64,000 bases of DNA from Psychrobacillus sp. FSL K6-4046 (GTDB lineage: Bacteria > Bacillota > Bacilli > Bacillales_A > Planococcaceae): contig NZ_CP152020.1 of NCBI RefSeq assembly GCF_038624605.1, forward strand, positions 3,527,312-3,591,311. Reading direction: 5' to 3'. Shown here one piece after another: positions 1 to 64,000 of the stretch (the stretch's first letter is position 1; each line of letters starts with the position of its first letter). The notes beneath the pieces are model-generated. The model saw nothing but the letters and a program-made list of their open reading frames with translations. It was not told where the DNA came from and ran no database searches. A program made the position numbers and the translations under genes.

Positions 1-1012
1 ACTTGGATGCAGCAGCATTTTGTTCAATAGCATAACGGTCTGCATCTGCCTTTTTCTTTACCTCTGAATCATATTGCTTTTCACGACGCAATATCTCTTT
101 CTCTTCAAGCTCAATTTGCTTTTGACGTTCAATAATTTGAATTTGCATTTCCTGCTCTGTTACTTCTTGCTTAGACCTTGCCGTCTCCAACTCATAGGCT
201 TGGTCGGCACGTGCCTTAGCAATGTCTTGCTCTCGTCGGTATTCTGCAACCTTTAACAGATTGTCTTTTTCTGCTTCTGCGATTTCCGTTGCTCGTTCAA
301 TTTCAGCTTTTTGAGCTTCCTTCGAAGCCATTGCACGTTTAATACGTGTTTCCTTTTCTGCTTCTGCTGTAGCTATATCCGCATCACGCTTAACTTGTGC
401 GATTCTTGGCTTACCTAGAGAATCTAAATAACCATTTTTATCTCGAACATCTTTGATTGTAAAAGAAACTATAATAAGACCCATTTTTGCTAAATCCTGC
501 GACGCAACACGTTGTACCTCTTGCGAGAACTTATCTCTATTTTTATATATTTCCTCAACTGTCATTGACCCTAAAATGGAGCGAAGATGACCTTCTAATA
601 CTTCTTTTGCTTCATTTTCTCTGTCCTGTTTAGATTTCCCTAAAAACTGCTCAGCTGCAGTTGCAATTTCTGAAATGGAACCTCCGATTTTAATAATAGC
701 GGTCCCATCCGCCATAACTGGAACACCCTGCTCGGTATACACTTCAGGTGTTGTAACTTCTAGTTTACTTGATAATAGACTAAGAGGTTCACTTTGCTGG
801 AATACAGGAAATACGAATGTACCGCCACCTCTAATAATCTTAATGCGATTGCCCGAGTCATCTGTATGAACATTTTTAGAGCCTAAGTAGCTCCCTGTAA
901 CGATTAAGGCTTCATCAGGACCAACCGTTTTATATTTGGTTATATAGACAGCCAGCATGATTAAAACTACGAATACAACAACCCCTATTACAACTAACAT
1001 TTCCAAGCCCAT
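1..1012 (-). CDS. floT: Flotillin-like protein FloT (C-terminus beyond the window)
   Basis: This is the 5' 337 codons of a flotillin; the gene continues past base 1. The reverse strand starts at ATG 1012 behind an AAAAGGGGG ribosome site. It opens with one membrane segment (about residues 3-23), then an SPFH/band-7 domain, then a long charged coiled coil rich in EAE/KAE heptads (about residue 210 on). This order is that of YuaG/FloT, a scaffold of functional membrane microdomains that affects membrane fluidity and signalling. The NfeD-type gene directly upstream, 15 bp away, is the usual partner of flotillins. It is separated by a divergent intergenic region from the phosphate-transport genes. 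Confidence 0.93.
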   Translation of the reverse strand, partial: MGLEMLVVIGVVVFVVLIMLAVYITKYKTVGPDEALIVTGSYLGSKNVHTDDSGNRIKIIRGGGTFVFPVFQQSEPLSLLSSKLEVTTPEVYTEQGVPVMADGTAIIKIGGSISEIATAAEQFLGKSKQDRENEAKEVLEGHLRSILGSMTVEEIYKNRDKFSQEVQRVASQDLAKMGLIIVSFTIKDVRDKNGYLDSLGKPRIAQVKRDADIATAEAEKETRIKRAMASKEAQKAEIERATEIAEAEKDNLLKVAEYRREQDIAKARADQAYELETARSKQEVTEQEMQIQIIERQKQIELEEKEILRREKQYDSEVKKKADADRYAIEQNAAASK

Positions 1013-1027
1013 TTAAAATCCCCCTTT

Positions 1028-1543
1028 TTATTTTATAAAAGGCACATATTCTTTTACTAAAAAAGTGCCGTCTTTCACTTCAATTATTAAGACCTGTTTT
1101 TCATATTCAATCTCTTCATTGTCTAAACCAGTAGCTCTTTTAGCGATGAGTCCATTTACTGTCTCAATAGTGATTTCACCATACCCGTTTGAGGGTATAG
1201 GAACAATAACCTTTCCGACTTGCCCTAGTAATGACTCGTTTGTGTAAGCTGTAGAGACTTCGGCTGAGGAGAGAGGTAAAAGTACAAAGAAGTACAGTAA
1301 AAAGGTTAAAAAGATGGATATCCCTACAGCCACGGTAATTATAACGGTTTCACTCCAATTAGTAACTTTAAGGAGAATAAAGCCCGCTGCACAAATGAAT
1401 AATAGAAAGGAGAGAATTGTAGTCGGATTAAAAATCCCTGCTTCCATGCCGTCTATTGCATCTGCAAATAACACATAAAGAATAGTAATAAGACCAATTA
1501 CAATTAAACCATACAAGAAAATTTGTTCTATTTTTCTCACCAC
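1028..1543 (-). CDS. yuaF: NfeD-family membrane protein, YuaF-like
   Basis: This 171-residue protein has four hydrophobic segments in the first ~95 residues, followed by a small soluble C-terminal domain (about 105-165) of the OB-fold NfeD type with the 'LLGQVGKVIVPI' signature. It starts at GTG 1543 (codons GTG GTG AGA), preceded by a weak GGAAAAG site. It lies immediately upstream of floT in the same direction, forming the yuaF-floT operon known from Bacillus. NfeD proteins are thought to help assemble flotillin in membrane microdomains. It lacks the protease domain of long NfeD proteins, as expected for this short class. Confidence 0.85.
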   Translation of the reverse strand: MVRKIEQIFLYGLIVIGLITILYVLFADAIDGMEAGIFNPTTILSFLLFICAAGFILLKVTNWSETVIITVAVGISIFLTFLLYFFVLLPLSSAEVSTAYTNESLLGQVGKVIVPIPSNGYGEITIETVNGLIAKRATGLDNEEIEYEKQVLIIEVKDGTFLVKEYVPFIK

Positions 1544-1728
1544 TTTTCCATTTAATAACTTCTTTAGTAGTTATACGTATCTAAATTCAGAAGGTTTCAA
1601 TATTTTTAATAATTAGTACACTATCATTTTTTTCTATATAAAGTAGCTTTTATTGTCAAATTTTAATCTTTTTTAGACGCTTGAATTGTTACAGGATTGT
1701 AAATTTATCGATTTTAAAGTAAAAAGTG

Positions 1729-1757
1729 TGTTGATTTTGTAAGTTTTTTGGTATGCT
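1729..1757 (+). promoter_or_regulatory. Candidate sigma-A promoter of the DUF47-pit operon
   Basis: TGTTGA at 1729-1734 and TATGCT at 1752-1757 are separated by 17 bp, about 50 bp ahead of the DUF47 start. TTGATT at 1731 with a 15-bp spacer is an alternative -35. Inferred from sequence only. Confidence 0.4.
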
Positions 1758-1809
1758 ATTTGAGGAAAATTCATACTAACTACACCATTTTAAAGTCTAG
1801 GAGGCTTTT

Positions 1810-2430
1810 ATGATTAGCTCAAAAAAACAAGATCCTTTTTTCCTATCCCTTTTAAAGATAGCTGAAAACGTACGTGAAGCCACTCATTATGCAGATGATT
1901 TCCGTATTAATAACGCTTCAGATTTAAAAGAAATTAGCTTACACCTTAAGAATTACGAAACAGCTGGGGATACATTAATCCATGAGTTGATTGTTATGTT
2001 AAACAAATCATTTATGACTCCAATTGAACGTGAGGATATTCTGGAACTAGCTATCCGAATGGATGACATTCTAGACGGAATTGACAATTTTACGGCACAT
2101 CTTGAAATGTTCACATTAGTTGAAATTGATGAGTCAATGCGTACATTCCTAGGCTATATTGTTAAAAGTACGGACGAGATTGTAAAAGCGATGGAGCTAT
2201 TAGCTCAGAAGAAATTGCTTAAGATGCATGAACATTCCATTCTAATCAAGGATTATGAACGTAAATGTGATGAGGTGCTTCGTACTTCCATTAAGCAGCT
2301 TTTCTTAAACGAAAAAGATCCGATTCGTATTATTCAATTTAAGGATATTTACGAGCAATTAGAAGATATCGCAGATTATTGTCAAAACGTAGCAAATACG
2401 CTTGAAACAATTATTATGCGTAACGCGTAG
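1810..2430 (+). CDS. ykaA: DUF47 PhoU-like phosphate transport regulator (YkaA-like)
   Basis: This 206-residue all-helical protein belongs to the DUF47/PhoU_div family, seen from the N-terminal 'LLKIAENVREA' helix and the 'RMDDILDGIDNFTAHL' and 'CDEVLRTSIKQLF' segments. Members bind metal through conserved E/D residues and usually modulate a neighbouring Pit transporter. ATG 1810 follows a TAGGAGG site. The pit gene starts 11 bp after its stop, so the two are co-transcribed. No membrane segment or signal peptide is visible, so it should act on the cytoplasmic face. Confidence 0.92.
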   Translation: MISSKKQDPFFLSLLKIAENVREATHYADDFRINNASDLKEISLHLKNYETAGDTLIHELIVMLNKSFMTPIEREDILELAIRMDDILDGIDNFTAHLEMFTLVEIDESMRTFLGYIVKSTDEIVKAMELLAQKKLLKMHEHSILIKDYERKCDEVLRTSIKQLFLNEKDPIRIIQFKDIYEQLEDIADYCQNVANTLETIIMRNA

Positions 2431-2441
2431 GAGCTTTCATT

Positions 2442-3440
2442 ATGGATACTATTTTTATATTAACGATCCTAGTTGTGTTTTTTGCCCTTGCCTTTGACTT
2501 TATCAATGGTTTCCATGATACCGCAAACGCAATTGCCACTTCTGTTTCAACAAGAGCTTTAAAACCAAAAGTTGCAGTTTACATGGCCGCTATTATGAAC
2601 TTTGTGGGTGCTCTAACTTTTACAGGGGTTGCTAAAACAATTACGAAGGATATTGTCGATCCTTTTACACTTCAAAACGGATCATTAATTATTTTGGCAG
2701 CTTTACTTTCAGCGATTATTTGGAACTTAGTTACCTGGTATTACGGAATTCCATCTAGCTCATCTCATACCCTAATTGGTTCTATTGCAGGGGCAGCTAT
2801 CTCTGCGGCAGGGTTTGGAGTTTTAAATTATGATGGGTTCACTAATATCTTGATAGCTTTAGTCGTATCACCATTTCTTGCTTTAGCAGTTGGATTTTTA
2901 ATGATGTCACTATTTAAGGTGATTTTTAAACGAGGAAGCCTTTATGGGACAAACAAAAGATTTCGTATCTTCCAAATAGGAACAGCAGCACTTCAATCGT
3001 TTACCCATGGTACAAATGATGCCCAAAAAGCAATGGGGATTATAACGATGGCCCTTATTGCTGCACAATGGCAAGCTACAGACGACATCCAGCTTTGGGT
3101 TCGTATTGCAGCAGCAACTGCGATGGGTCTTGGTACATCTATCGGTGGCTATAAAATCATTAAAACTGTTGGTGGTAAGATCATGAAAATCCGCCCTATT
3201 AATGGGGCAGCAGCTGACTTATCGTCTGCTATGATTATTTTTGGTGCTACAACCATTCATTTACCAGTTTCTACAACACACGTTATTTCTTCCGCTATTA
3301 TGGGGGTTGGAGCAGCTCAGCGTGTGAAGGGTGTAAAATGGGGAGTCGCTAAAAAAATTGTATTAACTTGGATTATTACTCTACCGATATCTGCCATAGT
3401 AGCAGCTATCATCTTCCAAGTCTTAAATTTACTCTTTTAA
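2442..3440 (+). CDS. pit: Low-affinity inorganic phosphate transporter Pit
   Basis: This is a 332-residue PiT-family (PHO4) integral membrane permease that moves phosphate, probably as a metal-phosphate complex with protons. Both halves carry the family signature: 'GFHDTANAIATSV' near residues 22-35 and 'FTHGTNDAQKAMGI' near 187-200. A second signature, 'PSSSSHTLIGS', falls around 104-114 and is echoed by 'PVSTTHVISS' near 279. About ten hydrophobic segments are present. Its length matches the short bacterial Pit type. It follows the DUF47 gene closely and ends at a strong terminator. Confidence 0.96.
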   Translation: MDTIFILTILVVFFALAFDFINGFHDTANAIATSVSTRALKPKVAVYMAAIMNFVGALTFTGVAKTITKDIVDPFTLQNGSLIILAALLSAIIWNLVTWYYGIPSSSSHTLIGSIAGAAISAAGFGVLNYDGFTNILIALVVSPFLALAVGFLMMSLFKVIFKRGSLYGTNKRFRIFQIGTAALQSFTHGTNDAQKAMGIITMALIAAQWQATDDIQLWVRIAAATAMGLGTSIGGYKIIKTVGGKIMKIRPINGAAADLSSAMIIFGATTIHLPVSTTHVISSAIMGVGAAQRVKGVKWGVAKKIVLTWIITLPISAIVAAIIFQVLNLLF

Positions 3441-3446
3441 TTAATT

Positions 3447-3478
3447 AAAACCTCGTAATTGAATACGAGGTTTTTTCT
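3447..3478 (+). terminator. Intrinsic terminator after pit
   Basis: The stem AACCTCGTA/TACGAGGTT has a short loop and is followed by TTTTTTCTTT. A short A-run on the other side lets it also serve the convergent pentapeptide gene at 3480. Confidence 0.9.
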
Positions 3479-3479
3479 T

Positions 3480-4112
3480 TTACTCTTTTATAATCACTCC
3501 TAACGATTTGGCAAATCCTATAGCTTGTTCCATGGAAACTGTGCAGCCTTTTAAATCCTCAAGGGATACTAATAGGTTTTCATATGTAGTGCTGCTCAAG
3601 TCAACCCCATCTAAAGATGTATCCGTAAAGTTAGCCTCATCTATTTCACATGCTTCGAATTCAATATGCTGTAAGGTGGCATCAATAAAGTCTGCATGAT
3701 TTAATGTACAGTTATTAAAGGATACCTTTTTCAACTTAGAAAAACTTAGATTCAGGTAGTTCGCATGGTTTTCACAAACTCTCACATCAGTTAGCCTCGC
3801 ATCCGCAAAATTTGCTCCAAAGAGCTTACACGCTAAGAATTCCACTCGATGAAATACTGCCTGTTCCATTACTACATTAGAAAGATCACATTTTTCAAAA
3901 ATACAATCTATAAATTCCACTTGGTATAAATGTAAATCCACAAAGGAAGCTTGTTTGAAAAGTACTTGATCAAAGATTATCTTTCCTTCTGATTCCTCAA
4001 TACCTTCAAGCGAACAAACAGTGGAGTTGGAAATATAATAATCCTCTTGTAAAGCTTCGTTTAAATTAATTTGTTCTGGGTTCTCATTGAGTTTTGGAGA
4101 TGTAATTTTCAC
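3480..4112 (-). CDS. Pentapeptide-repeat protein
   Basis: This 210-residue cytoplasmic protein is built largely (about residues 45-170) of pentapeptide repeats of the A(D/N)LXX type. Units such as 'CDLSN', 'ANFAD', 'ADFID' and 'ANFTD' should fold as a right-handed quadrilateral beta helix. The start is GTG 4112, supported by a GAAGGAGG site 7 bp upstream. Some family members (Qnr, MfpA) mimic DNA and protect gyrase, but most are of unknown role and nothing here points to a target. It is a single gene between two converging or diverging transcription units. Confidence 0.85.
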   Translation of the reverse strand: MKITSPKLNENPEQINLNEALQEDYYISNSTVCSLEGIEESEGKIIFDQVLFKQASFVDLHLYQVEFIDCIFEKCDLSNVVMEQAVFHRVEFLACKLFGANFADARLTDVRVCENHANYLNLSFSKLKKVSFNNCTLNHADFIDATLQHIEFEACEIDEANFTDTSLDGVDLSSTTYENLLVSLEDLKGCTVSMEQAIGFAKSLGVIIKE

Positions 4113-4267
4113 TTATATTCCTCCTTCAAAAACTTTCTTTTATCATAGCATTATATTAGCAGTTAAACTTGCTTTCCATTACAATAAAAAGGAAACTCTA
4201 CCACTGAAACGGGTAGGTTTAACATAAGAGCTATATTACTACTTGGCTTTATCTAAGGAGGAAATAT

Positions 4268-6400
4268 ATGAAATTTTTAGCTAACCTGGTGACACGCCAT
4301 TATAAAGTCACTTTGGGAGTTTGGATCATCCTGTTTGTGGCTCTTGCTTTTTTTGCATTACGTCTTCCATCTTTATTGGAGGGTGACGGCTTTAAAATGG
4401 ACGGAGAACACCAGCAAGTAATGGATGAGCTAACTGAAACCTTTGATTTACCAGCCGAGACACTCTTCATCGTATTCGATCAAACATCCGATCAAACAAT
4501 ACAAGATACGTTAGATGATATAGAAAACTTAAAAATAGTGAAAGATATCCAATCACCCTTGGAGGATTCTACTCTCTATAAGGAAAATGTATCATACGCA
4601 ATGTTGCACTTTAACACGGATACCGAGAACATGTCAGAGGTAGTTGATGACATTCGTCAATCTATCGGAAACGAAAAGGGTGTCACTTTAACTGGGGCTG
4701 CCGCCATCAATAAAGATATTAACACGGCAAGCCAAAAGGACTTGGCTAGTGCAGAAGCAATCGGTCTTCCAATAGCATTGGTCGTTCTGCTCCTTGCATT
4801 TGGAAGTGTAGTTGCCGCTTTGGTACCAATTGCTGTGGGTATTGTCACAGTAGTTTCAGCACTTGGAGTCATGACATTCTTTGGCGAAGCCATGGATTTA
4901 TCTATTTTCGTCCTTAACATAGTTCCAATGCTCGGGCTTGCGCTAAGTATTGATTTTGCTTTATTACTAATTAATCGTTATAAAGAAGAGCTTACCGAAA
5001 AGTCCGTTGTAGAGGCTGTCCAAGTCTCTATAAAAACAGCTGGTCGCTCTATTATTTTCTCTGCACTTTGTGTATTTATTGGACTTGGAGCCATGTTTGT
5101 ATTAGAAGTAGAGATCTTTCAAAATATAGCTCTTGGTGGTATGCTTGTCGTCGCTATGGCAGTATTGGGATCCATTACCCTATTACCAGCCTTACTGATG
5201 GTATTAGGTGATCGTATTAATAAATGGACTATCTTGCGTGTGAAGCCTGGTGCCTCTACCAAGTGGAGAAACTTTGCCTCCTTTGTGATGAAGCGACCTG
5301 TTACTTTAATCATTGTAGCTTTTGTGTTGCTCGGGATAGGTATAATCCCGGTAAAAGAAATGACATTAACCATCCCATCAGTAGAATCTCTACCTAAGGA
5401 CTATGATTCCCGTCAAGCTTATGAAGTGATGGAGGATGAGTTTAATATGGGGGACCAGTCTACGATTTACGTGGTGGCTGATCGACCAGGTGGCTGGGAA
5501 AATACAGATGGCCTAAACACTATGAAAAATTTAGAAGAGCAGCTTTTGAAGGATCCTGATGTTAAATCAGTAGATACTGTCTTTTCGGCTAGTGAAATAC
5601 CTACCGTCGAACAGTGGGAGCAAAGCATGTTGATTCCAGAGGTTTCAGGTCAGCTCACCCCACTATTGGATACCTTTGTCCAAGGTGACAAATTAATGAT
5701 TCCAGTTACATTAGGACTTAATGGCTCATCTGATGAAGCACAGGATTGGGCAAGAGAATGGGCTGATAAAGACGTTGGCACAGATATTTTATTAGGTGGT
5801 CAACCTAAGTTTAATCAAGAAATATTTGATGAAATTTTTGATAAGGTCGGGATATTGCTAGGAATAATATTGGGCTCTACCTTTATCATTTTAACCATCG
5901 CCTTCCGTTCCGTGCTTATACCTTTAAAAGCAATTATTATGAATGTAATTGGTTTAGCCTCCACGTTTGGCATACTTGTTTATATATTTCAGTATGGCCA
6001 TTTTGGTTTAGAGGAAACGACCATTGCCTTAATAATTCCAGTCATTGTTTTCAGTTTAGTCTTTGGGCTAAGTATGGACTATGAGGTATTCCTCATCTCC
6101 CGTATTCAAGAGGAGTATATGAAACATCACAATAATACGAAAGCAACTGTAGATGGATTAACCTCCACTAGTAAAATAATTACCTCTGCAGCATTAATTA
6201 TGATTGTTATCACCGGTGCATTTGCCTTCACAGAGGTTATGCCAGTCAAGCAAATTGGTATCGGAATAGCTATAGCCGTGGCTATCGATGCTTCAATTAT
6301 CCGCTTACTATTAGTTCCAAGCTTGATGAAACTTTTTGGTAAATGGAACTGGTGGCTACCTTTTAGAAAGGGACCTTACAAAGCGAAAAACTTCCATTAA
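4268..6400 (+). CDS. MMPL/RND-family transporter, YdfJ-like
   Basis: This 710-residue membrane protein has the two-fold MMPL layout: an N-terminal helix, an extracytoplasmic loop (about 35-165), five to six helices, then a second helix (about 345-365), a second loop and another helical set. The 'LSIDFALLLINRYKEEL' and 'LSMDYEVFLISRIQEEY' segments carry the paired Asp-Tyr/Phe residues that mark the proton-relay helix 4 of each half. Relatives export lipids or hydrophobic compounds using the proton gradient. ATG 4268 is preceded by AAGGAGG. It is monocistronic; the substrate cannot be read from the sequence. Confidence 0.9.
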   Translation: MKFLANLVTRHYKVTLGVWIILFVALAFFALRLPSLLEGDGFKMDGEHQQVMDELTETFDLPAETLFIVFDQTSDQTIQDTLDDIENLKIVKDIQSPLEDSTLYKENVSYAMLHFNTDTENMSEVVDDIRQSIGNEKGVTLTGAAAINKDINTASQKDLASAEAIGLPIALVVLLLAFGSVVAALVPIAVGIVTVVSALGVMTFFGEAMDLSIFVLNIVPMLGLALSIDFALLLINRYKEELTEKSVVEAVQVSIKTAGRSIIFSALCVFIGLGAMFVLEVEIFQNIALGGMLVVAMAVLGSITLLPALLMVLGDRINKWTILRVKPGASTKWRNFASFVMKRPVTLIIVAFVLLGIGIIPVKEMTLTIPSVESLPKDYDSRQAYEVMEDEFNMGDQSTIYVVADRPGGWENTDGLNTMKNLEEQLLKDPDVKSVDTVFSASEIPTVEQWEQSMLIPEVSGQLTPLLDTFVQGDKLMIPVTLGLNGSSDEAQDWAREWADKDVGTDILLGGQPKFNQEIFDEIFDKVGILLGIILGSTFIILTIAFRSVLIPLKAIIMNVIGLASTFGILVYIFQYGHFGLEETTIALIIPVIVFSLVFGLSMDYEVFLISRIQEEYMKHHNNTKATVDGLTSTSKIITSAALIMIVITGAFAFTEVMPVKQIGIGIAIAVAIDASIIRLLLVPSLMKLFGKWNWWLPFRKGPYKAKNFH

Positions 6401-6438
6401 ACAATGGGTACTAAACCTTTAAAGAAACCGGAATACAA

Positions 6439-6480
6439 CAAAGCCTAGTAGATACTCATACTCTACTAGGCTTTGTTTTT
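6439..6480 (+). terminator. Intrinsic terminator after the MMPL gene
   Basis: A 14-bp perfect stem (CAAAGCCTAGTAGA/TCTACTAGGCTTTG) has a 9-nt loop and is followed by TTTTT. It sits between two convergent genes. Confidence 0.93.
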
Positions 6481-6521
6481 AGGTTAGAATAGATTACTTC
6501 CAGGTCAGTCAATCGACTCCT

Positions 6522-7130
6522 CTAGAATTTCGCTTGATACCATTCCTTTGCAGCTTGTACTTCGCTTTGTGTTAACTGATGACCGTATTCATGCCAGTGC
6601 ATCTCCACACTAGCGCCTGCATTTTGCAATAAGTCCTTCAGTTCTTCAGATTCAGCTGCCGGGCACATAAAGTCGTTCTTTCCTGCTCCTATGAACACCG
6701 AAGTACCTGACATGACTGGTATCTCTACTCCACGCCTCGGCACCATCGGATGATGGAGAATCGCACCTTTTACGACATCCTTATATTCAAATAAAAGGTT
6801 CCCTGCAATGTTAGCTCCATTAGAATAACCAATCGCTACTACTTGATCACGATCAAATTTATAGGTTTGAGCTGCTTCATCTAGGAAGCTTTTTAATTCC
6901 TCTGTACGAGCCTGCAGGTCCTCGAGATCAAAAACCCCTTCCGCAAGACGTTTAAAAAACCGAGGCATTCCGTTTTCTAGCACATTCCCTCGCACACTCA
7001 GAATATTAGCTGAGCTGTCTATCTCTTTCCCTAGTCCAACTAAATCATGCTCATTACCACCTGTACCATGCAATAACAATAAGGTCGGTCTCGAAGAATT
7101 CTCCCCTGGAAAAAATAAATGCTTCATCAT
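6522..7130 (-). CDS. mhqD: Alpha/beta hydrolase, MhqD-like carboxylesterase
   Basis: This 202-residue serine hydrolase of the phospholipase/carboxylesterase family shows the oxyanion segment 'LLHGTGGNEHDL' and the nucleophile elbow GYSNG (Ser103). The triad is completed by Asp153 in 'GAGKNDFMCP' and His184 in 'EYGHQL'. In Bacillus the homologue belongs to the MhqR regulon and is induced by quinones and catechol. A near-perfect MhqR-type operator lies 16 bp upstream of this start, which raises the assignment above simple family similarity. The true substrate is unknown. Two adjacent ATGs (7130, 7127) are possible starts behind GAGGAGC. Confidence 0.85.
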   Translation of the reverse strand: MMKHLFFPGENSSRPTLLLLHGTGGNEHDLVGLGKEIDSSANILSVRGNVLENGMPRFFKRLAEGVFDLEDLQARTEELKSFLDEAAQTYKFDRDQVVAIGYSNGANIAGNLLFEYKDVVKGAILHHPMVPRRGVEIPVMSGTSVFIGAGKNDFMCPAAESEELKDLLQNAGASVEMHWHEYGHQLTQSEVQAAKEWYQAKF

Positions 7131-7145
7131 TAAAAGCTCCTCTTT

Positions 7146-7163
7146 TATCTCGAATTTGAGATA
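7146..7163 (-). promoter_or_regulatory. MhqR-type operator upstream of mhqD
   Basis: TATCTCGAATTTGAGATA is an imperfect 18-bp palindrome immediately upstream of the mhqD ribosome site. It matches, from memory, the TATCTcgaattcGAGATA operator of the quinone-sensing MarR regulator MhqR. No mhqR gene lies within this window. Confidence 0.72.
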
Positions 7164-7202
7164 ATTATAGCCAACATATATTTTCTCGTCAAATGATGCG
7201 CT

Positions 7203-8222
7203 TTACGTTGTTTCTAATATTTCCCTCAGCCTTTGTGGTTCATCTACTCGGATGGCAAACTGCGTAACTACTTTTTCCTTCCCCATGAACATTGTCGCCT
7301 CTATAGGTTCATGCAAGTGGATTAAGGCTTGGGGTTCTAATGGTTCAAAATCACGATACATAAATTGAAGTGTGTGCTTATCCGGAACAGCCACACCCCA
7401 TTCTACATTCTTAATTAGATGTAGCGGGACAACAATTCGAGCACTAAGTCCTTGTGTCACATACAGGTTACCGTTTTTTATCTCTGCGGGGTGTAAACGT
7501 GTTACTTGGATATCAGCTAGGAAATAGAAAACACTATAAATATTAAAGACCAATAACACGAATGACAGGAGAATCGATTTGTCGTGTAGCCACCAATGAA
7601 GCCCAATTGTTTCTATAATAATTGCATGTATAATCATTACATTAAAAGCAATGTAGCTTGTTTTTTTGTGTAAAGTAACTATATTTGGATGACTAGGGGC
7701 CTTCTTTTTCCACGTAAAAATTGCATAATAAAACATTAAAAGTTCAGAAACGATTATACGTATAAGAATATTTTTTGTAACTACCTGTTTAATAGAAGGT
7801 ATTAGGCTAAACAATGGCGAAGTTTTCATTTCCGTCATGGAAGCTTTAATTTTTGGGGTTTTATAGATGACCAAAAATATTAAACTTAACTCTGCCAAGA
7901 TCAAAAGTGCTTCCAAAGCAATTCCCAGATATAGAATTCCTTTAAACGGGGAAAACAATTCGGAAGGTATAAAAAATCTAGCAATAACTAATCCTCCAAC
8001 CATAAGACCCATTACTTGTTTGAAGGAAATCTTAAAGATTGCATAAACGAGTAAAGGTGCAACAATTGCTAAATCTATAAGAGACCCAATAGCAACTCCG
8101 CTATTAAGCTGAAGTGAAAAGAAATCCTGCACTTGTGGTCGATACACTAGAAAATTAGAAAGAAGTACTAGCAGCAAAAAAGCTAAGGCTATATTCGCAG
8201 TCTGTGTTTTTCGATAAACCAT
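7203..8222 (-). CDS. Polytopic membrane protein of unknown function
   Basis: The first ~235 of 339 residues form about seven to eight hydrophobic helices. The last ~100 residues are soluble and have a beta-rich pattern ('NGNLYVTQGLSARIVVPLHL') reminiscent of bacterial PH-like membrane-anchored domains. The ATG at 8222 has a good GGGAGGGATTGAA leader. I do not recognise the family. Proteins of this look are sometimes mislabelled beta-carotene monooxygenase in Bacillus genomes, which nothing here supports. It is divergent from adenine deaminase. Confidence 0.7.
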   Translation of the reverse strand: MVYRKTQTANIALAFLLLVLLSNFLVYRPQVQDFFSLQLNSGVAIGSLIDLAIVAPLLVYAIFKISFKQVMGLMVGGLVIARFFIPSELFSPFKGILYLGIALEALLILAELSLIFLVIYKTPKIKASMTEMKTSPLFSLIPSIKQVVTKNILIRIIVSELLMFYYAIFTWKKKAPSHPNIVTLHKKTSYIAFNVMIIHAIIIETIGLHWWLHDKSILLSFVLLVFNIYSVFYFLADIQVTRLHPAEIKNGNLYVTQGLSARIVVPLHLIKNVEWGVAVPDKHTLQFMYRDFEPLEPQALIHLHEPIEATMFMGKEKVVTQFAIRVDEPQRLREILETT

Positions 8223-8245
8223 TTCAATCCCTCCCTGTACGACTA

Positions 8246-8299
8246 TATTTTAATTATAGCTTTCCTTATAATCCCAGCACTACTATAATTAATAAAATA
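8246..8299. promoter_or_regulatory. Inverted repeat around the ade promoter
   Basis: TATTTTAATTATAG (8246-8259) and CTATAATTAATAAAATA (8283-8299) are inverted copies differing by a 3-base gap. They flank TATAAT at 8267-8272, a possible -10 for ade. They could be an operator or chance AT-rich symmetry. Confidence 0.35.
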
Positions 8300-8321
8300 T
8301 TCAAAAAAGGAGCACAAATTT

Positions 8322-10070
8322 GTGAACATTCGTGTAGAACAACTAAAAGAAAGAATTTTAGCCTCTCAAGGGAAAGAACAAGCTGATTTCATTCTTCGCA
8401 ATGCGAAGATAGCAGACGTATTTTCATTAGAATGGAAATTAGCAGACATTGTTGTGACAAACGGTCATATCGTCGCAGTGGATACAACTGGAGCATTTAT
8501 AGCAAAGGCTGAGCAAGACGCTGAAGGTAAGTATGTCGTCCCTGGTCTAATTGACGCTCATATACATATCGAATCTTCAATGGTAACCCCATTAGCATTT
8601 AGTCGAATACTCCTTCCACATGGTGTCACAACAGTTATTACAGATCCTCACGAGATAGCCAATGTCTCCGGAGCTGACGGGATTCAATTTATGATAGATG
8701 AATCTTTAAAAAGTGAGATGGATATTCATATTATGCTACCCTCTAGCGTCCCAGCCACACCTTTTGAACATGCCGGAGCCGTCCTAAAAGCTAAGGATCT
8801 ACAACCTTTCTTAACTAAGGAGAAGGTCCTTGGGTTGGCTGAAGTGATGGACTTCCCTGCTGTCCTTTCGGGAGATTCTGATATGTTAGACAAGATTGCA
8901 ATGGCCCTTGAAGCTAATGTTCCTATAGATGGTCACGGAGCTGGACTTAAGCCAAATCAAATTAGAGGCTACCGAGTGGCAGGTATCCATACTGATCATG
9001 AATGTATAACGGCAGAAGAAGCATTAGATCGAGTAGCACAAGGGATGTATGTTTTAGTTCGGGAAGGCTCTGCAGCCAAAAATTTAAGAGACGTACTGCC
9101 CGCTGTAAACACACAAAATGCACGTCGATTTATGTTTTGTACGGACGATAAGCATTTGGATGAATTGATAGAGGAAGGAAGCATCGACCATGCCATACGT
9201 CTAGCTATCAAGGAAGGAATGGAGCCATTACAAGCAATTCAATTAGCAACATTAAATGCCGCTGAATGCTACAAATTGTATAACAAAGGTGCCATAGCTC
9301 CAGGTTTCATTGCAGACTTTTTTATGATTGATAGCCTGGAATCCTTTCGTGCCATTTCCGTTTGGAAGAATGGACTAAAGATTGCTGAAGATAACAAAAT
9401 GCTAAAAGTAAATGCTTCCGAAGATTACTTACCACAGCATATTGCAAATACTGTTTCATTACCAACGCTTTCAGTAGCTGACTTTTCCATCCCCTTAACC
9501 AATGATGGAACCGCAAATGTTATTGAAATAATGCCCAATCAAATTACAACTCGTAAAAAAGTGCTAAAGGTTCCTGTAATAGAAGGTTTCTTCACTCCTT
9601 GTACAGAACATGATTTACTTAAGCTAGCAGTAATTGAGCGACACCAGGCATCAGGGAACATTGGTCTTGGAATTGTGCACGGGTTTGGTATTAAGATGGG
9701 TGCAATAGCAACTACTATCGCCCACGATTCACATAACATGGTTGTACTTGGGACAAATGATGAGGATATGCTTGCAGCCTGTAAACATTTAGAGAGTATA
9801 CAGGGTGGGGTTGTAATCATAAAGGATGGAAAGGTGTTAGCTTCCCTCTCCTTACCTATAGCAGGTTTAATGTCCGATAAACCTGCAACGCAAACTGCTA
9901 AAGAGTTAAAAATTTTACATGAATCAATAATCTCCATTCATCCGAACTTAGATTTCCACTTATTATTAACTTTGTCATTTGTAAGCTTACCAGTTATACC
10001 TGAACTAAAATTAACTGATACCGGGCTTTTTGATGTAGTTGCCTACAAGCACATTCCAATTCAGGCATAG
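8322..10070 (+). CDS. ade: Adenine deaminase
   Basis: This 582-residue amidohydrolase converts adenine to hypoxanthine and ammonia in purine salvage. The metal-binding N-terminal motif 'DAHIHIESSM' lies near residue 79, followed by 'TVITDPHEIANVSG' and 'FCTDDKHLDEL', all typical of bacterial Ade/AdeC. The C-terminal ade-specific domain carries 'GLGIVHGFGIKMGAIATTIAHDSHNM'-type sequence. The start is GTG 8322, supported by AAAAAAGGAG ten bases upstream. It is a single-gene unit. No purine riboswitch is seen in the ~100-bp leader. Confidence 0.95.
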   Translation: MNIRVEQLKERILASQGKEQADFILRNAKIADVFSLEWKLADIVVTNGHIVAVDTTGAFIAKAEQDAEGKYVVPGLIDAHIHIESSMVTPLAFSRILLPHGVTTVITDPHEIANVSGADGIQFMIDESLKSEMDIHIMLPSSVPATPFEHAGAVLKAKDLQPFLTKEKVLGLAEVMDFPAVLSGDSDMLDKIAMALEANVPIDGHGAGLKPNQIRGYRVAGIHTDHECITAEEALDRVAQGMYVLVREGSAAKNLRDVLPAVNTQNARRFMFCTDDKHLDELIEEGSIDHAIRLAIKEGMEPLQAIQLATLNAAECYKLYNKGAIAPGFIADFFMIDSLESFRAISVWKNGLKIAEDNKMLKVNASEDYLPQHIANTVSLPTLSVADFSIPLTNDGTANVIEIMPNQITTRKKVLKVPVIEGFFTPCTEHDLLKLAVIERHQASGNIGLGIVHGFGIKMGAIATTIAHDSHNMVVLGTNDEDMLAACKHLESIQGGVVIIKDGKVLASLSLPIAGLMSDKPATQTAKELKILHESIISIHPNLDFHLLLTLSFVSLPVIPELKLTDTGLFDVVAYKHIPIQA

Positions 10071-10127
10071 GTTCATTCTCCCCTAAAGGAGTCAACTCGT
10101 TTCCTATAGGCTTTGACCATATAAAAG

Positions 10128-10172
10128 GGCGTGGTCGTCACTATCTTCATGACCACATCCCTATTGTGTTTT
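10128..10172 (+). terminator. Probable terminator hairpin after ade
   Basis: GGGCGTGGTC pairs imperfectly with GACCACATCCC across a short loop, and a weak T-rich tail (TATTGTGTTTTAT) follows. It lacks a clean U-run. Confidence 0.5.
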
Positions 10173-10268
10173 ATGGATTAGCTAGTCCCTCCCTCTTGTT
10201 TTAATTGTCTAAAGTTTACTACTAAAATCCTTAACGTTCTTGCATACCTCCCTTCATTTTTTAAATAA

Positions 10269-10557
10269 AAAGGGTAGGGTTGATTTATAATGTAAAGAAA
10301 TCTTAGATTAGAGAGTAGAATTGATTTATCACACCAGCCGGACGCTTTCCTCGGGGTGAGCAAAAAGTAGAAATATCTTTAATGTATTGATAAAGCGGTA
10401 ATAAATTTAATCGCATAAACAAAGCTGAAAAACTTTCACCAACCCCAATTTCATCATCCACTTATGTTCTTAATAGCCATTTGAAAGTTACTTTGTTTAT
10501 GTTTACAATCACTATAAAAATGGTTAGTCAAAATCAACCAGTAACTTTAACAAACTA
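10269..10557 (-). repeat. MITE-like intergenic repeat R2, copy 1 (internally deleted)
   Basis: Read on the minus strand, this ~290-bp block begins TTTGTTAAAGTTACTGGTTG. It passes through a 'TTTATGCGA..AATTTAT' segment and 'GCTCACCCC.CGA.AAAGCGTCC', and ends AAATCAACCCTACCCTTT. The same ordered landmarks occur at 15812-16173 on the plus strand. This copy lacks ~70 bp of the palindromic core. It fills most of the 530-bp gap 10071-10602. A 61-codon ORF inside it is not a gene. Confidence 0.7.
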
Positions 10558-10559
10558 AT

Positions 10560-10594
10560 AAAAAAATTCCCCATAGCAATTAGCGCTATGGAGA
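10560..10594 (-). terminator. Terminator of the 10603-11460 gene pair
   Basis: On the minus strand TTCTCCATAGC pairs with GCTATGGGGAA, followed by TTTTTTTATT. It abuts the R2 repeat. Confidence 0.9.
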
Positions 10595-10602
10595 ACTTTA
10601 GA

Positions 10603-10977
10603 TTATTCTTCTACTTTTTCAATCGTTTTAGCTTCACCTGATGCTGGATGGGATTCCTTTAGGGATTCATATCCGACTTTGACTAGATCATACAATTCTA
10701 ACTCATTGCGCTGAGCCATCGAAATATTAAACCAAGTAGCACTTTTCCCAGCTTCTAGTGCTTCTTCTACCGATAAAGTGCGCGCTTCATCTTCACTTAA
10801 ATCTTCTACAACAAGAATACCACTGTCCTTCGTGTCTATAATAATCCCAGTGATATAGCCAATTGGCTGTGCTTGAGTAGGATTATTCTCAAAGAAGTTC
10901 ATGATGAAGTAAAAGGTCGTTCCAATTGCGATGAGTAAAATCCCAATAATAATTACTACCGTTGTTTTACCTTTCAT
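10603..10977 (-). CDS. Membrane-anchored protein with DUF3221-like domain
   Basis: This 124-residue protein has an N-terminal membrane anchor (about residues 7-27). A short exported beta-rich domain ('GYITGIIIDTKDSGILVVEDLS') follows, resembling the DUF3221 family of Bacillus lipoprotein-like proteins. The function is unknown. It follows the 10990 gene by 12 bp in the same direction and shares its terminator, so the two form a small operon. The ATG at 10977 is preceded by AAGGAGGT. Confidence 0.75.
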   Translation of the reverse strand: MKGKTTVVIIIGILLIAIGTTFYFIMNFFENNPTQAQPIGYITGIIIDTKDSGILVVEDLSEDEARTLSVEEALEAGKSATWFNISMAQRNELELYDLVKVGYESLKESHPASGEAKTIEKVEE

Positions 10978-10989
10978 ACAAAAACCTCC

Positions 10990-11460
10990 TTATCTTTTTG
11001 CAGTAAGACGGAAGCCTTCTTCTAAAAGATATGCTTTTGCTTCATTGTAGGTGCCAAAGCTCTCCTCTAGGTTATAACCATGGTAGACATTCCAAAGAGT
11101 ATCCTCTTGTAAAAGAGTTAGCTTAGAGCTTTCTTTGTTTGTCCATTCCTCCTCTACTTCTTCGTCGATCAATTCCTCTTCCTCAGTCGCTAAATAGGCA
11201 ATAGAATCTTTGATCATTTGGCGTAGTTCATCTGCTGATACTTCTCGAATATTAACTAATCCTTTTTCTTTTGCTTCATATTGCGGAAGATCTCCAACAT
11301 ACACAAAGCCATTGCCATTAGGATGTAGATGGTAGATTACAGTTGTTTTATCATATAAGCTTTCTTCATAATGGTAGTTAACTCGCTTCATCGATACTTC
11401 TTTACGAGTTAATTCAGGAAACTCTTGAATAATTGCTTCTTTCTCTTCAAATGTTAGCAT
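10990..11460 (-). CDS. Conserved hypothetical protein, acidic, cytoplasmic
   Basis: This 156-residue soluble protein has no signal peptide or membrane helix. Its N-terminal half ('YHLHPNGNGFVYVGDLPQY') looks like a small mixed alpha/beta domain. A very acidic linker follows (about 110-125, 'EEEELIDEEVEEEW'). The C-terminal helix-hairpin 'SFGTYNEAKAYLLEEGFRL' resembles short SPOR-like or cargo-binding folds. I do not recognise the family. It is first in an operon with the DUF3221-like gene. Confidence 0.7.
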   Translation of the reverse strand: MLTFEEKEAIIQEFPELTRKEVSMKRVNYHYEESLYDKTTVIYHLHPNGNGFVYVGDLPQYEAKEKGLVNIREVSADELRQMIKDSIAYLATEEEELIDEEVEEEWTNKESSKLTLLQEDTLWNVYHGYNLEESFGTYNEAKAYLLEEGFRLTAKR

Positions 11461-11510
11461 ATGATTCCTCTTTCTTTTCTTATCTTTAGTTTATTATTAT
11501 AGCATAAATT

Positions 11511-11603
11511 CTACCCTCTTCGCGTCCACCACTCTGCTACTATTATAAAACAAATGACAACCGCAATTGCCACAGCAAAAAACCAATCAGGTATGCTTCC
11601 CAA
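11511..11603 (-). CDS. Small membrane protein, 30 residues (unannotated-type sORF)
   Basis: A TTG start at 11603 lies exactly 7 bases after a full GGAGGA ribosome site (11611-11616). It opens a 30-residue frame that ends at TAG 11511. The peptide has a short polar head 'GSIPDW', a strongly hydrophobic helix (FFAVAIAVVICFIIVAEWW) and a positively charged tail 'TRRG', as in a single-span protein with the tail inside. It lies in the otherwise empty 385-bp gap upstream of the 11460 gene, same strand. Its role is unknown. Confidence 0.6.
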   Translation of the reverse strand: MGSIPDWFFAVAIAVVICFIIVAEWWTRRG

Positions 11604-11845
11604 TATTATATCCTCCTAACAAACCCGTACTAACTATGGCAAATATATATTTCTTCTGTTCAGGAGACACATCTCTCCTTCCATTCTAGCTGGGCTCTAC
11701 CTTATTATCCTTAAAATTACTATACTTGTTCCTATTAATTATATTCACTTTATTTTACTTCACATTTAATCCCGTCTCTTGCGAATAGATATTACTGCTA
11801 AATTGTGATAAACTAAAGGACAGACAATAAGAGGACGTGAGAGAA

Positions 11846-12220
11846 ATGATTAAAATTGAATTACCAAAACCAACCGTTACTATTACACAACGCACGCAAG
11901 CACTTAAAGAAGGAGAAGTTGAAATCCCATCTATCTATGGATTTATCGATTTCCACCAAATCCCTCGTGATAAAGGCGGCATCTTTATGTTTTATAACAA
12001 AAATGATGAGCTATTATTTGTAGGAAAAGCCCGTAAAATTCGTCAGCGCATTAAAAAGCATTTTGAAGATAATGTTTCTCCGATGATTAAACATCGCGAC
12101 GAAGTTTACAAAATTAGCGTGTGTATAGTGGAAGAGGCTATGGATCGTGAAATATATGTAACATATGCGATTAATACCTTAAAGGCTAAATACAATATTG
12201 ATAAAGTATTTTATAAGTAA
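11846..12220 (+). CDS. GIY-YIG domain protein
   Basis: This 124-residue protein carries a GIY-YIG nuclease-type core: 'GGIFMFYNKNDELLFVGKA' followed by 'KIRQRIKKHF', with the conserved Arg of the third motif and a downstream 'DREIYVTYAIN' Glu helix. The first tyrosine of GIY is replaced (GIF) and YIG is FVG, so catalysis is uncertain. I chose ATG 11846, 8 bases after GAGGACG; the GTG at 11837 sits too close to that site. It is a lone gene with its own terminator. Confidence 0.78.
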   Translation: MIKIELPKPTVTITQRTQALKEGEVEIPSIYGFIDFHQIPRDKGGIFMFYNKNDELLFVGKARKIRQRIKKHFEDNVSPMIKHRDEVYKISVCIVEEAMDREIYVTYAINTLKAKYNIDKVFYK

Positions 12221-12225
12221 GATAT

Positions 12226-12258
12226 CTCATGCCTCATGATAGAGGCATGAGTTTTTTA
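12226..12258 (+). terminator. Intrinsic terminator after the GIY-YIG gene
   Basis: CTCATGCCTC/GAGGCATGAG is a perfect 10-bp stem with a 6-nt loop, followed by TTTTTTATTTT. The T-run overlaps the stop of the convergent FNR gene. Confidence 0.93.
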
Positions 12259-13248
12259 TTTTGTTTCCTCAAAAATACTCGTACTGTGCTTTGGCTGCAC
12301 TCTTGCTTTCGGATCTAATGAAGCTTTTATATGACTGATTGCATTGGGAACTTCACCAAATCCAACTGCAATTAGCTTTACTTTACCTGCGTGTGTACAC
12401 ACATCACCAGCAGCATATATGCCTTCTACACTTGTTTCCATTTTTTCATTCACTACTACCGAATTCTTTTCCATTTCTAGACCCCAGCTTTTCAGTGGTC
12501 CAAGAGATGCTACGTTGCCATAGTTGACTAGCACATGGTCTACAGGAATTCTTTCCTCTACTTTATCCTTGCTCACTACAACAACTTCTTGAATACGTTC
12601 TCCATCACCAATTAGTTCTTTGACCGCATAGGAAGTTTTAACATGCACTTTTGAACCTTGAAGCTGTTGTACGGATTTTTCATGAGCCGTGAATTGCTCA
12701 CGACGATGGCAGAGGGTTACTTTTGAAGCAATATTCTCTAACATTAACGACCAGTCTAGGGCAGAATCTCCGCCACCCAGTACTAATACATTAGAATTTT
12801 GAAAGTCATTTAAGTCCTTTACTTTATAATATAAATTTTTACCCTCATATTCCTTAGCTCCAGGAACAGTTAATTTACGTGGTTGAAACGAACCTACCCC
12901 AGAGGTCAGAAGGATTGTTTTGGAGTAATGTGTATCTTTGTCAGTTTTCAATATAAAATATTCATCGTGCTTCTCCAGTTCATTTGCAGTTTCCTCTAAA
13001 CATATTGTCGGGTCACTATAGGATGCCTGTTCCACTAAATTAGCTACTAAATCCTTTGCCAATATTTTAGGAAGACCTCCAATATCATATATATATTTAT
13101 CTGGGTAAAGCTCCATTAGCTGTCCGCCTAGCTCTGGAAGGCTATCAATTATTTTCACCTTTAAATCACGGAGCCCCGCATAAAAGGATGCAAACAATCC
13201 AGTTGGACCTCCCCCTATAATTGTTACGTCATACACTTCATGTTTCAT
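12256..13248 (-). CDS. Ferredoxin/flavodoxin-NADP+ reductase (thioredoxin-reductase-like, YumC type)
   Basis: This 330-residue FAD/NADPH flavoprotein contains the FAD-binding 'TIIGGGPTGLFASFYAG' motif near the N-terminus. It also has a second nucleotide-binding motif 'VLVLGGGDSALDWS' near residue 157 and the C-terminal 'GIYAAGDV' FAD contact. It lacks the CxxC pair of thioredoxin reductase, which identifies the bacterial ferredoxin-NADP reductase 2 family. It should supply electrons between NADPH and ferredoxin or flavodoxin. ATG 13248 is preferred because GAGGTG lies 10 bases upstream; TTG 13257 would sit on top of that site. Confidence 0.93.
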   Translation of the reverse strand: MKHEVYDVTIIGGGPTGLFASFYAGLRDLKVKIIDSLPELGGQLMELYPDKYIYDIGGLPKILAKDLVANLVEQASYSDPTICLEETANELEKHDEYFILKTDKDTHYSKTILLTSGVGSFQPRKLTVPGAKEYEGKNLYYKVKDLNDFQNSNVLVLGGGDSALDWSLMLENIASKVTLCHRREQFTAHEKSVQQLQGSKVHVKTSYAVKELIGDGERIQEVVVVSKDKVEERIPVDHVLVNYGNVASLGPLKSWGLEMEKNSVVVNEKMETSVEGIYAAGDVCTHAGKVKLIAVGFGEVPNAISHIKASLDPKARVQPKHSTSIFEETK

Positions 13249-13282
13249 GTTGAACAATCACCTCATTAATCTATTATTTACT

Positions 13283-13672
13283 TTATAAGAAACGGCTTCG
13301 TACTTCTGGAGAGGGTATCATACAGCTCTCCTTTTTACCAAACCAACGATAACGATTTTTTGCGATGAATTTGTAAACACTGTTTCTAATTGGTTTAGGA
13401 ACAAGTATGAAAATATAAAGATACCTCCATAAACCACTTAAATTCCTACACACTCTTAACGCTCCATCGGAAAATTTGTAGACTTTTTCATCTTCTATCA
13501 AGATGAAACTATCGATGTGATTCGAGATACCATATTTTTCTTTCAATTCCACTCCCGCATCACTTTGAAGTGCAGCAAACTTAAAATAACCACGAGTGTC
13601 TCGTTTTATTATAAATTGAACACTGGAATCACAAAAATTACATTCTCCATCAAACATAACGATAGCTGCCAT
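13283..13672 (-). CDS. DCC-family thiol-disulfide oxidoreductase (DUF393, YuxK-like)
   Basis: This 129-residue protein opens with 'VMFDGECNFCDSSVQFI', the DxxCxxC motif that names the DCC family. The fold is thioredoxin-like. 'ALQSDAG' and 'SDGALRV' are further family blocks. A C-terminal hydrophobic stretch 'YLYIFILVPKPIRNSVY' is typical. The electron partner and substrate are unknown. It is directly upstream of the ferredoxin-NADP reductase on the same strand (34-bp gap), so a shared redox context is plausible. Confidence 0.87.
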   Translation of the reverse strand: MAAIVMFDGECNFCDSSVQFIIKRDTRGYFKFAALQSDAGVELKEKYGISNHIDSFILIEDEKVYKFSDGALRVCRNLSGLWRYLYIFILVPKPIRNSVYKFIAKNRYRWFGKKESCMIPSPEVRSRFL

Positions 13673-13781
13673 TTAACATTCCCCCTTGCTTCTAGTGTAT
13701 CAGAAAGAATTTGGACTGTTAAATGACAGGGGCTAAATTCCCTTAATACTTTTGACGGAGAGAATAGAGAGCATAAAATAG

Positions 13782-13822
13782 AAAAAAAAGATGCCCAATA
13801 CACTTTGGAAATGGCATCTTTT
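13782..13822 (-). terminator. Terminator of the yteA gene
   Basis: On the minus strand AAAAGATGCC pairs with GGCATCTTTT across a 17-nt loop, followed by a run of T. Confidence 0.85.
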
Positions 13823-13829
13823 AATTAGT

Positions 13830-14309
13830 TTATTTGTCTTGCGGAGTATCTGATGAGCCATAGGATTCTACATCCTCGAAGCTATTACTGTAGTCTCTAA
13901 GTTCCTTTTCTTCCTGTTCGACTGGACGGTCTGTATCAGGTTTTAATATATCTTCTTCGACTGGGCGGAAGTCTTCTATCTCCTGTTGGGCGTCCTCAAT
14001 ACAAGTTAATGCTGTTGGTTTAGCTTCTAACCGTTCTATAGGGATTTGCTTGTTGCATACCATACATTTTCCGTAAGTCCCCTCATCCATAGCCTGAAGC
14101 GCAGCCTTAATATCTTCTATTTCCTCTTCATTATGCTTTCGTATGGCTAATCTTGTATGCTGGTCAGTTAAATCCGTTGCATTGTCTGCAGGATGATTAT
14201 CGTATTGGGATAACTCCGTTGTTTCAAATTCTTCATCGCTATTTAAACTTTCCTCTAATTCTTTAAATCGGTTAAGTAATTCCTCTTTTAGTTTTTCATA
14301 TTTGGCCAT
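13830..14309 (-). CDS. yteA: TraR/DksA-type zinc-finger protein, YteA family
   Basis: This 159-residue protein has an N-terminal helical hairpin (about 1-90) with 'DNHPADNATDLTDQ', the invariant block of the YteA family. A DksA-type motif 'GTYGKCMVCNKQIPIERL' comes next and a long acidic tail follows. Only three cysteines are present (CxxC plus one in 'ALTCIED'), so a classical C4 zinc site looks incomplete, as in many YteA proteins. Homologues are linked to sporulation, possibly acting on RNA polymerase. The ATG at 14309 follows AGGAGG. Confidence 0.88.
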   Translation of the reverse strand: MAKYEKLKEELLNRFKELEESLNSDEEFETTELSQYDNHPADNATDLTDQHTRLAIRKHNEEEIEDIKAALQAMDEGTYGKCMVCNKQIPIERLEAKPTALTCIEDAQQEIEDFRPVEEDILKPDTDRPVEQEEKELRDYSNSFEDVESYGSSDTPQDK

Positions 14310-14438
14310 GTCAATTCCTCCTTAGGTTAGTATAGGATTACCCGAAAGTCGGGAAAATAAAACTAAATCAATTCGCTAGAGTTTCTCTTACATAAAATAC
14401 GGATATGTTAGTAATATATAGAGAAGGAGTGATTGTAA

Positions 14439-15065
14439 ATGGGAATTCACCGTTTTTTTATGAGCATGAATGAGTTGGAGAGAATTATACGAGCACCAGG
14501 AAGATTCAAATATGAAGAGCATAATGTAGCAGCCCATTCTTGGAAGGTCGCTCAATATGCAATGTTCTTTGGAACTATAGAGGAAAATCATGGAGCGACA
14601 ATTAACTGGAAATCTTTGTATGAGAAAACTATTAACCATGACTTTGCAGAGATTTTTATAGGTGATATTAAAACACCAGTAAAACATGCTTCTCCTGAGT
14701 TAAAACAAATGCTTTCACACGTGGAAGAGAAAATGATGGAAAAATTTATACTAAATGAAATACCTGAAGAATTCCAACCTGTATTTTTTGATCGAATGAA
14801 AGAGGGTAAGGACGAAACAATTGAAGGTCGTTTGCTAGAGCTAGCAGATAAAATGGATCAGGTTTATGAAGCTTTTACAGAGCTACAGCACGGCAATACT
14901 GACCCAGAATTTATCAAGATGTATGAGACTGCATTAAGAAAGATATTACACTTACCACTTAAAGAAAGTGTTACCTATTTTAAGGAAGTCATGCTCCAGG
15001 ATATTATTGCTGAGGAATCTGTCATAGACGTTAAAAATATTACGTTAAAAATTTTAGTAGAATAA
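14439..15065 (+). CDS. HD-domain phosphohydrolase, YfbR-like 5'-nucleotidase
   Basis: This 208-residue metal-dependent HD protein shows His in 'NVAAHSWKVAQYA', the HD pair in 'TINHDFAEIFIGDI' and the distal Asp in 'LLELADKMDQVYEAF'. The order matches YfbR-type 5'-deoxynucleotidases, which remove phosphate from dNMPs. ATG 14439 follows GAGAAGGAG. It is monocistronic, running just ahead of a GntR regulator. The substrate is inferred by family only. Confidence 0.85.
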   Translation: MGIHRFFMSMNELERIIRAPGRFKYEEHNVAAHSWKVAQYAMFFGTIEENHGATINWKSLYEKTINHDFAEIFIGDIKTPVKHASPELKQMLSHVEEKMMEKFILNEIPEEFQPVFFDRMKEGKDETIEGRLLELADKMDQVYEAFTELQHGNTDPEFIKMYETALRKILHLPLKESVTYFKEVMLQDIIAEESVIDVKNITLKILVE

Positions 15066-15110
15066 GGAAAATTTTTCAATAAAACCTGCGATATATTGCA
15101 TAATATAGTG

Positions 15111-15116
15111 TATAAT
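15111..15116 (+). promoter_or_regulatory. Candidate -10 box of the GntR gene
   Basis: TATAAT lies 37 bp ahead of the ATG at 15153, embedded in AT-rich partly symmetrical sequence that could hold an autoregulatory site. No convincing -35 is visible. Confidence 0.4.
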
Positions 15117-15152
15117 ATGAAACAACTAATACTTTTTGAAGGAGGTTGTTTT

Positions 15153-15797
15153 ATGCCTATACCAATTGACCATACCAAACCAGTACGTACTACCGCTAAG
15201 CTACATGCGTTCAATCAGCTACAACAATGGATTATCGATGGTACTCTTCAACCAGATGAGAAGCTAAACGATATAGAGCTAGCACAAGCTTTAGGTGTTA
15301 GTCGTACACCAATAAGAGAATCACTTCAGCTATTGGAATCCCAGGGCTTTGTATCCATGCAACCAGGAAGAGCAACACAGGTTACTCCTGTGGAACCGGA
15401 GGACATTTATAATTTACTCCCTCCTTTAGCAGCATTACAAGCGCTCGCAGCTGAACTTGCAACTCCTAATATGGACGAAGAAATTTTAAATATGCTCGAA
15501 GAAAAAAATAAAGAATTCGCAACGGCGCTGCAAGCTAAAGAATTTACTAAAGCACTAAAAATTGATGAAGAATTCCATCAGCTGATTGTGGATCGTGCGA
15601 ATAATCCATACATATTCTCTATGGTAGAAATGCTCCAGGCTCATGTAAGAAGACTTTATTATTACGAAAAAATTAATTTAAGAGAGCAATCAATCGAACA
15701 ACATCAAGAATTAATTCAGTTGTTTAAAGACAAGGAAGTTTCAAAGCTTACAGAAGTAATGCGCGCTAACTGGATTTATACTATAGAAGAATTTTAG
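15153..15797 (+). CDS. GntR-family transcriptional regulator with FCD domain
   Basis: This 214-residue regulator has an N-terminal winged helix (about 15-80, 'EKLNDIELAQALGVSRTPIRESL') and a C-terminal all-helical FCD ligand-binding domain. In the FCD domain the Asp/His residues in 'EEFHQLIVDRANNPY' and 'EQHQELIQLF' are the metal/ligand set. The start at 15153 is fixed by GAAGGAGG. Upstream GTG/ATG codons lie inside the promoter. FadR-subfamily members usually sense organic acids. No co-directional target gene follows; the next gene, brnQ, is on the opposite strand. Confidence 0.9.
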   Translation: MPIPIDHTKPVRTTAKLHAFNQLQQWIIDGTLQPDEKLNDIELAQALGVSRTPIRESLQLLESQGFVSMQPGRATQVTPVEPEDIYNLLPPLAALQALAAELATPNMDEEILNMLEEKNKEFATALQAKEFTKALKIDEEFHQLIVDRANNPYIFSMVEMLQAHVRRLYYYEKINLREQSIEQHQELIQLFKDKEVSKLTEVMRANWIYTIEEF

Positions 15798-15811
15798 TTA
15801 CCTTAAAAAAA

Positions 15812-16173
15812 TAGCTTTGTTAAAGTTATTGGTTGATTTTGGATAGACATTACGTTTTTATACTGACTGTACAATTTAAATGGCTAGTTAGAACATAATT
15901 AGATTATTGCGTGTGGTTGGAGTCAGTTTTCCGGTATTATTTATGCGAGTAATTTATAAATAGAATTTATTGAAATACAGCCCTACTCCATTTATTGATT
16001 GGAGCGCCAGACGGCGACTCCTGTGGGATGAGTGAGACAGTTAAGACATCACAACCGCGCGCGTAAGCGACGGGTGATGGCTTAACGCTCACCCCACGAA
16101 AAAGCGTCCGGCTGGCGCGGAAATCAATACTACTATCCGATTTAGAAAGCATCCTAAATCAACCCTAACCTTT
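15812..16173 (+). repeat. MITE-like intergenic repeat R2, copy 2 (full length)
   Basis: This ~360-bp block begins TTTGTTAAAGTTATTGGTTG and ends AAATCAACCCTAACCTTT, matching copy 1 at 10269-10557 in reverse. Its centre (16004-16118) forms a ~115-bp imperfect hairpin from GCGCCAG to CTGGCGC, rich in GC unlike its surroundings. The core includes 'CCGCGCGCGTAAGCG'. It occupies nearly all of the 470-bp space between the GntR gene and brnQ and codes for nothing credible. Confidence 0.72.
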
Positions 16174-16190
16174 AACATAGACAAAAAAAT

Positions 16191-16227
16191 AAAGACGTGA
16201 AATCAAATTGCTGATTTCGCGTCTTTT
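16191..16227 (-). terminator. Terminator of brnQ (repeat-type R3)
   Basis: AAAGACGTGAAATCA pairs with TGATTTCGCGTCTTT. Long T-runs on both strands make it bidirectional. The hairpin and its tail ('TTTTAATTTATGGACTAGTTAT') closely match 57070-57125. Confidence 0.85.
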
Positions 16228-16268
16228 AATTTATGGACTAGTTATGCCCCAGCCTATCAAATTTAATA

Positions 16269-17606
16269 TTATCTAATTACCCTAGCAATAAGAGATGTTA
16301 TAACAGTGATGACAATGAAAGGAATGACCCAGCCAAGTCCTACACCGTAAAATGGTAATATATTGTCATACAAGTTTATAATGGATTGTAACCATCCAAA
16401 ATACTCTATTTCTAAAGATTCACATAGCGCTTTCAATCCATCTACAATACTGATTAGGAAAGTAAAGAACATCACTACTACGTATACTAGCCTTGAATGA
16501 TAGAACAATGGTGATAAAAAAGCTAGCAATATTAAAACAATAGCCAACGGATATAAAAGCATTAGCACTGGTACAGAGTATGTAATAATATTCGCTAAGC
16601 CAAAGTTAGCGATAACACATGTAAATACACTAAAAACAATTACAAATACTTTATAGCTTACAGCAGGTATCAATGTATGGAAATACTCAGCACAAGCAGT
16701 GGTTAAGCCAATGCTCGTTGTTAAACAAGCTAAGATGATTACAATGGCTAATAGAATAGCTCCAAAGGAACCAAAATAATGCTCGGAAGCTGCACTTAAA
16801 ACAGGACCTCCAGTATCCATTATCCCAAACATATCAACAGACGTAGCTCCGAGATATCCAATACCAGCATAAATTATTCCTAAGAAGAAAATTGCAATGG
16901 CACCAGACTTAGCCGTTGCTGCTAAAATACCTTTTTTAGAGGTGACACCCATTGCACGCACTGCATTAATGACAATAATACCGAAGACTAGGGAAGCCAA
17001 AGCATCCATTGTATTATACCCTTCTGTAAAACCTGTCATAAAGGCATTATCAACGTAGCTTCCCTGCGGTGCACTAAAATCTCCCATAGGCTTGAATATA
17101 ACAAAGACCAATAAGATTAGTAGCCCTATTAGTATTCCTGGAGAAAGGTATTTCCCCACATTATCTACAATCTTCGATGGATTCAAGGAAAGCCATAATG
17201 TAAGACCAAAGAAAATAACTGTAAACACGAACAAACCGATTTGTGTATATTCAGAATTTACAAAGGGCATGATTCCAATTTCATAAGAAACAGCACCAGT
17301 TCTAGGCAATGCGAAAAAAGGACCGATTGTTAAATAAAGTAAAGAAGTAAAAACAATTGCAAAAATAGGGTGTACTCGACTAGACAGTTCCTGCAAATTT
17401 TTACTTCCAGAGAAGCCCATTGCTAATGTCCCTAAAAATGGGAGTCCAATACCAGTTATTAAAAATCCTATTATAGCAACCCATAAGCTTGTTCCAGCAT
17501 TTTGTCCAAGGCTCGCTGGAAATATTAAATTACCTGCTCCAAAAAATAAAGCAAATAACATTATTCCAATAACTAAATAACTTGAAAAGGATAATTTATT
17601 GTCCAA
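16269..17606 (-). CDS. brnQ: Branched-chain amino acid:cation symporter BrnQ
   Basis: This 445-residue LIVCS-family permease takes up Leu, Ile and Val with Na+ or H+. The N-terminal 'FALFFGAGNLIFPASLGQNAG' block is diagnostic, and twelve hydrophobic segments are present. The start is TTG 17606, backed by CAGGAGG 8 bases upstream; no better ATG exists nearby. It is monocistronic with its own terminator. The ~217 bp upstream show no T-box; CodY control is likely by analogy but not demonstrable here. Confidence 0.94.
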   Translation of the reverse strand: MDNKLSFSSYLVIGIMLFALFFGAGNLIFPASLGQNAGTSLWVAIIGFLITGIGLPFLGTLAMGFSGSKNLQELSSRVHPIFAIVFTSLLYLTIGPFFALPRTGAVSYEIGIMPFVNSEYTQIGLFVFTVIFFGLTLWLSLNPSKIVDNVGKYLSPGILIGLLILLVFVIFKPMGDFSAPQGSYVDNAFMTGFTEGYNTMDALASLVFGIIVINAVRAMGVTSKKGILAATAKSGAIAIFFLGIIYAGIGYLGATSVDMFGIMDTGGPVLSAASEHYFGSFGAILLAIVIILACLTTSIGLTTACAEYFHTLIPAVSYKVFVIVFSVFTCVIANFGLANIITYSVPVLMLLYPLAIVLILLAFLSPLFYHSRLVYVVVMFFTFLISIVDGLKALCESLEIEYFGWLQSIINLYDNILPFYGVGLGWVIPFIVITVITSLIARVIR

Positions 17607-17790
17607 ATGAATTGCCTCCTGTGATTTAAGAAATACTCATTTCTTCTATATTGTCATATTGTAATGAAAAAATGTGTTAAATGATCTTTCATCATCACTT
17701 AAATGTTAATAATAATCATGATAATACTATGTATTTATGCAGAATGCAATATATTATAAAAACTTATAGAATAATTGTTTAATTTAAACA

Positions 17791-17829
17791 AAAAAGAGTT
17801 AGCCAATAAAATAACTTCATCAGCTAACT
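17791..17829 (-). terminator. Terminator of the mrp operon
   Basis: AGTTAGC/GCTAACT form the stem around a 19-nt loop, then CTTTTTTG on the minus strand. The first arm overlaps the mrpG stop codon. Confidence 0.75.
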
Positions 17830-18201
17830 ATTTTTAGCGTTTTCATCTTCTTCTTCAAATAAAATTTCTGTTAAAGAATTATCAGAAGAGTTTTCAGCCA
17901 ATTCTACATTTGTTCTATATGCAGCCCTCGTCAATAGATGCCCTGCAACAGGAGCAGTTAAAAACACAAATAAAATACCTAATATTAATCTAATACTGAC
18001 AAAGCCGTCATGAACCCAAAAATATACAAATGCTCCCGAAAGAGTTAGTAATACTGCAACTGTAGAGCTTTTTGTAGCAGCATGTGAGCGGGTGTAAACA
18101 TCTGGAAGCCTAATAATTCCTATCGCACTAATAACACTCATTATACTTCCTAAAAGAACGATCAGTGCTGCAAGCAACTCAACTGTCTGACTTACGCTCA
18201 A
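17824..18201 (-). CDS. mrpG: Mrp Na+/H+ antiporter subunit G
   Basis: This is the last gene of the seven-gene Mrp antiporter operon. The ~125-residue protein has three hydrophobic segments and the MrpG/PhaG signature 'GIIRLPDVYTRSHAATK'. I chose TTG 18201 because a GAGGGGTG site sits 6 bases upstream, giving a 23-bp overlap with mrpF. A longer frame from 18237 lacks a ribosome site. The acidic C-terminal tail is longer than the family core. It is part of the membrane complex that exports Na+ for pH and salt tolerance. Confidence 0.9.
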   Translation of the reverse strand: MSVSQTVELLAALIVLLGSIMSVISAIGIIRLPDVYTRSHAATKSSTVAVLLTLSGAFVYFWVHDGFVSIRLILGILFVFLTAPVAGHLLTRAAYRTNVELAENSSDNSLTEILFEEEDENAKNS

Positions 18202-18463
18202 TGATAACACCCCTCTCAATATATCGAGAAATAGCAATCGTACTTATAAATGCTAATATTCCTAATATAAGAATTGCCTCTAGAAAGGCCTTTGTCTTAA
18301 GTACAATCGATACTATAGCAATTATAGATATCAAGTTTACCCCAATCATATCTAAAGCTACGGCTCTATCTGGCATGGAAGGACCCTTTATAATTCGAAA
18401 AAGTGCTATTCCTATGGAAACTGCAAATAACGAAAGTGATAATACTAGTATTTTCTCTACCAT
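18179..18463 (-). CDS. mrpF: Mrp Na+/H+ antiporter subunit F
   Basis: This 94-residue protein has three transmembrane helices. 'RIIKGPSMPDRAVALDMIG' is the family block containing the conserved Asp of MrpF. It ends inside the start of mrpG and begins one base after the mrpE stop, so translation is tightly coupled. It functions only within the Mrp complex; some homologues were first described as cholate exporters. Confidence 0.94.
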   Translation of the reverse strand: MVEKILVLSLSLFAVSIGIALFRIIKGPSMPDRAVALDMIGVNLISIIAIVSIVLKTKAFLEAILILGILAFISTIAISRYIERGVIIERKSDS

Positions 18464-18946
18464 TTAACGGGTCACCTCCATAATTGCTTTTTCAAATTTC
18501 TTTAATGATCGTAAAACATCTGCTTTTGAGGTTTCCATATCCATCGCATGAATATAAAAAGTATCTCCTTCTGGATTTACCTCCATTACGACCGACCCCG
18601 GAGTTAAAGTAAGTAATAGTGCAAGCGTCGTAATCTCCCATTCACTAGATAACTTAGTCTTATACGTAAAGATCCCTGGCTTAATCTTAAGCTTAGGACT
18701 AAGTATCTGTTTACTAATCACAATACTAGATGTAGCCAATTCCCTGTTAAAGATAAAAATCAACTTTAAAATTGAAAATAGACGCTTCAGATAAAATTGT
18801 GTTCCAAAAAATCGGTGCATGAGGAACACAATTCCAATACCAACGAAAAATCCGCTTACAAAGGTTTGTAATTGTAACTCCTCTGTGTCCATTAGTAATG
18901 TCCACAAAAATGCTATGAATAAATTAAGTAGAAACTGTGCTGGCAT
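18464..18946 (-). CDS. mrpE: Mrp Na+/H+ antiporter subunit E
   Basis: This 160-residue MrpE/PhaE protein has two N-terminal membrane helices and a cytoplasmic domain. 'TLLLTLTPGSVVMEV'-type sequence ('LALLLTLTPGSVVMEV') is the conserved core, followed by 'FYIHAMDME'. ATG 18946 has a strong GGGAGGGGTG site. It is 18 bp downstream of mrpD and abuts mrpF. MrpE is needed for stability of the antiporter complex. Confidence 0.94.
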   Translation of the reverse strand: MPAQFLLNLFIAFLWTLLMDTEELQLQTFVSGFFVGIGIVFLMHRFFGTQFYLKRLFSILKLIFIFNRELATSSIVISKQILSPKLKIKPGIFTYKTKLSSEWEITTLALLLTLTPGSVVMEVNPEGDTFYIHAMDMETSKADVLRSLKKFEKAIMEVTR

Positions 18947-18964
18947 TATATATCACCCCTCCCA

Positions 18965-20452
18965 TTACTCTTCTCTGCCTAGAATGGCATCAATATATAT
19001 GGAAGGATTGGTCAGCGTATTTGCTGCATCACTAACATACACCGATACCACCTCTGCTCCCAGACCGAGTGCAAGCGTTCCAATACCTAGTAAGAATATT
19101 GGAAAAATCATGCCAAACTTCAAGGGTGTTTCATCTTCTAGACTGATAATAGTTTCACCGAATATGGAATTTAAAAATATGCGAAGCAACGAATACAGAA
19201 CTACTATGCTCGAGAGAAATGCTAAGGCTAATAATATATATGCCCCTGACTCAATTGCCCCTTGACCTACTAATATTTTTCCTACAAAACCGCTAAGTGG
19301 CGGAATTCCTGCTAAGGAACAAGTCACAATGAAGAACATCCAACCAAGTAATGGATAGTTTTTAATCAAACCGCTTATTTCATTAATTCTTGTTTTACCT
19401 GTTAAAGAAATCATTGTACCCACTAATAAAAATAGCATTGCCTTAGCAATCATGTCGTGCACGATATAATATATAGAACCTTCAATAGCCACAGTAGTTC
19501 CTATTGCTAAACCAACAAGCATGAACCCAACAGCAATTACAACATTATAAGAGGCTATCAAGCGCATATCTTTGTAGGCAATTGCTCCCATACATCCAAC
19601 TATGAGCGTAATACCAGCCATAATACCGAGCAGCGTGTGCGTTATAAAAGGATCATGATAGAAAATGATCGTAAAAGTACGGAACAAGGCATAGATACCA
19701 ACCTTTGTTAGAAGAGCACCAAATAAAGCAGCTATTGCCATTGGTGGCGCACTATACGAACCTGGTAACCAAAAGAATAGTAATAGTCCCGCTTTTACGC
19801 TAAAAACAACTAGAAACAGTATACCTATAGTTGTTAATAAGGGATCTTGTCCTGCTTCAGCTACCCTCTCTGATAGATGGGCCATATTAAGCGTGCCAAG
19901 AGAACCATATAGATAAGCAAGTGCCAATAAAAAGAACCAGGAAGCAACCACATTAATCACTACATATTTAATAGATTCTCTTAGCTGGCGTTTTGTGCCC
20001 CCTAAGGTTATTAATACATAGGATGCCAATAGTGTAACTTCAAAACAGACAAATAGGTTAAACATATCACCTGTCAAAAATGAGCCGTTTACCCCAGCTA
20101 ACAGAAACAACACAAACGGATAAAAGTACATCTTCTCGTGTCTTTCTCCAATAGAAGAAAAGGCATACATCATACAAAGTGTAGTTACAATACTTGCCGT
20201 CAACACTAGTAACATGGAAAAGGAATCTGCCACAAATAGAATTCCAAATGGAGGCTCCCAGCCGCCAAAGTCTAATCGAAGAATTCCTTCTTTTTGTATG
20301 GTATTTAAAGTATATATACTAATTCCTGTAATCGAAAGCAAGGTCACTAAAGTAATGATACGTTGCAATTTAACTTGACGATTAAAAAATACTAATAAAA
20401 CTCCTATCATAATAGGAATGATTAAAGGTAAGACAATAATATTATTCATCAT
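18965..20452 (-). CDS. mrpD: Mrp Na+/H+ antiporter subunit D
   Basis: This 495-residue protein has about 14 transmembrane helices and belongs to the NuoM/NuoN-like proton-translocating family. 'DMFNLFVCFEVTLLASYVL' contains the helix-5 Glu, and 'WLPGSYSAPP' contains the conserved Lys/Pro region equivalent. Together with MrpA it forms the ion pathway. It overlaps mrpC by 11 bp. Confidence 0.95.
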   Translation of the reverse strand: MMNNIIVLPLIIPIMIGVLLVFFNRQVKLQRIITLVTLLSITGISIYTLNTIQKEGILRLDFGGWEPPFGILFVADSFSMLLVLTASIVTTLCMMYAFSSIGERHEKMYFYPFVLFLLAGVNGSFLTGDMFNLFVCFEVTLLASYVLITLGGTKRQLRESIKYVVINVVASWFFLLALAYLYGSLGTLNMAHLSERVAEAGQDPLLTTIGILFLVVFSVKAGLLLFFWLPGSYSAPPMAIAALFGALLTKVGIYALFRTFTIIFYHDPFITHTLLGIMAGITLIVGCMGAIAYKDMRLIASYNVVIAVGFMLVGLAIGTTVAIEGSIYYIVHDMIAKAMLFLLVGTMISLTGKTRINEISGLIKNYPLLGWMFFIVTCSLAGIPPLSGFVGKILVGQGAIESGAYILLALAFLSSIVVLYSLLRIFLNSIFGETIISLEDETPLKFGMIFPIFLLGIGTLALGLGAEVVSVYVSDAANTLTNPSIYIDAILGREE

Positions 20453-20780
20453 TTGTTCCTCTCAATGCATCCAGGTCATCTGTGCCAATGTCCTGATACG
20501 CTCGGTATGCAAGAACAAGTATAAAAGCTGTTACTGCAAAACTAATTACAATAGCAGTTAATATCAAGGCTTGTGGCAGCGCATCCGTATAAGGTGCGTT
20601 TGCTTCCTTTAACAAGGGCACGTTCCCTCTTTTTAAATCACCCATAGTCAATATAAGTAAATGAGCTGCATGAGATAATACTGCAGTCCCTAAAATTACT
20701 CGAATTATATTACGAGATAAGATTAGATAAGTAGCAACGGCAACTAAAATACCGATTAATATAACCATAATTGTTTCCAT
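20442..20780 (-). CDS. mrpC: Mrp Na+/H+ antiporter subunit C
   Basis: This 112-residue NuoK-like subunit has three membrane helices. 'LSHAAHLLILTMGDL' (with the helix-2 region) and 'DALPQALILTAIVISFA' are the family blocks. It shares one base with mrpB upstream and overlaps mrpD downstream. Confidence 0.95.
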   Translation of the reverse strand: METIMVILIGILVAVATYLILSRNIIRVILGTAVLSHAAHLLILTMGDLKRGNVPLLKEANAPYTDALPQALILTAIVISFAVTAFILVLAYRAYQDIGTDDLDALRGTNDE

Positions 20781-21205
20781 TAGCTATCATCCTCACTTAT
20801 GCTTAAAATTATTGTAACGAGCACCCCAACTACCGTTAAGGCAACTCCTGCTTCAAAAATCGTGACAGTTGTTAGCTCCGTTTTACCGAAGATCGGCAAG
20901 TCAAAATAAGCAAACGTTTGGGACATAAATGGAACTCCAAATAACAAGGAACCTAAACCTGTCCCGGTAGCTAATAACACACCTACCGCAGCTACCAGCT
21001 TAAAGTCTAAGGGAAGACTTTTTTGAACCTTTTCTATACCATTTGATAAGTAAAGAAGGACGAAGGCAGAAGCTAAAACCAGTCCTCCGATGAAGCCTCC
21101 CCCTGGTGTATTATGACCCGAAAGAAATAAATAAACTCCAAAGGTTAAAATGATAAAAACACCTATTTTAGCAACGTTACGAAGAATAACATCATTGATT
21201 TTCAC
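20780..21205 (-). CDS. mrpB: Mrp Na+/H+ antiporter subunit B
   Basis: This 141-residue protein has four membrane helices. 'GHNTPGGGFIGGLVLASAFVL' is the MnhB/MrpB signature. It overlaps the 3' end of mrpA by 14 bp, consistent with coupled translation. It is a stand-alone B subunit, so this is a group 1 Mrp system rather than one with A and B fused. Confidence 0.95.
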   Translation of the reverse strand: MKINDVILRNVAKIGVFIILTFGVYLFLSGHNTPGGGFIGGLVLASAFVLLYLSNGIEKVQKSLPLDFKLVAAVGVLLATGTGLGSLLFGVPFMSQTFAYFDLPIFGKTELTTVTIFEAGVALTVVGVLVTIILSISEDDS

Positions 21206-23603
21206 TGTCAGTGTCCTCCTTTTTCGCTCTAAGCTTAATCATGGTATATATACCTAAGCCTGCTATAAAAAGAACAACTACTTCTAGCATCGTATCGAAC
21301 CCACGGAAATCCCCTAATATCGCGTTTACAATATTAGCTCCTCCCGCTAAGTTATATGCATCTTCAAATAGATAAGAAATCCGTTCAAACTGATCGTAGT
21401 TCAACACTGACAATCCCACTAAAACTACTACTAGCCCTACTCCAATTGATATAATGGCATTTATATTCTTAGTTTTTGATGATACTTTTTCTTTTTGCCA
21501 ATCAGGCAAATGTGAAAATGCCAAAAGGAAAAGTGCGGTTGTAACGGATTCTACTACCAATTGTGTTAATGCTAGATCTGGAGCTCTAAATATTACGAAG
21601 AAAATAGCTACGGTATAGCCTAAAACCCCATTTAATAAAGTTGCAGTAATTCTAGATTTTGCAATTAACATGGCTAAGCTAGCAATAACCATAATTATTA
21701 CTAAAATAATCTCGTATGCCCTAAACTTTGCACTTGGTGTTGTATCAAGTGAAAAAGCACCCGACATAATTAAGTACCCACCAACTGTTGCGATAAAGAA
21801 AATATAAATGTATGCTAGGTAATCTCTTAAATAGCCAGTCATATAACTTTTTGTCGCAATGGTAGATTGCTTCTCTGAGAAGCTTAAAAAATTCATATAC
21901 AGAGCATTAAAGGAGTATTTCTGTGGTAGTATGCTATAAATTGGTCTCCAATATCTTAAAACTTTAAAAAGAAGAAAACCTACTACTATAACTGCTAATG
22001 TCATCTTTAACTCAGTATTAAAACCATGCCAAGCATAGATGGAAGGCGTTAGCTTCTCAGGATCTCCAAAGGTTGGATAAATACTGGCCATTGCTGGTTT
22101 CAATAAATAATTTCCAACTATATTGGGGAAGAAAAATATACCGACTACTAAAATAGTAAGGATGATTGGTGAAATAAGCATACCGATCGGTGCTTCATGA
22201 ATTGGTTTATCCAATTTTTCAGGCTGTGCTTTACCTAAGAAAGTTTTAAAGATGAAAACCATACAATATACAAAAGTCAGCACACTACCTACCCATGCAA
22301 TTACCGGAAATATCACTCCCCATGACTGCAAGGAAAAAACATCTGCTTCCATTATAGAAATGGTAGCTGTAAAGAACATTTCTTTACTTAAAAAGCCATT
22401 AAAAGGCGGCAGTCCTGCCATTGATAGACTTCCGATTGTAGCAACTGTAAAGGTAATTGGCATAAAGGTCATTAGTCCGCCTAATCGACGGATATCACGT
22501 GTCCCGAGCTCATGGTCAAGTATACCAACGACCATGAACAGCGCACCCTTAAAAGTAGAATGGTTAATCATATGAAATAGTGCAGCAAACGTGGCCTGCG
22601 TATAGACGACAGACTCCTCAGAATAGCCGTATTGTAAAGCAATAGAACCAAGACCTAACAGACTCATAATTAAGCCGAGCTGACTAACTGTAGAGAAGGC
22701 TAGTAGTGCCTTTAAATCGGTTTGCTTTACTGCATTGAATGATCCCCAGAACATAGTGATCATACCAACCGTACTTACTGTCCAAAACCACGTTTGATCC
22801 ATGCCGAAAATTGGTGTAAAGCGAGCTACCAAGTATATACCTGCCTTAACCATTGTTGCGGAATGTAGATACGCGCTGACCGGGGTCGGTGCTTCCATAG
22901 CATCCGGTAACCAAATATGGAAAGGAAACTGTGCAGATTTTGTAAAAGCACCTAATAGGACCAAAATTAATGCTGGTACAAATAAATCATGATTAGTTAA
23001 CTCCAAGGCAATCGGAATAATTTCGCGAATACTGAATGTACCAGTCATCGTATAAATCATTATGAACCCTACCAGCATTGCAATACCACCGCTCACCGTG
23101 ATAAGCATTGCCTTTTGAGCACCTTGTCTAGATGCATTACGGTGGCTCCAGAATGCTATTAACAGGAACGAGGATACACTTGTTAGTTCCCAAAATACAT
23201 ATAAAACCATTAAATTATCAGAAAACACAACTCCGAGCATTGCGCCCATAAAGAGCAGTAAGTAGCAATAAAAATTATGGAGAGATTCCTTACTAGAAAG
23301 ATAAAAAATAGAATAAATGATAACTAAACTACCTACACCAGTAATAAGCAAACCTAATATGATACTTAGACCATCTAAATAAGTGGTGAAATTTATATCC
23401 AACGAGGGGATCCAATTGTATGTGTGATAGTATGTTTTTCCACTTGCAATCGAGGGAATAAAACTTGCAAGCATTACGAACAAAATGGTTGGTACTAACA
23501 AGACAAGCCAGCCAATATGTATTTTTTTCAAGTATCTATAAAAAATGGGTATAGTTGCAGCTACTATAAATGGGAATATAATAGCAAAGTTAATTGAAAA
23601 CAA
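21192..23603 (-). CDS. mrpA: Mrp Na+/H+ antiporter subunit A
   Basis: This 803-residue first gene of the operon has about 20 membrane helices. The first ~500 residues are NuoL-like ('LMVLYVFWELTSVSSFLLIAF', 'LPDAMEAPTPVSAYLHSATM'). The C-terminal MrpA-specific part includes 'IFRAPDLALTQLVVESVTTALF'. Start TTG 23603 lies 7 bases after AGGAGG. With subunits B-G it exchanges internal Na+ for external protons, giving alkaline pH and salt tolerance and supporting sporulation. Confidence 0.95.
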   Translation of the reverse strand: MFSINFAIIFPFIVAATIPIFYRYLKKIHIGWLVLLVPTILFVMLASFIPSIASGKTYYHTYNWIPSLDINFTTYLDGLSIILGLLITGVGSLVIIYSIFYLSSKESLHNFYCYLLLFMGAMLGVVFSDNLMVLYVFWELTSVSSFLLIAFWSHRNASRQGAQKAMLITVSGGIAMLVGFIMIYTMTGTFSIREIIPIALELTNHDLFVPALILVLLGAFTKSAQFPFHIWLPDAMEAPTPVSAYLHSATMVKAGIYLVARFTPIFGMDQTWFWTVSTVGMITMFWGSFNAVKQTDLKALLAFSTVSQLGLIMSLLGLGSIALQYGYSEESVVYTQATFAALFHMINHSTFKGALFMVVGILDHELGTRDIRRLGGLMTFMPITFTVATIGSLSMAGLPPFNGFLSKEMFFTATISIMEADVFSLQSWGVIFPVIAWVGSVLTFVYCMVFIFKTFLGKAQPEKLDKPIHEAPIGMLISPIILTILVVGIFFFPNIVGNYLLKPAMASIYPTFGDPEKLTPSIYAWHGFNTELKMTLAVIVVGFLLFKVLRYWRPIYSILPQKYSFNALYMNFLSFSEKQSTIATKSYMTGYLRDYLAYIYIFFIATVGGYLIMSGAFSLDTTPSAKFRAYEIILVIIMVIASLAMLIAKSRITATLLNGVLGYTVAIFFVIFRAPDLALTQLVVESVTTALFLLAFSHLPDWQKEKVSSKTKNINAIISIGVGLVVVLVGLSVLNYDQFERISYLFEDAYNLAGGANIVNAILGDFRGFDTMLEVVVLFIAGLGIYTMIKLRAKKEDTDSENQ

Positions 23604-24082
23604 TTGTTAACCTCCTATTTCCATATATGTATGAAAATTCTATATAGAAAGATTTATTTCATTTGAAAGAGAGACTTGACTATTAGGGTAACTAGTTGCA
23701 TAATAGGATTCCATATGGGGTTCTCATATGAATGTCAGTAGAATAAGAGGTATAAATCATAGCCATTTTCTCGGCATGATTTTACGTTAATATAAATGGC
23801 TAAGCTAGAATAACTATTTTATATTCGGTAGCCTGATCATAGAGGGTAAAGCCAGCACACAAGAGACTAGGCCTTACAATCTCTTTATGCAGTATTAAGG
23901 AGAAAATGATTTTTTCACTCCTTAACGATATTAAATTAGGTATATTCTTGTTTTTCCTAAGTAAATTATACACTAAACCACACTTCTCTGCACTTATAGT
24001 GTTTACTATAGCTTATAATTTGCATTATTTTGTACATGTCACTAGAATAGATGAGACTAAGATAAATGGGGTGTAGACAACC
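23604..24082. other. Intergenic region between mrpA and the Usp gene, with two hairpins
   Basis: No gene is supported in these ~480 bp. Two inverted repeats stand out: TAGCCATTT/AAATGGCTA (23760-23802) and TTAAGGAG/CTCCTTAA (23895-23925). Neither has a U-run, so they could be mRNA leader structures or protein sites for the divergent transcripts. Promoters are presumably here but none is clear. Confidence 0.45.
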
Positions 24083-24766
24083 GTGAAACGCACAAAAGGT
24101 AGGATGGATGAAAGTATACTTGTCTGCGTATACTATGGACCAAACGGTGAACGACTTATTAGAAGAGGACACAAAATGGCTAGTATTATGGACTGCCCTC
24201 TTTATATATTAACAGTGGATCCACTTCCATACGATGCTTTCGATGCAGAAAAGTCAGGTTACGTAGATCAATGGAAAGCATTAGCAGAAGAACTAGACGT
24301 GGAAGAATTTATCATTCGGGATAATGAAAAACGTCCTTCTCCTAAGGTAATTAAAGAAGTTGCTCATAACCTGAATATTACACAAATAATCATTGGACAA
24401 ACTGCCCAAAGCAGATGGGAAGAAATTACTAAAGGATCGTTTATGAATGTCTTGTTAAAAGAAATTCCTTTTGTTGATTTCCATGTAGTATCAGTTGAAC
24501 GTGCTATTAAAGACGAAGAAGAAGGCGTCTTTGAAAAAGGTGTAAGAGCATATTTAGTCAATGACGGGGAAACTTACAAGGTTTCCTTTACATGCGCAAA
24601 AAATATGTGCCAAGAAGGAATATTCTTCAAGGAAATAGGGACAGATTTTGATAACGGGATTTTCAAATTTATGCATAATAACAAAATGCAGCAAGTTCAT
24701 ATTCAAGATAATTTAGTTACAGACCCTTCTCAAGTACCGGATGATTGTACACTAAAAGCAAGATAA
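24083..24766 (+). CDS. Universal-stress-protein-like (KdpD-type Usp) protein
   Basis: Residues ~8-145 of this 227-residue soluble protein resemble the Usp domain found in KdpD sensor kinases: 'ESILVCVYYGPNGERLIRRGHKMA' then 'ITQIIIGQTAQSRWEEI', the latter close to the KdpD 'IVIGKSxRSRWxE' block. The kinase parts are absent, and the last ~80 residues are an unrecognised beta-rich domain. The start is GTG 24083 with GGGGTG upstream. It diverges from the Mrp operon, which may hint at a shared ion-stress theme, but that is inference. Confidence 0.75.
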   Translation: MKRTKGRMDESILVCVYYGPNGERLIRRGHKMASIMDCPLYILTVDPLPYDAFDAEKSGYVDQWKALAEELDVEEFIIRDNEKRPSPKVIKEVAHNLNITQIIIGQTAQSRWEEITKGSFMNVLLKEIPFVDFHVVSVERAIKDEEEGVFEKGVRAYLVNDGETYKVSFTCAKNMCQEGIFFKEIGTDFDNGIFKFMHNNKMQQVHIQDNLVTDPSQVPDDCTLKAR

Positions 24767-24790
24767 CATATTATATATTGAACTGTTTTA

Positions 24791-24850
24791 AGAGACTGTA
24801 AACCAACTCAGAAGAAAATTTTGAAGTTGGCTTACAGTCTCTTTGTTTTG
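24791..24850 (+). terminator. Bidirectional terminator
   Basis: AGAGACTGTAA/TTACAGTCTCT, extended by CCAACT/AGTTGG, is followed by TTGTTTTG. It separates two convergent genes. Confidence 0.85.
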
Positions 24851-24873
24851 TAGGATTTTAACATTACCACATT

Positions 24874-26073
24874 TTAAGACCTGACATCCCTTGGCAAAGC
24901 AAATGCGACGACTCCTAGTAAGGGAAGAAGCGATACTACCACCATAGTAGAATAAATCCCGATGTAGTCCATAAGAATACCAATAAGAACAGACCCTAAG
25001 GCACCCATTCCAAATGCCAGTCCAACTGTAAGACCTGCCATCGTTCCAATTTTGTTTGGCACTAGTTCCTGTGCATACACAACAGTTACTGAAAAACTGA
25101 GCATGATTAAAAACCCTATTAAAGTCAGCAATAATAAAATAGCCCAAACTGGCACATAAGGTAAGATAAGACAGAAAGGAATTGGGACAACAGTTGAAAT
25201 GACTATCACTTTTTTTCTACCCATTTTGTCTGCCATAGGACCTCCAAAAAATGTCCCCACTGCTCCTACAGCAAGAAATAGGAAAACAATTAGTTGACCT
25301 CTCTCTGTAACAAAATTGTAATTCTCGGTCAGATGAAATATATAAAAGCTAGTAATATTCGTTACATAAAAAGAACGCACAAAAATAATGACCATTAAAA
25401 GTCCAAGAGCAATGCCTACTTGTTTCTTAGTTAAAACAGGCAACGAAGATATAAATGCTTTTTTCTTAGCTGCTAAATTGACCTCATTCAGCTGCGCCTT
25501 GTACCAACTTGAAATTTTGCTTAACATAAAAATACCAATCGCCGCCACGATTAAAAACAATGCAGCTCCCCTTTGCCCTAATGGAATTAGGATAAATGCA
25601 CTGATAAGAGGGGCCAATGCTTGTCCGGAGTTTCCTCCCACCTGATAAATAGACTGAGAAAGCCCTCTTTTATTACCTGCTGCCATATAAGAAACTCTCG
25701 ACCCTTCAGGATGAAAGACCGCCGAGCCTAAACCCAAAAACAATACCGCTATAATTATTATCCAATAATCCATTGCAAAGGCAAGCCCGACCACCCCAAT
25801 AAAAGAACTTACCATCCCTAGAGGAAGTGCATAAGGCATTGGCTTTTTGTCGCTTATAAAGCCTACAACTGGCTGTAGTAAAGAAGCAACCATATTAAGG
25901 GCAAACGAAATGAAGCCTAGCTGCGTAAAGGTTAATCCTATTTCATCTTTTAAAATGGGGAACATAGCTGGAACTATAGATTGTAGCGTGTCATTAAATA
26001 GATGGCATATTCCCATGGCTACCATAATTGGATAAATAGGATTTCCCTGTTTAAGTTGCGATGTTTGCGACAA
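24874..26073 (-). CDS. fsr: MFS exporter, fosmidomycin-resistance (Fsr) type
   Basis: This ~399-residue protein has twelve hydrophobic segments. Family blocks are 'LQPVVGFISDKKPMPYALP', 'LGLGSAVFHPEGSRVSYMA', 'LSQSIYQVGGNSGQALAPL' and 'VYAQELVPNKIGTMAGL', all matching Fsr-like drug exporters. The start is uncertain. ATG 26109 lies one base after a TATAAT that may be its own promoter and has no ribosome site. TTG 26073 has an AGGGAAG site 9 bases upstream and gives a normal-length protein, so I used it. Substrate by homology only. Confidence 0.86.
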   Translation of the reverse strand: MSQTSQLKQGNPIYPIMVAMGICHLFNDTLQSIVPAMFPILKDEIGLTFTQLGFISFALNMVASLLQPVVGFISDKKPMPYALPLGMVSSFIGVVGLAFAMDYWIIIIAVLFLGLGSAVFHPEGSRVSYMAAGNKRGLSQSIYQVGGNSGQALAPLISAFILIPLGQRGAALFLIVAAIGIFMLSKISSWYKAQLNEVNLAAKKKAFISSLPVLTKKQVGIALGLLMVIIFVRSFYVTNITSFYIFHLTENYNFVTERGQLIVFLFLAVGAVGTFFGGPMADKMGRKKVIVISTVVPIPFCLILPYVPVWAILLLLTLIGFLIMLSFSVTVVYAQELVPNKIGTMAGLTVGLAFGMGALGSVLIGILMDYIGIYSTMVVVSLLPLLGVVAFALPRDVRS

Positions 26074-26219
26074 TTTTGCACACTTCCCTATCAAAATAGT
26101 TAGTTTCATTATTATATCGTAAAATCTTTGATTTTATAAAATTCAGCCTCAATGGATATATAGAAGGAAGTAGGGCAAAATACGTGGAAGTATATTTATT
26201 TAAAGGAGTATCGATCACA

Positions 26220-26918
26220 ATGGGTGATATTAACTTTTGGGAAATGATTTGGAGAACCACCATTTCCTTTGCTGTTTTACTATTTTTAGCACGAATAATG
26301 GGAAAAAAACAAATTAGCCAACTAACTTTCTTCCATTACGTCACAGGAATAACAATTGGTTCTATAGCAGCGGAAATAGCGTCGCAAAAAGAAACTCCCT
26401 TTGTGGACGGAATTATATCGTTAATATGGTGGGCAGTACTTACAATCATAATGACATATATCTCGCAGCTTTCCCCAAAAATACGTCTGCTATTAGATGA
26501 TGAGCCAACCATTATAGTCAAAGATGGAAAAATTTCTTTAAAATCCTTAAAATCTGCACGCATGAATATGGATGATGTCATGATGTTACTAAGAGAGCAA
26601 TCCATTTTTTCCATAGATGACGTACAGTTCGCGGTATTAGAGACAAATGGAGAGCTTAGTGTTTTTAAAAAGCCTGCGGAACAAGGAGCAACAAAGCAAG
26701 ATGTGAAGGCAGATGTGTCATTACCGACTTATATGCCTACTGAAATTATATCAGATGGTAAAATTGTCCGTAAAAATCTCAAAGAATTAAACTTAGATGA
26801 AGATTGGTTAATGAAAAAACTACGTAAGCAAGGAATTCAATCTATAGAAGAGGTTTATTTTGCCCAATTACAAACAAATGGTTCCCTTTCGATTAACTTA
26901 AAAAATAACGGACTATAA
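26220..26918 (+). CDS. YetF/DUF421 membrane protein
   Basis: This ~232-residue protein has three N-terminal transmembrane helices (to about residue 80). Two tandem small soluble modules follow, each with the DUF421 pattern: 'PTIIVKDGKISLKSLKSARMNMDDVMMLLREQ' (cut here as the first unit) and 'EIISDGKIVRKNLKELNLDEDWL' as the second. YetF-type proteins are common in spore formers, and some influence spore germination or stress. ATG 26220 follows AAAGGAG by 11 bases; GTG 26184 would add 12 residues. Confidence 0.85.
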   Translation: MGDINFWEMIWRTTISFAVLLFLARIMGKKQISQLTFFHYVTGITIGSIAAEIASQKETPFVDGIISLIWWAVLTIIMTYISQLSPKIRLLLDDEPTIIVKDGKISLKSLKSARMNMDDVMMLLREQSIFSIDDVQFAVLETNGELSVFKKPAEQGATKQDVKADVSLPTYMPTEIISDGKIVRKNLKELNLDEDWLMKKLRKQGIQSIEEVYFAQLQTNGSLSINLKNNGL

Positions 26919-26995
26919 ATTATTATTCCTCATCACTATATGATAGACAAGCTTGGTTAAAGATAATCACATATAGTAATTTGCTTATAAAAATA

Positions 26996-27032
26996 AAAAG
27001 GTATGGAGATTTCTCCTCCATACCTTTTGTTT
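26996..27032 (+). terminator. Bidirectional terminator
   Basis: AAAAGGTATGGAG pairs perfectly with CTCCATACCTTTT across a 7-base loop. It sits between convergent yetF-like and nagZ-like genes. Confidence 0.92.
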
Positions 27033-27055
27033 CCTATTTAAATAGGAAGCTTTTA

Positions 27056-28720
27056 TTATTTCAAAATATTGTTAGTGAACTCATTCGTTAAATTATTGAT
27101 CTCTTCTATATTAATGGAAGAAAGCTGATTGTTGCTTAGTCGGTACTTTTCTTTTAAATGGAGAATACGATCCACACTCTTATTAATCTGTTCTTCTTTT
27201 ATCTCTCCATTACGGACAGCATCTAAAATAGCTTGAATTGCTCTTTCTACTTTTTCATAGTCATGAGCGATTAATACAATATCATTGCCAGCCTTTATAG
27301 CTTCTACTGCTGCCTCTCCTATTTCATGATGATTTAAAATAGCCTTCATTGTCATATCATCCGTCATGATGACTCCTTCATACTGTAAACGTTCACGCAG
27401 TATATCTGTAATAATCTTTTTAGAGATAGAAGAAGGCATATTCTCATCTATCTTAGGCAAAAGAATATGACCGATCATTACAACATCAGCTCCGCTTTTA
27501 ATAGCATGTTCAAATGGAATTAACTCTAACGCTTCAAGTTCCTTTAAATCCTTATTTACTATCGGAAGCTCAACATGCGAATCAACTTCTGTATCACCAT
27601 GACCAGGGAAATGCTTAATAACCGAGATAACATTTTGACTTTGTAAACCCTTCATAGTTGAAATTCCAAACTCACTTACCACTTGAGGATTACTTCCAAA
27701 AGAACGATCGCCAATAATGGGATTGTCGGGGTTACTATCTATGTCCATTACAGGAGCAAAGTCTAGATTAAATCCATATGCATTTAGTTGCCTACCTAAT
27801 ATAACCCCTAATTGTTTTGCTAAATCTAAATTATTTTTTTGACCAATTTGTTTGTTCGTTGGTAAATCATTAAGTTCCGGAATCCTAGTCACTCGTCCTC
27901 CCTCTTGATCTACCCCTAAAAAAAGTGGAGGGTCTTCTTCCTGATTCTCAGCCTTTAAGGAATTCAGTAAGGTTACGATTTGGTTTGCATTCACTAAGTT
28001 ATCTTTAAAAAGGATAACACCACCAACCTTATCCTCCCTAACCATTCTCCTACCTTCCTCCGATAATTCCACTCCATCAATTCCTCCAAAAATCATTTGA
28101 CCAATTTTTTCTTCTAAGGTCATTCGGTCTACTGAAGAAGTTTTCACTGGGGAGCTTGCCGCTTTTAAATCTGTGTATACTGAAATATGATGTACATTGG
28201 GATTAGGAACACTTTCTGTTGGCTTCGGTAAAATCCACTTTAATTGTATATTTGGAGCTACTTCATAAACTAGGATAGTTTCTTCTTTCCCCTCATCCTG
28301 GTAGCTTCGTATCATGTCTGGCTCACCTGCAACTGAATGGATGTCCTTTAACTGAACTTCCTGTATATATGAGGAATTAGTTCTAACGTCAAAAACTGTT
28401 CCCGAATGATGTCCAATCGTTGCGGAACGAGTTAGATAAGTATCATAAATATCATTGGAGAGGTTACTGCTTTCATCAGGTACTCCCCATAGCTCGTACA
28501 ATTGTTCCGTATCGGTCTCGCCAACGATAAATGGAACATTTATAACCTGCCTTTTTTCTGCTAACTCAAAAACGAGAGAGACAACTGCCTGCCCTCCTGT
28601 TGCTGTTTCCTCTTTCTTTATAAACTCTTTCGGCTCTTCCTCTTTATTCGTTGTTAAAACTGCTTCTATTATAGTAAAGAAAAATATTACCACTAAGATT
28701 ACCGCAATTTTTTTTGTCAT
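27056..28720 (-). CDS. nagZ: DUF4309-GH3 fusion: secreted beta-N-acetylglucosaminidase (NagZ-like)
   Basis: This 554-residue protein starts with a membrane anchor or signal (about 4-22). A ~115-residue domain (about 62-180) matches the DUF4309/YjgB pattern ('FIVGETDTEQLYELWGVPD'). A GH3 catalytic domain then begins near 200. The GH3 part has 'KHFPGHGDTEVDSH' (369-382), which supplies the NagZ His/Asp acid-base pair, and the nucleophile Asp454 in 'IMTDDMTM'. It should release N-acetylglucosamine from muropeptides outside the cell in wall recycling. CGGAGG fixes ATG 28720. The (alpha/beta)8 domain is complete but no B. subtilis NagZ-type C-terminal domain follows. Confidence 0.88.
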   Translation of the reverse strand: MTKKIAVILVVIFFFTIIEAVLTTNKEEEPKEFIKKEETATGGQAVVSLVFELAEKRQVINVPFIVGETDTEQLYELWGVPDESSNLSNDIYDTYLTRSATIGHHSGTVFDVRTNSSYIQEVQLKDIHSVAGEPDMIRSYQDEGKEETILVYEVAPNIQLKWILPKPTESVPNPNVHHISVYTDLKAASSPVKTSSVDRMTLEEKIGQMIFGGIDGVELSEEGRRMVREDKVGGVILFKDNLVNANQIVTLLNSLKAENQEEDPPLFLGVDQEGGRVTRIPELNDLPTNKQIGQKNNLDLAKQLGVILGRQLNAYGFNLDFAPVMDIDSNPDNPIIGDRSFGSNPQVVSEFGISTMKGLQSQNVISVIKHFPGHGDTEVDSHVELPIVNKDLKELEALELIPFEHAIKSGADVVMIGHILLPKIDENMPSSISKKIITDILRERLQYEGVIMTDDMTMKAILNHHEIGEAAVEAIKAGNDIVLIAHDYEKVERAIQAILDAVRNGEIKEEQINKSVDRILHLKEKYRLSNNQLSSINIEEINNLTNEFTNNILK

Positions 28721-28850
28721 ATTTAAGGCCTCCGAACACTCGTCTACCTTATTGTATTTCAATTAGTATAGGCACTATACCTTTTTTCTCGTTATTATTT
28801 ATAAATATTTAGGGGAAGATATGCATATCTCCTTTACCGTCCTTCATTAA

Positions 28851-29052
28851 TCAAGAAAAGCGCAAGCGCCTATGTCTGCCCCGACAGGCAAATGGAGAAA
28901 AGCGAGGAGGCAGTTCCTCAGCCACCGCAAACGCTCTTGTTTGCGACGAGCTTGCGCAGGAGCAGCTTTTATCCATTTGACCCCGAGGGGCAAGGCGATG
29001 AAGCTAGACATCAATTTACCCACAGGTTCAGAACTTTTTAATTTCCTAAACA
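28851..29052 (+). repeat. Structured intergenic repeat R1, copy 1
   Basis: This ~200-bp GC-rich block begins CAAGAAAAGCGCAAGCGCC and ends with an AT-rich tail after 'CCACAGGTTCAG'. Two more copies lie at 49411-49773 in reverse. Inside, CAAATGG...AAAAGC pairs with GCTTTT..CCATTTG about 80 bp away, and GCAAAC/GTTTGC makes an inner hairpin. It fills the gap between nagZ and the YqcI-type gene. ORFs in it (both strands) are not genes. Confidence 0.75.
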
Positions 29053-29077
29053 ACAAAAAAATCCCCTAAAAAGGGGA
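29053..29077 (-). terminator. Terminator of the YqcI/YcgG gene
   Basis: TCCCCT/AGGGGA stem with TTTTTTTG on the minus strand, immediately after the stop codon. Confidence 0.85.
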
Positions 29078-29078
29078 C

Positions 29079-29813
29079 TTAAGCTTGCGATTTATGGTGA
29101 AATGGACATTTACCTTGAATCGGCTCAATGTCATCACCTATAAAGGATTGTTTCCATTCATTATGAGTTGGATCGCCGAAGTGACCGATATCTGGATGCT
29201 TAGGGAGCTGGTCCCATGCTTCTACACGTTTACGAACTTTCTCACGTGACATAATCCCACCTTTTTCCGTCCCTTCTAACCCCTCGAATATTTTCCGTGG
29301 TTGGAATCCTAGCACCATCGCGTTTCCTAAGTGTCGTGTCTTGCGCTTCTTATAGGCAGGTGCATTTCCGAATACGAATATTGGCTCCCCATTAAATCGA
29401 AAATCCCATAAATAGTGGTCAGGGTCACGAGGACTATCTTCCGGCCATTCCACCTCATCGACCTCATGTAAATACTGAAGGATATCCCAAAATTGCTTTC
29501 GGTAATCATCAATAGAACCCTCTTGTTCAAAAGGCTCAACAAATACAAAGAGACCATGTCTCTTATAGTTTGGTAATTTAAATAAGTCTAGAAAATCTGC
29601 TACTGCATAAGGTAAGTTACTCCAGTCATCTTGACTAATATAAGCATAGCGGAGCTCGCCTTTCAGTTCGCCACTCATTCCAAAAAAACACGGGAATGTT
29701 TTATCAGTTACCGTATTATGAAATGTTTCGTATTCCTTATACAGCCAACTCGGCAAGTCTGTTCTAGTTTTAAAGTCTTCCTTTGTTAATAACGCTTGTT
29801 CCTTAGTAATCAT
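29079..29813 (-). CDS. YqcI/YcgG family protein
   Basis: This 244-residue soluble protein carries the family blocks 'FPCFFGMSGELKGELRYAYI', 'LWDFRFNGEPIFVFGNAPAY' and 'RHLGNAMVLGFQPRKIFEG', which identify YqcI/YcgG. No catalytic chemistry has been clearly established for the family, and the biological role is unknown. ATG 29813 follows GGAGGAG; an upstream GTG-type extension would place the start before this site. It is a single gene with a terminator. Confidence 0.86.
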   Translation of the reverse strand: MITKEQALLTKEDFKTRTDLPSWLYKEYETFHNTVTDKTFPCFFGMSGELKGELRYAYISQDDWSNLPYAVADFLDLFKLPNYKRHGLFVFVEPFEQEGSIDDYRKQFWDILQYLHEVDEVEWPEDSPRDPDHYLWDFRFNGEPIFVFGNAPAYKKRKTRHLGNAMVLGFQPRKIFEGLEGTEKGGIMSREKVRKRVEAWDQLPKHPDIGHFGDPTHNEWKQSFIGDDIEPIQGKCPFHHKSQA

Positions 29814-29967
29814 ATAATCTCCTCCACTATCTTGTTCGCACAAATCTTTATGGGTCTTTACCCCTTACTCGATTTCCTGAAACAACAAATAAATTTTACC
29901 AATAGGTTATAAAATACTGATTTGGGGAATATAAAAGGTGAATGAATAAACTGGAGGATGAATTATA

Positions 29968-30819
29968 GTGAAGATGATAGAAGATATAACACAAATAAAT
30001 TGTCAAAGTGAATATGGCTCACTAAAAAAGGTATTCTTATGTGAACCTCAATATATGGAAATTAAAGAAGTGATTAATGATGTTCAAAAACAATATATAA
30101 ATGATAATATTGACCGATCTCTTGCCCTGTCCCAGCACAAGCAATTTGAACAAACTTTAAGGGAGGCAGGTATCGAGGTAATTAAACTAAAACCAAGTAA
30201 AGACCATCCTGAACAAGTCTTCACTAGAGATATTGGTTTTACTTTGGGTAATCATCTCTTTATTTCTGAAATGGCGAATCCCATTCGTCAAGGTGAAGAG
30301 AAGGTGCTTGCCGAGTGGATGAAGGAACATGATATAACATATAAGAAACTCTCCAATCATTCGATTGAAGGTGGCGATGTAATTGTTGACGGAAAACGTG
30401 TATTTATAGGGATTAGTCATCGCACAAGTCAGAATGCTATTCAAGATCTCCAAAGTGAATTACCTGATTTTGAAATTATCCCCATCCCTTTTAATCCAAA
30501 GTATTTGCACTTAGATTGTGTATTCAATATTCTTTCCCCAAAAGATGCATTAATTTATCCAGATGCGCTCGACCAGGAAACCTTCGAGCATTTATCAAGC
30601 ATGTATCATTTGATAGAAGTGAGCGAACAGGAACAGTTCTCTATGGGGACCAATGTATTGTCGATTGGTCAAAATCGAGTACTGAGTTTACCTGTAAACC
30701 GTGGCGTGAACGACCAAATGAGAAAACACGGATACGAAGTGTTGGAGGTAGACTTTTCCGAAATTATTAAATCAGGCGGGTCATTCAGATGTTGTTCCAT
30801 GCCCATTGTGCGACAATAA
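29968..30819 (+). CDS. Amidinotransferase-fold hydrolase (DDAH / arginine deiminase family)
   Basis: This 283-residue protein has the pentein fold of guanidino-modifying enzymes. 'QVFTRDIGFTLGNHLFIS' holds the substrate Asp, 'NHSIEGGDVIVDG' the EGGD motif, 'YLHLDCVFNIL' the catalytic His (HLD), and 'SGGSFRCCSMPI' the terminal nucleophile Cys. It is closest in look to YkgA/DDAH-like proteins, which hydrolyse methylated arginines or related guanidines. The start is GTG 29968 with CTGGAGG 10 bases ahead. Substrate specificity cannot be assigned. Monocistronic. Confidence 0.87.
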   Translation: MKMIEDITQINCQSEYGSLKKVFLCEPQYMEIKEVINDVQKQYINDNIDRSLALSQHKQFEQTLREAGIEVIKLKPSKDHPEQVFTRDIGFTLGNHLFISEMANPIRQGEEKVLAEWMKEHDITYKKLSNHSIEGGDVIVDGKRVFIGISHRTSQNAIQDLQSELPDFEIIPIPFNPKYLHLDCVFNILSPKDALIYPDALDQETFEHLSSMYHLIEVSEQEQFSMGTNVLSIGQNRVLSLPVNRGVNDQMRKHGYEVLEVDFSEIIKSGGSFRCCSMPIVRQ

Positions 30820-30861
30820 GCAAAAACTCTCTATGGAGACAGTAGGTGCAACGTTTTGAAG

Positions 30862-30900
30862 ATAAAACAAGCTTAAAAATACGTTTTAAGCTTGTTTTAT
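30862..30900 (+). terminator. Intrinsic terminator
   Basis: ATAAAACAAGCTTAAAA pairs with TTTTAAGCTTGTTTTAT in a 17-bp perfect stem around a 5-nt loop. It can work in both directions. Confidence 0.9.
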
Positions 30901-30935
30901 ATTTCATTTCTCTAATAGTTCATTACGTTTCATAA

Positions 30936-31442
30936 CTAATACGTATTTGGAATATTTTTGTATGCAAGCTTACAAATGACTGAAGCATGCTCAGGATATT
31001 TCTTTAGCAGCTCATCCTGTGTGAATAGTTCAAAGTCTTCATATTCAAAGCCCGGTGCAACCATACACCCAACTAAAGAAAATGCTCCCCCTTCTGAAAC
31101 CGATGAACCAAAGATGGATTTTCCAGGCACAATTAATTGTGGGACTTCACCATTCACTAAATCTAATCCAAGCTTGTATTCATGGTAACTTCCTTCTTGA
31201 TCAATTACATGGACGGTTAAAGGATCGCCTCCATGAAAATACCAAAGTTCATCTGATTTCAAACGATGTAAATGAGAGATATCTTTTTCCCCAAGTAAAA
31301 AGTATATACTTGTGTATAGCTTTCTATCTAATCCATTTGCACTTATTGTATTGTCAGAGGAAAAGGTTGAACGAAAGTATCCACCCTCTGCATGTGGCTC
31401 TAAGCCTAAATGCTCAATATAATAGGAAGCGTCCTTTTCCAT
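30936..31442 (-). CDS. Cupin protein, DUF985 family
   Basis: This 168-residue single-domain cupin shows 'EPHAEGGYFRSTF' near residue 15, 'SDELWYFHGGDPLTVHVI' and 'GAFSLVGCMVAPGFEYEDFEL', which define DUF985. Members form beta-barrel dimers and may bind sugars or metals; the function is unsettled. ATG 31442 shares a base with the preceding stop (TGATG), with GGGAGG just before it, so it is co-translated with the phosphatase gene. An ATG one codon earlier is possible. Confidence 0.85.
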   Translation of the reverse strand: MEKDASYYIEHLGLEPHAEGGYFRSTFSSDNTISANGLDRKLYTSIYFLLGEKDISHLHRLKSDELWYFHGGDPLTVHVIDQEGSYHEYKLGLDLVNGEVPQLIVPGKSIFGSSVSEGGAFSLVGCMVAPGFEYEDFELFTQDELLKKYPEHASVICKLAYKNIPNTY

Positions 31443-32029
31443 CATACCTCCCTCATTTCTAAATGCTTCATGCAGTTAAATAGGTGGCAATGGTTTCTCT
31501 CATCTTTTAGCTCAACAATGGTAACTGAGGTATTTCCAATATCATTAGAGAATTCTCCACCTGGTATAAGTGCGTTAAAAACTCTTGCAAGAAAACCTCC
31601 ATGACTAACAACTATTACTTTCTTACCTCGATGCGCTTTTTGTATATCCTCGATAAAGGACAAGCCTCTAGCGATAATAACATCTTCCTTCTCGAAGCCC
31701 ATATCCTGCTCTCTCCAATTTAGACCCCACTTATCTACTCGTTCTTGCTCGGTAGTTCCCTCAATAAGGCCTCCACCAATTTCTCCCAAACGGATATCTG
31801 TATTAAAATTAATCTCAGGTAGCTTTTCAGCTATAATCTCAGCTGTACGCTTTGCTCTAATTAGTGGACTAGTATATATTACATCCCAATGCTCTTTTTC
31901 CATCCGCTCGGCAACTCGCTCTGCCATTAAAATACCTTCTTCATCTAACGGCACATCCGTTTTACCCTGAGCTCGTCCCTCTTTATTCCAAGCTGTCACA
32001 CCATGTCTAATAAAAGCTATTGTAGTCAT
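31442..32029 (-). CDS. Histidine phosphatase family protein (phosphoglycerate-mutase-like)
   Basis: This 195-residue enzyme has the RHG motif 'AFIRHGVTAWN' at its N-terminus (His9 as phosphohistidine), 'SPLIRAKRTAEII' with the second Arg, and 'VVSHGGFLARV' with the second catalytic His. The length fits small phosphatases of the PhoE/CobC type rather than true mutases. The substrate is unknown. It is first of a two-gene operon with the DUF985 cupin, overlapping by TGATG. Confidence 0.88.
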   Translation of the reverse strand: MTTIAFIRHGVTAWNKEGRAQGKTDVPLDEEGILMAERVAERMEKEHWDVIYTSPLIRAKRTAEIIAEKLPEINFNTDIRLGEIGGGLIEGTTEQERVDKWGLNWREQDMGFEKEDVIIARGLSFIEDIQKAHRGKKVIVVSHGGFLARVFNALIPGGEFSNDIGNTSVTIVELKDERNHCHLFNCMKHLEMREV

Positions 32030-32118
32030 TTATAATAACCCCCTTTGTTCTAAGATAAGATAGAAAATACCTTTCGTAAAGTGCAGCCTAAAATGTTAAT
32101 TATAAAAATAATTAACAC

Positions 32119-32149
32119 TTGACCTTCACGCTACGTAAACCTTTACACT
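32119..32149 (+). promoter_or_regulatory. MerR-type promoter/operator with 19-bp spacer
   Basis: TTGACC (32119-32124) and TACACT (32144-32149) are separated by exactly 19 bp. A dyad (ACCTTCACGCTACGTAAACCTTTAC region) lies between them. This over-long spacer with a central dyad is the hallmark of promoters activated by MerR-family proteins, implying autoregulation of the downstream gene. Confidence 0.82.
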
Positions 32150-32171
32150 ACATATATCAGGAGGTGAAGTA

Positions 32172-32930
32172 ATGATATATACAATTCAGAAGCTTGGAGA
32201 ACTTGCTGGAATTAGTACTCGAACTATTCGCTACTACGATGAAATTGATTTATTAAAACCAGCAAGCCTAAGCGAAGCAGGTTATAGAATGTACGGATCA
32301 GCGGAGGTAAATCGCCTTCAACAAATATTGTTTTACCGAGAGTTGGGGATAAGCTTGGGACAAATAAAAGAAATCCTCATTTCACCAGGATTCGACAGTA
32401 CTGTTGCTTTAAAGGAGCATAAGGAAAAACTAATTCAAAAAAGAGCTCAGCTAGATTTGTTAATAAATAATGTGGATAAATCGATTCAAGAATATGAAAG
32501 GGGTATTAAAATGACAGACAAAGAAAAATTTGAAGGATTTAAACAAGAGCTTGTGGACAACAATGAGGATATGTACGGTGAGGAAATTCGAAACAATTAT
32601 GGAAATGATGCTGTAGACCAATCCAATGCTATGCTAAAAAACATGACCAAAGAACAATATGAGGAGGTTGTAAAATTAGAGCAAGAGGTATTAGATAGCT
32701 TAAAAGAAGCGATTGCTGCTGGTGACCCAACAAGTAAACCTGGGCAAAAGACAGCAGAACTGCATAAACAGTGGATAAGTTTTCATTGGCCAAAATATTC
32801 AACGGAAGCGCATGCAGGCCTAGCTGAAATGTATGTAGCAGACGAACGCTTTAAAGCTTATTACGATAAGGTGCAACCAGGTGCGGCGCAATTTTTACGT
32901 GATGCTATTGTAGAATATACTAAAAACTAG
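32172..32930 (+). CDS. MerR-family activator with TipAS ligand-binding domain (Mta/TipA-like)
   Basis: This 252-residue regulator has an N-terminal MerR winged helix (1-70, 'GISTRTIRYYDEIDLLKPA'), a linking coiled coil (75-110) and a C-terminal TipAS domain (about 125-250). The TipAS domain has the 'HWPKYSTEAHAGLAEMYVADERFKAYY' pattern (shortened here). TipA and Mta respond to thiopeptides or other drugs and activate their own genes and exporters. No transporter is adjacent, so only self-activation can be inferred. ATG 32172 follows CAGGAGG. Confidence 0.92.
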   Translation: MIYTIQKLGELAGISTRTIRYYDEIDLLKPASLSEAGYRMYGSAEVNRLQQILFYRELGISLGQIKEILISPGFDSTVALKEHKEKLIQKRAQLDLLINNVDKSIQEYERGIKMTDKEKFEGFKQELVDNNEDMYGEEIRNNYGNDAVDQSNAMLKNMTKEQYEEVVKLEQEVLDSLKEAIAAGDPTSKPGQKTAELHKQWISFHWPKYSTEAHAGLAEMYVADERFKAYYDKVQPGAAQFLRDAIVEYTKN

Positions 32931-32953
32931 AAGGCTAGCCTTCTAGTTTTTTA
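32922..32953 (+). terminator. Bidirectional terminator overlapping two gene ends
   Basis: AAAACTAGAAGG/CCTTCTAGTTTT encloses CTAG, followed by TT. The left arm includes the MerR stop and the right arm the convergent NUDIX stop region. Confidence 0.88.
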
Positions 32954-33359
32954 AGAGTTGCTCTATTATGTGGATATCATCCGGATAAGCTAGTGGCAAG
33001 TTCTTCATATCGTCCAATGACTTCCAAGCAATCTCATGGATAAATTCATCTGGATCATGAATCGTTAATTCTCCACTTATAAATTCTACTATAAAGTACT
33101 CTACATAATACGAGATACCATAATCACTTAATACTCCACTTTTTTTATGTATCATTTCAATTGGACGAACAGTTAAGCCTGTCTCTTCCCAAAATTCTCG
33201 GACACAGCATTCTTCAAAGGTTTCCCCTTCCTCCACCGTCCCTGAAGGAACTGTCCACAGCTTATCCTCTCCCGGTGCTGCCTGTAAAACCATTAACACT
33301 TCTTTTCGCTCATTAAAAAAAACACCAGCCGCCCCTTGCCATTTAAACATTCTTTCCAC
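32943..33359 (-). CDS. NUDIX hydrolase
   Basis: This 138-residue protein has a complete Nudix box 'GTVEEGETFEECCVREFWEETGLT' spread over about residues 40-63 (G-x5-E-x7-RE-x2-EE-x-G). It should hydrolyse nucleoside diphosphates linked to another moiety using Mg2+. The start may be GTG 33359 or ATG 33350; AGGAAGGG lies just upstream and cannot decide. Substrate unknown. Convergent with the MerR gene. Confidence 0.85.
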   Translation of the reverse strand: MERMFKWQGAAGVFFNERKEVLMVLQAAPGEDKLWTVPSGTVEEGETFEECCVREFWEETGLTVRPIEMIHKKSGVLSDYGISYYVEYFIVEFISGELTIHDPDEFIHEIAWKSLDDMKNLPLAYPDDIHIIEQLLKN

Positions 33360-33778
33360 TGCCCTTCCTAAGCTATAAAATATTATTCTTCTATTATACC
33401 GTACTGCTGGGTAGCATTACTAAATTATAGAAGCTACCCTACTTGTAGTGCATCCGCGCCTATTAACTACCATGGAGAGAGTGATCTATTAATCCGCCAA
33501 ATTCGCCAGTAAATCTATATATACATCCATAAATCGTTAATTCGCCCCTTCTCCTAGCGTATTCGCCCATTACCTTGGTGTAAGTGACCCATTAACCGGC
33601 CAGAATCGCCCATAAGCTTATAGAAAGTGTCCCATTACGGTCTCAGAATCGCCCATAAATCAAAAAATGTACCCTACCACACATTATTTTATCCAGTACC
33701 TTGCATTGTATAATAGCATATGGTATATTACTTCCAACGGTACTGTTTATTAAATAGTAGCGAAGGGAGTGAAGAAAA
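33360..33778. repeat. Intergenic region with degenerate ~21-bp repeats
   Basis: Between the NUDIX and PadR genes lie about eight imperfect units of the form TCGCCCATAA/TCGCCCATTA, spaced ~16-25 bp. They occur at about 33502, 33525, 33541, 33561, 33586, 33604, 33628 and 33648. GAATCGCCCATAA is exact in two of them. There is no coding potential. A TATAAT at 33709 may be the padR -10 box. Confidence 0.6.
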
Positions 33779-34102
33779 ATGAACATACAATTTAAAAAGG
33801 GTGTACTAAATCTGTGCGTGCTTGTCTTATTGGATAAGCAGGATCGATATGGCTACGAACTTGTACAAAAAATATCAGATCAAATCTCGATTTCTGAGGG
33901 CTCAGTTTATCCACTCCTTAGACGATTAACAAAGGAAGGCTACTTCACAACTTATTTACAGGAATCAACGGAAGGTCCCCCACGTAAATATTATAAGCTG
34001 ACGGATCTCGGTAGAACATATCTTCATGAGCAATTAAAGGAATGGAAAAGCTTTACGGATGGTGTGAATAATCTAATCGAAGAGGGTGTAAAAAATGAAT
34101 GA
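33779..34102 (+). CDS. PadR-family transcriptional regulator
   Basis: This 107-residue winged-helix repressor has the PadR core: '[21 protein letters not shown]', '[18 protein letters not shown]' and '[13 protein letters not shown]'. It lacks the C-terminal vir_act_alpha domain, so it is the short PadR type. GAAGGGAG precedes ATG 33779. It overlaps the next gene by 8 bp, and such PadR/DUF1700 pairs usually control their own operon in response to envelope stress (inference). Confidence 0.92.
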
Positions 34103-35150
34103 GCAACAATTTATTAAGGAATTGGAACTTGCATTACATCAAATGACAGCTGACGAGCGTAACGAAATAGTATCGGATATTCGAGAGTATTTCTCTAATG
34201 CACGAGAGGATGGGAAAACCGATATTGATATTTCTTCTTCACTTGGCTCTCCAAAGCAGATTGCACAGGAGCTTCTTGAAAACTATGTTCCGGTAAAGTC
34301 CCAGCCTAAAACATTTACAAGCGATAAGTTGATACGTATTCCGGACTCTACGTTTACTAATGTGTTAATAGATCTAGACTATGGAGCTCTAAATCTGTTT
34401 CCATCTGAGACAGATGAAACAATCGTTGAGCTAATTGGAGAAAGTGAAAAGCTTTCATTCGTGGCTGAAGTGATTGGTGATACACTTTCTGTTAAGTTGA
34501 AGTCTAAAAAAATGAGCTTCTTTACTTTTATTTTTCAAGTCAAGGAATTGAAAGTAAATGTCGCACTACCAAAAAAGCTCTATTCAACTATCACTATGAA
34601 GTCTGATCACGGTCGTATTCGAGCAGAGAAATTACTTGGCAAAATTGTAAAGGTCAATTCCGACAACGGGTCTATTTTACTTCAAGAAATAGCTTCTACC
34701 TTAATGGAAGTTAAAACAGATAATGGACGGATTGAGCTAGACCGAGTGCAGAGTGACAAGCTAACGACAACAACCGACAATGGGCGAATCGAATTGCGCA
34801 ATGTGGATACTGAGAAAGTTCATGCAGAAACTGACAATGGCCGCATCACCATGCAATATGTAAATGGGGATATCCTGGGGAAAACGGACAACGGCCGAAT
34901 TGAACTGTTAACAACTAGCATTGATCGAATGATTGATCTTAAAACTGACAACGGAAGTATCATGATTGAAACAGAATCCGACCCTTCAGATGTATCTATC
35001 TCTGCAAAAGTCGATTGGGGCAAAGTAGATATTTTTGGGGAACGTAATTCTAAAACAGTCTTTGGTGCAGGGACTCATCAAGTAAGACTAACATCTGACA
35101 ACGGCAGACTAACTGTTGCTAAACGTGCAGTTTCTGGAATTAAATTATAA
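34095..35150 (+). CDS. DUF1700-DUF4097 protein with TDNGRI repeats
   Basis: Residues 1-70 of this 351-residue protein are a DUF1700 helical domain ('[17 protein letters not shown]', '[12 protein letters not shown]'). Residues ~85-345 are a DUF4097-type beta-helix built from ~20-residue coils, each turning at S/TDNG(R/S)I, with about nine copies visible. No membrane segment is seen, so it is probably cytoplasmic. Related B. subtilis proteins (YvlB) belong to envelope-stress genes. It is translationally coupled to PadR, its likely regulator. Confidence 0.86.
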
Positions 35151-35209
35151 ACACTCTTTCTCCCCTTTTCTCATAGACTAGGTAAGGACTATAACAAAAG
35201 GGGAAATGT

Positions 35210-35956
35210 ATGAATAAAACAGAAAACTACAACCAGCAGATGTATGCTCAACAGGCTTTTCAACAATCCTTAGCACTAATAGCGGAAGCAGTACAAGGAG
35301 AAAAAGAAGATCAAGTTTTTTATGATTATTTAATTTCCTTAGCTCCTACGCAAGAGCAAATTGAAATAATCACCTCCATTCGAAACGATGAAGTAAAGCA
35401 TAATCAATGGTTCAAACAAATGTACAAAGCAGTAACTGGTAATGAGGTTGTCATAACCACGGAAGAGCAATTCGTACCTCCAGCCGATTATATAAGTGGT
35501 ATTAAGAAAGCATTTTTCGGTGAGCTAAAAGCAATGGAAAAGTACAGAGTCATACGGGAAGGCCTTCCCTATCGCGAGTATAGAGACATTGTCTTTGAGA
35601 TATTAACAGACGAAATGAAGCACGCCCAATTGTATAATTATATTTTAACGGAGAATTTTGCGATGAATGCCCCTGAGAAGACAGCAACTGAAAACACTGC
35701 ATCTACTACCACAAGCAATGCTCCTGAGCCAGTTGCCTTTCCAGATCAATGGATTCAATATACGGAGTACCTTGTAAATGAAGGTCTAAATGATGTGGAA
35801 AGAGGCATTAATACGAAGCACATCCTACAAGAATTTATACTTATGGGGGTTCTAGTCGGTAAAGGCTATACCCCTGAGCAAGCATACGAAACAGTAGAGA
35901 ACTGGGAGTTATCAGGGGAATCACAAATACTTCAGCAAAGTAAAAATAGTCAATAA
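35210..35956 (+). CDS. Ferritin-like di-iron protein
   Basis: Residues ~10-150 of this 248-residue protein form a four-helix bundle with di-iron ligands in 'LALIAEAVQGE', 'IRNDEVKHNQWF', 'FFGELKAMEKY' and 'ILTDEMKHAQLY' (two ExxH sets). This resembles rubrerythrin without the rubredoxin part. A Thr/Ser/Ala-rich linker (~153-172) leads to a C-terminal helical segment. AAAAGGGG precedes ATG 35210. Similar proteins are spore-associated or deal with peroxide; the role here is inferred. Confidence 0.83.
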   Translation: MNKTENYNQQMYAQQAFQQSLALIAEAVQGEKEDQVFYDYLISLAPTQEQIEIITSIRNDEVKHNQWFKQMYKAVTGNEVVITTEEQFVPPADYISGIKKAFFGELKAMEKYRVIREGLPYREYRDIVFEILTDEMKHAQLYNYILTENFAMNAPEKTATENTASTTTSNAPEPVAFPDQWIQYTEYLVNEGLNDVERGINTKHILQEFILMGVLVGKGYTPEQAYETVENWELSGESQILQQSKNSQ

Positions 35957-35962
35957 GCCATC

Positions 35963-35990
35963 GCTGCGTGCAACACGCAGCCTTTTTTTA
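35963..35990 (+). terminator. Intrinsic terminator
   Basis: GCTGCGTG/CACGCAGC with a 3-nt loop and CTTTTTTTA. Confidence 0.93.
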
Positions 35991-36074
35991 TGCCCATTTT
36001 TTTACTTTCTCATGTTACTCTAAAATAAATATTTTATTTTTGAGAAAAATCAAAATCGTAGACGTTATGTAGAG

Positions 36075-36090
36075 TGTAAAAGCTTTTACA
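36075..36090. promoter_or_regulatory. 16-bp perfect palindrome ahead of the sigma-factor gene
   Basis: TGTAAAAGCTTTTACA lies just upstream of the AAAAGGAG ribosome site of the ECF sigma gene. It resembles but does not match a CcpA cre site (centre GC instead of CG). Probable protein-binding site. Confidence 0.5.
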
Positions 36091-36113
36091 ACTACCAAAA
36101 GGAGCTATTGTAG

Positions 36114-36680
36114 ATGAAATCAACTGAATCTAATTTTATCCACAGGCTGCAATCTGGAAAAGAAGATGCACTCGAATATATTGTGGATAATTACTTACCG
36201 CTAATAAAGGGCGTTACCTACAAGGTTCTCTCCCCTTTAAATAATGGTGGAATGATGGATGAATGTATTAATGATATTTTTTTATCCATTTGGGATCACT
36301 CCAAGGATTTTAATGGGAATACAACTGATTTTAAAAAATGGATCTGTGTGATTGCTAAATTTAAGGCAATTGATTACTACCGAAAAGCAACTCGTAATAT
36401 GGAGGTTTCCAGTGAGCAGATGGAGCTTCAGCCAACAGATTCTATAGAGAAAAATTTGATTCAATCGGAAAATCGAAATGAGCTAATGCAATTAATCCAT
36501 AAATTAGATCCAATAGATCAACAAATCTTCATCATGCGTTTTTTTCTTGGCGAAAGCACAGAGACAATCGCTAAGAAGCTTGGAAAGACCAAAGCATCTA
36601 TAGATAATCGTATATATCGAGGAAAGAAAAGGCTAAATGGACAGGTTACAAAATTTCTTCTAGGAGGTAGCTTTGTATGA
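36114..36680 (+). CDS. ECF-type RNA polymerase sigma factor
   Basis: This 188-residue sigma-70 family protein has only regions 2 ('DECINDIFLSIWDHSKDFN', 'KKWICVIAKFKAIDYYRKA') and 4 ('DPIDQQIFIMRFFLGESTETIAKKLGKTK'), as in extracytoplasmic-function sigmas. The start is ATG 36114 after AAAAGGAG. Its stop overlaps the next start (ATGA), which encodes a DUF4179 membrane protein, the usual anti-sigma partner. The signal is unknown. Confidence 0.92.
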   Translation: MKSTESNFIHRLQSGKEDALEYIVDNYLPLIKGVTYKVLSPLNNGGMMDECINDIFLSIWDHSKDFNGNTTDFKKWICVIAKFKAIDYYRKATRNMEVSSEQMELQPTDSIEKNLIQSENRNELMQLIHKLDPIDQQIFIMRFFLGESTETIAKKLGKTKASIDNRIYRGKKRLNGQVTKFLLGGSFV

Positions 36681-37756
36681 AGGAACTTTACAAGCAATTT
36701 AATGAAATTGATATAGATCTAGATGAATTTGAAGAAATCGAAGTTAGTGAATTTGAGAGAGCGAAGGTAAAAAAAGAATTAAAAAATAAAATCTCTCCTA
36801 AACAAAAGAAAGGAAAAAAGATTTTAGCTGCCGCTTCTCTTGCTGCAGGACTCAGTATCTCTGCTTTAGTAGGACTTTCCTTCACAGCCTACGCGGACAA
36901 TATTCCAGTAATTAGTAATATTTATAAATTCTTTTATGATTACAGAGATAAAAATGGAGAATTTTATGGAGACTACGCTGAAAATGCTACTATGATTAAC
37001 TTAACAGCAACAAGTAATGGGATAAACGTAACTGTTGATGATGCCATTTACGATGGTGAATCTATGATTGTGGCGTATACAATCAAGGCCAATAGAGATC
37101 TTGGGAACCCCTTGGTAATTAGAGGGATACCTCACCTTCAAGGCTCTCCTAAAACTGGAAGTCATGAGGCAAGTAAAGTATCAGAGAGTGAGAATAAGTA
37201 TGTAGGTATTATCACTATGAAAATGGAGGAAGAAGAAACCTCTTTACCAATAGAATGGAATATAGATTATTTGCGCCCAGGAAGAACCACTGATAACGAG
37301 CCCATAGAGGGTAATTGGAAATTTAACTTTACTTTAAACAAAGCAGACATTGATATTTATAAATTAGATAAAAAGCTTAGTCAAAATGACCTTACAGTAC
37401 ATCTTCAAAAGCTAACGATATCTCCAAATTCGTTTCATCTTCTATTTGAACAAATTGACACTAATAAATTATATGAAAAGTGGGATAGCGCTATCGTTGA
37501 ATTATTAGTTAAGGATAATTTAGGAAATCGTTATTCGCTAGAAGAACAAAGTGGGAGTTATTCTGTTCATAAGCACTCGACTAAATGGGGCGCCATATAT
37601 GAAAAAGTTGATCCTCAGGCTACTCAGCTTATTATAACTCCCGAGGTAGAATTACGTAATCATGAGCTTATTGAAGAAGATAAGGGATACAAAGGCAGTA
37701 TAACCGCCGATCAAAAACAATTCCAAATGGAAGACATCATTATTGATTTAAAATAA
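36677..37756 (+). CDS. DUF4179 membrane protein, probable anti-sigma factor
   Basis: The 359 residues comprise a cytoplasmic N-terminal ~55 residues (acidic then Lys-rich), one membrane helix (about 58-80, 'LAAGLSISALVGLSFTAYA') and a ~280-residue extracytoplasmic domain. 'IPVISNIYKFFYD' and 'GINVTVDDAIYDGESMIVAYTI' are DUF4179 hallmarks. Overlap by ATGA with the ECF sigma gene indicates coupled synthesis and a regulator-sensor pair. The inside segment is short, which fits a compact sigma-binding region. Confidence 0.87.
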   Translation: MKELYKQFNEIDIDLDEFEEIEVSEFERAKVKKELKNKISPKQKKGKKILAAASLAAGLSISALVGLSFTAYADNIPVISNIYKFFYDYRDKNGEFYGDYAENATMINLTATSNGINVTVDDAIYDGESMIVAYTIKANRDLGNPLVIRGIPHLQGSPKTGSHEASKVSESENKYVGIITMKMEEEETSLPIEWNIDYLRPGRTTDNEPIEGNWKFNFTLNKADIDIYKLDKKLSQNDLTVHLQKLTISPNSFHLLFEQIDTNKLYEKWDSAIVELLVKDNLGNRYSLEEQSGSYSVHKHSTKWGAIYEKVDPQATQLIITPEVELRNHELIEEDKGYKGSITADQKQFQMEDIIIDLK

Positions 37757-37761
37757 CTATA

Positions 37762-37804
37762 CAAAAAACTGGTTGTGAGCAGAATCACGACCAGTCTTTT
37801 TTCT
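37762..37804 (+). terminator. Intrinsic terminator after the sigma/anti-sigma pair
   Basis: ACTGGTTGTGA/TCACGACCAGT (one mismatch) followed by CTTTTTTC. Also able to serve argS on the other strand. Confidence 0.9.
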
Positions 37805-37805
37805 T

Positions 37806-39482
37806 TTACATCTGTTCCGGAGCTTCTATACCCAGTAAGTTCAACCCTTCCTTTAAAACTATCGCAACCGCATAACAAAGCGTCAGTTTGGATACCTTTG
37901 TGTCGTTATCAACGAGGATTTTTGTATGTGCATAATATTTATTAAAGTGCCGAGATAGCGTTAGGCAGTATTTTGCTATAAGAGACGGATCTACCTGTTC
38001 AAAGGATTTCTGAATAACCTGTGGAAAACGTTGAAGTGTCGTAATCGTTTGCCAAGTCTCTTTCTTTAACCCTTCCAGGCTTACATTGTTAGCATCAAAA
38101 TTGCCCTTTTGAAGAAGGGAACATATTCTTGCATGTGTATACTGAACGTACGGGCCAGTTTCCCCTTCGAAGTTGAGCATTTGTTCTAGTGAAAATTCTA
38201 CATCATTCATACGATGATTTTTTAAATCATGGAAGATGACTGCACCTACCCCAACCGATTTTGCGACCTCTTCTTTATTAGGAAGAGATGGATTTTTCTC
38301 TTCAATACCTCTTTTTGCCTCTTGAATCGCTTCTTCTAACACTCCTTTCAATAAAACTACTTTCCCTTTACGGGTCGACATCTTCTTGCCATCCTTTAGC
38401 ATCATTCCAAAAGGGACATGCTGACATGCTTTTGCCCAACCATATCCCAACTTATCTAATACTTTGAACAACTGTTTAAAATGAAGTGATTGCTCGTTGC
38501 CCACTACATAAAATGACTTTGCAAAATCATATTCTTTTTTGCGATACAAGGCTGCCGATAAATCTCTCGTAGCATAAAGAGTTGCTCCATCCGTTTTCTG
38601 AATCAAGCATGGCGGCATATCCTCGAGCTCCACTACTAATGCACCGCTAGACTCGACTAGCAAACCTCTCTCTTCTAGATCCTTAACGACTATTGCCATT
38701 TTATCGTTATAAAAAGCCTCGCCATCCAGGGAATCAAATTGAATTCCTAACAATTCATAAATACCTTGAAATTCTTTAAGAGAGGCTTCCTTGAACCATT
38801 TCCAAAGTTCTCTAGCCTCCTCATCCCCCTGCTCCAAATGCTTGAAGGCAGCTCTCGCCTTATCATTCAGCGATTCGTCGCTTACTGCTTCCTCATGGAA
38901 TTTCACATAGATTTTCAATAGCTCCTCTATTGGAGAGGCTTCTATTTTTTCTTTATCCCCCCATAGCTTATAAGCAACAATCAGCTTACCAAACTGGGTT
39001 CCCCAGTCTCCTAAATGGTTAATACGAATAGTCTTGTATCCGTTCTTTTCTGCTATATTGGCTAGTGCATTTCCTATTACCGTAGAACGTAGATGTCCCA
39101 TAGAAAAGGGCTTAGCGATATTCGGTGAGGAGAAATCTATCGTAATTTTCTCGTTCTTCATTGGCAGCTGGCCGTAATGATTTGGATCTTTAAGTATTTC
39201 CTCTAATACTAGTTTAGCTACTGTTTGCTGATTATAAAAAAGGTTCACATATCCTCCTACTGACTCCGCCTTTATAATAAGTACTCCCTTGAGCTGCTTT
39301 GCCAATTCAGCGGCAATAAGCTGAGGAGATTTTTTATATATTTTTGCTAGCGTAAAACAAGGAAATGCTACATCTCCTAGTTCTACGTTCTTTGGCGTTT
39401 CTAAAAGCTTTTCTATTTCCTCTACTGTTAGTCCTTCTAGTTGGGCACCAATCAAAGCAGCAATTTGCTTTACTAATTCCAT
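37806..39482 (-). CDS. argS: Arginyl-tRNA synthetase
   Basis: This 558-residue class I enzyme charges tRNA-Arg. 'SSPNIAKPFSMGHLRSTVIG' carries the HIGH-equivalent motif (SMGH) and 'KKMSTRKGKVVLL' the KMSK-like loop. The N-terminal Add1-type domain and the C-terminal helical anticodon-binding domain ('YAHTKILVDND') are complete. The start is ATG 39482 with GGGAGG ten bases upstream. An arginine-type T-box leader sits immediately upstream, so expression should rise when tRNA-Arg is uncharged. Confidence 0.95.
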   Translation of the reverse strand: MELVKQIAALIGAQLEGLTVEEIEKLLETPKNVELGDVAFPCFTLAKIYKKSPQLIAAELAKQLKGVLIIKAESVGGYVNLFYNQQTVAKLVLEEILKDPNHYGQLPMKNEKITIDFSSPNIAKPFSMGHLRSTVIGNALANIAEKNGYKTIRINHLGDWGTQFGKLIVAYKLWGDKEKIEASPIEELLKIYVKFHEEAVSDESLNDKARAAFKHLEQGDEEARELWKWFKEASLKEFQGIYELLGIQFDSLDGEAFYNDKMAIVVKDLEERGLLVESSGALVVELEDMPPCLIQKTDGATLYATRDLSAALYRKKEYDFAKSFYVVGNEQSLHFKQLFKVLDKLGYGWAKACQHVPFGMMLKDGKKMSTRKGKVVLLKGVLEEAIQEAKRGIEEKNPSLPNKEEVAKSVGVGAVIFHDLKNHRMNDVEFSLEQMLNFEGETGPYVQYTHARICSLLQKGNFDANNVSLEGLKKETWQTITTLQRFPQVIQKSFEQVDPSLIAKYCLTLSRHFNKYYAHTKILVDNDTKVSKLTLCYAVAIVLKEGLNLLGIEAPEQM

Positions 39483-39504
39483 GTACAGTCATCCTCCCAT
39501 TTAA

Positions 39505-39745
39505 TTCTTCCATATAAAAAGCCCTCGCCTCTATGAAGAGACGAGAGCTGAAATTCCCGTGGTACCACTCTAGTTGTCACACGTTGTGACCGCTTTAACG
39601 TTAGTAACGAGGACTTCCCCGGTCTTTTCTACTCTTAGTTCAAAAAGCTTCTCCAAAGTGCGTTTCTCTGAAAAGTCCTGTATCAGGCTTTCACCACCCC
39701 TGACTCGCTAAACATTATCTCTTCAAATACTCTCTTTATCATCGA
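39505..39745 (-). ncRNA. T-box riboswitch of argS (Arg, specifier CGC)
   Basis: On the minus strand the leader shows stem-I elements ('GGTGGTGAAAGCC') and a probable specifier CGC at 39662-39660 followed by A. The T-box sequence GAGTGGTACCACGGGAA falls at 39570-39554. A terminator (AGCTCTCGTCTCT...AGAGGCGAGGGCT then TTTTTAT, about 39549-39516) overlaps the antiterminator. CGC encodes Arg, agreeing with the downstream gene. The 5' end is approximate. Confidence 0.93.
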
Positions 39746-39825
39746 ATTGTGTATGAATTTTCACTTATTTTAAAGGAACAAAATATGAAAGTCAATATGA
39801 GTCGCTATTTTTTTAAAGGTACGCC

Positions 39826-40680
39826 CTATTTTGTTTCGCCAAGCTGTAAATGAACCGAATCTAATAGCTTCTGATAACCAATTTCTTGGTAGATTTTATT
39901 GGAGGTCGGGTTTAGCATATCGGTATATAAAACACAGAAATCATATTCCTTTAAAAGCTCCTTACTGCAGGCTACAACCATCGTTCTAGCATATCCTTTG
40001 CGTCGTTTCTCTTTAGGAGTAAACACCATAGAAACAGTCACCCCATGCGCGGAAGGTCTCGCCTTCTTCATCATGGACACGATTTCCCCTTCATCCTCCC
40101 AAAGAAAAACCTCACGAGCATTTAACATAGTTTCCACTCTTTGAGCTATATCTTCTTTTGCGCTTCTCGGAAGTCCTGTATCTTCTTCAAATTTGCTAAG
40201 CCATGATTCGATTAGTGGAGCGTCTTTGTCATTAGCAAGCCTCCAAGAGCCAGGACTTGCTTCTAACGTATCGTCTACTTGATCTAATCGGTATAGCCCC
40301 TGGTCCATTAATAGAGAGTGTGGTTGACCGGTTTTTTCTTCCCATTTCTCTGCAAAATGCATAGCCCACTCTTTCACACTTATTATAGAATCAATATGTA
40401 TACCTCGTTGTATGATTTCTTCTATACCTAAATCAGTGGATGCCTCTATTTTATTTGGATCCACAAAAATAATATTTAAAGGATGTGGTGGAGTCATTTG
40501 AAAAAGAGCAATTAACTCTCCATCTTCTTCAATAGTCGCCATTAGCGGATTTTCATATCCACCTACTCGTATTCTTTCTAGCACCCCTAGAAACAAGCTA
40601 AATTTGTCCTCATTTTCCTTTAAAAAAGGTATTGCCTTCTCGTAAAAATTCTCTGCACTTTCATAGATTTGAAATCTCAT
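39826..40680 (-). CDS. GNAT-family N-acetyltransferase
   Basis: The C-terminal half of this 284-residue protein is a GNAT fold: 'HGVTVSMVFTPKEKRRKGYARTMVVACSKELL' covers the R/Q-x-x-G-x-G/A acetyl-CoA loop (KRRKGYA). 'VLYTDMLNPTSNKIYQEIGY' is motif B. The N-terminal ~140 residues are a second, degenerate GNAT-like half. AAAGGGGATG supports ATG 40680; a longer frame to 40776 runs through the divergent promoter. Substrate unknown. Confidence 0.85.
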   Translation of the reverse strand: MRFQIYESAENFYEKAIPFLKENEDKFSLFLGVLERIRVGGYENPLMATIEEDGELIALFQMTPPHPLNIIFVDPNKIEASTDLGIEEIIQRGIHIDSIISVKEWAMHFAEKWEEKTGQPHSLLMDQGLYRLDQVDDTLEASPGSWRLANDKDAPLIESWLSKFEEDTGLPRSAKEDIAQRVETMLNAREVFLWEDEGEIVSMMKKARPSAHGVTVSMVFTPKEKRRKGYARTMVVACSKELLKEYDFCVLYTDMLNPTSNKIYQEIGYQKLLDSVHLQLGETK

Positions 40681-40697
40681 TTTTACATCCCCTTTGA

Positions 40698-40728
40698 AAC
40701 GTTTTATGTTAATATAACGTAAAACGTT
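40698..40728. promoter_or_regulatory. 31-bp near-palindrome in the GNAT/aroD divergent promoter
   Basis: AACGTTTTA and TAAAACGTT are perfect 9-bp arms around TGTTAATATAACG, itself nearly symmetrical. It lies between the two divergent starts and looks like an operator. GAAACGTTT also occurs in the inverted repeat at 43564-43595. Confidence 0.55.
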
Positions 40729-40746
40729 GCATGATGGGAGATATTT

Positions 40747-41499
40747 ATGAAAATTATTTCTATTCGGGATATTCACATTGGAGAAGGACTTCCTAAGGTC
40801 ATTGTTCCATTAATAGGAAAAGATAAAGATTTCCTTTTAAATGAGCTACCACTAGTTAAAGAAAGCGCTCCAGATATAGTGGAGTGGAGAGTAGATTTGT
40901 TACAAGGAGTGGAAAACCTAGAAGTGGTCAAGGATACCCTTTCCTATATACGCAATTTTTTGTATCCAATTCCTCTTCTATTTACCTTTAGAAGTCATAA
41001 GGAGGGCGGTTCTACTGTTATAGAGAGCACCTATTATAAGCAGCTTTTGCGTGAGGTCATCCAAACAAAAGAAATAGATTTAGTGGATATAGAGCTTTTT
41101 TCGGAGGATGTAGAGGAATTAGTAGCTTTAGCTAAGGATTTTCAAATTTCTGTTGTAATGTCAAGCCATGATTTTAAAGGAACACCTCCCAAAGAAGTCA
41201 TAATAGAACGAATGACAACTATGCAAAAGCTAGGGGCAGATATCCCCAAAATAGCTGTGATGCCTAGTAGCCCCGCAGACGTTCTTACCCTTTTGGATGC
41301 TACCTACACAATGTATTCTACATATGCAGACCGTCCAATTATTACGATGTCTATGGCTAAGGCAGGTATCGTTAGTCGTATGGCTGGAGAGATTTTTGGT
41401 TCAGCCGCTACATTTGGTTCCGTTCTCTCTGCTTCCGCTCCCGGACAAATTAAAGCTGCCGAGTTAAAGAAAGTGTTAAAGCTTCTACATAACGCATAG
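40747..41499 (+). CDS. aroD: 3-dehydroquinate dehydratase, type I
   Basis: This 250-residue Schiff-base enzyme of the shikimate pathway converts 3-dehydroquinate to 3-dehydroshikimate. Glu47/Arg49 in 'DIVEWRVDLL', His141 in 'VMSSHDFKGTP' and the Schiff-base Lys168 in 'IPKIAVMPSS' are all present. The C-terminal 'GSVLSASAPGQI' lid is intact. ATG 40747 follows GATGGGAG. It stands alone, apart from other aro genes. Confidence 0.96.
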   Translation: MKIISIRDIHIGEGLPKVIVPLIGKDKDFLLNELPLVKESAPDIVEWRVDLLQGVENLEVVKDTLSYIRNFLYPIPLLFTFRSHKEGGSTVIESTYYKQLLREVIQTKEIDLVDIELFSEDVEELVALAKDFQISVVMSSHDFKGTPPKEVIIERMTTMQKLGADIPKIAVMPSSPADVLTLLDATYTMYSTYADRPIITMSMAKAGIVSRMAGEIFGSAATFGSVLSASAPGQIKAAELKKVLKLLHNA

Positions 41500-41509
41500 C
41501 TTAATGCGA

Positions 41510-41540
41510 TTTCAAACGGGACGATGACTCCCGTTTGAAA
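41510..41540 (+). terminator. Hairpin after aroD, weak terminator
   Basis: TTTCAAACGGG/CCCGTTTGAAA is an 11-bp perfect stem with a 9-nt loop but no U-run on either strand. Confidence 0.5.
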
Positions 41541-41568
41541 TCTAGAGTGTAGATATAAACTCTAATCT

Positions 41569-42030
41569 CTATAGTCCTCCTGTGGATAATCTTTTTTCTA
41601 GTCGTATCATATCCACACACGGAATTCCGTTTTCCACAATTTTTTCCGAATAATGAATAGTGAAGAAGTCTCTATCCACAGATACGATTCGGAAACCACA
41701 CTTTTGATAGAGCGCAAGCTGGTTTAAACTAGAGTTTCCCGTACCTACCTCTATTATTTTATATCCAAGCTCCATGGATCTTTCAATCGCATGAAGTACC
41801 AATTCTTTTCCTAGACCTCTTCCTTGATATCGCTCATGCACAGCTATGTTTTTGAGCTCTATAGTATCGTCATCCACGGATAACAATACATAAACTCCAA
41901 TTGTTTCGTCGCTATCTTTCGCTATATAACATTGCCCTCTATCTAAATAGGCTTCCACCAATTCCTCTGAGGGATCAGCTAATAGCAATAATTCCATTGG
42001 ATAATTGCTATCTATTTTATGTATATTCAT
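41569..42030 (-). CDS. GNAT-family N-acetyltransferase
   Basis: This 153-residue single GNAT domain shows 'ELKNIAVHERYQGRGLGKELVLHAI', with the acetyl-CoA loop Q-G-R-G-L-G, then 'IEVGTGNSSLNQLALYQKCGFRI'. It resembles small YvbK-type acetyltransferases of Bacillus. Substrate not determinable. It lies downstream of the amine-oxidase-like gene but is separated from it by a terminator. Confidence 0.88.
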   Translation of the reverse strand: MNIHKIDSNYPMELLLLADPSEELVEAYLDRGQCYIAKDSDETIGVYVLLSVDDDTIELKNIAVHERYQGRGLGKELVLHAIERSMELGYKIIEVGTGNSSLNQLALYQKCGFRIVSVDRDFFTIHYSEKIVENGIPCVDMIRLEKRLSTGGL

Positions 42031-42063
42031 TTACTTTTTCTCCATCCTCTATATTTTTATCTA

Positions 42064-42101
42064 AACAAAAGCCATCCCTCTCTAAAAGCAGGGATGGCTT
42101 T
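42064..42101 (-). terminator. Terminator of the 42105-43514 gene
   Basis: AAAGCCATCCCT/AGGGATGGCTTT stem with TTTTGTTT following on the minus strand. Confidence 0.88.
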
Positions 42102-42104
42102 CGT

Positions 42105-43514
42105 TCACGACTCAGGTATCAATAACTCTAAAATATCCTCAGACACATAGGTTTGCTTGTTGTGCAAAACAGGAGCCTCTTGGAATTCCCTTATACTTTT
42201 ATTATATCCATATTTCAGCTCACCACGTGTTATGGTAAAAGAACCGTTACCAAGCTTTAAATACATACTATTTCGTTTTGGATGGGATATGACCTCATAT
42301 CCTAAGTATTGAGCCACTTGGCGTAAAGGAATCATTTTAACCCCATTGTGGATAAAATGGTTATCTTCTATTAGAAGATTGAGCTCCTTTAAAGCAGGTT
42401 CAACATAGTCTATTGCGATAATTTTAGAAGGAGTTATAAGCTTCTGTTCTCCCTTAGGAGCGCTATAGAATACGATTAACTCCTTACCCTTTAAATCCTT
42501 TTGTTTAATTTTCTTACCCTTTTCGTCCATTAATTTGGTTTGATCGGTGATTTGAAGATGAAGCTCACTGTCTAAGCTCACAAAATCCTCATTGAATTTT
42601 GACACCTTTACTAAGCTACCCTTTTTTCCATGAGCAACTATTATATCTGGTGTGATTCTTGGTGGATAGATCAGAATCATTGGTTTATTTTTATCATAAT
42701 AAGCATCCACTTTAGTTCCCTTTTGAAACGAGTCAATCGATACTTCTTTGGTTGAAGCATCGTTAAGCGCTATAACGTCTTTGTTCAATATAAACATAGA
42801 TACCAATTTCTCGTCATTGTCTGACTCTACAGTCAAGGTCACTTCTTTATTATCTTTAGTAACTTCCTTAACGGTTCCTGTAAATTTGATAAAGTTGCTG
42901 GCATTCTGCTCTTCATCATCCAAGACCACTACTTTGGATGGTATTGCTTGTGCAGGAATACTTCTAGTTGTGGAGGTGTAAAAAACAATTAGCTCATGAC
43001 CTGCAAAATTCTTTTGTATAATACTCTCTCCATGCTTATTAACCACAAGCGTGTCCTTAGTAATGTTAAGCTTCAGCTGATTGTCTTCACTTGTTAACTG
43101 ATCATTAAAAATTCCCACTTTAGCAAAGCCTACATTTTTGGAATCATGCGCAATTATTAGCTCAGGAGTGATTTGGGCAGGATAAATCATAATCCTAGGC
43201 TGTGTTTTGTCATAATAGGCTTCTATTCGTTGTCCTTTAACAAAATCCTTTTGTTTAATTTCCTTCTTGGTACCGCTATTAAATAAAAGTGTCTCATCTG
43301 AAATAGTAAAAATAGTGACAATTGGTTCTTTTTCCTCTGTTTCTACCGTAAGTATGACACTGTCCGCTTTATGAGTGATTTCTTTAACCACTCCGGTAAA
43401 CCCCTCTAATTTAGACTTCATGGAATCCTCCCCCTCCTTTGCTAACACAAATGTAGGTGCGAGAAGAAGACAAATGGCTATAAAGCTTAAATAAAGATAG
43501 CGTAATTTTTTCAT
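42105..43514 (-). CDS. Secreted protein with duplicated domain and copper-amine-oxidase N-like C-terminus
   Basis: This 469-residue exported protein has a signal peptide at 1-25 (ending 'TFVLA-KE'). Two tandem ~165-residue repeats start at about 39 ('FTGVVKEIT') and 208 ('FTGTVKEVT'). Both units share 'AYYDKxxPxIxIYPxxITPxxIxAH' and 'ELIVFYxS' landmarks. The last ~75 residues ('MIPLRQVAQYLGYEV') match the copper amine oxidase N-terminal-like domain used for wall or surface association. The role is unknown; it is not an amine oxidase itself. Confidence 0.82.
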   Translation of the reverse strand: MKKLRYLYLSFIAICLLLAPTFVLAKEGEDSMKSKLEGFTGVVKEITHKADSVILTVETEEKEPIVTIFTISDETLLFNSGTKKEIKQKDFVKGQRIEAYYDKTQPRIMIYPAQITPELIIAHDSKNVGFAKVGIFNDQLTSEDNQLKLNITKDTLVVNKHGESIIQKNFAGHELIVFYTSTTRSIPAQAIPSKVVVLDDEEQNASNFIKFTGTVKEVTKDNKEVTLTVESDNDEKLVSMFILNKDVIALNDASTKEVSIDSFQKGTKVDAYYDKNKPMILIYPPRITPDIIVAHGKKGSLVKVSKFNEDFVSLDSELHLQITDQTKLMDEKGKKIKQKDLKGKELIVFYSAPKGEQKLITPSKIIAIDYVEPALKELNLLIEDNHFIHNGVKMIPLRQVAQYLGYEVISHPKRNSMYLKLGNGSFTITRGELKYGYNKSIREFQEAPVLHNKQTYVSEDILELLIPES

Positions 43515-43563
43515 TTTTTACCGTCCCCTTTGTTGTTATCAATGTATTAGACGGAAGGCTATA

Positions 43564-43595
43564 CTAAACGTTTCACAATTTTTTGAAACGTTTAG
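43564..43595. promoter_or_regulatory. Perfect inverted repeat between divergent genes
   Basis: CTAAACGTTTCA and TGAAACGTTTAG are perfect 12-bp arms separated by 8 bp. They lie 50 bp before the secreted-protein gene (minus) and 55 bp before the ABC ATPase gene (plus), the right place for a shared operator. Confidence 0.62.
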
Positions 43596-43649
43596 GGTAA
43601 TTGCACGTATAAAGTATTATGTAAAAATACTTAGGAATGGAGAATATGT

Positions 43650-44549
43650 ATGGCATTAGTAATCAATGAAGTAACCAAGCGTTACCATGATTTTACTGCA
43701 GTAGACCATCTTTCCTTCACCATCGAAAAAGGTGAAATCTTTGGCTTAATCGGCCAAAATGGTGCAGGTAAAACAACAACTTTTCGTATGATACTAGATT
43801 TACAGGAAACTACAGAAGGAACCATTACATGGGATGGTACGAATATCAACAATATTAACCGAGACCTTCTTGGCTATTTACCCGAGGAAAGAGGGATTTT
43901 TCCTGCAATGAAAGTAGAGGATCAGCTTTACTTCTTTGGTGAGCTTCGTGGTAAATCCCGAAAGGAACTAAAAAAAGAAGTCGATTATTGGATTGACCGT
44001 TTTGAATTAGAGGATAAAAGAAAAGCAAAAGCCGAAACTTTATCAAAGGGTAATCAGCAAAAGGTTCAATTAATCGCAAGCTTCATACACCAGCCTGCTT
44101 TTCTCATTCTAGATGAACCTTTCAGTGGCTTGGATCCAGTTAATAAGGACTTGTTAAAGGGAGCTATTTTAGAGCTAAAAGAGAAAGGCACGACCATTTT
44201 ATTTTCTAGTCATCAAATGGAAAATGTAGAAGAGCTTTGTGACCATTTGTGTCTATTAAAACGAGGTGTCTCTTTGTTTGCTGGTAGCTTACTAGACTTG
44301 AAGAAGCAATACGGGAAGACAAGACTAACCATTCGAACAGATATACCTAAGAATAAGCTGGAAAGTATGGAAGGCGTCAAGCAAGTCCATGTTGGCAAAG
44401 ACCAGTATGTACTTACACTAGCAGACGAAAAATATGCTCAAGCGATTTTCGACTCCATTTTTGATGGTAAATATATTGAAAAATTTAGCCTGGATTACTT
44501 GTCATTAGATGAAATCTTCAAGGATAAGGTAGGTGGCAAGAATGTCTAA
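43650..44549 (+). CDS. yhaQ: ABC exporter ATP-binding protein, YhaQ/NatA-like
   Basis: This 299-residue ATPase has Walker A 'GQNGAGKTTT', signature 'LSKGNQQKVQLIASF', Walker B 'FLILDEPFSGLDP' and switch His in 'LFSSHQME'. The C-terminal ~80 residues are the DUF4162 domain seen in NatA/YhaQ exporters. It overlaps the permease gene by 8 bp. Homologues export Na+ or small toxic molecules; YhaQP substrate is unknown. Confidence 0.88.
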   Translation: MALVINEVTKRYHDFTAVDHLSFTIEKGEIFGLIGQNGAGKTTTFRMILDLQETTEGTITWDGTNINNINRDLLGYLPEERGIFPAMKVEDQLYFFGELRGKSRKELKKEVDYWIDRFELEDKRKAKAETLSKGNQQKVQLIASFIHQPAFLILDEPFSGLDPVNKDLLKGAILELKEKGTTILFSSHQMENVEELCDHLCLLKRGVSLFAGSLLDLKKQYGKTRLTIRTDIPKNKLESMEGVKQVHVGKDQYVLTLADEKYAQAIFDSIFDGKYIEKFSLDYLSLDEIFKDKVGGKNV

Positions 44550-45780
44550 ATTCTGGTTGCTTGTAAAACAGCTATATACCGAAAAGATAAAGGCAAAGTC
44601 ATTTATTGTCATGCTTGCTATCTATGTCGGTGTAATTTCTATCGTGATGTTTTGGTCAGATATAAAGGCCGCCTTCTTTGAAAGTGAAGCATTGGAAATT
44701 GCTGTGATAAATGAAACAGATGCCGATATTGATGCTTTATTCCAATCGAATAGTGATTTAGCCTTCACCTTTCCTACGGAATCTAATAATGAAGTAGAAA
44801 AGGAAGTAATTGATGGAGACTATGCGGCTGCTATTTTTATAAAAGATGAAGGGAATTCTTTAAGTGCTGAGATTGCTACGTATGAACCACTCACATTTAA
44901 TGATCAGCTTAGCTTATCTTCAACCCTTCAATATGCAGGGAAGTTGTATGAGGTACAACAGTTAGATTTATCCGCTGAGGAAGCTGATAAAATCCTGCAA
45001 TCTGAGACAGTCATCACTATGAAAAATTTAGATGAAGCCTCGGTTGGTGGTAAGAGTGAGGATGAGAAGGCGATAGGAATCGTTGCTTCTATGCTTGTTG
45101 GGTCTTTAATTTATGGATTCTTAATTTCATTTTTATCTATGATTACCACAGATGTAGCTTCTGAAAAGGGTTCTCGTGTTTTAGAAGTGCTACTTGCAAG
45201 CGTTAAACCATCTACTCATTTAATCGCTAAATTGACTGGGACATTTCTCTTGGCGATTACTCAAATTGCAGCTTTGATCCTAGTTTTAGCAGTCATCTTC
45301 ATGACAGTTGATGGTGGCTCCAAAATGGATAGCCTACAGCCTATGATTGAGGAGCTTTCCTACTCTTACATTGGGTATGCTTTTGCCTTTTTAATACTGA
45401 CAATAATATTAAATCTAATCATTGGTGCATTATTAGGCTCACTGGTTTCTAAAGTGGAGGAAGCGGGCCAGGCTGTTATGCCAATGACGATTATAGGAAT
45501 CATTGGATTCTATGTGTTAATCTTTGGCGCACAAAGTCCGGACACTATGCTAGTAAAGGTATTTTCATATATTCCATTTACATCCGGGATGGTAATGCCA
45601 CTACGTATTGGGGCAACAGACATTGGGGCATTCGAGCCAATGTTAGCTTTAGGCATACTCGTTATTACTTCTATTATCGCATTCGTCATTAGCCTTTCCT
45701 TCTATAAACGAAGCGTTCTTACGTATAGTACTGGTGGTATGATTCAAAAGATTAAAACGATGCTGAAGGTAACAACCTAA
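44542..45780 (+). CDS. yhaP: ABC exporter permease, YhaP/NatB-like
   Basis: This 412-residue ABC-2 type permease has one N-terminal helix (about 22-40), a ~130-residue extracytoplasmic domain and five to six helices from residue 170 on. 'TTDVASEKGSRVLEVLLASVKPS' is the conserved ABC-2 cytosolic loop. I chose ATG 44542 because AGGTAGGTGG lies 5 bases upstream; GTG 44533 falls inside that site. It forms an operon with the ATPase gene and ends at a terminator. Confidence 0.88.
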   Translation: MSKFWLLVKQLYTEKIKAKSFIVMLAIYVGVISIVMFWSDIKAAFFESEALEIAVINETDADIDALFQSNSDLAFTFPTESNNEVEKEVIDGDYAAAIFIKDEGNSLSAEIATYEPLTFNDQLSLSSTLQYAGKLYEVQQLDLSAEEADKILQSETVITMKNLDEASVGGKSEDEKAIGIVASMLVGSLIYGFLISFLSMITTDVASEKGSRVLEVLLASVKPSTHLIAKLTGTFLLAITQIAALILVLAVIFMTVDGGSKMDSLQPMIEELSYSYIGYAFAFLILTIILNLIIGALLGSLVSKVEEAGQAVMPMTIIGIIGFYVLIFGAQSPDTMLVKVFSYIPFTSGMVMPLRIGATDIGAFEPMLALGILVITSIIAFVISLSFYKRSVLTYSTGGMIQKIKTMLKVTT

Positions 45781-45789
45781 TATTAAATG

Positions 45790-45827
45790 AAAGTATCGCG
45801 AACCTTACATGTTCGCGGTACTTTTTA
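45790..45827 (+). terminator. Terminator of the ABC exporter operon
   Basis: AAAGTATCGCGAAC/GTTCGCGGTACTTT stem (one G-U type mismatch), 7-nt loop, then TT. Confidence 0.88.
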
Positions 45828-45909
45828 CTATTTGGAGTGTATTTCTCTCGTCACTTTTACAGTACTTTTTTGCATATACTATGGGGGTGAAAGAAGGGAT
45901 GCGAATTAT

Positions 45910-47754
45910 ATGTGTGGGATAACGGGATGGATTGATTTTAAAAAAGATTTAAGGGGCTATTCCCCTATTGTCGAGAAAATGGCAGAGTGTTTAAAAAAAC
46001 GAGGACCAGATGACCATAACGTATGGAGTACAGCGCATGCTGCGTTTGGTCACCGAAGATTAACAGTGGTTGACCCTATTGGTGGTAAGCAGCCCATGAG
46101 CAAAAGCTATCAATCTAGGAACTACACACTTTGCTATAATGGTGAGCTATACAATACAGAGGAGCTTCGAAAAGAATTATTAAGTCGAGGGCATTCATTC
46201 TCTGGCCACTCCGATACAGAGGTATTATTAACCTCTTATATCGAGTGGAAGGAACAGTGTATTGATTATTTTAATGGGATTTTTGCATTTGCGATTTGGG
46301 ACGAAGAAGAACAAAAGATTTTTATGGCAAGAGACCGCTTAGGGGTAAAGCCTTTGTTTTATACAGAAAGAAATGAAGGGTTACTCTTCGGATCTGAATT
46401 AAAATCATTGCTTGTACATCCAGATGTCCCAACGGAAATCGATCGTATTGGTTTATCAGAAATTATTGGGCTAGGTCCTTCTCGTACCCCTGGCTTTGGT
46501 GTTTATAAAGGGATAATGGAGCTTCGTCCCGCACATGCCTTAACCTTTTCTAAGAATGGTCTACGTATCTGGAGATATTGGAATGTGGAAAGTAAGGAGC
46601 ATACCGATAGCTTAGAGGACACGGTGGAGAATGTAAGATTCTTATTTACAGATGCAGTAGAAAGACAGCTCGTTTCCGATGTACCTTTATGTACATTCCT
46701 TTCAGGAGGAATAGACTCAAGTGCTATTTCGGCTGTGGCGGCGAATGCTTATAAAAGAGACGGAAAGCCTGCTCTTCATACTTATTCCATCGATTATGAA
46801 AATAATAACGTACATTTCAAGGGAAATGAATTTCAGCCGAGCGAGGATTTTCCTTTCATCCAAAAGGTCTCCAGCACTCTTAATACTACCCACCACTTTT
46901 CTGTTATTACACAGGATGATTTAGCCCAATTCTTAACGGAGGCAGTCCATGTTCGCGATTTACCTGGAATGGCAGATATCGATTCCTCTCTTTTATGGTT
47001 TTGTAAGGAGATCAAAAAGGATTTTACCGTTGGATTATCTGGAGAATGTGCGGATGAAATTTTTGGAGGCTATCCTTGGTTCCATAAGATAGGGAATGCA
47101 GAAACAGGCTTTCCTTGGATTCGCTCCAAGCATGAAAGACACTCATTGCTAAATGATAGCTGGCAGAAGAAATTGAACATCGATGACTATGTCCAAAATG
47201 CTTATGACGTCAGTGCAGCTGAAACGCCTCAGCTATTTGGAGAATCCTCCTTAGAAGCTGAACGAAGAGAGCTTTTTTATATGAATATGATTTGGTTTAT
47301 GACCACTCTGCTAGACCGTAAAGACCGTATGAGCATGGGAGCAAGTTTGGAGGTTCGCGTTCCCTTTGCTGACCACCGACTTGTAGAATACGCGTGGAAT
47401 ATTCCGTGGGATTTTAAAATGGTTGGAAATCAAGAAAAAGGTATACTTCGCAAGGCTTTAGAGGGAATTCTTCCTAACGAGGTACTTTATCGTAAAAAGA
47501 GTCCTTATCCAAAAACACATAACCCTATTTACGCGGCAAAGGTACAGCTTATGCTCAAGGAACAGTTATTAGATAAGAATTCTATTTTACATGAATTATT
47601 TACACCAAGCAGCCTTCACTCTTTAATCGAATCAAATGGAGAAGCTTTTAAAACTCCTTGGTATGGTCAATTGATGACGGGTCCTCAGCTGTTGGCATAT
47701 TTGGCTCAAATGCATATTTGGTTTAAGGATTATAATGTTCAACTTGTTGAATGA
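45910..47754 (+). CDS. asnO: Asparagine synthetase (glutamine-hydrolysing), AsnO/AsnB type
   Basis: This 614-residue enzyme makes asparagine from aspartate, glutamine and ATP. The mature protein must begin with Cys2 ('MCGITGWID'), the glutaminase nucleophile, so ATG 45910 is the true start. An upstream 41-codon extension would block it and crosses the terminator. The glutaminase domain covers ~2-210 ('GFAIWD'-like 'FAFAIWDEEEQ'). The synthetase domain follows, with PP-loop 'LSGGIDSS' and 'LSGECADEIFGGY'. The length equals that of B. subtilis AsnO (YisO), a sporulation-linked paralogue. Confidence 0.9.
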   Translation: MCGITGWIDFKKDLRGYSPIVEKMAECLKKRGPDDHNVWSTAHAAFGHRRLTVVDPIGGKQPMSKSYQSRNYTLCYNGELYNTEELRKELLSRGHSFSGHSDTEVLLTSYIEWKEQCIDYFNGIFAFAIWDEEEQKIFMARDRLGVKPLFYTERNEGLLFGSELKSLLVHPDVPTEIDRIGLSEIIGLGPSRTPGFGVYKGIMELRPAHALTFSKNGLRIWRYWNVESKEHTDSLEDTVENVRFLFTDAVERQLVSDVPLCTFLSGGIDSSAISAVAANAYKRDGKPALHTYSIDYENNNVHFKGNEFQPSEDFPFIQKVSSTLNTTHHFSVITQDDLAQFLTEAVHVRDLPGMADIDSSLLWFCKEIKKDFTVGLSGECADEIFGGYPWFHKIGNAETGFPWIRSKHERHSLLNDSWQKKLNIDDYVQNAYDVSAAETPQLFGESSLEAERRELFYMNMIWFMTTLLDRKDRMSMGASLEVRVPFADHRLVEYAWNIPWDFKMVGNQEKGILRKALEGILPNEVLYRKKSPYPKTHNPIYAAKVQLMLKEQLLDKNSILHELFTPSSLHSLIESNGEAFKTPWYGQLMTGPQLLAYLAQMHIWFKDYNVQLVE

Positions 47755-47766
47755 TAAATTGATAGA

Positions 47767-47803
47767 GGGGTGGACGTTAACAATCGCGTCCACCCTTTTT
47801 ATT
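47767..47803 (+). terminator. Terminator of asnO
   Basis: GGGTGGACG/CGTCCACCC stem with TTTTTATTT following. Confidence 0.93.
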
Positions 47804-47928
47804 TATTTTTTTATAGTAGAGATTGATTAATAATACGATAAAAAATGAGCTGAAAAAAGTATCTCCAGTGTCATTTTACTTTGAAGTTGTTTTTACCTAA
47901 CGCACGCATTAATTGAACAAGGACAATT

Positions 47929-48375
47929 TTAAGTAGTAATATTTTTAGAAAATAAAATGCGGTCTTGTCCCACACCAGCGTAATCAGTTTTTAAGGATAC
48001 GGAAAAACCCATTGATTTATGAAAAGAGACAGAACCCGTGTTTACTGGTGTAGTAATGCAAAGGACAGTGTTACAACCTAAACTTCGAACCTTAGCAAAA
48101 AACAATTCATATAACTCTCTTGCTAAACCGTTCTTCCTGAATTCTGGGTTAACACCTACAAAATGTATGTATGCTTCATTTATATTTGTTTGCGACACAA
48201 ATCCAATTAGAAATGCAGATAATACTTCATTATCTTCAACTATGAAACTAGTCGACTGAAAATGCTCGAAAAACAGGCGAGGCAACAAATGTGTCATCTC
48301 TCGACCACCCCACCATTCATTCAAAACATTAATTACTTTATAATAATCTTCTTCCGAAACGTTTTGTATTTGCAT
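47929..48375 (-). CDS. GNAT-family N-acetyltransferase
   Basis: This 148-residue GNAT domain shows 'AYIHFVGVNPEFRKNGLARELYELFF', with the loop R-K-N-G-L-A, and 'TTPVNTGSVSFHKSMGFS'. It is close in type to small YjcK/RimI-like acetyltransferases. Substrate unknown. Downstream of it no clear terminator is visible. Confidence 0.85.
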   Translation of the reverse strand: MQIQNVSEEDYYKVINVLNEWWGGREMTHLLPRLFFEHFQSTSFIVEDNEVLSAFLIGFVSQTNINEAYIHFVGVNPEFRKNGLARELYELFFAKVRSLGCNTVLCITTPVNTGSVSFHKSMGFSVSLKTDYAGVGQDRILFSKNITT

Positions 48376-48481
48376 TAATACAACTCCTATTTATAAATAT
48401 TTAAGTTATAACTAAATGCACTGTTAGTTTAATTGTAACATTTCAAAAAAATACTAAAAACACCATTACCTTTAACATAGC

Positions 48482-49291
48482 CTATTTTTTTGTTCCAATG
48501 TACAGCAGGTGAGATGATACCCCTAGCATATAAGGGTCGCTGGCTTTTTCAATTAGCAGGTTTATTAATTTATCGTATTCCTGCTCCCCTTTTTCCTTCC
48601 AGTAGTCCCAACTTGCCTTGTTCAATGTTGCAGCTACATTTGAGCCAATCAATTCCAGACTTTGAAATCCGTTCGATTCCATAAAAGGCTGTATGTCATC
48701 GATATTATAATAATAGGCTCCAGTAAAACGTCCAGTCTCCTGATGATCAAAGCAGCCAGTTTGATTGAATTGAAGGATGTTGTCCATCTGGTCATGCGGT
48801 TTCCAGTTCTCAGGGTGTGTCAAAGAGGTTAATAAGTGTTTAACTCTCGGCATAAAGGCAACAAAAACAAGACCATCTTTTTTAGTTACTCTATGTAATT
48901 CTTGGATTGCTTTTATACGATCGGCTTCTCCCTGTATATGATACATGGGGCCAAGCATAAGAGAAGCATCAAATTGCTCATCTTGGATTTTGGATAAGTC
49001 TCGTGCATCCGCCACTAGGAAATCGGTAAAGCGACCTTTCAGGTTAAATTCTTCTGCCTTTTCTCTCGCTATTTCCACTAATTTGGGAGTTAAATCCGTT
49101 AGAGTCACATTGTATCCTTCAAGAGCTAGCTTCATCGCATATTTTCCCGGGCCTGCGCCATTATCAAGGACGTTCCCATTAGGAGGCAGGTACGTACTTA
49201 TGTAGTGCCAATTCACTTGAAATTCAATCGGTTCCCTTTCCAGTCTCCCCCACTCGTCAAATTGATTGTAATAGCTAATAATATTACTCAT
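48482..49291 (-). CDS. SAM-dependent methyltransferase (class I)
   Basis: This 269-residue protein shows motif I 'VLDNGAGPGKYAMKLALEG', the acidic end of beta 2 in 'VTLTDLTPKLVEIA', 'FLVADARDLS' and 'LMLGPMYHIQ' (post-I/IV). It belongs to the methyltransferase 11/25 group. The methyl acceptor is not apparent. The ribosome site of ATG 49291 is weak. It lies just past the terminator that follows the R1 repeats. Confidence 0.86.
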   Translation of the reverse strand: MSNIISYYNQFDEWGRLEREPIEFQVNWHYISTYLPPNGNVLDNGAGPGKYAMKLALEGYNVTLTDLTPKLVEIAREKAEEFNLKGRFTDFLVADARDLSKIQDEQFDASLMLGPMYHIQGEADRIKAIQELHRVTKKDGLVFVAFMPRVKHLLTSLTHPENWKPHDQMDNILQFNQTGCFDHQETGRFTGAYYYNIDDIQPFMESNGFQSLELIGSNVAATLNKASWDYWKEKGEQEYDKLINLLIEKASDPYMLGVSSHLLYIGTKK

Positions 49292-49374
49292 AAAATACCA
49301 GCTTTCTTAAATATATTTGTTTGTACATTCGTAGAGTTCCAAAGAGCTAGAAGTGGTTTCTACAAAATTTTATA

Positions 49375-49408
49375 AAAAAGGACAGAGAGTAAGTATCTCT
49401 GTCTTTTA
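49375..49408 (-). terminator. Terminator downstream of dapL and the R1 repeat pair
   Basis: GACAGAGA/TCTCTGTC stem with flanking A/T runs on both strands. It is 370 bp away from the dapL stop because the R1 repeats lie between. Confidence 0.8.
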
Positions 49409-49410
49409 CG

Positions 49411-49611
49411 TTATTTAGAAAATTATAGAATTCTGCACCTGTGGATAGATTGATGTCTAGCTTCGGCGCCTTGCCCCTCGGGATCAAATGGGAAAATACT
49501 GCTCCTGCGCAAGCTCGTCGCAAACAAGAGCGTTTGCGGTGGATGAGGGACTGCCTCCTCGCATTTTCCCATTTGCCTGTCGGGGCAGAGATAGGCGCCT
49601 GCGCTTTTCTC
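49411..49611 (-). repeat. Structured intergenic repeat R1, copy 2
   Basis: On the minus strand it runs from AGAAAAGCGCAGGCGCC to the AT-rich tail after 'CCACAGGTGCAG', closely matching copy 1 over its full ~200 bp. Arms CAAATGGGAAAAT and ATTTTCCCATTTG pair over ~80 bp. Confidence 0.8.
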
Positions 49612-49773
49612 GATGTCTAGCTCCACCGCCTTGCCCCTCGGGGTCAAATGGGAAAATACTGCTCCTGCGCAAGCTCGTCGCAAACAAGAGCGTTTGCGGT
49701 GGCTGAGGGACTGCCTCCTCGCATTTTCCCATTTGCCTGTCGGGGCAGGGATAGGCGCCTGCGCTTTTCTTGT
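49612..49773 (-). repeat. Structured intergenic repeat R1, copy 3 (tandem with copy 2)
   Basis: Head-to-tail with copy 2 and nearly identical over ~160 bp, but it lacks the tail beyond 'GCTAGACATCG'. It begins directly at the dapL stop codon. All ORFs reported across 49423-49830 are artefacts of this repeat. Confidence 0.8.
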
Positions 49774-50901
49774 TTAATTGCTTGTAAGTGTTCTAAAGTA
49801 CTGATCCACAAAAGGGATAAGATAGTCTAATAGCTCTTCACTTGGGTTCATCTTTGCATGATGAAGACCAAAAGGAGAATCGACACCCGCCCAGAATAAC
49901 ATGCCTGGTATGTCTTTTAAAAAATATCCAAAATCTTCACCTGTCATCGCTGCATCACAATGAATGGCATTAGTTGCTTGATGCTGCTCAGCAAAAGCAA
50001 GAAAATCATTGGTAATGTCATGATTGTTATACACCTGATAATAGGATGATCCATAATCAATTTTTACCTCACACTCAAATGCGATTTCAGTAGCATGGCA
50101 AAAAGCCTCTATCTTTTCTTTTATTAATGCCATCGTAGTAGCATCCATCGTACGAATCGTTCCTTCAAGACGGGCATGACCTGAAATAATATTTTGTACA
50201 GTACCAGATGTAAATTTACCAATAGTTAATACTGCAGGCTTCATTGGGTTAATTGTACGGCTCACGATGGATTGTAGCTGTAGCAAAAGAGTTGCTGCTG
50301 CGATTGACATATCCCTTGCTTGATGGGGGTAGGCAGCATGCCCTTCCTTCCCTATTAAGTCAATGTAGAGCTCTGACGTATTGGCAAATAGGAGGCCAGG
50401 TCGAGTAGCGATTGTCCCAACTGGATACTCCGGTGCTACGTGATAAGCAAATATCTTGTTAGGAACTAGCTCAGGATGCTCTTCCCTTAGCCAGTTAAGC
50501 ATCGGAAGAGCACCACCTGGGCTTTCCTCTGCTGGCTGAAACAAGAACACCATATGATCGTTTATTGGTGTATCTACTATTTTTTCTAGCAAGCCAAGTG
50601 CAACAGTCATATGCATATCATGACCACATGCATGCATTTTCCCTGGATGCTCGGAAGAAAATTTAACCTCTGTAGCTTCTTTGATTGGCAGACCATCAAT
50701 ATCAGCTCTCCAGCCAATCGTTTGAGTTGGTTGAAGCCCTTCTACTTTCACTACAATTCCTGTTTTCCATGTAATAGTCGTTAACCGATCCTGTCGAAGG
50801 GATCCTATCTGCTCTAAAAGATATGCCTGCGTTTTCACTTCTTCAAAGCCAAGCTCCGGTATACGATGCAAATCGCGACGAATATCAAGTAAGGCCTTCA
50901 T
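49774..50901 (-). CDS. dapL: N-acetyldiaminopimelate deacetylase
   Basis: This 375-residue M20-family metallopeptidase-fold enzyme (B. subtilis YkuR) removes acetate from N-acetyl-LL-diaminopimelate in the lysine and cell-wall pathway. Metal ligands are seen in '[10 protein letters not shown]', '[11 protein letters not shown]' and the C-terminal '[11 protein letters not shown]'. '[11 protein letters not shown]' is the dimerisation/active-site segment. It follows dapH by 11 bp, so both are in one operon. R1 repeats start exactly after its stop. Confidence 0.93.
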
Positions 50902-50912
50902 ATGTCACCTTC

Positions 50913-51626
50913 TTAAATTTGACGTAGTTCTTGCATGATTTCTGTTTTCGATTTTGTTTGTGCATCGATATCCTTAATCACTTTTGCAGGGGTACCAGCA
51001 ACAACTGTATACGGTGGCACATCTTTCGTAACAACTGCTCCAGCTGCAACAACTGCTCCTTTACCAACACGGCATCCCTCTAGGACTACGGCATTCGCAC
51101 CGATTAATACGTCGTCTTCAATAATTACCGGAGTAGCAGAAGGTGGCTCTATAACACCTGCAAGCACTGCTCCAGCTCCGATATGACAATTGTCTCCAAC
51201 CGTCGCACGGCCACCAAGGATTGCTCCCATGTCGATCATTGTTCCTTTACCTATTACAGCTCCGATATTAATCACTGCACCAAGCATGATAATCGCATTA
51301 TCCCCAATGCTCACTTGATCACGGATAACAGCACCTGGTTCAATTCTTGCATTTATCCCTTTTAAATCTAATAGTGGAATAGCAGAATTTCTGCTCTCAT
51401 TTTCTACTACTACATCTTCGATTTGATCCTTATGCTGTTCTAAAGTAGGTTGAATTTCCGACCATTCTCCAAATAGAATAAGAGAATTTCCTTGTCCAAA
51501 AACTTTTGTATTTTCCCCAAAAGAAAGTTGGTCAATACCATTTCCCTTTATGTATACCTTCACTTGTGTGGATTTCTTTGCGTGTTGAATGTAAGAAATA
51601 ATCTCATGTGCATCTAACTGTTTCAT
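50913..51626 (-). CDS. dapH: Tetrahydrodipicolinate N-acetyltransferase
   Basis: This 237-residue trimeric left-handed beta-helix enzyme (YkuQ) starts the acetylase branch of diaminopimelate synthesis. Residues ~90-210 are hexapeptide repeats ('[20 protein letters not shown]', '[20 protein letters not shown]'). The N-terminal DapH domain occupies 1-85. ATG 51626 follows GAGGAGG. It is first in the dapH-dapL operon. No lysine riboswitch is visible in the 130 bp upstream. Confidence 0.95.
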
Positions 51627-51754
51627 GTTCTCATTACCTCCTCAAATATGTGCTTATTGTACAGTAATTTTTATTAAAAATCACGAATTTAAATACATTT
51701 TGAAATAATTAATTAACTCCTTCTATAAATACAAACAAACATCCGTACCCAGAA

Positions 51755-51805
51755 TGATTACAGAGAGATTGCAGGTGCCAGGCACCTGCAATCTCTCTGT
51801 AATCA
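51755..51805. repeat. 51-bp perfect palindrome
   Basis: Arms of 25 bp (TGATTACAGAGAGATT... to ...AATCTCTCTGTAATCA) meet at GGTGCC-A-GGCACC. There is no mismatch and a 1-nt centre. It lies alone in the 336-bp gap between dapH and the TAXI gene, ~130 bp from the former. No U-run, so it is not an ordinary terminator; it resembles REP-type elements. Confidence 0.85.
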
Positions 51806-51962
51806 AACCTTAAATATCTGAAAATACTGATATTTAGTTGTAAAATTTTAGATTAAAAGTATAATATTAATAATCATCTACTTAAAATGACAATTATATT
51901 GTTGTTTTTAATTTTGAAAACGCTGTCATTGAGATGATAATAATCCTTTGGGGGGAGAGAAA

Positions 51963-52961
51963 ATGAAGAAGAAAAGTTTTAGCATTATTTTGTTTATCAC
52001 AGTTTTAGCATTGTTTATGGCTGGATGTAGTGGGGGTAAGCCAAATATTGCAATTGGGCCACCTGCTAGTGAAACTAACTCTGTTTCTAAGCTAATTTTA
52101 GATGCATATGGAATTACAGACGATGATTACAAGGCTTATCAGGAAGGATTCGGAGATGCTGCTGATGGTGTTCAGGATGGAAATATTGATATTTCTATTG
52201 GTATTCTTGGCCTCCCTGCTGCTAGTATTGAGAGCTTGCAGAATTCTGCCGGAGATGTAGTAATGATGAGCTTATCTGATGATGCAATTTCTTATATCGA
52301 AGAGAATAGTGGCTATAGACGTCACACTATACCTAAGGACACATACGACTTTTTGGATTCCGATGTAGAAACGGTTACAGCGTACGCCATTTTAATGGGA
52401 AGTACGGATACGATTGATGAAGAACTTGGGTATGAGCTAACTAAGATCATGATTGAAAATGCCAATGAAAATACACATGCTCAGGCAAAACAAATGATTT
52501 TAGAAAATGCGCTAAATGGAGCTGAGGGGCTTCCAATTCATCCTGGAGCTAAACGTTACTATGAGGAACAGGGTCTTACTGTAGACAATCCGGTTGCTGA
52601 GCTGACTGCTGATAAAAGCAATCGAAAAAATGATTTTATACTAGGCACCGGAAGCCAAGGCGGCACTTATTATCCACTAGGTGGAGAGATGGCAAGCATT
52701 TGGAACAAACATATAGAAGGATTTAACTTAACGAATACAGAAACTGGAGCATCCGTAGAAAATCTATCCAGTATTCGAGATGGAAACATGGATTTAGGTA
52801 TGTCTGTACATGTGCCAGCATTACAAGCAGTAAATGGTGAGGCTGCATTTGAAGGACATGAGGTTCCGAACGCCGCTTTTATTGGTCATATTTATCCAGA
52901 GGTTATTCAAATTGTTACACGTGAAAGCTCCGATATTAAAAGCTTAGACGATGTAAAATAA
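51963..52961 (+). CDS. TAXI-family TRAP solute-binding lipoprotein, circularly permuted
   Basis: Residues 1-22 of this 332-residue protein are a lipoprotein signal ('FMAGC'). Residues 25-~219 match the usual C-terminal two thirds of TAXI proteins, from the hinge 'GK.NIAIGPPASETNSV' to 'LPIHPGAKRYYEEQGL'. Residues 223-332 match the usual N-terminal third, from 'NDFILGTGSQGGTYYPLGGE' to 'IKSLDDVK', where the stop falls exactly at the point the other block normally begins. Total content is complete but order is swapped. GGGGGGAG fixes ATG 51963. It is followed 42 bp later by the TRAP permease, its expected partner. Ligand unknown (TAXI proteins often bind Glu/Gln or carboxylates). Confidence 0.88.
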   Translation: MKKKSFSIILFITVLALFMAGCSGGKPNIAIGPPASETNSVSKLILDAYGITDDDYKAYQEGFGDAADGVQDGNIDISIGILGLPAASIESLQNSAGDVVMMSLSDDAISYIEENSGYRRHTIPKDTYDFLDSDVETVTAYAILMGSTDTIDEELGYELTKIMIENANENTHAQAKQMILENALNGAEGLPIHPGAKRYYEEQGLTVDNPVAELTADKSNRKNDFILGTGSQGGTYYPLGGEMASIWNKHIEGFNLTNTETGASVENLSSIRDGNMDLGMSVHVPALQAVNGEAAFEGHEVPNAAFIGHIYPEVIQIVTRESSDIKSLDDVK

Positions 52962-53003
52962 AATCGATGTATAAATAAATCCAGTTAAAGATGAGGTGAG
53001 GCA

Positions 53004-54974
53004 ATGAAAGATCAGCAACCTGTAAATGCGCAAGAAATATTGGAAAAATACGATAAAGAAAATCAATTCCGAACAAATATTGGAAAGTGGGCATGGGTCG
53101 TTACCTTTTTAGGTGTAGCCTTAACCGTATTCCATCTATATACTGCCTACTATGGAACTTTACCCACTCAAAAACAAGGAGCCGTCCATGTAGGAACTGC
53201 TCTCGGAGTTATTTTTCTGTTGTACCCATTTAAAAGAGATTTGCTAAAAACACAAAAAAATATCCCCTGGTATGACATTGTACTTGCCTTTACTGCGATG
53301 TATGTGACCTATCATAAAATATTCTTTTTTGATTCAATTTTACAGAGCAGAATTTCCGGATATAGCATACCTGATGTAATTATCTCCATCCTTGGGATTT
53401 TTCTCGTCCTGGAAGCGACCAGAAGAACGGTTGGTTTGCCAATCGTCATAGTGGCTTTAGTAGCCATACTTTATGCTATCTTCGGAAATTTTGTCCCTAC
53501 TCAAATCCTTTCACATCCTGGATTTTCGATTGAGCGAACCGCTACTGCACTTTGGTACAAGGAAAGTGGAATCTTCGGCACCCCAGTTCAAATTTCAGCA
53601 AAGTTCATATTCCTCTTTCTATTTTTTGGCGTAATGCTCGTACAAACAAATGTAGGGAAATTCTTCAATGATTTAGCCTTTTCCTTAACAGGAAGATATA
53701 CAGGCGGTACAGCAAAAACAGCAGTTGTAGCGAGTGCACTGCAAGGAACTATTTCAGGGAGCTCCGTTGGTAATACGGTGGCAACAGGGTCCTTCACCAT
53801 TCCTATGATGAAGAAAGCAGGATTCAAGCCAGAATTTGCTGGTGCAACTGAAGCTGCTTCATCTACCGGCGGTCAAATTATGCCTCCTATGATGGGTGCA
53901 GCAGCATTTATTATGATGGAGATTTTAGGTGTATCCTACGGGGCTATTATGTTGGCGGCTATTATTCCAGCTATTCTTTATTTTACAGGTATTTTTATCG
54001 GCACTCATTTTGAGGCAAAAAAACTGAAGATACATGGATTACCTAAGTCACAATTACCCTCTTTTACAAAGACAATGAAACGGAATTGGTATATGCTTTT
54101 ACCACTTTTCGTAATTACAGGAACCATTATTTACGGTTTTACTCCGCAACGTGCTGCACTGTTTGGAATAATCGCTGCCTTTCTAGTGAGCTTAATACGA
54201 AAAGAAACAAGAATGTCCTTTAAAAAGACAATACACGTTTTAGAGCAAGGTACAAGAGTTGCTCTTCCAGTTATAGCAGCGGTTGCTACAGCTGGAATTA
54301 TAGCTGGCATTGTAAGTATGACAGGCCTTGGCTCCAAATTTGCTGCAGGAGTGGTGGCCCTATCCAATGGTTATCTAATTCTTGCTCTCATATTCACTAT
54401 GATAGCTTGTATTATCTTAGGAATGGGATTACCTACTACAGCAAACTACGTAGTTACAGCTACTATTGCGGCTCCAGTTTTAATAAATGAATTCGGGGTA
54501 GCTCCAATTGCTGCTCATATGTTTGTATTCTATTTCGGAATAGTTGCGGATATCACTCCTCCTGTCTGTCTTGCAGCTTATGCGGGGGCAGGTATTGCAG
54601 GGGCAAACCCCTTTAAAACAGGTTTAAATGCAGTCAAACTAGCCATAGCAGCCTTTATCGTTCCATATATCTTTATCTATAATCCCATTTTAGTTATGGT
54701 GGATGTGGAACTGGTCAGTCTGATACTATCCTTGGCTGGTGCTTTAATTGGGATGGTTGCGGTAAGCAGCTCTATGATTGGCTATTTCATCAGATATTCA
54801 AGGTTTTGGGAGCGATCTGTCTTATTTGTAGCCGGGTTAATGCTTATTGTTCCTGAGGTTTTAAGTAGTGGGATTGGACTCGTGCTTATCATAGGAATTT
54901 GGTTCATACAAAAAAGAAGAACAGACGATGAACTTGAAATGGAAAGTCCAAGGTCTAGTCAAGCACTGTATTAA
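53004..54974 (+). CDS. TRAP transporter permease, fused 4TM-12TM type
   Basis: This 656-residue DctQM-fused permease uses an ion gradient to import organic solutes delivered by a TAXI binding protein. The N-terminal ~170 residues carry four helices (Q part). Then 'GTISGSSVGNTVATGSFTIPMMKKAG', 'STGGQIMPPMMGAAAFIM' and 'ADITPPVCLAAYAGAGIA' are DctM signatures (each quoted in part). Start ATG 53004 follows GATGAGGTGAGG. The protein looks intact, in contrast to the rearranged binding protein upstream, suggesting the system is still used. Confidence 0.92.
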   Translation: MKDQQPVNAQEILEKYDKENQFRTNIGKWAWVVTFLGVALTVFHLYTAYYGTLPTQKQGAVHVGTALGVIFLLYPFKRDLLKTQKNIPWYDIVLAFTAMYVTYHKIFFFDSILQSRISGYSIPDVIISILGIFLVLEATRRTVGLPIVIVALVAILYAIFGNFVPTQILSHPGFSIERTATALWYKESGIFGTPVQISAKFIFLFLFFGVMLVQTNVGKFFNDLAFSLTGRYTGGTAKTAVVASALQGTISGSSVGNTVATGSFTIPMMKKAGFKPEFAGATEAASSTGGQIMPPMMGAAAFIMMEILGVSYGAIMLAAIIPAILYFTGIFIGTHFEAKKLKIHGLPKSQLPSFTKTMKRNWYMLLPLFVITGTIIYGFTPQRAALFGIIAAFLVSLIRKETRMSFKKTIHVLEQGTRVALPVIAAVATAGIIAGIVSMTGLGSKFAAGVVALSNGYLILALIFTMIACIILGMGLPTTANYVVTATIAAPVLINEFGVAPIAAHMFVFYFGIVADITPPVCLAAYAGAGIAGANPFKTGLNAVKLAIAAFIVPYIFIYNPILVMVDVELVSLILSLAGALIGMVAVSSSMIGYFIRYSRFWERSVLFVAGLMLIVPEVLSSGIGLVLIIGIWFIQKRRTDDELEMESPRSSQALY

Positions 54975-55211
54975 TTAAACCTTTAATTTTCAGAAGAATA
55001 TGTTATATTAATTAGTAACTAATATCGAAGGGACGATGGGTGGACTATGATTTTATAATCTTATTTCTCGCTTAATATTGCTGCTTAACGCAGAAAAATA
55101 TTTTTAGCTAAAACGGAAATAGGATGAGTCTGCCCATTTTTCAAATCAGATCAGTGAATTACTGCAAACATTTTGTAGTTATTTTTTTGTCGTACATTTA
55201 AATGGCAGCAG

Positions 55212-55244
55212 AATCCTTCCGTCTATACTCGGAGGGATTTTTTA
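55212..55244 (+). terminator. Intrinsic terminator in the vmlR leader (candidate attenuator)
   Basis: AATCCTTCCG/CGGAGGGATT (one T-G pair) with an 8-nt loop, then TTTTTTAG, only 26 bp before the ABC-F start. GGAGGG can alternatively pair with CTCTCC at ~55247-55252. It lies in a ~295-bp leader with very short ORFs (for example ATG ATT TTA TAA near 55047). Confidence 0.7.
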
Positions 55245-55269
55245 GTCTCTCCGGCAGGGAGGAAATGTT

Positions 55270-56925
55270 ATGACAATACAAGGAAGAATAGTAAATCTAA
55301 GCATTACACATGGTCATAAAGAAATTATTAAAAATATAAAAACGGATATACCTTTAGGTGCTGTAATAGGTATTGTAGGAAGAAATGGTGAAGGCAAATC
55401 TTCGCTTCTATCCGTCCTTTCAGGCGAAGCTCCCTCCTCTTCTGGACAAATCGAATGGATAGGAGCTCCTCCGACCATTAGCTACTGCAAGCAAGAGGAC
55501 GAGAATTTCTTTTCAACTGAAGTGGAGAAGGATGAATGGACTTATATGAGCAAGTGGTCTGTTCCCCGTACCCTTTCTTATAATAGTTTAAGCGGCGGAG
55601 AAAAAATGAAAAAAAGACTAGCTAAAGTTTTTGCAGAAAAGTCTCACTTACTATTACTTGATGAGCCTACTAATCATTTAGACCAAAGCAGTCTATCCTT
55701 TTTAAAGGAGCAAATAGCTACCTATCCAGGAACCATTATTTTAGTCTCTCATGACCGTTACTTTTTAGACCAAGTATCAAATTATATATGGGAAATTGAA
55801 TATCAAAAACTAACTCCTTACAAAGGAAACTATTCTACCTACCGCAAAAGAAAAGAAGAAATAATCCATACTCAACAGAGAGAATATAACGCGCAACAAT
55901 CGAAAGTACAACTCGTAGAAAAACAAATTGCAGAGTTAAAAAAATGGACTAATAAGGCTCATGCTGATTCGACAAAGAAGGATGGCTACAAAGAATATTT
56001 CCGAATGAAGGCAAAGAAAAAGGATGTTCAAATCCGCTCTAAACAAAAACGACTAGAGCTAGAGCTTTCTAAGCATCGGGTAGATCGTCCAGTAGAGGAA
56101 AAGGAAGTCAATTTCACTATTGATGGGAATAAGAAAAAGGGAAAACGCATCTTAGAAGTCAGAAATTTAAGCAAATCCTTTAATGCCAAAACTCTTTTCC
56201 AAGATACCTCCTTTACTATTCAATCAAATGAACGCGTTGGTATTATAGGTGCTAATGGAAGTGGTAAAACAACCTTCTTCCGGATGCTTATAGGAGAGGA
56301 ACCCTTTGACGGTGAGCTTTGGAAAACGGATTCGATGAATATCGGCTATTTACGACAAACTGTATTCGACCTTCCGAATGAGCAGACCCCCTCTGACTTT
56401 TTCGCAACTACAGATTTCGAAACAAGAGGAATCATTCAAACTCTGATGACCAACTTGGGATTTTCAAAGGACCATTGGCTACGTCCCATTTCTACTATGA
56501 GTATGGGTGAAAGGGTAAAACTCAAGTTAATGGAGTTCATGTTAGATCAAAAAGATGTACTTATTTTAGATGAACCTACAAATCATCTCGATTTACCCTC
56601 TCGAGAGCAGCTAGAAAAAACTCTTTCCACTTATCCAGGTACTATTTTACTTGTAACTCATGATCGTTATTTTTTAGAAAAGCTAACCAACAAGCTACTT
56701 ATATTTGAAAATAAGAAAGTCCAGAAAGTTGAGATGACTTACAATGAGTGGCTCCATAGAGAAGAGGAAAATGAAGTCGAAAAAATTCTCCTCACTTTAG
56801 AAACAGAGCGTCTCGCCATTTTAGGTCAGTTAAGCTACCTTCTTCCTAAGGATTCCAAATATGCCGAGTTAGATGAGCAATTTAATTTACTGACCCAAAA
56901 GATTAATCAGTTAAAAACCAAATAA
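55270..56925 (+). CDS. vmlR: ABC-F ribosome-protection ATPase, VmlR-like
   Basis: This 551-residue ABC-F protein has two nucleotide-binding domains and no membrane segments. NBD1 has Walker A 'GRNGEGKSS', 'LSGGEKMKKRLAK' and 'LLLLDEPTNHLDQSS'. NBD2 has 'GANGSGKTT', 'MSMGERVKLKLM' and 'LILDEPTNHLDLPSR'. Between them is the charged interdomain linker (~195-290, 'KKWTNKAHADSTKKDGYKEY') typical of VmlR/Vga. These proteins dislodge lincosamide, streptogramin A and pleuromutilin antibiotics from the ribosome. GGGAGG precedes the ATG. The leader terminator suggests antibiotic-responsive attenuation. Confidence 0.92.
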   Translation: MTIQGRIVNLSITHGHKEIIKNIKTDIPLGAVIGIVGRNGEGKSSLLSVLSGEAPSSSGQIEWIGAPPTISYCKQEDENFFSTEVEKDEWTYMSKWSVPRTLSYNSLSGGEKMKKRLAKVFAEKSHLLLLDEPTNHLDQSSLSFLKEQIATYPGTIILVSHDRYFLDQVSNYIWEIEYQKLTPYKGNYSTYRKRKEEIIHTQQREYNAQQSKVQLVEKQIAELKKWTNKAHADSTKKDGYKEYFRMKAKKKDVQIRSKQKRLELELSKHRVDRPVEEKEVNFTIDGNKKKGKRILEVRNLSKSFNAKTLFQDTSFTIQSNERVGIIGANGSGKTTFFRMLIGEEPFDGELWKTDSMNIGYLRQTVFDLPNEQTPSDFFATTDFETRGIIQTLMTNLGFSKDHWLRPISTMSMGERVKLKLMEFMLDQKDVLILDEPTNHLDLPSREQLEKTLSTYPGTILLVTHDRYFLEKLTNKLLIFENKKVQKVEMTYNEWLHREEENEVEKILLTLETERLAILGQLSYLLPKDSKYAELDEQFNLLTQKINQLKTK

Positions 56926-56944
56926 CACAAAAGAGGATGTGACG

Positions 56945-57055
56945 TAACACTCCTCAAAATAAAATGTATGTTTTCTGTTACGACAGAAGCTTTTCGAGGG
57001 CACGGCTTCAATCTCCTCGTCGCCGTTTCCCTACCAAACAATAAGAGAGATGATT
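56945..57055. repeat. Degenerate Bacillales-type intergenic repeat
   Basis: The stretch with 'GTTACGACAGAAGCTTTTCG', 'GGGCACGGCTTCAATCTCCTCGTCGCC' parts is GC-richer than its flanks. It resembles (from memory) the common Bacillus repeat containing GAGGAGGCTTGAAGC and CGTCCGTCGTAAC. No coding potential; it fills the gap after vmlR. Confidence 0.4.
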
Positions 57056-57067
57056 TAAAAAGAAATA

Positions 57068-57110
57068 AGGACGTGAAAATCAAGTTGTTGTTGATTTCAC
57101 GTCTTTTAAT
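57068..57110 (+). terminator. R3-type terminator hairpin
   Basis: GACGTGAAAATCAA/TTGATTTCACGTC with TTTT. The hairpin and tail (57061-57132) repeat the sequence at 16188-16250, including 'TTATTGACTAGTTAT'. It probably ends vmlR transcription. Confidence 0.75.
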
Positions 57111-57252
57111 TTATTGACTAGTTATTTCTCAGACACTTTTCAAAAAATATGTCGATTTCCCGGGAAATAGGTCATTTAGTTCTTAATTAATTTACATTAA
57201 CTGAAAATCAACATATAATGATATAAATCCAATCAGAAAAGTAGGTTTTAAG

Positions 57253-57675
57253 ATGAAGACAATTCCAAAACCCCTTGTTATGGTCAATCAGTGGTCAATA
57301 GTAACCTCCGTAGTCATAGCGCTTCTTACTCAATCAGCATGGATTCTACTTATACCATTAATCGCTAATCTATCCAGTTTATTAATTGGATTCCACCCTA
57401 TCTTAGTTATAGCAAAAAGATTTTTAAAGAAACCTGGTAGTGAATATATCCAAGAGGATTATGATCAGCTAAGATTTAACCAATGGCTTGCAGTTGGCTT
57501 TTTAGTTGTAGCTAGCATTAGCTTTTTCCTAAAGTGGAGCAATTTATTTAATATTGCAACCGTCATGGTTGGCTTAGCAGCATTTGTGGCTATCTTAGGA
57601 TTTTGTATAGGTTGCTTCTTTCGTTTCCAATATCAGCAATGGAAATATCGGAGAAATAACTCTGCTACCCATTAA
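57253..57675 (+). CDS. DUF4395 membrane protein
   Basis: This 140-residue protein has four hydrophobic segments. The N-terminal 'IPKPLVMVNQWSIVTSVV' and 'IGFHPILVIAKRFL' blocks are characteristic of DUF4395. 'GFCIGCFFRF' carries a CxxC-like pair (C-I-G-C) at the end of the last helix, also common in the family and suggestive of thiol chemistry. Function unknown. Monocistronic, with a terminator. Confidence 0.8.
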   Translation: MKTIPKPLVMVNQWSIVTSVVIALLTQSAWILLIPLIANLSSLLIGFHPILVIAKRFLKKPGSEYIQEDYDQLRFNQWLAVGFLVVASISFFLKWSNLFNIATVMVGLAAFVAILGFCIGCFFRFQYQQWKYRRNNSATH

Positions 57676-57680
57676 TAATA

Positions 57681-57730
57681 AAAAAGAGAAGAACTATTTC
57701 ATGGTCACAGTTCTACTCTTTTTTTATTTT
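57681..57730 (+). terminator. Intrinsic terminator
   Basis: AAAAAGAG-AGAACT pairs with AGTTCT-CTCTTTTT (one internal A/A mismatch), then T-rich tail. Confidence 0.85.
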
Positions 57731-57811
57731 GACATTAACGATTACCCAAAGCACAAAGAGTTTCTTCACTCTTCACCATCTGGATCATGAGTTACGGTGA
57801 TAAGAACTGGT

Positions 57812-58273
57812 TTATCCACGATTGGTTTTCCCTTTCATTCCAAGGCCATACGTTATTGCAATGACTATGAAGAGAACAAGGAGTACCCCTCCTCCAACGA
57901 AAACGTATGTTGTATTCCAATTGTTCTTCTTACTTCCCGCATACTCTCCGTCACTATTTGCTTTCACGTATATCCCTACTTCTGATTCAACAGCAATAGC
58001 TTCCTCTGGATCTACTTCCACTATTTCATAATACTTAGTCCCTTTAGGAAATGTATTAGAAAAATTACCTGAATACGTTCCTTCTCTATCTGAGTATTTT
58101 GTTACATGTCCAATCTCCTTGCCTATTTTCTCTACGTTTTCTTCCGTAATTATATACACGTCACCATCCCAAACTACAAACTGATAAGCCCAGCTTGCCA
58201 TAGCTGGGCTTAGGATAAAGAAGCTGCCTAACAGCAGGATTAATGCATAATAAAAAATAAAGGATTTCCTCAT
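57812..58273 (-). CDS. Exported membrane-anchored protein of unknown function
   Basis: This 153-residue protein has an N-terminal signal or helix (~5-27, ending 'SPAMASWAY'). A ~85-residue extracytoplasmic domain has a 'DGDVYIITEENVEKIGKEIGHVTKY' pattern, quoted in part. A C-terminal membrane helix (~123-145) is followed by a short basic tail. ATG 58273 is chosen because GGAGG lies 8 bases ahead; GTG 58279 is too close. The family is not recognised. Confidence 0.72.
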   Translation of the reverse strand: MRKSFIFYYALILLLGSFFILSPAMASWAYQFVVWDGDVYIITEENVEKIGKEIGHVTKYSDREGTYSGNFSNTFPKGTKYYEIVEVDPEEAIAVESEVGIYVKANSDGEYAGSKKNNWNTTYVFVGGGVLLVLFIVIAITYGLGMKGKTNRG

Positions 58274-58448
58274 TTCCACTTCCTCCTTTTACCAATTAGA
58301 CGCTCCATAATTCCAACAGTTTCTCCCTTTAAAAAATTTAATAGGATTCTTCTTGCCTTGATAAACGCTTAGCCCAGGTGTCACTTATATCCATTCAGCT
58401 AAATGATTTGTCTTTGGGTTTCATATACTTTGTAGAAAGTCCATATCA

Positions 58449-58486
58449 CAAAAAATCCTCACTCCAGTTTCCTGAAGTGAAGATTT
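58449..58486 (-). terminator. Terminator of the YebC gene
   Basis: On the minus strand AAATCTTCACTTCAG pairs with CTGGAGTGAGGATTT (G-U pairs), followed by TTTTG. Confidence 0.82.
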
Positions 58487-58499
58487 CCTCTGTATATCA

Positions 58500-59216
58500 T
58501 TAAGCTAATTCTACATTGTGATAAACTTGCTGAACGTCCTCTAAGTCTTCAATAGCATCAATCATTTTTTCAAATTGTGCTTGTGCATCTGCATCCAATG
58601 CAATGTCGTTTTGTGCAAGCATTGTAAGCTCAGAAATTGTAAATTCCTCAACTCCTGCTGCTCTTAAAGCTTCTTGCACCACATGGAATTGATCTGGCTC
58701 AGCGTATACGATGACCGCGTCGTCTTCTTCCAAGATGTCACGAGCATCCACATCAGCCTCCATTAGGATTTCTAATACTTCGTCAGCTGTTTTTCCTTCT
58801 AACCCAATAACTGCTGTTGCATCAAACATGTAAGATACGGAACCACTAACTCCCATGTTGCCGCCATTTTTACCAAATGCAGCACGCACATCAGAAGCAG
58901 TACGGTTTACGTTATTAGTTAATGCATCTACGATAACCATAGATCCCCCGGGACCAAAGCCTTCATAGCGCAGCTCATCATAGCTTTCCTCAGACCCGCC
59001 TTTTGCTTTTTCAATTGCTTTATCAATAATATGCTTTGGCACACTATACGTTTTTGCACGCTCTAATACAACCTTTAATGCTTGATTGGAGACAGGATCT
59101 GGTTCACCTTGTCTTGCTGCAACATATATTTCACGACCAAATTTGGCATAAATACGGCTAGTATTAGCGTCTTTGGAAGCTTTCTTTTCCTTAATATTAT
59201 TCCACTTACGACCCAT
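58500..59216 (-). CDS. YebC/PmpR-family protein (translation/transcription factor)
   Basis: The 238 residues have the YebC three-domain layout: '[29 protein letters not shown]' (quoted in part), '[29 protein letters not shown]' and '[16 protein letters not shown]'. Recent work shows YebC-type proteins relieve ribosome stalling at proline-rich sequences; older annotation calls them DNA-binding regulators. The sequence resembles the B. subtilis YeeI branch (N-terminus GRKWNNIK rather than GHSKWANI). Single gene with terminator. Confidence 0.93.
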
Positions 59217-59403
59217 AAAGTCCCACTCTCTTTCACATTTTGTTTTCGTACTCTAGAATTCTACTGTGTTATTATACATTAGATTCCTTGTAAGTAGCAA
59301 AAATAAATACATTAACTTCCATTCACTTCACACTAAGATACCTTTAAGTATATGTGAATATCCTAGTTAGACCGAACTATTAACAATAACAATTCCATAA
59401 GCT

Positions 59404-59436
59404 AAAAAAGAGCCTTTCCTTCTCGGACAAGACTCT
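59404..59436 (-). terminator. Terminator of the HIT/GNAT operon
   Basis: On the minus strand AGAGTCT pairs with AGGCTCT (one G-U) over a ~16-nt loop, then TTTTTT. Confidence 0.7.
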
Positions 59437-59448
59437 ACACGAATTATT

Positions 59449-59883
59449 TTATTTACCTTCTGCTATAACATTCCGAACTGAGTCTCTTAATTTAGCTGTA
59501 ACAGTTTGCATGCTTTCTAGATTGCGTACGAGTGGCTCATCTTGATAAAATTCTGCGAATTGTTGCCCCTGATACCTCGGGACAACATGCATATGGTAAT
59601 GAGTCAATTCACTAAAGACTCCTCCATTTTGACAGATTGTAATCCCATCTGGGGCATATAATCTTTTGATAGCCTTAGAGATTAGCCTTGATGCATCCAT
59701 GATCGAATAGGCTACCTCAACATCTAGGTCATCCACATCCTCATAATGCCTTTTTGGAAGTATAAGCACATGCCCATTATTAAAGGGTTCTTGGTCTAAA
59801 AAGCAGGTAATATGATCATTCTCAAATATAACAAATATCTCTTGTTTTTTATTCGCTAACATACAGCCTAAGCAATCCGTCAT
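59449..59883 (-). CDS. HIT-family nucleotide-binding protein
   Basis: This 144-residue protein has the histidine triad 'HYHMHVVPRY' (H-x-H-x-H) near residue 94 and 'GHVLILPKRHYEDVDDL' upstream. HIT enzymes hydrolyse nucleoside phosphoramidates or dinucleotides. 'CLGCMLANKK' at the N-terminus has a CxxC often binding zinc in this group. It lies 12 bp after the GNAT gene on the same strand. Confidence 0.9.
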   Translation of the reverse strand: MTDCLGCMLANKKQEIFVIFENDHITCFLDQEPFNNGHVLILPKRHYEDVDDLDVEVAYSIMDASRLISKAIKRLYAPDGITICQNGGVFSELTHYHMHVVPRYQGQQFAEFYQDEPLVRNLESMQTVTAKLRDSVRNVIAEGK

Positions 59884-59895
59884 TTAGTTTCCTCC

Positions 59896-60330
59896 CTATA
59901 GCATTTTTTCTAGCACAATTTTATGCGTACCTTTATTACTTATAAATGTTTCTTTAATATCAAACCCAAACTTTATATTTAAAATTAGCATTTCTCTTTT
60001 TTCATTTCTTGAGATGGTACGGGCTTTTGTGTACCCCATTGACTTAACAAGTTCATGCTGTCTGCGCATCAGTTCTTTGGCTATTCCTTTTCCACGATAG
60101 TCCTTGTGAACACCGCCAAGCCAGCTATAAAAGGTGCGATTTCCGTAGTCGTAGCCAATTTTAAATCCTACTACACGGTCTCCATCCTTTGCTACAAACA
60201 GGATTAAATTGTTTTTTTCTTTTAACTTTTCTGTTGCCAAGTCTGAGCCGTCAAATACATGCTTATGTAGCTCCAAAACACCAGAAAGCGTCTGTTTGTC
60301 CGGTACCCCATGAAAATATTCATACTCCAC
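59896..60330 (-). CDS. GNAT-family N-acetyltransferase
   Basis: This 144-residue GNAT domain shows 'SWLGGVHKDYRGKGIAKELMRRQHELV', with R-G-K-G-I-A as the acetyl-CoA loop, and 'RNEKREMLILNIKFGFDI'. The start is GTG 60330 (no ATG upstream in frame), with GGGGGAA before it. It is sandwiched in a run of same-strand genes (LMW phosphatase, GNAT, HIT) with 12-17 bp gaps. Substrate unknown. Confidence 0.87.
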   Translation of the reverse strand: MEYEYFHGVPDKQTLSGVLELHKHVFDGSDLATEKLKEKNNLILFVAKDGDRVVGFKIGYDYGNRTFYSWLGGVHKDYRGKGIAKELMRRQHELVKSMGYTKARTISRNEKREMLILNIKFGFDIKETFISNKGTHKIVLEKML

Positions 60331-60347
60331 TTTTATTCCCCCTCTTG

Positions 60348-60818
60348 CTACAGTTGCTCTTTATAATCGAGTTTAACTTTGCCTAGAAGTGCATCACAGC
60401 CCTCTAAAACCAAATCATAGGTTTCCTGAAAATCACCAGTGAAATAAGGATCAGGTACATCTTTCTTGTGCTCAGTCCAATCTAAAAAACGAATAATTTT
60501 GGGATGATCAGGTTGACCAAGCATTTGTCGTATATCTTTAATATTATTTTCATCCATACCAACAATATAGTCAAATTCTTCAAAATCTTCTTTTTGTAGC
60601 TGACGTCCGGATATACCCTCTGTGGAAATGTCATATTCTTTTAGCTTGGCTATTGTCCCTGGATGTGGCGGGGCTCCAATATGCCACCCACTTGTAGCAG
60701 CTGAGTCTACTCGAATACTCGCTTCTAATTTTTCCTTTGCTACTAGATGCTTAAATACAGCCTCCGCCATGGGAGAACGACAAATATTACCTAGACAGAC
60801 AAATAAAACATGAACCAT
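60348..60818 (-). CDS. yfkJ: Low-molecular-weight protein-tyrosine phosphatase (YfkJ-like)
   Basis: This 156-residue enzyme has the P-loop 'VCLGNICRSPMAEA' (C8-x5-R14) near the start and the acid Asp in 'DVPDPYFTGDF'. It matches YfkJ more than the arginine phosphatase YwlE, because the residue after CLGN is Ile and the usual YwlE Thr is absent. It dephosphorylates protein tyrosines and has a role in stress resistance in Bacillus. First gene of the phosphatase-GNAT-HIT run. Confidence 0.9.
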   Translation of the reverse strand: MVHVLFVCLGNICRSPMAEAVFKHLVAKEKLEASIRVDSAATSGWHIGAPPHPGTIAKLKEYDISTEGISGRQLQKEDFEEFDYIVGMDENNIKDIRQMLGQPDHPKIIRFLDWTEHKKDVPDPYFTGDFQETYDLVLEGCDALLGKVKLDYKEQL

Positions 60819-60904
60819 TTCTTAACATCCCTTCTTAGTCTATTTATACTGCATACGCTTTATAGACCTTATAAACTACCTTTATAATACCCTTTCTATG
60901 TCCC

Positions 60905-61312
60905 TCAAATCTTCTTGATTATAAAAGTACCAATACCAATTAACATAAATAGGATCATCATATAAATAATGAGTATTCCTATTTCTATTGTTTCAACACC
61001 AAGCGCAAATAATATTAATAATATGGCCCCTGTACCGAAGAGGACAAAATAAAGTACAGAAGAAAAATAATTCTTCATCATCACAGTTGTGCGTTCATCC
61101 ATATCCGGTACATTTCCTATCCGTTTTTGACGCCACCATGCATAAAGCAAAAAGACAGAAAAGCCCCCTAATGCTCCAGCTAACATTGGCAAGAAAAGCC
61201 CCCAATCGAAGATGCCCTCCTCTTTACCCGAGATATACACCCCTAAAAACGAGCCACCAATGATACATCCACTAATTATTCCGTACAATAGGATCTCATA
61301 GCCCTTCTTCAC
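60905..61312 (-). CDS. Small membrane protein paired with an XRE regulator
   Basis: This 135-residue protein has four hydrophobic helices with a cytoplasmic loop 'RQKRIGNVPDMDERTTVMMKNYFS' (quoted in part), the DERT pattern being common in small regulator-linked membrane proteins. Start GTG 61312 lies 2 bases after the stop of the XRE gene, with GAGGAGG inside that gene's end. The pairing suggests the regulator controls its own operon. Family not firmly named. Confidence 0.8.
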   Translation of the reverse strand: MKKGYEILLYGIISGCIIGGSFLGVYISGKEEGIFDWGLFLPMLAGALGGFSVFLLYAWWRQKRIGNVPDMDERTTVMMKNYFSSVLYFVLFGTGAILLILFALGVETIEIGILIIYMMILFMLIGIGTFIIKKI

Positions 61313-61314
61313 CC

Positions 61315-61521
61315 TTATTCCTCCTCTAGATAAAATAATTCTTCAATAGGTACATCAAAATAACGTACTAGTTTAAGTGCAAGCTCTAAGCTGGGATTGT
61401 ATTTATTGTTTTCAATCGCTGTAATGGTTTGTCTGGTAATTTGTAAATCACCCGCCATTTGAATCTGTGTTATCCCCTTTTTTAATCGGATTTCTCTTAT
61501 ATGATTAATGACCTTTGCCAT
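61315..61521 (-). CDS. XRE-family helix-turn-helix regulator
   Basis: This 68-residue protein is little more than a Cro/CI-type HTH ('KKGITQIQMAGDLQITRQTI', 'NNKYNPSLELALKLVRYFDV'). The end 'IEELFYLEEE' is typical of the short YgzD-type regulators found with small membrane proteins. GGAGGAAG precedes ATG 61521. Twin 18-bp inverted repeats in its promoter are probable self-operators. Confidence 0.92.
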   Translation of the reverse strand: MAKVINHIREIRLKKGITQIQMAGDLQITRQTITAIENNKYNPSLELALKLVRYFDVPIEELFYLEEE

Positions 61522-61542
61522 TTACTTCCTCCTTGCTTACAA

Positions 61543-61604
61543 TGTAAATATATCTTTACATACAGAATAATCAAAAATTTATCTAATGTAAAGAACTCTT
61601 TACA
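61543..61604 (-). promoter_or_regulatory. Autoregulated promoter of the XRE operon with twin operators
   Basis: Two sites share TGTAAA-N6-TTTACA: 61543-61560 and 61587-61604. On the minus strand TTTACA (61592-61587) and TATTCT (61569-61564) form a sigma-A promoter with a 17-bp spacer. One site therefore covers the -35 and the other the transcription start. Confidence 0.78.
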
Positions 61605-61660
61605 TATTTCCATTAATTTATTGTTATAATTTTCTTAAAAATAGGTGAAGGGGGAATAAG

Positions 61661-62050
61661 ATGAGAAATCGAGGAGCCACTATTATTCTAGAACAAGGTC
61701 GAGTTGCACTGATCAAAAGGACTAAGCCTTATACCACCTACTATGTATTTCCGGGTGGAGGTATCGAGAATGGAGAAACCCCTGAGGAAGCAGCTATTCG
61801 TGAGACATATGAGGAGCTAGGGGTACATGTTCGCATCCAAAGACTTTTTAAAGTACTACCATATAGCGGAACTCAATATTATTACTTAGCTGATATTGTA
61901 AGCGGTACGTTTGGATCCGGAGATGGAGATGAATATGTAAGCACTTCTAAAGAAAAAGGAAAATATGAACCGATTTGGATCGATCTCATGGATTTATCTA
62001 CTCTTGATGTTCGTCCTAAAGAAATAGTAGAAGCAATCTTGGCAGATTAA
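61661..62050 (+). CDS. NUDIX hydrolase
   Basis: This 129-residue protein has the Nudix box starting 'GGGIENGETPEEAAIRETYE' and ending EELG (residues ~33-55), complete in its metal-binding glutamates. ATG 61661 follows GAAGGGGG. It diverges from the XRE gene and may share its operator region, one site being 57 bp upstream. Substrate unknown. Confidence 0.88.
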   Translation: MRNRGATIILEQGRVALIKRTKPYTTYYVFPGGGIENGETPEEAAIRETYEELGVHVRIQRLFKVLPYSGTQYYYLADIVSGTFGSGDGDEYVSTSKEKGKYEPIWIDLMDLSTLDVRPKEIVEAILAD

Positions 62051-62166
62051 ACAGTCCAAGGAACCCACAAAAATTCGGTTCGAACAGACCGAAATTTACA
62101 CAAACTGTGCAAGTTTCTTAGAAATCCAAAAGAGTAGTTAAAAGTTTGTGGATGAATCCATATATT

Positions 62167-62212
62167 AAAAAACTGCTACCTTCTTTTGATGGAAAGAAGA
62201 TAGCAGTTTTTA
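62167..62212. terminator. Bidirectional terminator
   Basis: AAAAACTGCTACCTTCTTT pairs with AAAGAAGATAGCAGTTTTT (one mismatch), 6-nt loop. T-runs on both strands serve the NUDIX and GMC genes. The tail 'TTAAGTTGTTGACTAATTCT' weakly resembles the R3 tails. Confidence 0.87.
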
Positions 62213-62293
62213 AGTTGTTGACTAATTCTATGAGTAAAAATTATTTGTTAAGTTTAATCAAATATTATTTCTTTATATAGAAGCTTCTCGATT

Positions 62294-64000
62294 TTAAACT
62301 AATAATCCGCCAGTTTTTAAGTATTTTTCAATACCTTCTGCTGCACGATACGCTAGTGCTCCAACTGTGCCAGTAGGGTTGTAACCTGAGTTTTGAGCAA
62401 AAGCACTTGCACCTGGTACAAATACATTTTCACAATCCCACATTTGTAGATAGCTGTTTAAAGCACTTGTTTCTGGATCAGAGCCCATGATTACTCCACC
62501 AGTATTATGAGTAGACTGGTAGTTACGAATATCGTAATCTCCGACTTCGAGACCATTAATTTTGATATCTTTTGCACCCATTTTTTTCATGATCTCAGCT
62601 GATTTTTCTCCCATAAACTTCATTAGTTGACGATCTTGGTCTTTCCAATTAAACGTCATACGAAGTAATGGATCACCGAATGCATCTTTATAAGTTGGAT
62701 CTAAATCGATGTAATTATCTTGCCAAGGTAGAGAAGCACCTTGTGCTTTAACAATAAGAGCACGGTTTGCATTTGTAACAGATGCGTCTTTAAATTCTTT
62801 CCCCCAAGTTGGAACGCCTGCTGGAATCTGATTGTTTGCAATAGGACGATCCCCTAATTGGGTAATTTGAATAGTCGCACCATGTAAGAAATCTAGGTCA
62901 GTGTGATCAAAGAAGTCTCCGTTGAAGTCATCAATTTGAGCACCTAGAGATCCCGCACCACCGTATAAATTGAACTCTTTATCAAAGAAACCTACAGCAG
63001 TCCCCAGAATTGTTTGGTATGCATAGTTTCTACCAATGACTCCTGTACCAGTAACTGGATCATATGGACGGCCAAGTTGAGAGTTTAATAAAAGTTTAAT
63101 ATTATTCATTTGATATGCTGATACTACAACTACATCTGCCTCTTGGATAAACTCTTCACCAGTACGTATATCTACGTATAATACGCCAGTAGCTTTTCCA
63201 TTTGTGTGTAGAACTTTACGTACAACAGAATGAGTACGTACTTCGAAGTTACCAGTTTCTTTAGCCACAGGTAATACTGTAACTACTGGTGATGCTTTTG
63301 CTCCATATTCGCAACCAAAACGCTCACAAAAACCACAATATTGACAAGCGCCACGAGAAACGCCATCTGGATTAGTATAAGATTGCGATAGATTGTTAGA
63401 AGGCATATGGTATGGATGATATCCAAGCTCTTTCGCTGCATTTTTAAATAATTTTATAGCTGGTGTTTCCAGCATCGGCGGGTTAGGGTATTTAATTTGT
63501 GGAGAATCAGGTAGTGGATTCGCCTCACCACTAATACCTGTCATAGCGTCAAATTTATCAAAATATGGTTCTAACTCTTCGTATGTTATACCCCAGTCTT
63601 GAAGCATCATCCCTTTAGGGATTTTACCTTTTCCATAACGTTTAACAGTTTCTGAATAGATTTCGAAATCGTATGGTAGGAAGCGGTAAGTTTGACCGTT
63701 CCAATGCTCTCCTGAACCACCTGTTCCTTCTCCAATTAGGAAGCTACCCCATTCACGGTAAGGTAATGCTCGTTTTGTCATATCGTGACGGAATGTAATT
63801 GTTTCTTTAGAAAGATCCTGCATCATTTCTTTACGCTCTGCGTAACGTAGTTCATCGTGAGCCATAAAGTAATCCTCAGTTGAACGTTCTTTACCACGTT
63901 CGATACCTACTACTTTGTATCCTTTTTTTGTAAGTTCTGCTGCAATAATACCGCCTACCCAGCCTACCCCTACTAAAACTATATCTGTTTTTGGTAATTT
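62294..64000 (-). CDS. GMC-type oxidoreductase, gluconate 2-dehydrogenase large-subunit-like (N-terminus beyond the window)
   Basis: 568 codons are visible; the frame stays open to base 64000, so the true start lies outside. Near the open end 'VGVGWVGGIIAAELTKKGY' is the FAD-binding GxGxxG. A central 'CQYCGFCERFGCEYGAKAS' cysteine cluster follows, and the C-terminal 'SAFAQNSGYNPTGTVGALAYRAAEG' block (quoted in part) closes the GMC fold. This set matches membrane-bound gluconate/sorbose-type dehydrogenase flavoprotein subunits in Bacilli, which pass electrons to a small subunit and the respiratory chain. The ATG at 63865 is internal. Partner genes are not in the window. Confidence 0.92.
   Translation of the reverse strand, partial: KLPKTDIVLVGVGWVGGIIAAELTKKGYKVVGIERGKERSTEDYFMAHDELRYAERKEMMQDLSKETITFRHDMTKRALPYREWGSFLIGEGTGGSGEHWNGQTYRFLPYDFEIYSETVKRYGKGKIPKGMMLQDWGITYEELEPYFDKFDAMTGISGEANPLPDSPQIKYPNPPMLETPAIKLFKNAAKELGYHPYHMPSNNLSQSYTNPDGVSRGACQYCGFCERFGCEYGAKASPVVTVLPVAKETGNFEVRTHSVVRKVLHTNGKATGVLYVDIRTGEEFIQEADVVVVSAYQMNNIKLLLNSQLGRPYDPVTGTGVIGRNYAYQTILGTAVGFFDKEFNLYGGAGSLGAQIDDFNGDFFDHTDLDFLHGATIQITQLGDRPIANNQIPAGVPTWGKEFKDASVTNANRALIVKAQGASLPWQDNYIDLDPTYKDAFGDPLLRMTFNWKDQDRQLMKFMGEKSAEIMKKMGAKDIKINGLEVGDYDIRNYQSTHNTGGVIMGSDPETSALNSYLQMWDCENVFVPGASAFAQNSGYNPTGTVGALAYRAAEGIEKYLKTGGLLV

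Follow-up and report, generated by a model that had tools for sequence, protein, structure and literature searches.

The question raised by this locus is whether a gene can be found in nature whose product is an ordinary transport receptor with its two parts in the wrong order. An earlier note on the window (the whole stretch of 64,000 nucleotides from Psychrobacillus sp. FSL K6-4046 analyzed here, part of a genome consisting of one contig of 3.886 Mb) proposed that one gene encodes a naturally circularly permuted TAXI-type solute-binding protein of a TRAP transporter. The basic features it described (the open reading frame and its frame, the stop codon after SLDDVK, the ribosome-binding site, the lipobox and the downstream permease) are all present, as judged by direct reading and by profiles, and are listed in Table 1. 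The protein has a lipoprotein-type signal that ends in MAGC, and its cysteine, nearly invariant (at least 90%) across 56 aligned relatives, would be the site of lipidation. A TTG start at 51948 was considered and set aside, since the ATG at 51963 has a better ribosome-binding site and yields the lipoprotein signal.

Table 1. Features of the permuted receptor gene and its surroundings (coordinates of the window).
Feature	Position	Strand	Basis
cre-like site TGAAAACGCTGTCA, 48 bases upstream of the start codon	51915..51928	+	exact consensus match
Ribosome-binding site GGGGGGAGAG	51950..51959	+	read directly
Circularly permuted TAXI-family TRAP solute-binding protein, 332 aa	51963..52961	+	profile matches, relatives
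Signal peptide and lipobox, last residue Cys22	51963..52028	+	read directly
C-block, residues 28-207, equivalent to the canonical TAXI C-terminal part	52044..52583	+	profile and structure-sequence matches
Linker, residues 208-222, from old C terminus to old N terminus	52584..52628	+	relatives, model
N-block, residues 223-332, equivalent to the canonical TAXI N-terminal part; SLDDVK, then stop	52629..52958	+	
Fused TRAP permease, 656 aa, unpermuted; only the start of DUF3394	53004..54974	+	profiles

The whole protein scores 226.6 bits against NCBIfam TIGR02122 (cut-off 84.35) and 208 bits against Pfam NMT1_3 (PF16868; cut-off 27), and both collections give it the ordinary family name. It has the fused TRAP permease partner expected of the TAXI family and lacks the canonical chain order. 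Residues 28-204 align to positions 143-320 of TIGR02122 and residues 223-332 to positions 30-140; with NMT1_3, residues 28-204 align to positions 113-289 and residues ~227-332 to positions 1-110. Both profiles thus give the swapped order, and the match in normal order that the earlier note had named as grounds for abandoning the claim was seen with neither. A canonical TAXI paralogue from the same genome served as control and matched TIGR02122 in one stretch (residues 5-334 to positions 4-320). All seven sequences of solved structures matched by the whole protein did so in two stretches, displayed in swapped order in three PDB alignments (8s4j, 9ibo and 1us4), and each block searched alone also retrieved TAXI structures (6 and 7 sequences). 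The claim that this is a TAXI protein with its two parts in swapped order is confirmed.

A misassembled or chimeric contig could equally give a permuted gene. No sign of such an error was found, and it is excluded because the same order occurs in independent genomes, leaving it next to impossible as an explanation. A search of the genus found a full-length collinear match in 8 of 19 genomes, at 80-100% identity (10 of the other 11 had matches only to the canonical paralogue, and one, G017, had no match). Permuted full-length proteins occur in 36 of the 261 genomes sampled from the family, and a separate search for block order, also of 261 genomes, gave the same 36. In a collection of named genomes, 74 loci were matched, 72 of them (L074-L145) with the permuted frame in one piece; the remaining two are a weak match in Roseibium (L147) and a frameshifted remnant in Marinobacter sp. 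ELB17 (L146). Two of the permuted loci (L138 and L144) lie on complete chromosomes, and Psychrobacillus sp. BL-248-WT-3 (L074) encodes a protein identical to the window's.

The 72 loci come from 50 Bacilli, 21 Gammaproteobacteria (20 Halomonadaceae and one Pseudomonas sp.) and one metagenome-assembled genome (MAG) of Castellaniella. The Bacilli belong to Psychrobacillus, Sporosarcina, Filibacter, Siminovitchia, Oceanobacillus, Virgibacillus, Ornithinibacillus, Lentibacillus, Pseudogracilibacillus, Bhargavaea, Paucisalibacillus and Bacillus, with one further Bacilli MAG. Of 398 genomes from the class, 21 had a match at 1e-40, 8 of them permuted and 13 canonical, and none of the 398 had both forms together (five candidates scored per genome). 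In the family to which the Halomonas genome G620 belongs, 19 of 201 sampled genomes had a permuted match and no further match reached 1e-45 (ten candidates scored per genome); the families of G543 and G270 had a permuted match in 2 of 2 and 1 of 11 (1e-50). At the level of the phylum (398 genomes, 1e-45), matches were confined to the genome of the window itself and a single canonical sister (G882), and 72,556 plasmid records contained no match at 1e-40. What had been presented as a single odd protein must therefore be seen as a broad clade, with one origin in the trees described below.

To characterize the junctions, I compared the 128 distinct open reading frames with both blocks in the fetched loci, of which 84 are permuted and 44 canonical. 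The best-scoring canonical frames read '..S(I)xDLKGK(K/R)(V/I)AIGP..' across the block boundary, and no more than 4 residues separate the blocks in 43 of the 44 (19 in the other). In permuted frames, the stop falls 0-3 residues past the matched N-block, and the blocks are joined by a linker that is indeed short, as the earlier note had it, but not the seven residues it quoted: 13-16 residues separate the matched blocks in all 84.

Chain order alone is equally compatible with permutation of one gene and with fusion of two halves from different TAXI genes. Trees were built from each half separately, after near-copies had been dropped (53 of the 84 permuted and 40 of the 44 canonical rows kept). 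The permuted rows form one clade in each tree (SH-aLRT 99). In the C-block tree, this clade joins 11 canonical sisters (L154-L163 and L196), with support of 98, and in the N-block tree it joins 10 of the same 11, with support of 89; the exception, L157, lies unresolved outside the group, which is what a fusion might produce. Identities to the window protein, however, are alike for the two blocks (51-58% for the C-block and 45-63% for the N-block of the sisters). Because both halves give a single permuted clade beside the same canonical subgroup, permutation of one gene is the reading to be preferred, and a fusion of two genes is quite improbable. The combined tree comprised 66 rows, made up of 27 permuted rows, 38 canonical rows and TtGluBP; the other 26 permuted rows were omitted, as were L172 and L173 for their long branches. 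It gave support of 100/99 to the permuted clade and 100/100 to that clade with the 11 sisters.

The rearrangement, then, behaves in the trees as a single event and probably happened once. A TAXI gene in an ancestor within the Bacilli would have been cut between '..SLDDLK' and 'GK.(N)IAIGP..', its old termini joined through a short ordered linker, with signal and lipobox now placed before the old C-terminal part. Tandem duplication followed by loss of the outer halves is a plausible route, but no remnant of the lost halves was found in the flanks of the window's gene (best E 1.7), nor was any intermediate form noticed.

Six gammaproteobacterial rows of the combined tree (five Halomonadaceae and one Pseudomonas sp.) are nested within the Bacilli, adjoining Bacillus chungangensis with support of 96/91. 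This nesting points to a likely transfer from Bacilli to Gammaproteobacteria. The G+C content of four gammaproteobacterial permuted genes is 50.8-63.3%, 1.9-3.2 points below that of their own loci. The Castellaniella row (L115) groups with Pseudogracilibacillus (100/97), so its binning may be wrong; if the contig is not misplaced, the row would represent a further transfer.

A rearranged gene might be a decayed one, and decay does occur, as the frameshifted remnant in Marinobacter attests (L146, 4856-5145, corresponding to residues 2-96; no permease match was found there). But the frames are open in all 72 of the loci L074-L145, and dN/dS has a median of 0.085 over residues 27-332, indicating purifying selection (57 pairs with dS of 0.1-1.5, drawn from 56 aligned sequences and related to each other). 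The value is 0.068 for the C-block, 0.094 for the N-block, 0.25 for the linker and 0.30 for the signal. Loss of function in the clade at large is thus extremely unlikely, and the functional appearance remarked on earlier is supported.

The binding pocket was examined by a motif mapping of my own, carried through TtGluBP onto the residue numbering of VcGluP (PMC11574862). Ten of the 12 mapped positions are invariant across the whole set of 53 permuted and 11 sister rows. The equivalents of Y45, S75 and E125 are kept in the window protein and in permuted and sister rows alike. The position of Q93 is V in all 53 permuted rows and also in the sisters, and that of Y200 is G. At the remaining two positions, the mix of residues is not the same in the two groups: the equivalent of Y46 is Y or F, and that of M201 is I/V in permuted rows but L/I in sisters. 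The main changes in the pocket precede the permutation, because the sisters share them. Glutamate-specific TAXI proteins are recognized by Y45 and Q93 together, and here Y45 is kept and the position of Q93 is V; the changes at Q93 and Y200 lower the case for glutamate as the ligand.

An AlphaFold2 model made from 56 permuted rows has a pLDDT of 90.9 and a pTM of 0.83, with values of 92-98 in the 10-residue blocks that cover the linker. Near its end, the chain forms a long strand (304-320), followed by a short helix, and then stops. The earlier note placed the cut at the crossing between the lobes. It does appear to lie near the hinge, given the lobe assignment on the model, but the break comes past the strand and the short helix rather than within the hinge strand. 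The top Foldseek match is the TAXI protein VCA0144 (9ibp), over 196 columns only, at an rmsd of 3.0 and a TM-score, normalized by query length, of 0.45. Apart from 9ibp, 48 further matches were listed, and these cover 305-355 columns at an rmsd of 6.2-13.3. Short coverage in the one case and high rmsd in the others are as expected if the chain order differs, and the model suggests that the whole fold may be equivalent in three dimensions to that of canonical TAXI proteins. A control model of a canonical TAXI pair, from an alignment of two rows only, failed, with a pLDDT of 44.7.

Permutation also affects how the receptor is tethered. The lipobox cysteine lies 4-18 residues before the first block in 83 permuted frames and 10-38 residues before it in 36 canonical ones; one permuted and eight canonical frames have no lipobox by the pattern used. 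The tether enters the N-block in canonical proteins and the C-block in permuted ones, so that the anchor would have moved to the other lobe. Were this so, the whole permuted clade would dock in a geometry that other TAXI-TRAP systems do not use, an idea that I consider unlikely. The Castellaniella protein (L115, 1953-2957) lacks a lipobox and has a secretion signal of the AHA type instead; provided that the record is correct, the permuted form can exist without an anchor.

The permease of the window begins 42 bases past the receptor's stop codon. It scores 732 bits against TIGR02123 (residues 29-637 to positions 1-609), also matches DctM, and matches DUF3394 over positions 2-48 of 181 only. 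DUF3394 is the family of the claw of VcGluQM. My guess from length is that the other permeases lack the claw as well, the DUF3394 scan having covered the window's permease. Complete permeases are 583-701 aa long in permuted loci and 646-717 aa in sister loci, and the two sets align from end to end, unpermuted.

A collinear fused permease of one cluster follows the receptor in 69 of the 72 loci. Two more have one, found as a piece at the contig end (L127) or by direct search (L137). The last, in Virgibacillus sp. MSJ-26 (L096), has no TRAP permease match within its 11.4 kb; there, the permuted receptor (4370-5368) is followed by a frame of 996 aa.

The absence of a permease match in L096 would fit a sensory receptor, instead of or besides a transport receptor, as would a gene of the methyl-accepting chemotaxis family found upstream in L132, L135, L140, L141 and L143 and elsewhere in L083 (Pfam was run on L132 only). 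With a permease directly next in 69 of 72 loci, the window's included, a sensory role is nevertheless very unlikely. The reading I favor, with considerable confidence, is that of a once-permuted, lipid-anchored TAXI receptor that feeds the adjacent fused TRAP permease. Judged from sequence, the protein would fold into two lobes, bind a small glutamate-like amino or oxo acid between them, and hand it to the permease for cation-driven uptake. As to the five loci with the chemotaxis family upstream, perhaps they also provide for chemotaxis to the same ligand.

Neighboring genes offer some clues to that ligand. Within the window, the neighbors are dapD, an M20 amidohydrolase gene and an ABC-F gene. 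Ten sister loci were examined, and six of them (L156, partial, L158, L159, L161, L167 and L168) have a class-III aminotransferase-like gene, as do the permuted loci L093, L109, L169 (partial, ~5 kb away) and L170 (Pfam was checked on three of these genes), and an RpiR-type regulator accompanies it in some (Pfam on L109 and L170). An aminotransferase neighborhood common to sisters and permuted loci fits a permutation that took place where the gene stood, although four sister loci lack the gene.

Of the 21 gammaproteobacterial loci, 14 contain a gene for 2-oxoadipate dioxygenase/decarboxylase (one member scored, 750.6 bits against a cut-off of 550, with the others 68-92% identical to it) and 11 a gene for 2-aminoadipate transaminase (one scored, 751.9 bits against 650; others 70-92%). 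Oceanobacillus limi (L110) has genes for PxpB and PxpA and a PxpC-like gene downstream, and PxpB/PxpC-like genes are recognizable at the level of domains in the four Siminovitchia-type loci L085-L088 (L085 scored), the PxpB-like gene of L085 having no NCBIfam match at 1e-50. Genes for an LL-diaminopimelate aminotransferase-like protein and a thiamine-pyrophosphate enzyme stand beside the permuted pair in L171 (8992-11846) and also in L090, L106 and L145; these, too, hint at an amino or oxo acid.

Taken with the precedent of other TAXI proteins, these neighbors suggest by analogy a glutamate-like amino or oxo acid as the class of substrate. For Halomonadaceae, 2-aminoadipate or 2-oxoadipate is a possible, if somewhat doubtful, candidate (no paper on a TRAP carrier for 2-aminoadipate was found among the literature matches listed), and some Bacilli perhaps take up 5-oxoproline or a relative. 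In L087 (2262-9224) and L088 (2219-9345), the genes for a canonical TAXI protein and its permease immediately precede the permuted pair; in the trees, the canonical protein of L087 belongs to a different TAXI branch.

The site upstream of the receptor gene is the sole exact match on the plus strand of the window to TGWAANCGNTNWCA, which I take to be the cre consensus of catabolite control. A cre-like site lies within 220 nt upstream in 16 of the 50 Bacilli loci, which are related to one another, as compared to 0.025 expected from shuffled sequences, and in none of the 21 gammaproteobacterial loci. The permuted gene may thus be subject to catabolite control.

Among known systems, canonical TAXI proteins such as VcGluP and TtGluBP (1us4) are the obvious comparison. 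Both blocks of the window protein match their family above cut-offs, but unlike them it is permuted, and with V and G at the positions of Q93 and Y200, as in its canonical sisters, glutamate is not assured. VcGluQM differs in its claw family, of which the window's permease has the beginning. Closest of all are the sisters themselves (L154-L163 and L196, all Bacillota), with the normal order, the same residue at 10 of 12 pocket positions, collinear permeases and, where a lipobox is present, a longer tether before the N-block.

Few solute-binding proteins seem to have been described as circularly permuted in nature, TpMglB-2 (Tp0684) of Treponema pallidum being a precedent (PMC4990184). It is a circularly permuted glucose-binding lipoprotein that is reported to bind its ligand and to have Gram-positive homologues, and its authors discuss anchoring as a possible reason for the permutation. 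Like the window protein, it is a tethered binding lipoprotein permuted in nature. The term 'Type Ic', used for proteins like MglB-2, suits the window protein as a permuted two-lobed binding protein (by block order, half-trees and a confident model) but not as a Type I/cluster B sugar binder of an ABC system, since it matches TAXI profiles only and has a TRAP permease for a partner; fold class, partner and cut all differ. The permuted part of TpMglB-2, moreover, has poor sequence similarity to its canonical counterpart, whereas both parts of the window protein align well.

Also of unusual architecture, and with a lipoprotein signal, is BP0403 of the Bordetella pertussis TAXI-GltS system, which, unlike the window protein, has extra domains before the TAXI domain (PMC12344293); 'permut' is absent from the main text of that paper. 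No report of a naturally permuted TRAP or TAXI protein was found in open-licence PubMed Central, among the matches listed, in keeping with the earlier note's belief that none had been described. The permuted TAXI protein is a real, naturally rearranged form, with MglB-2 as the only precedent found.

Since the permutation appears to go back to a single event and unpermuted sisters survive with nearly the same pocket positions and a related permease, matched pairs of receptors would allow a test of what chain order alone does to folding, closure, anchoring and docking. Engineered permutation for sensors is discussed in PMC3454389. Permuted TRAP receptors would be scaffolds with new termini for biosensors. 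Annotation based on profiles hides rearrangements of this kind.

Two other features of the window lie upstream of the receptor gene. A 160-bp unit is tandemly duplicated at 49452-49770 (2.0 copies, 96% matches), between a methyltransferase-like frame and the M20 amidohydrolase gene. A near-perfect hairpin at 51755-51805 has arms of 24 bp around the core GGTGCCAGGCACC (-43.9 kcal/mol, z -9.4). A 20-base piece of it recurs, with up to 2 mismatches, at 12 sites of the genome, six per strand and partly as overlapping pairs, and the hairpin is possibly a dispersed palindromic repeat.
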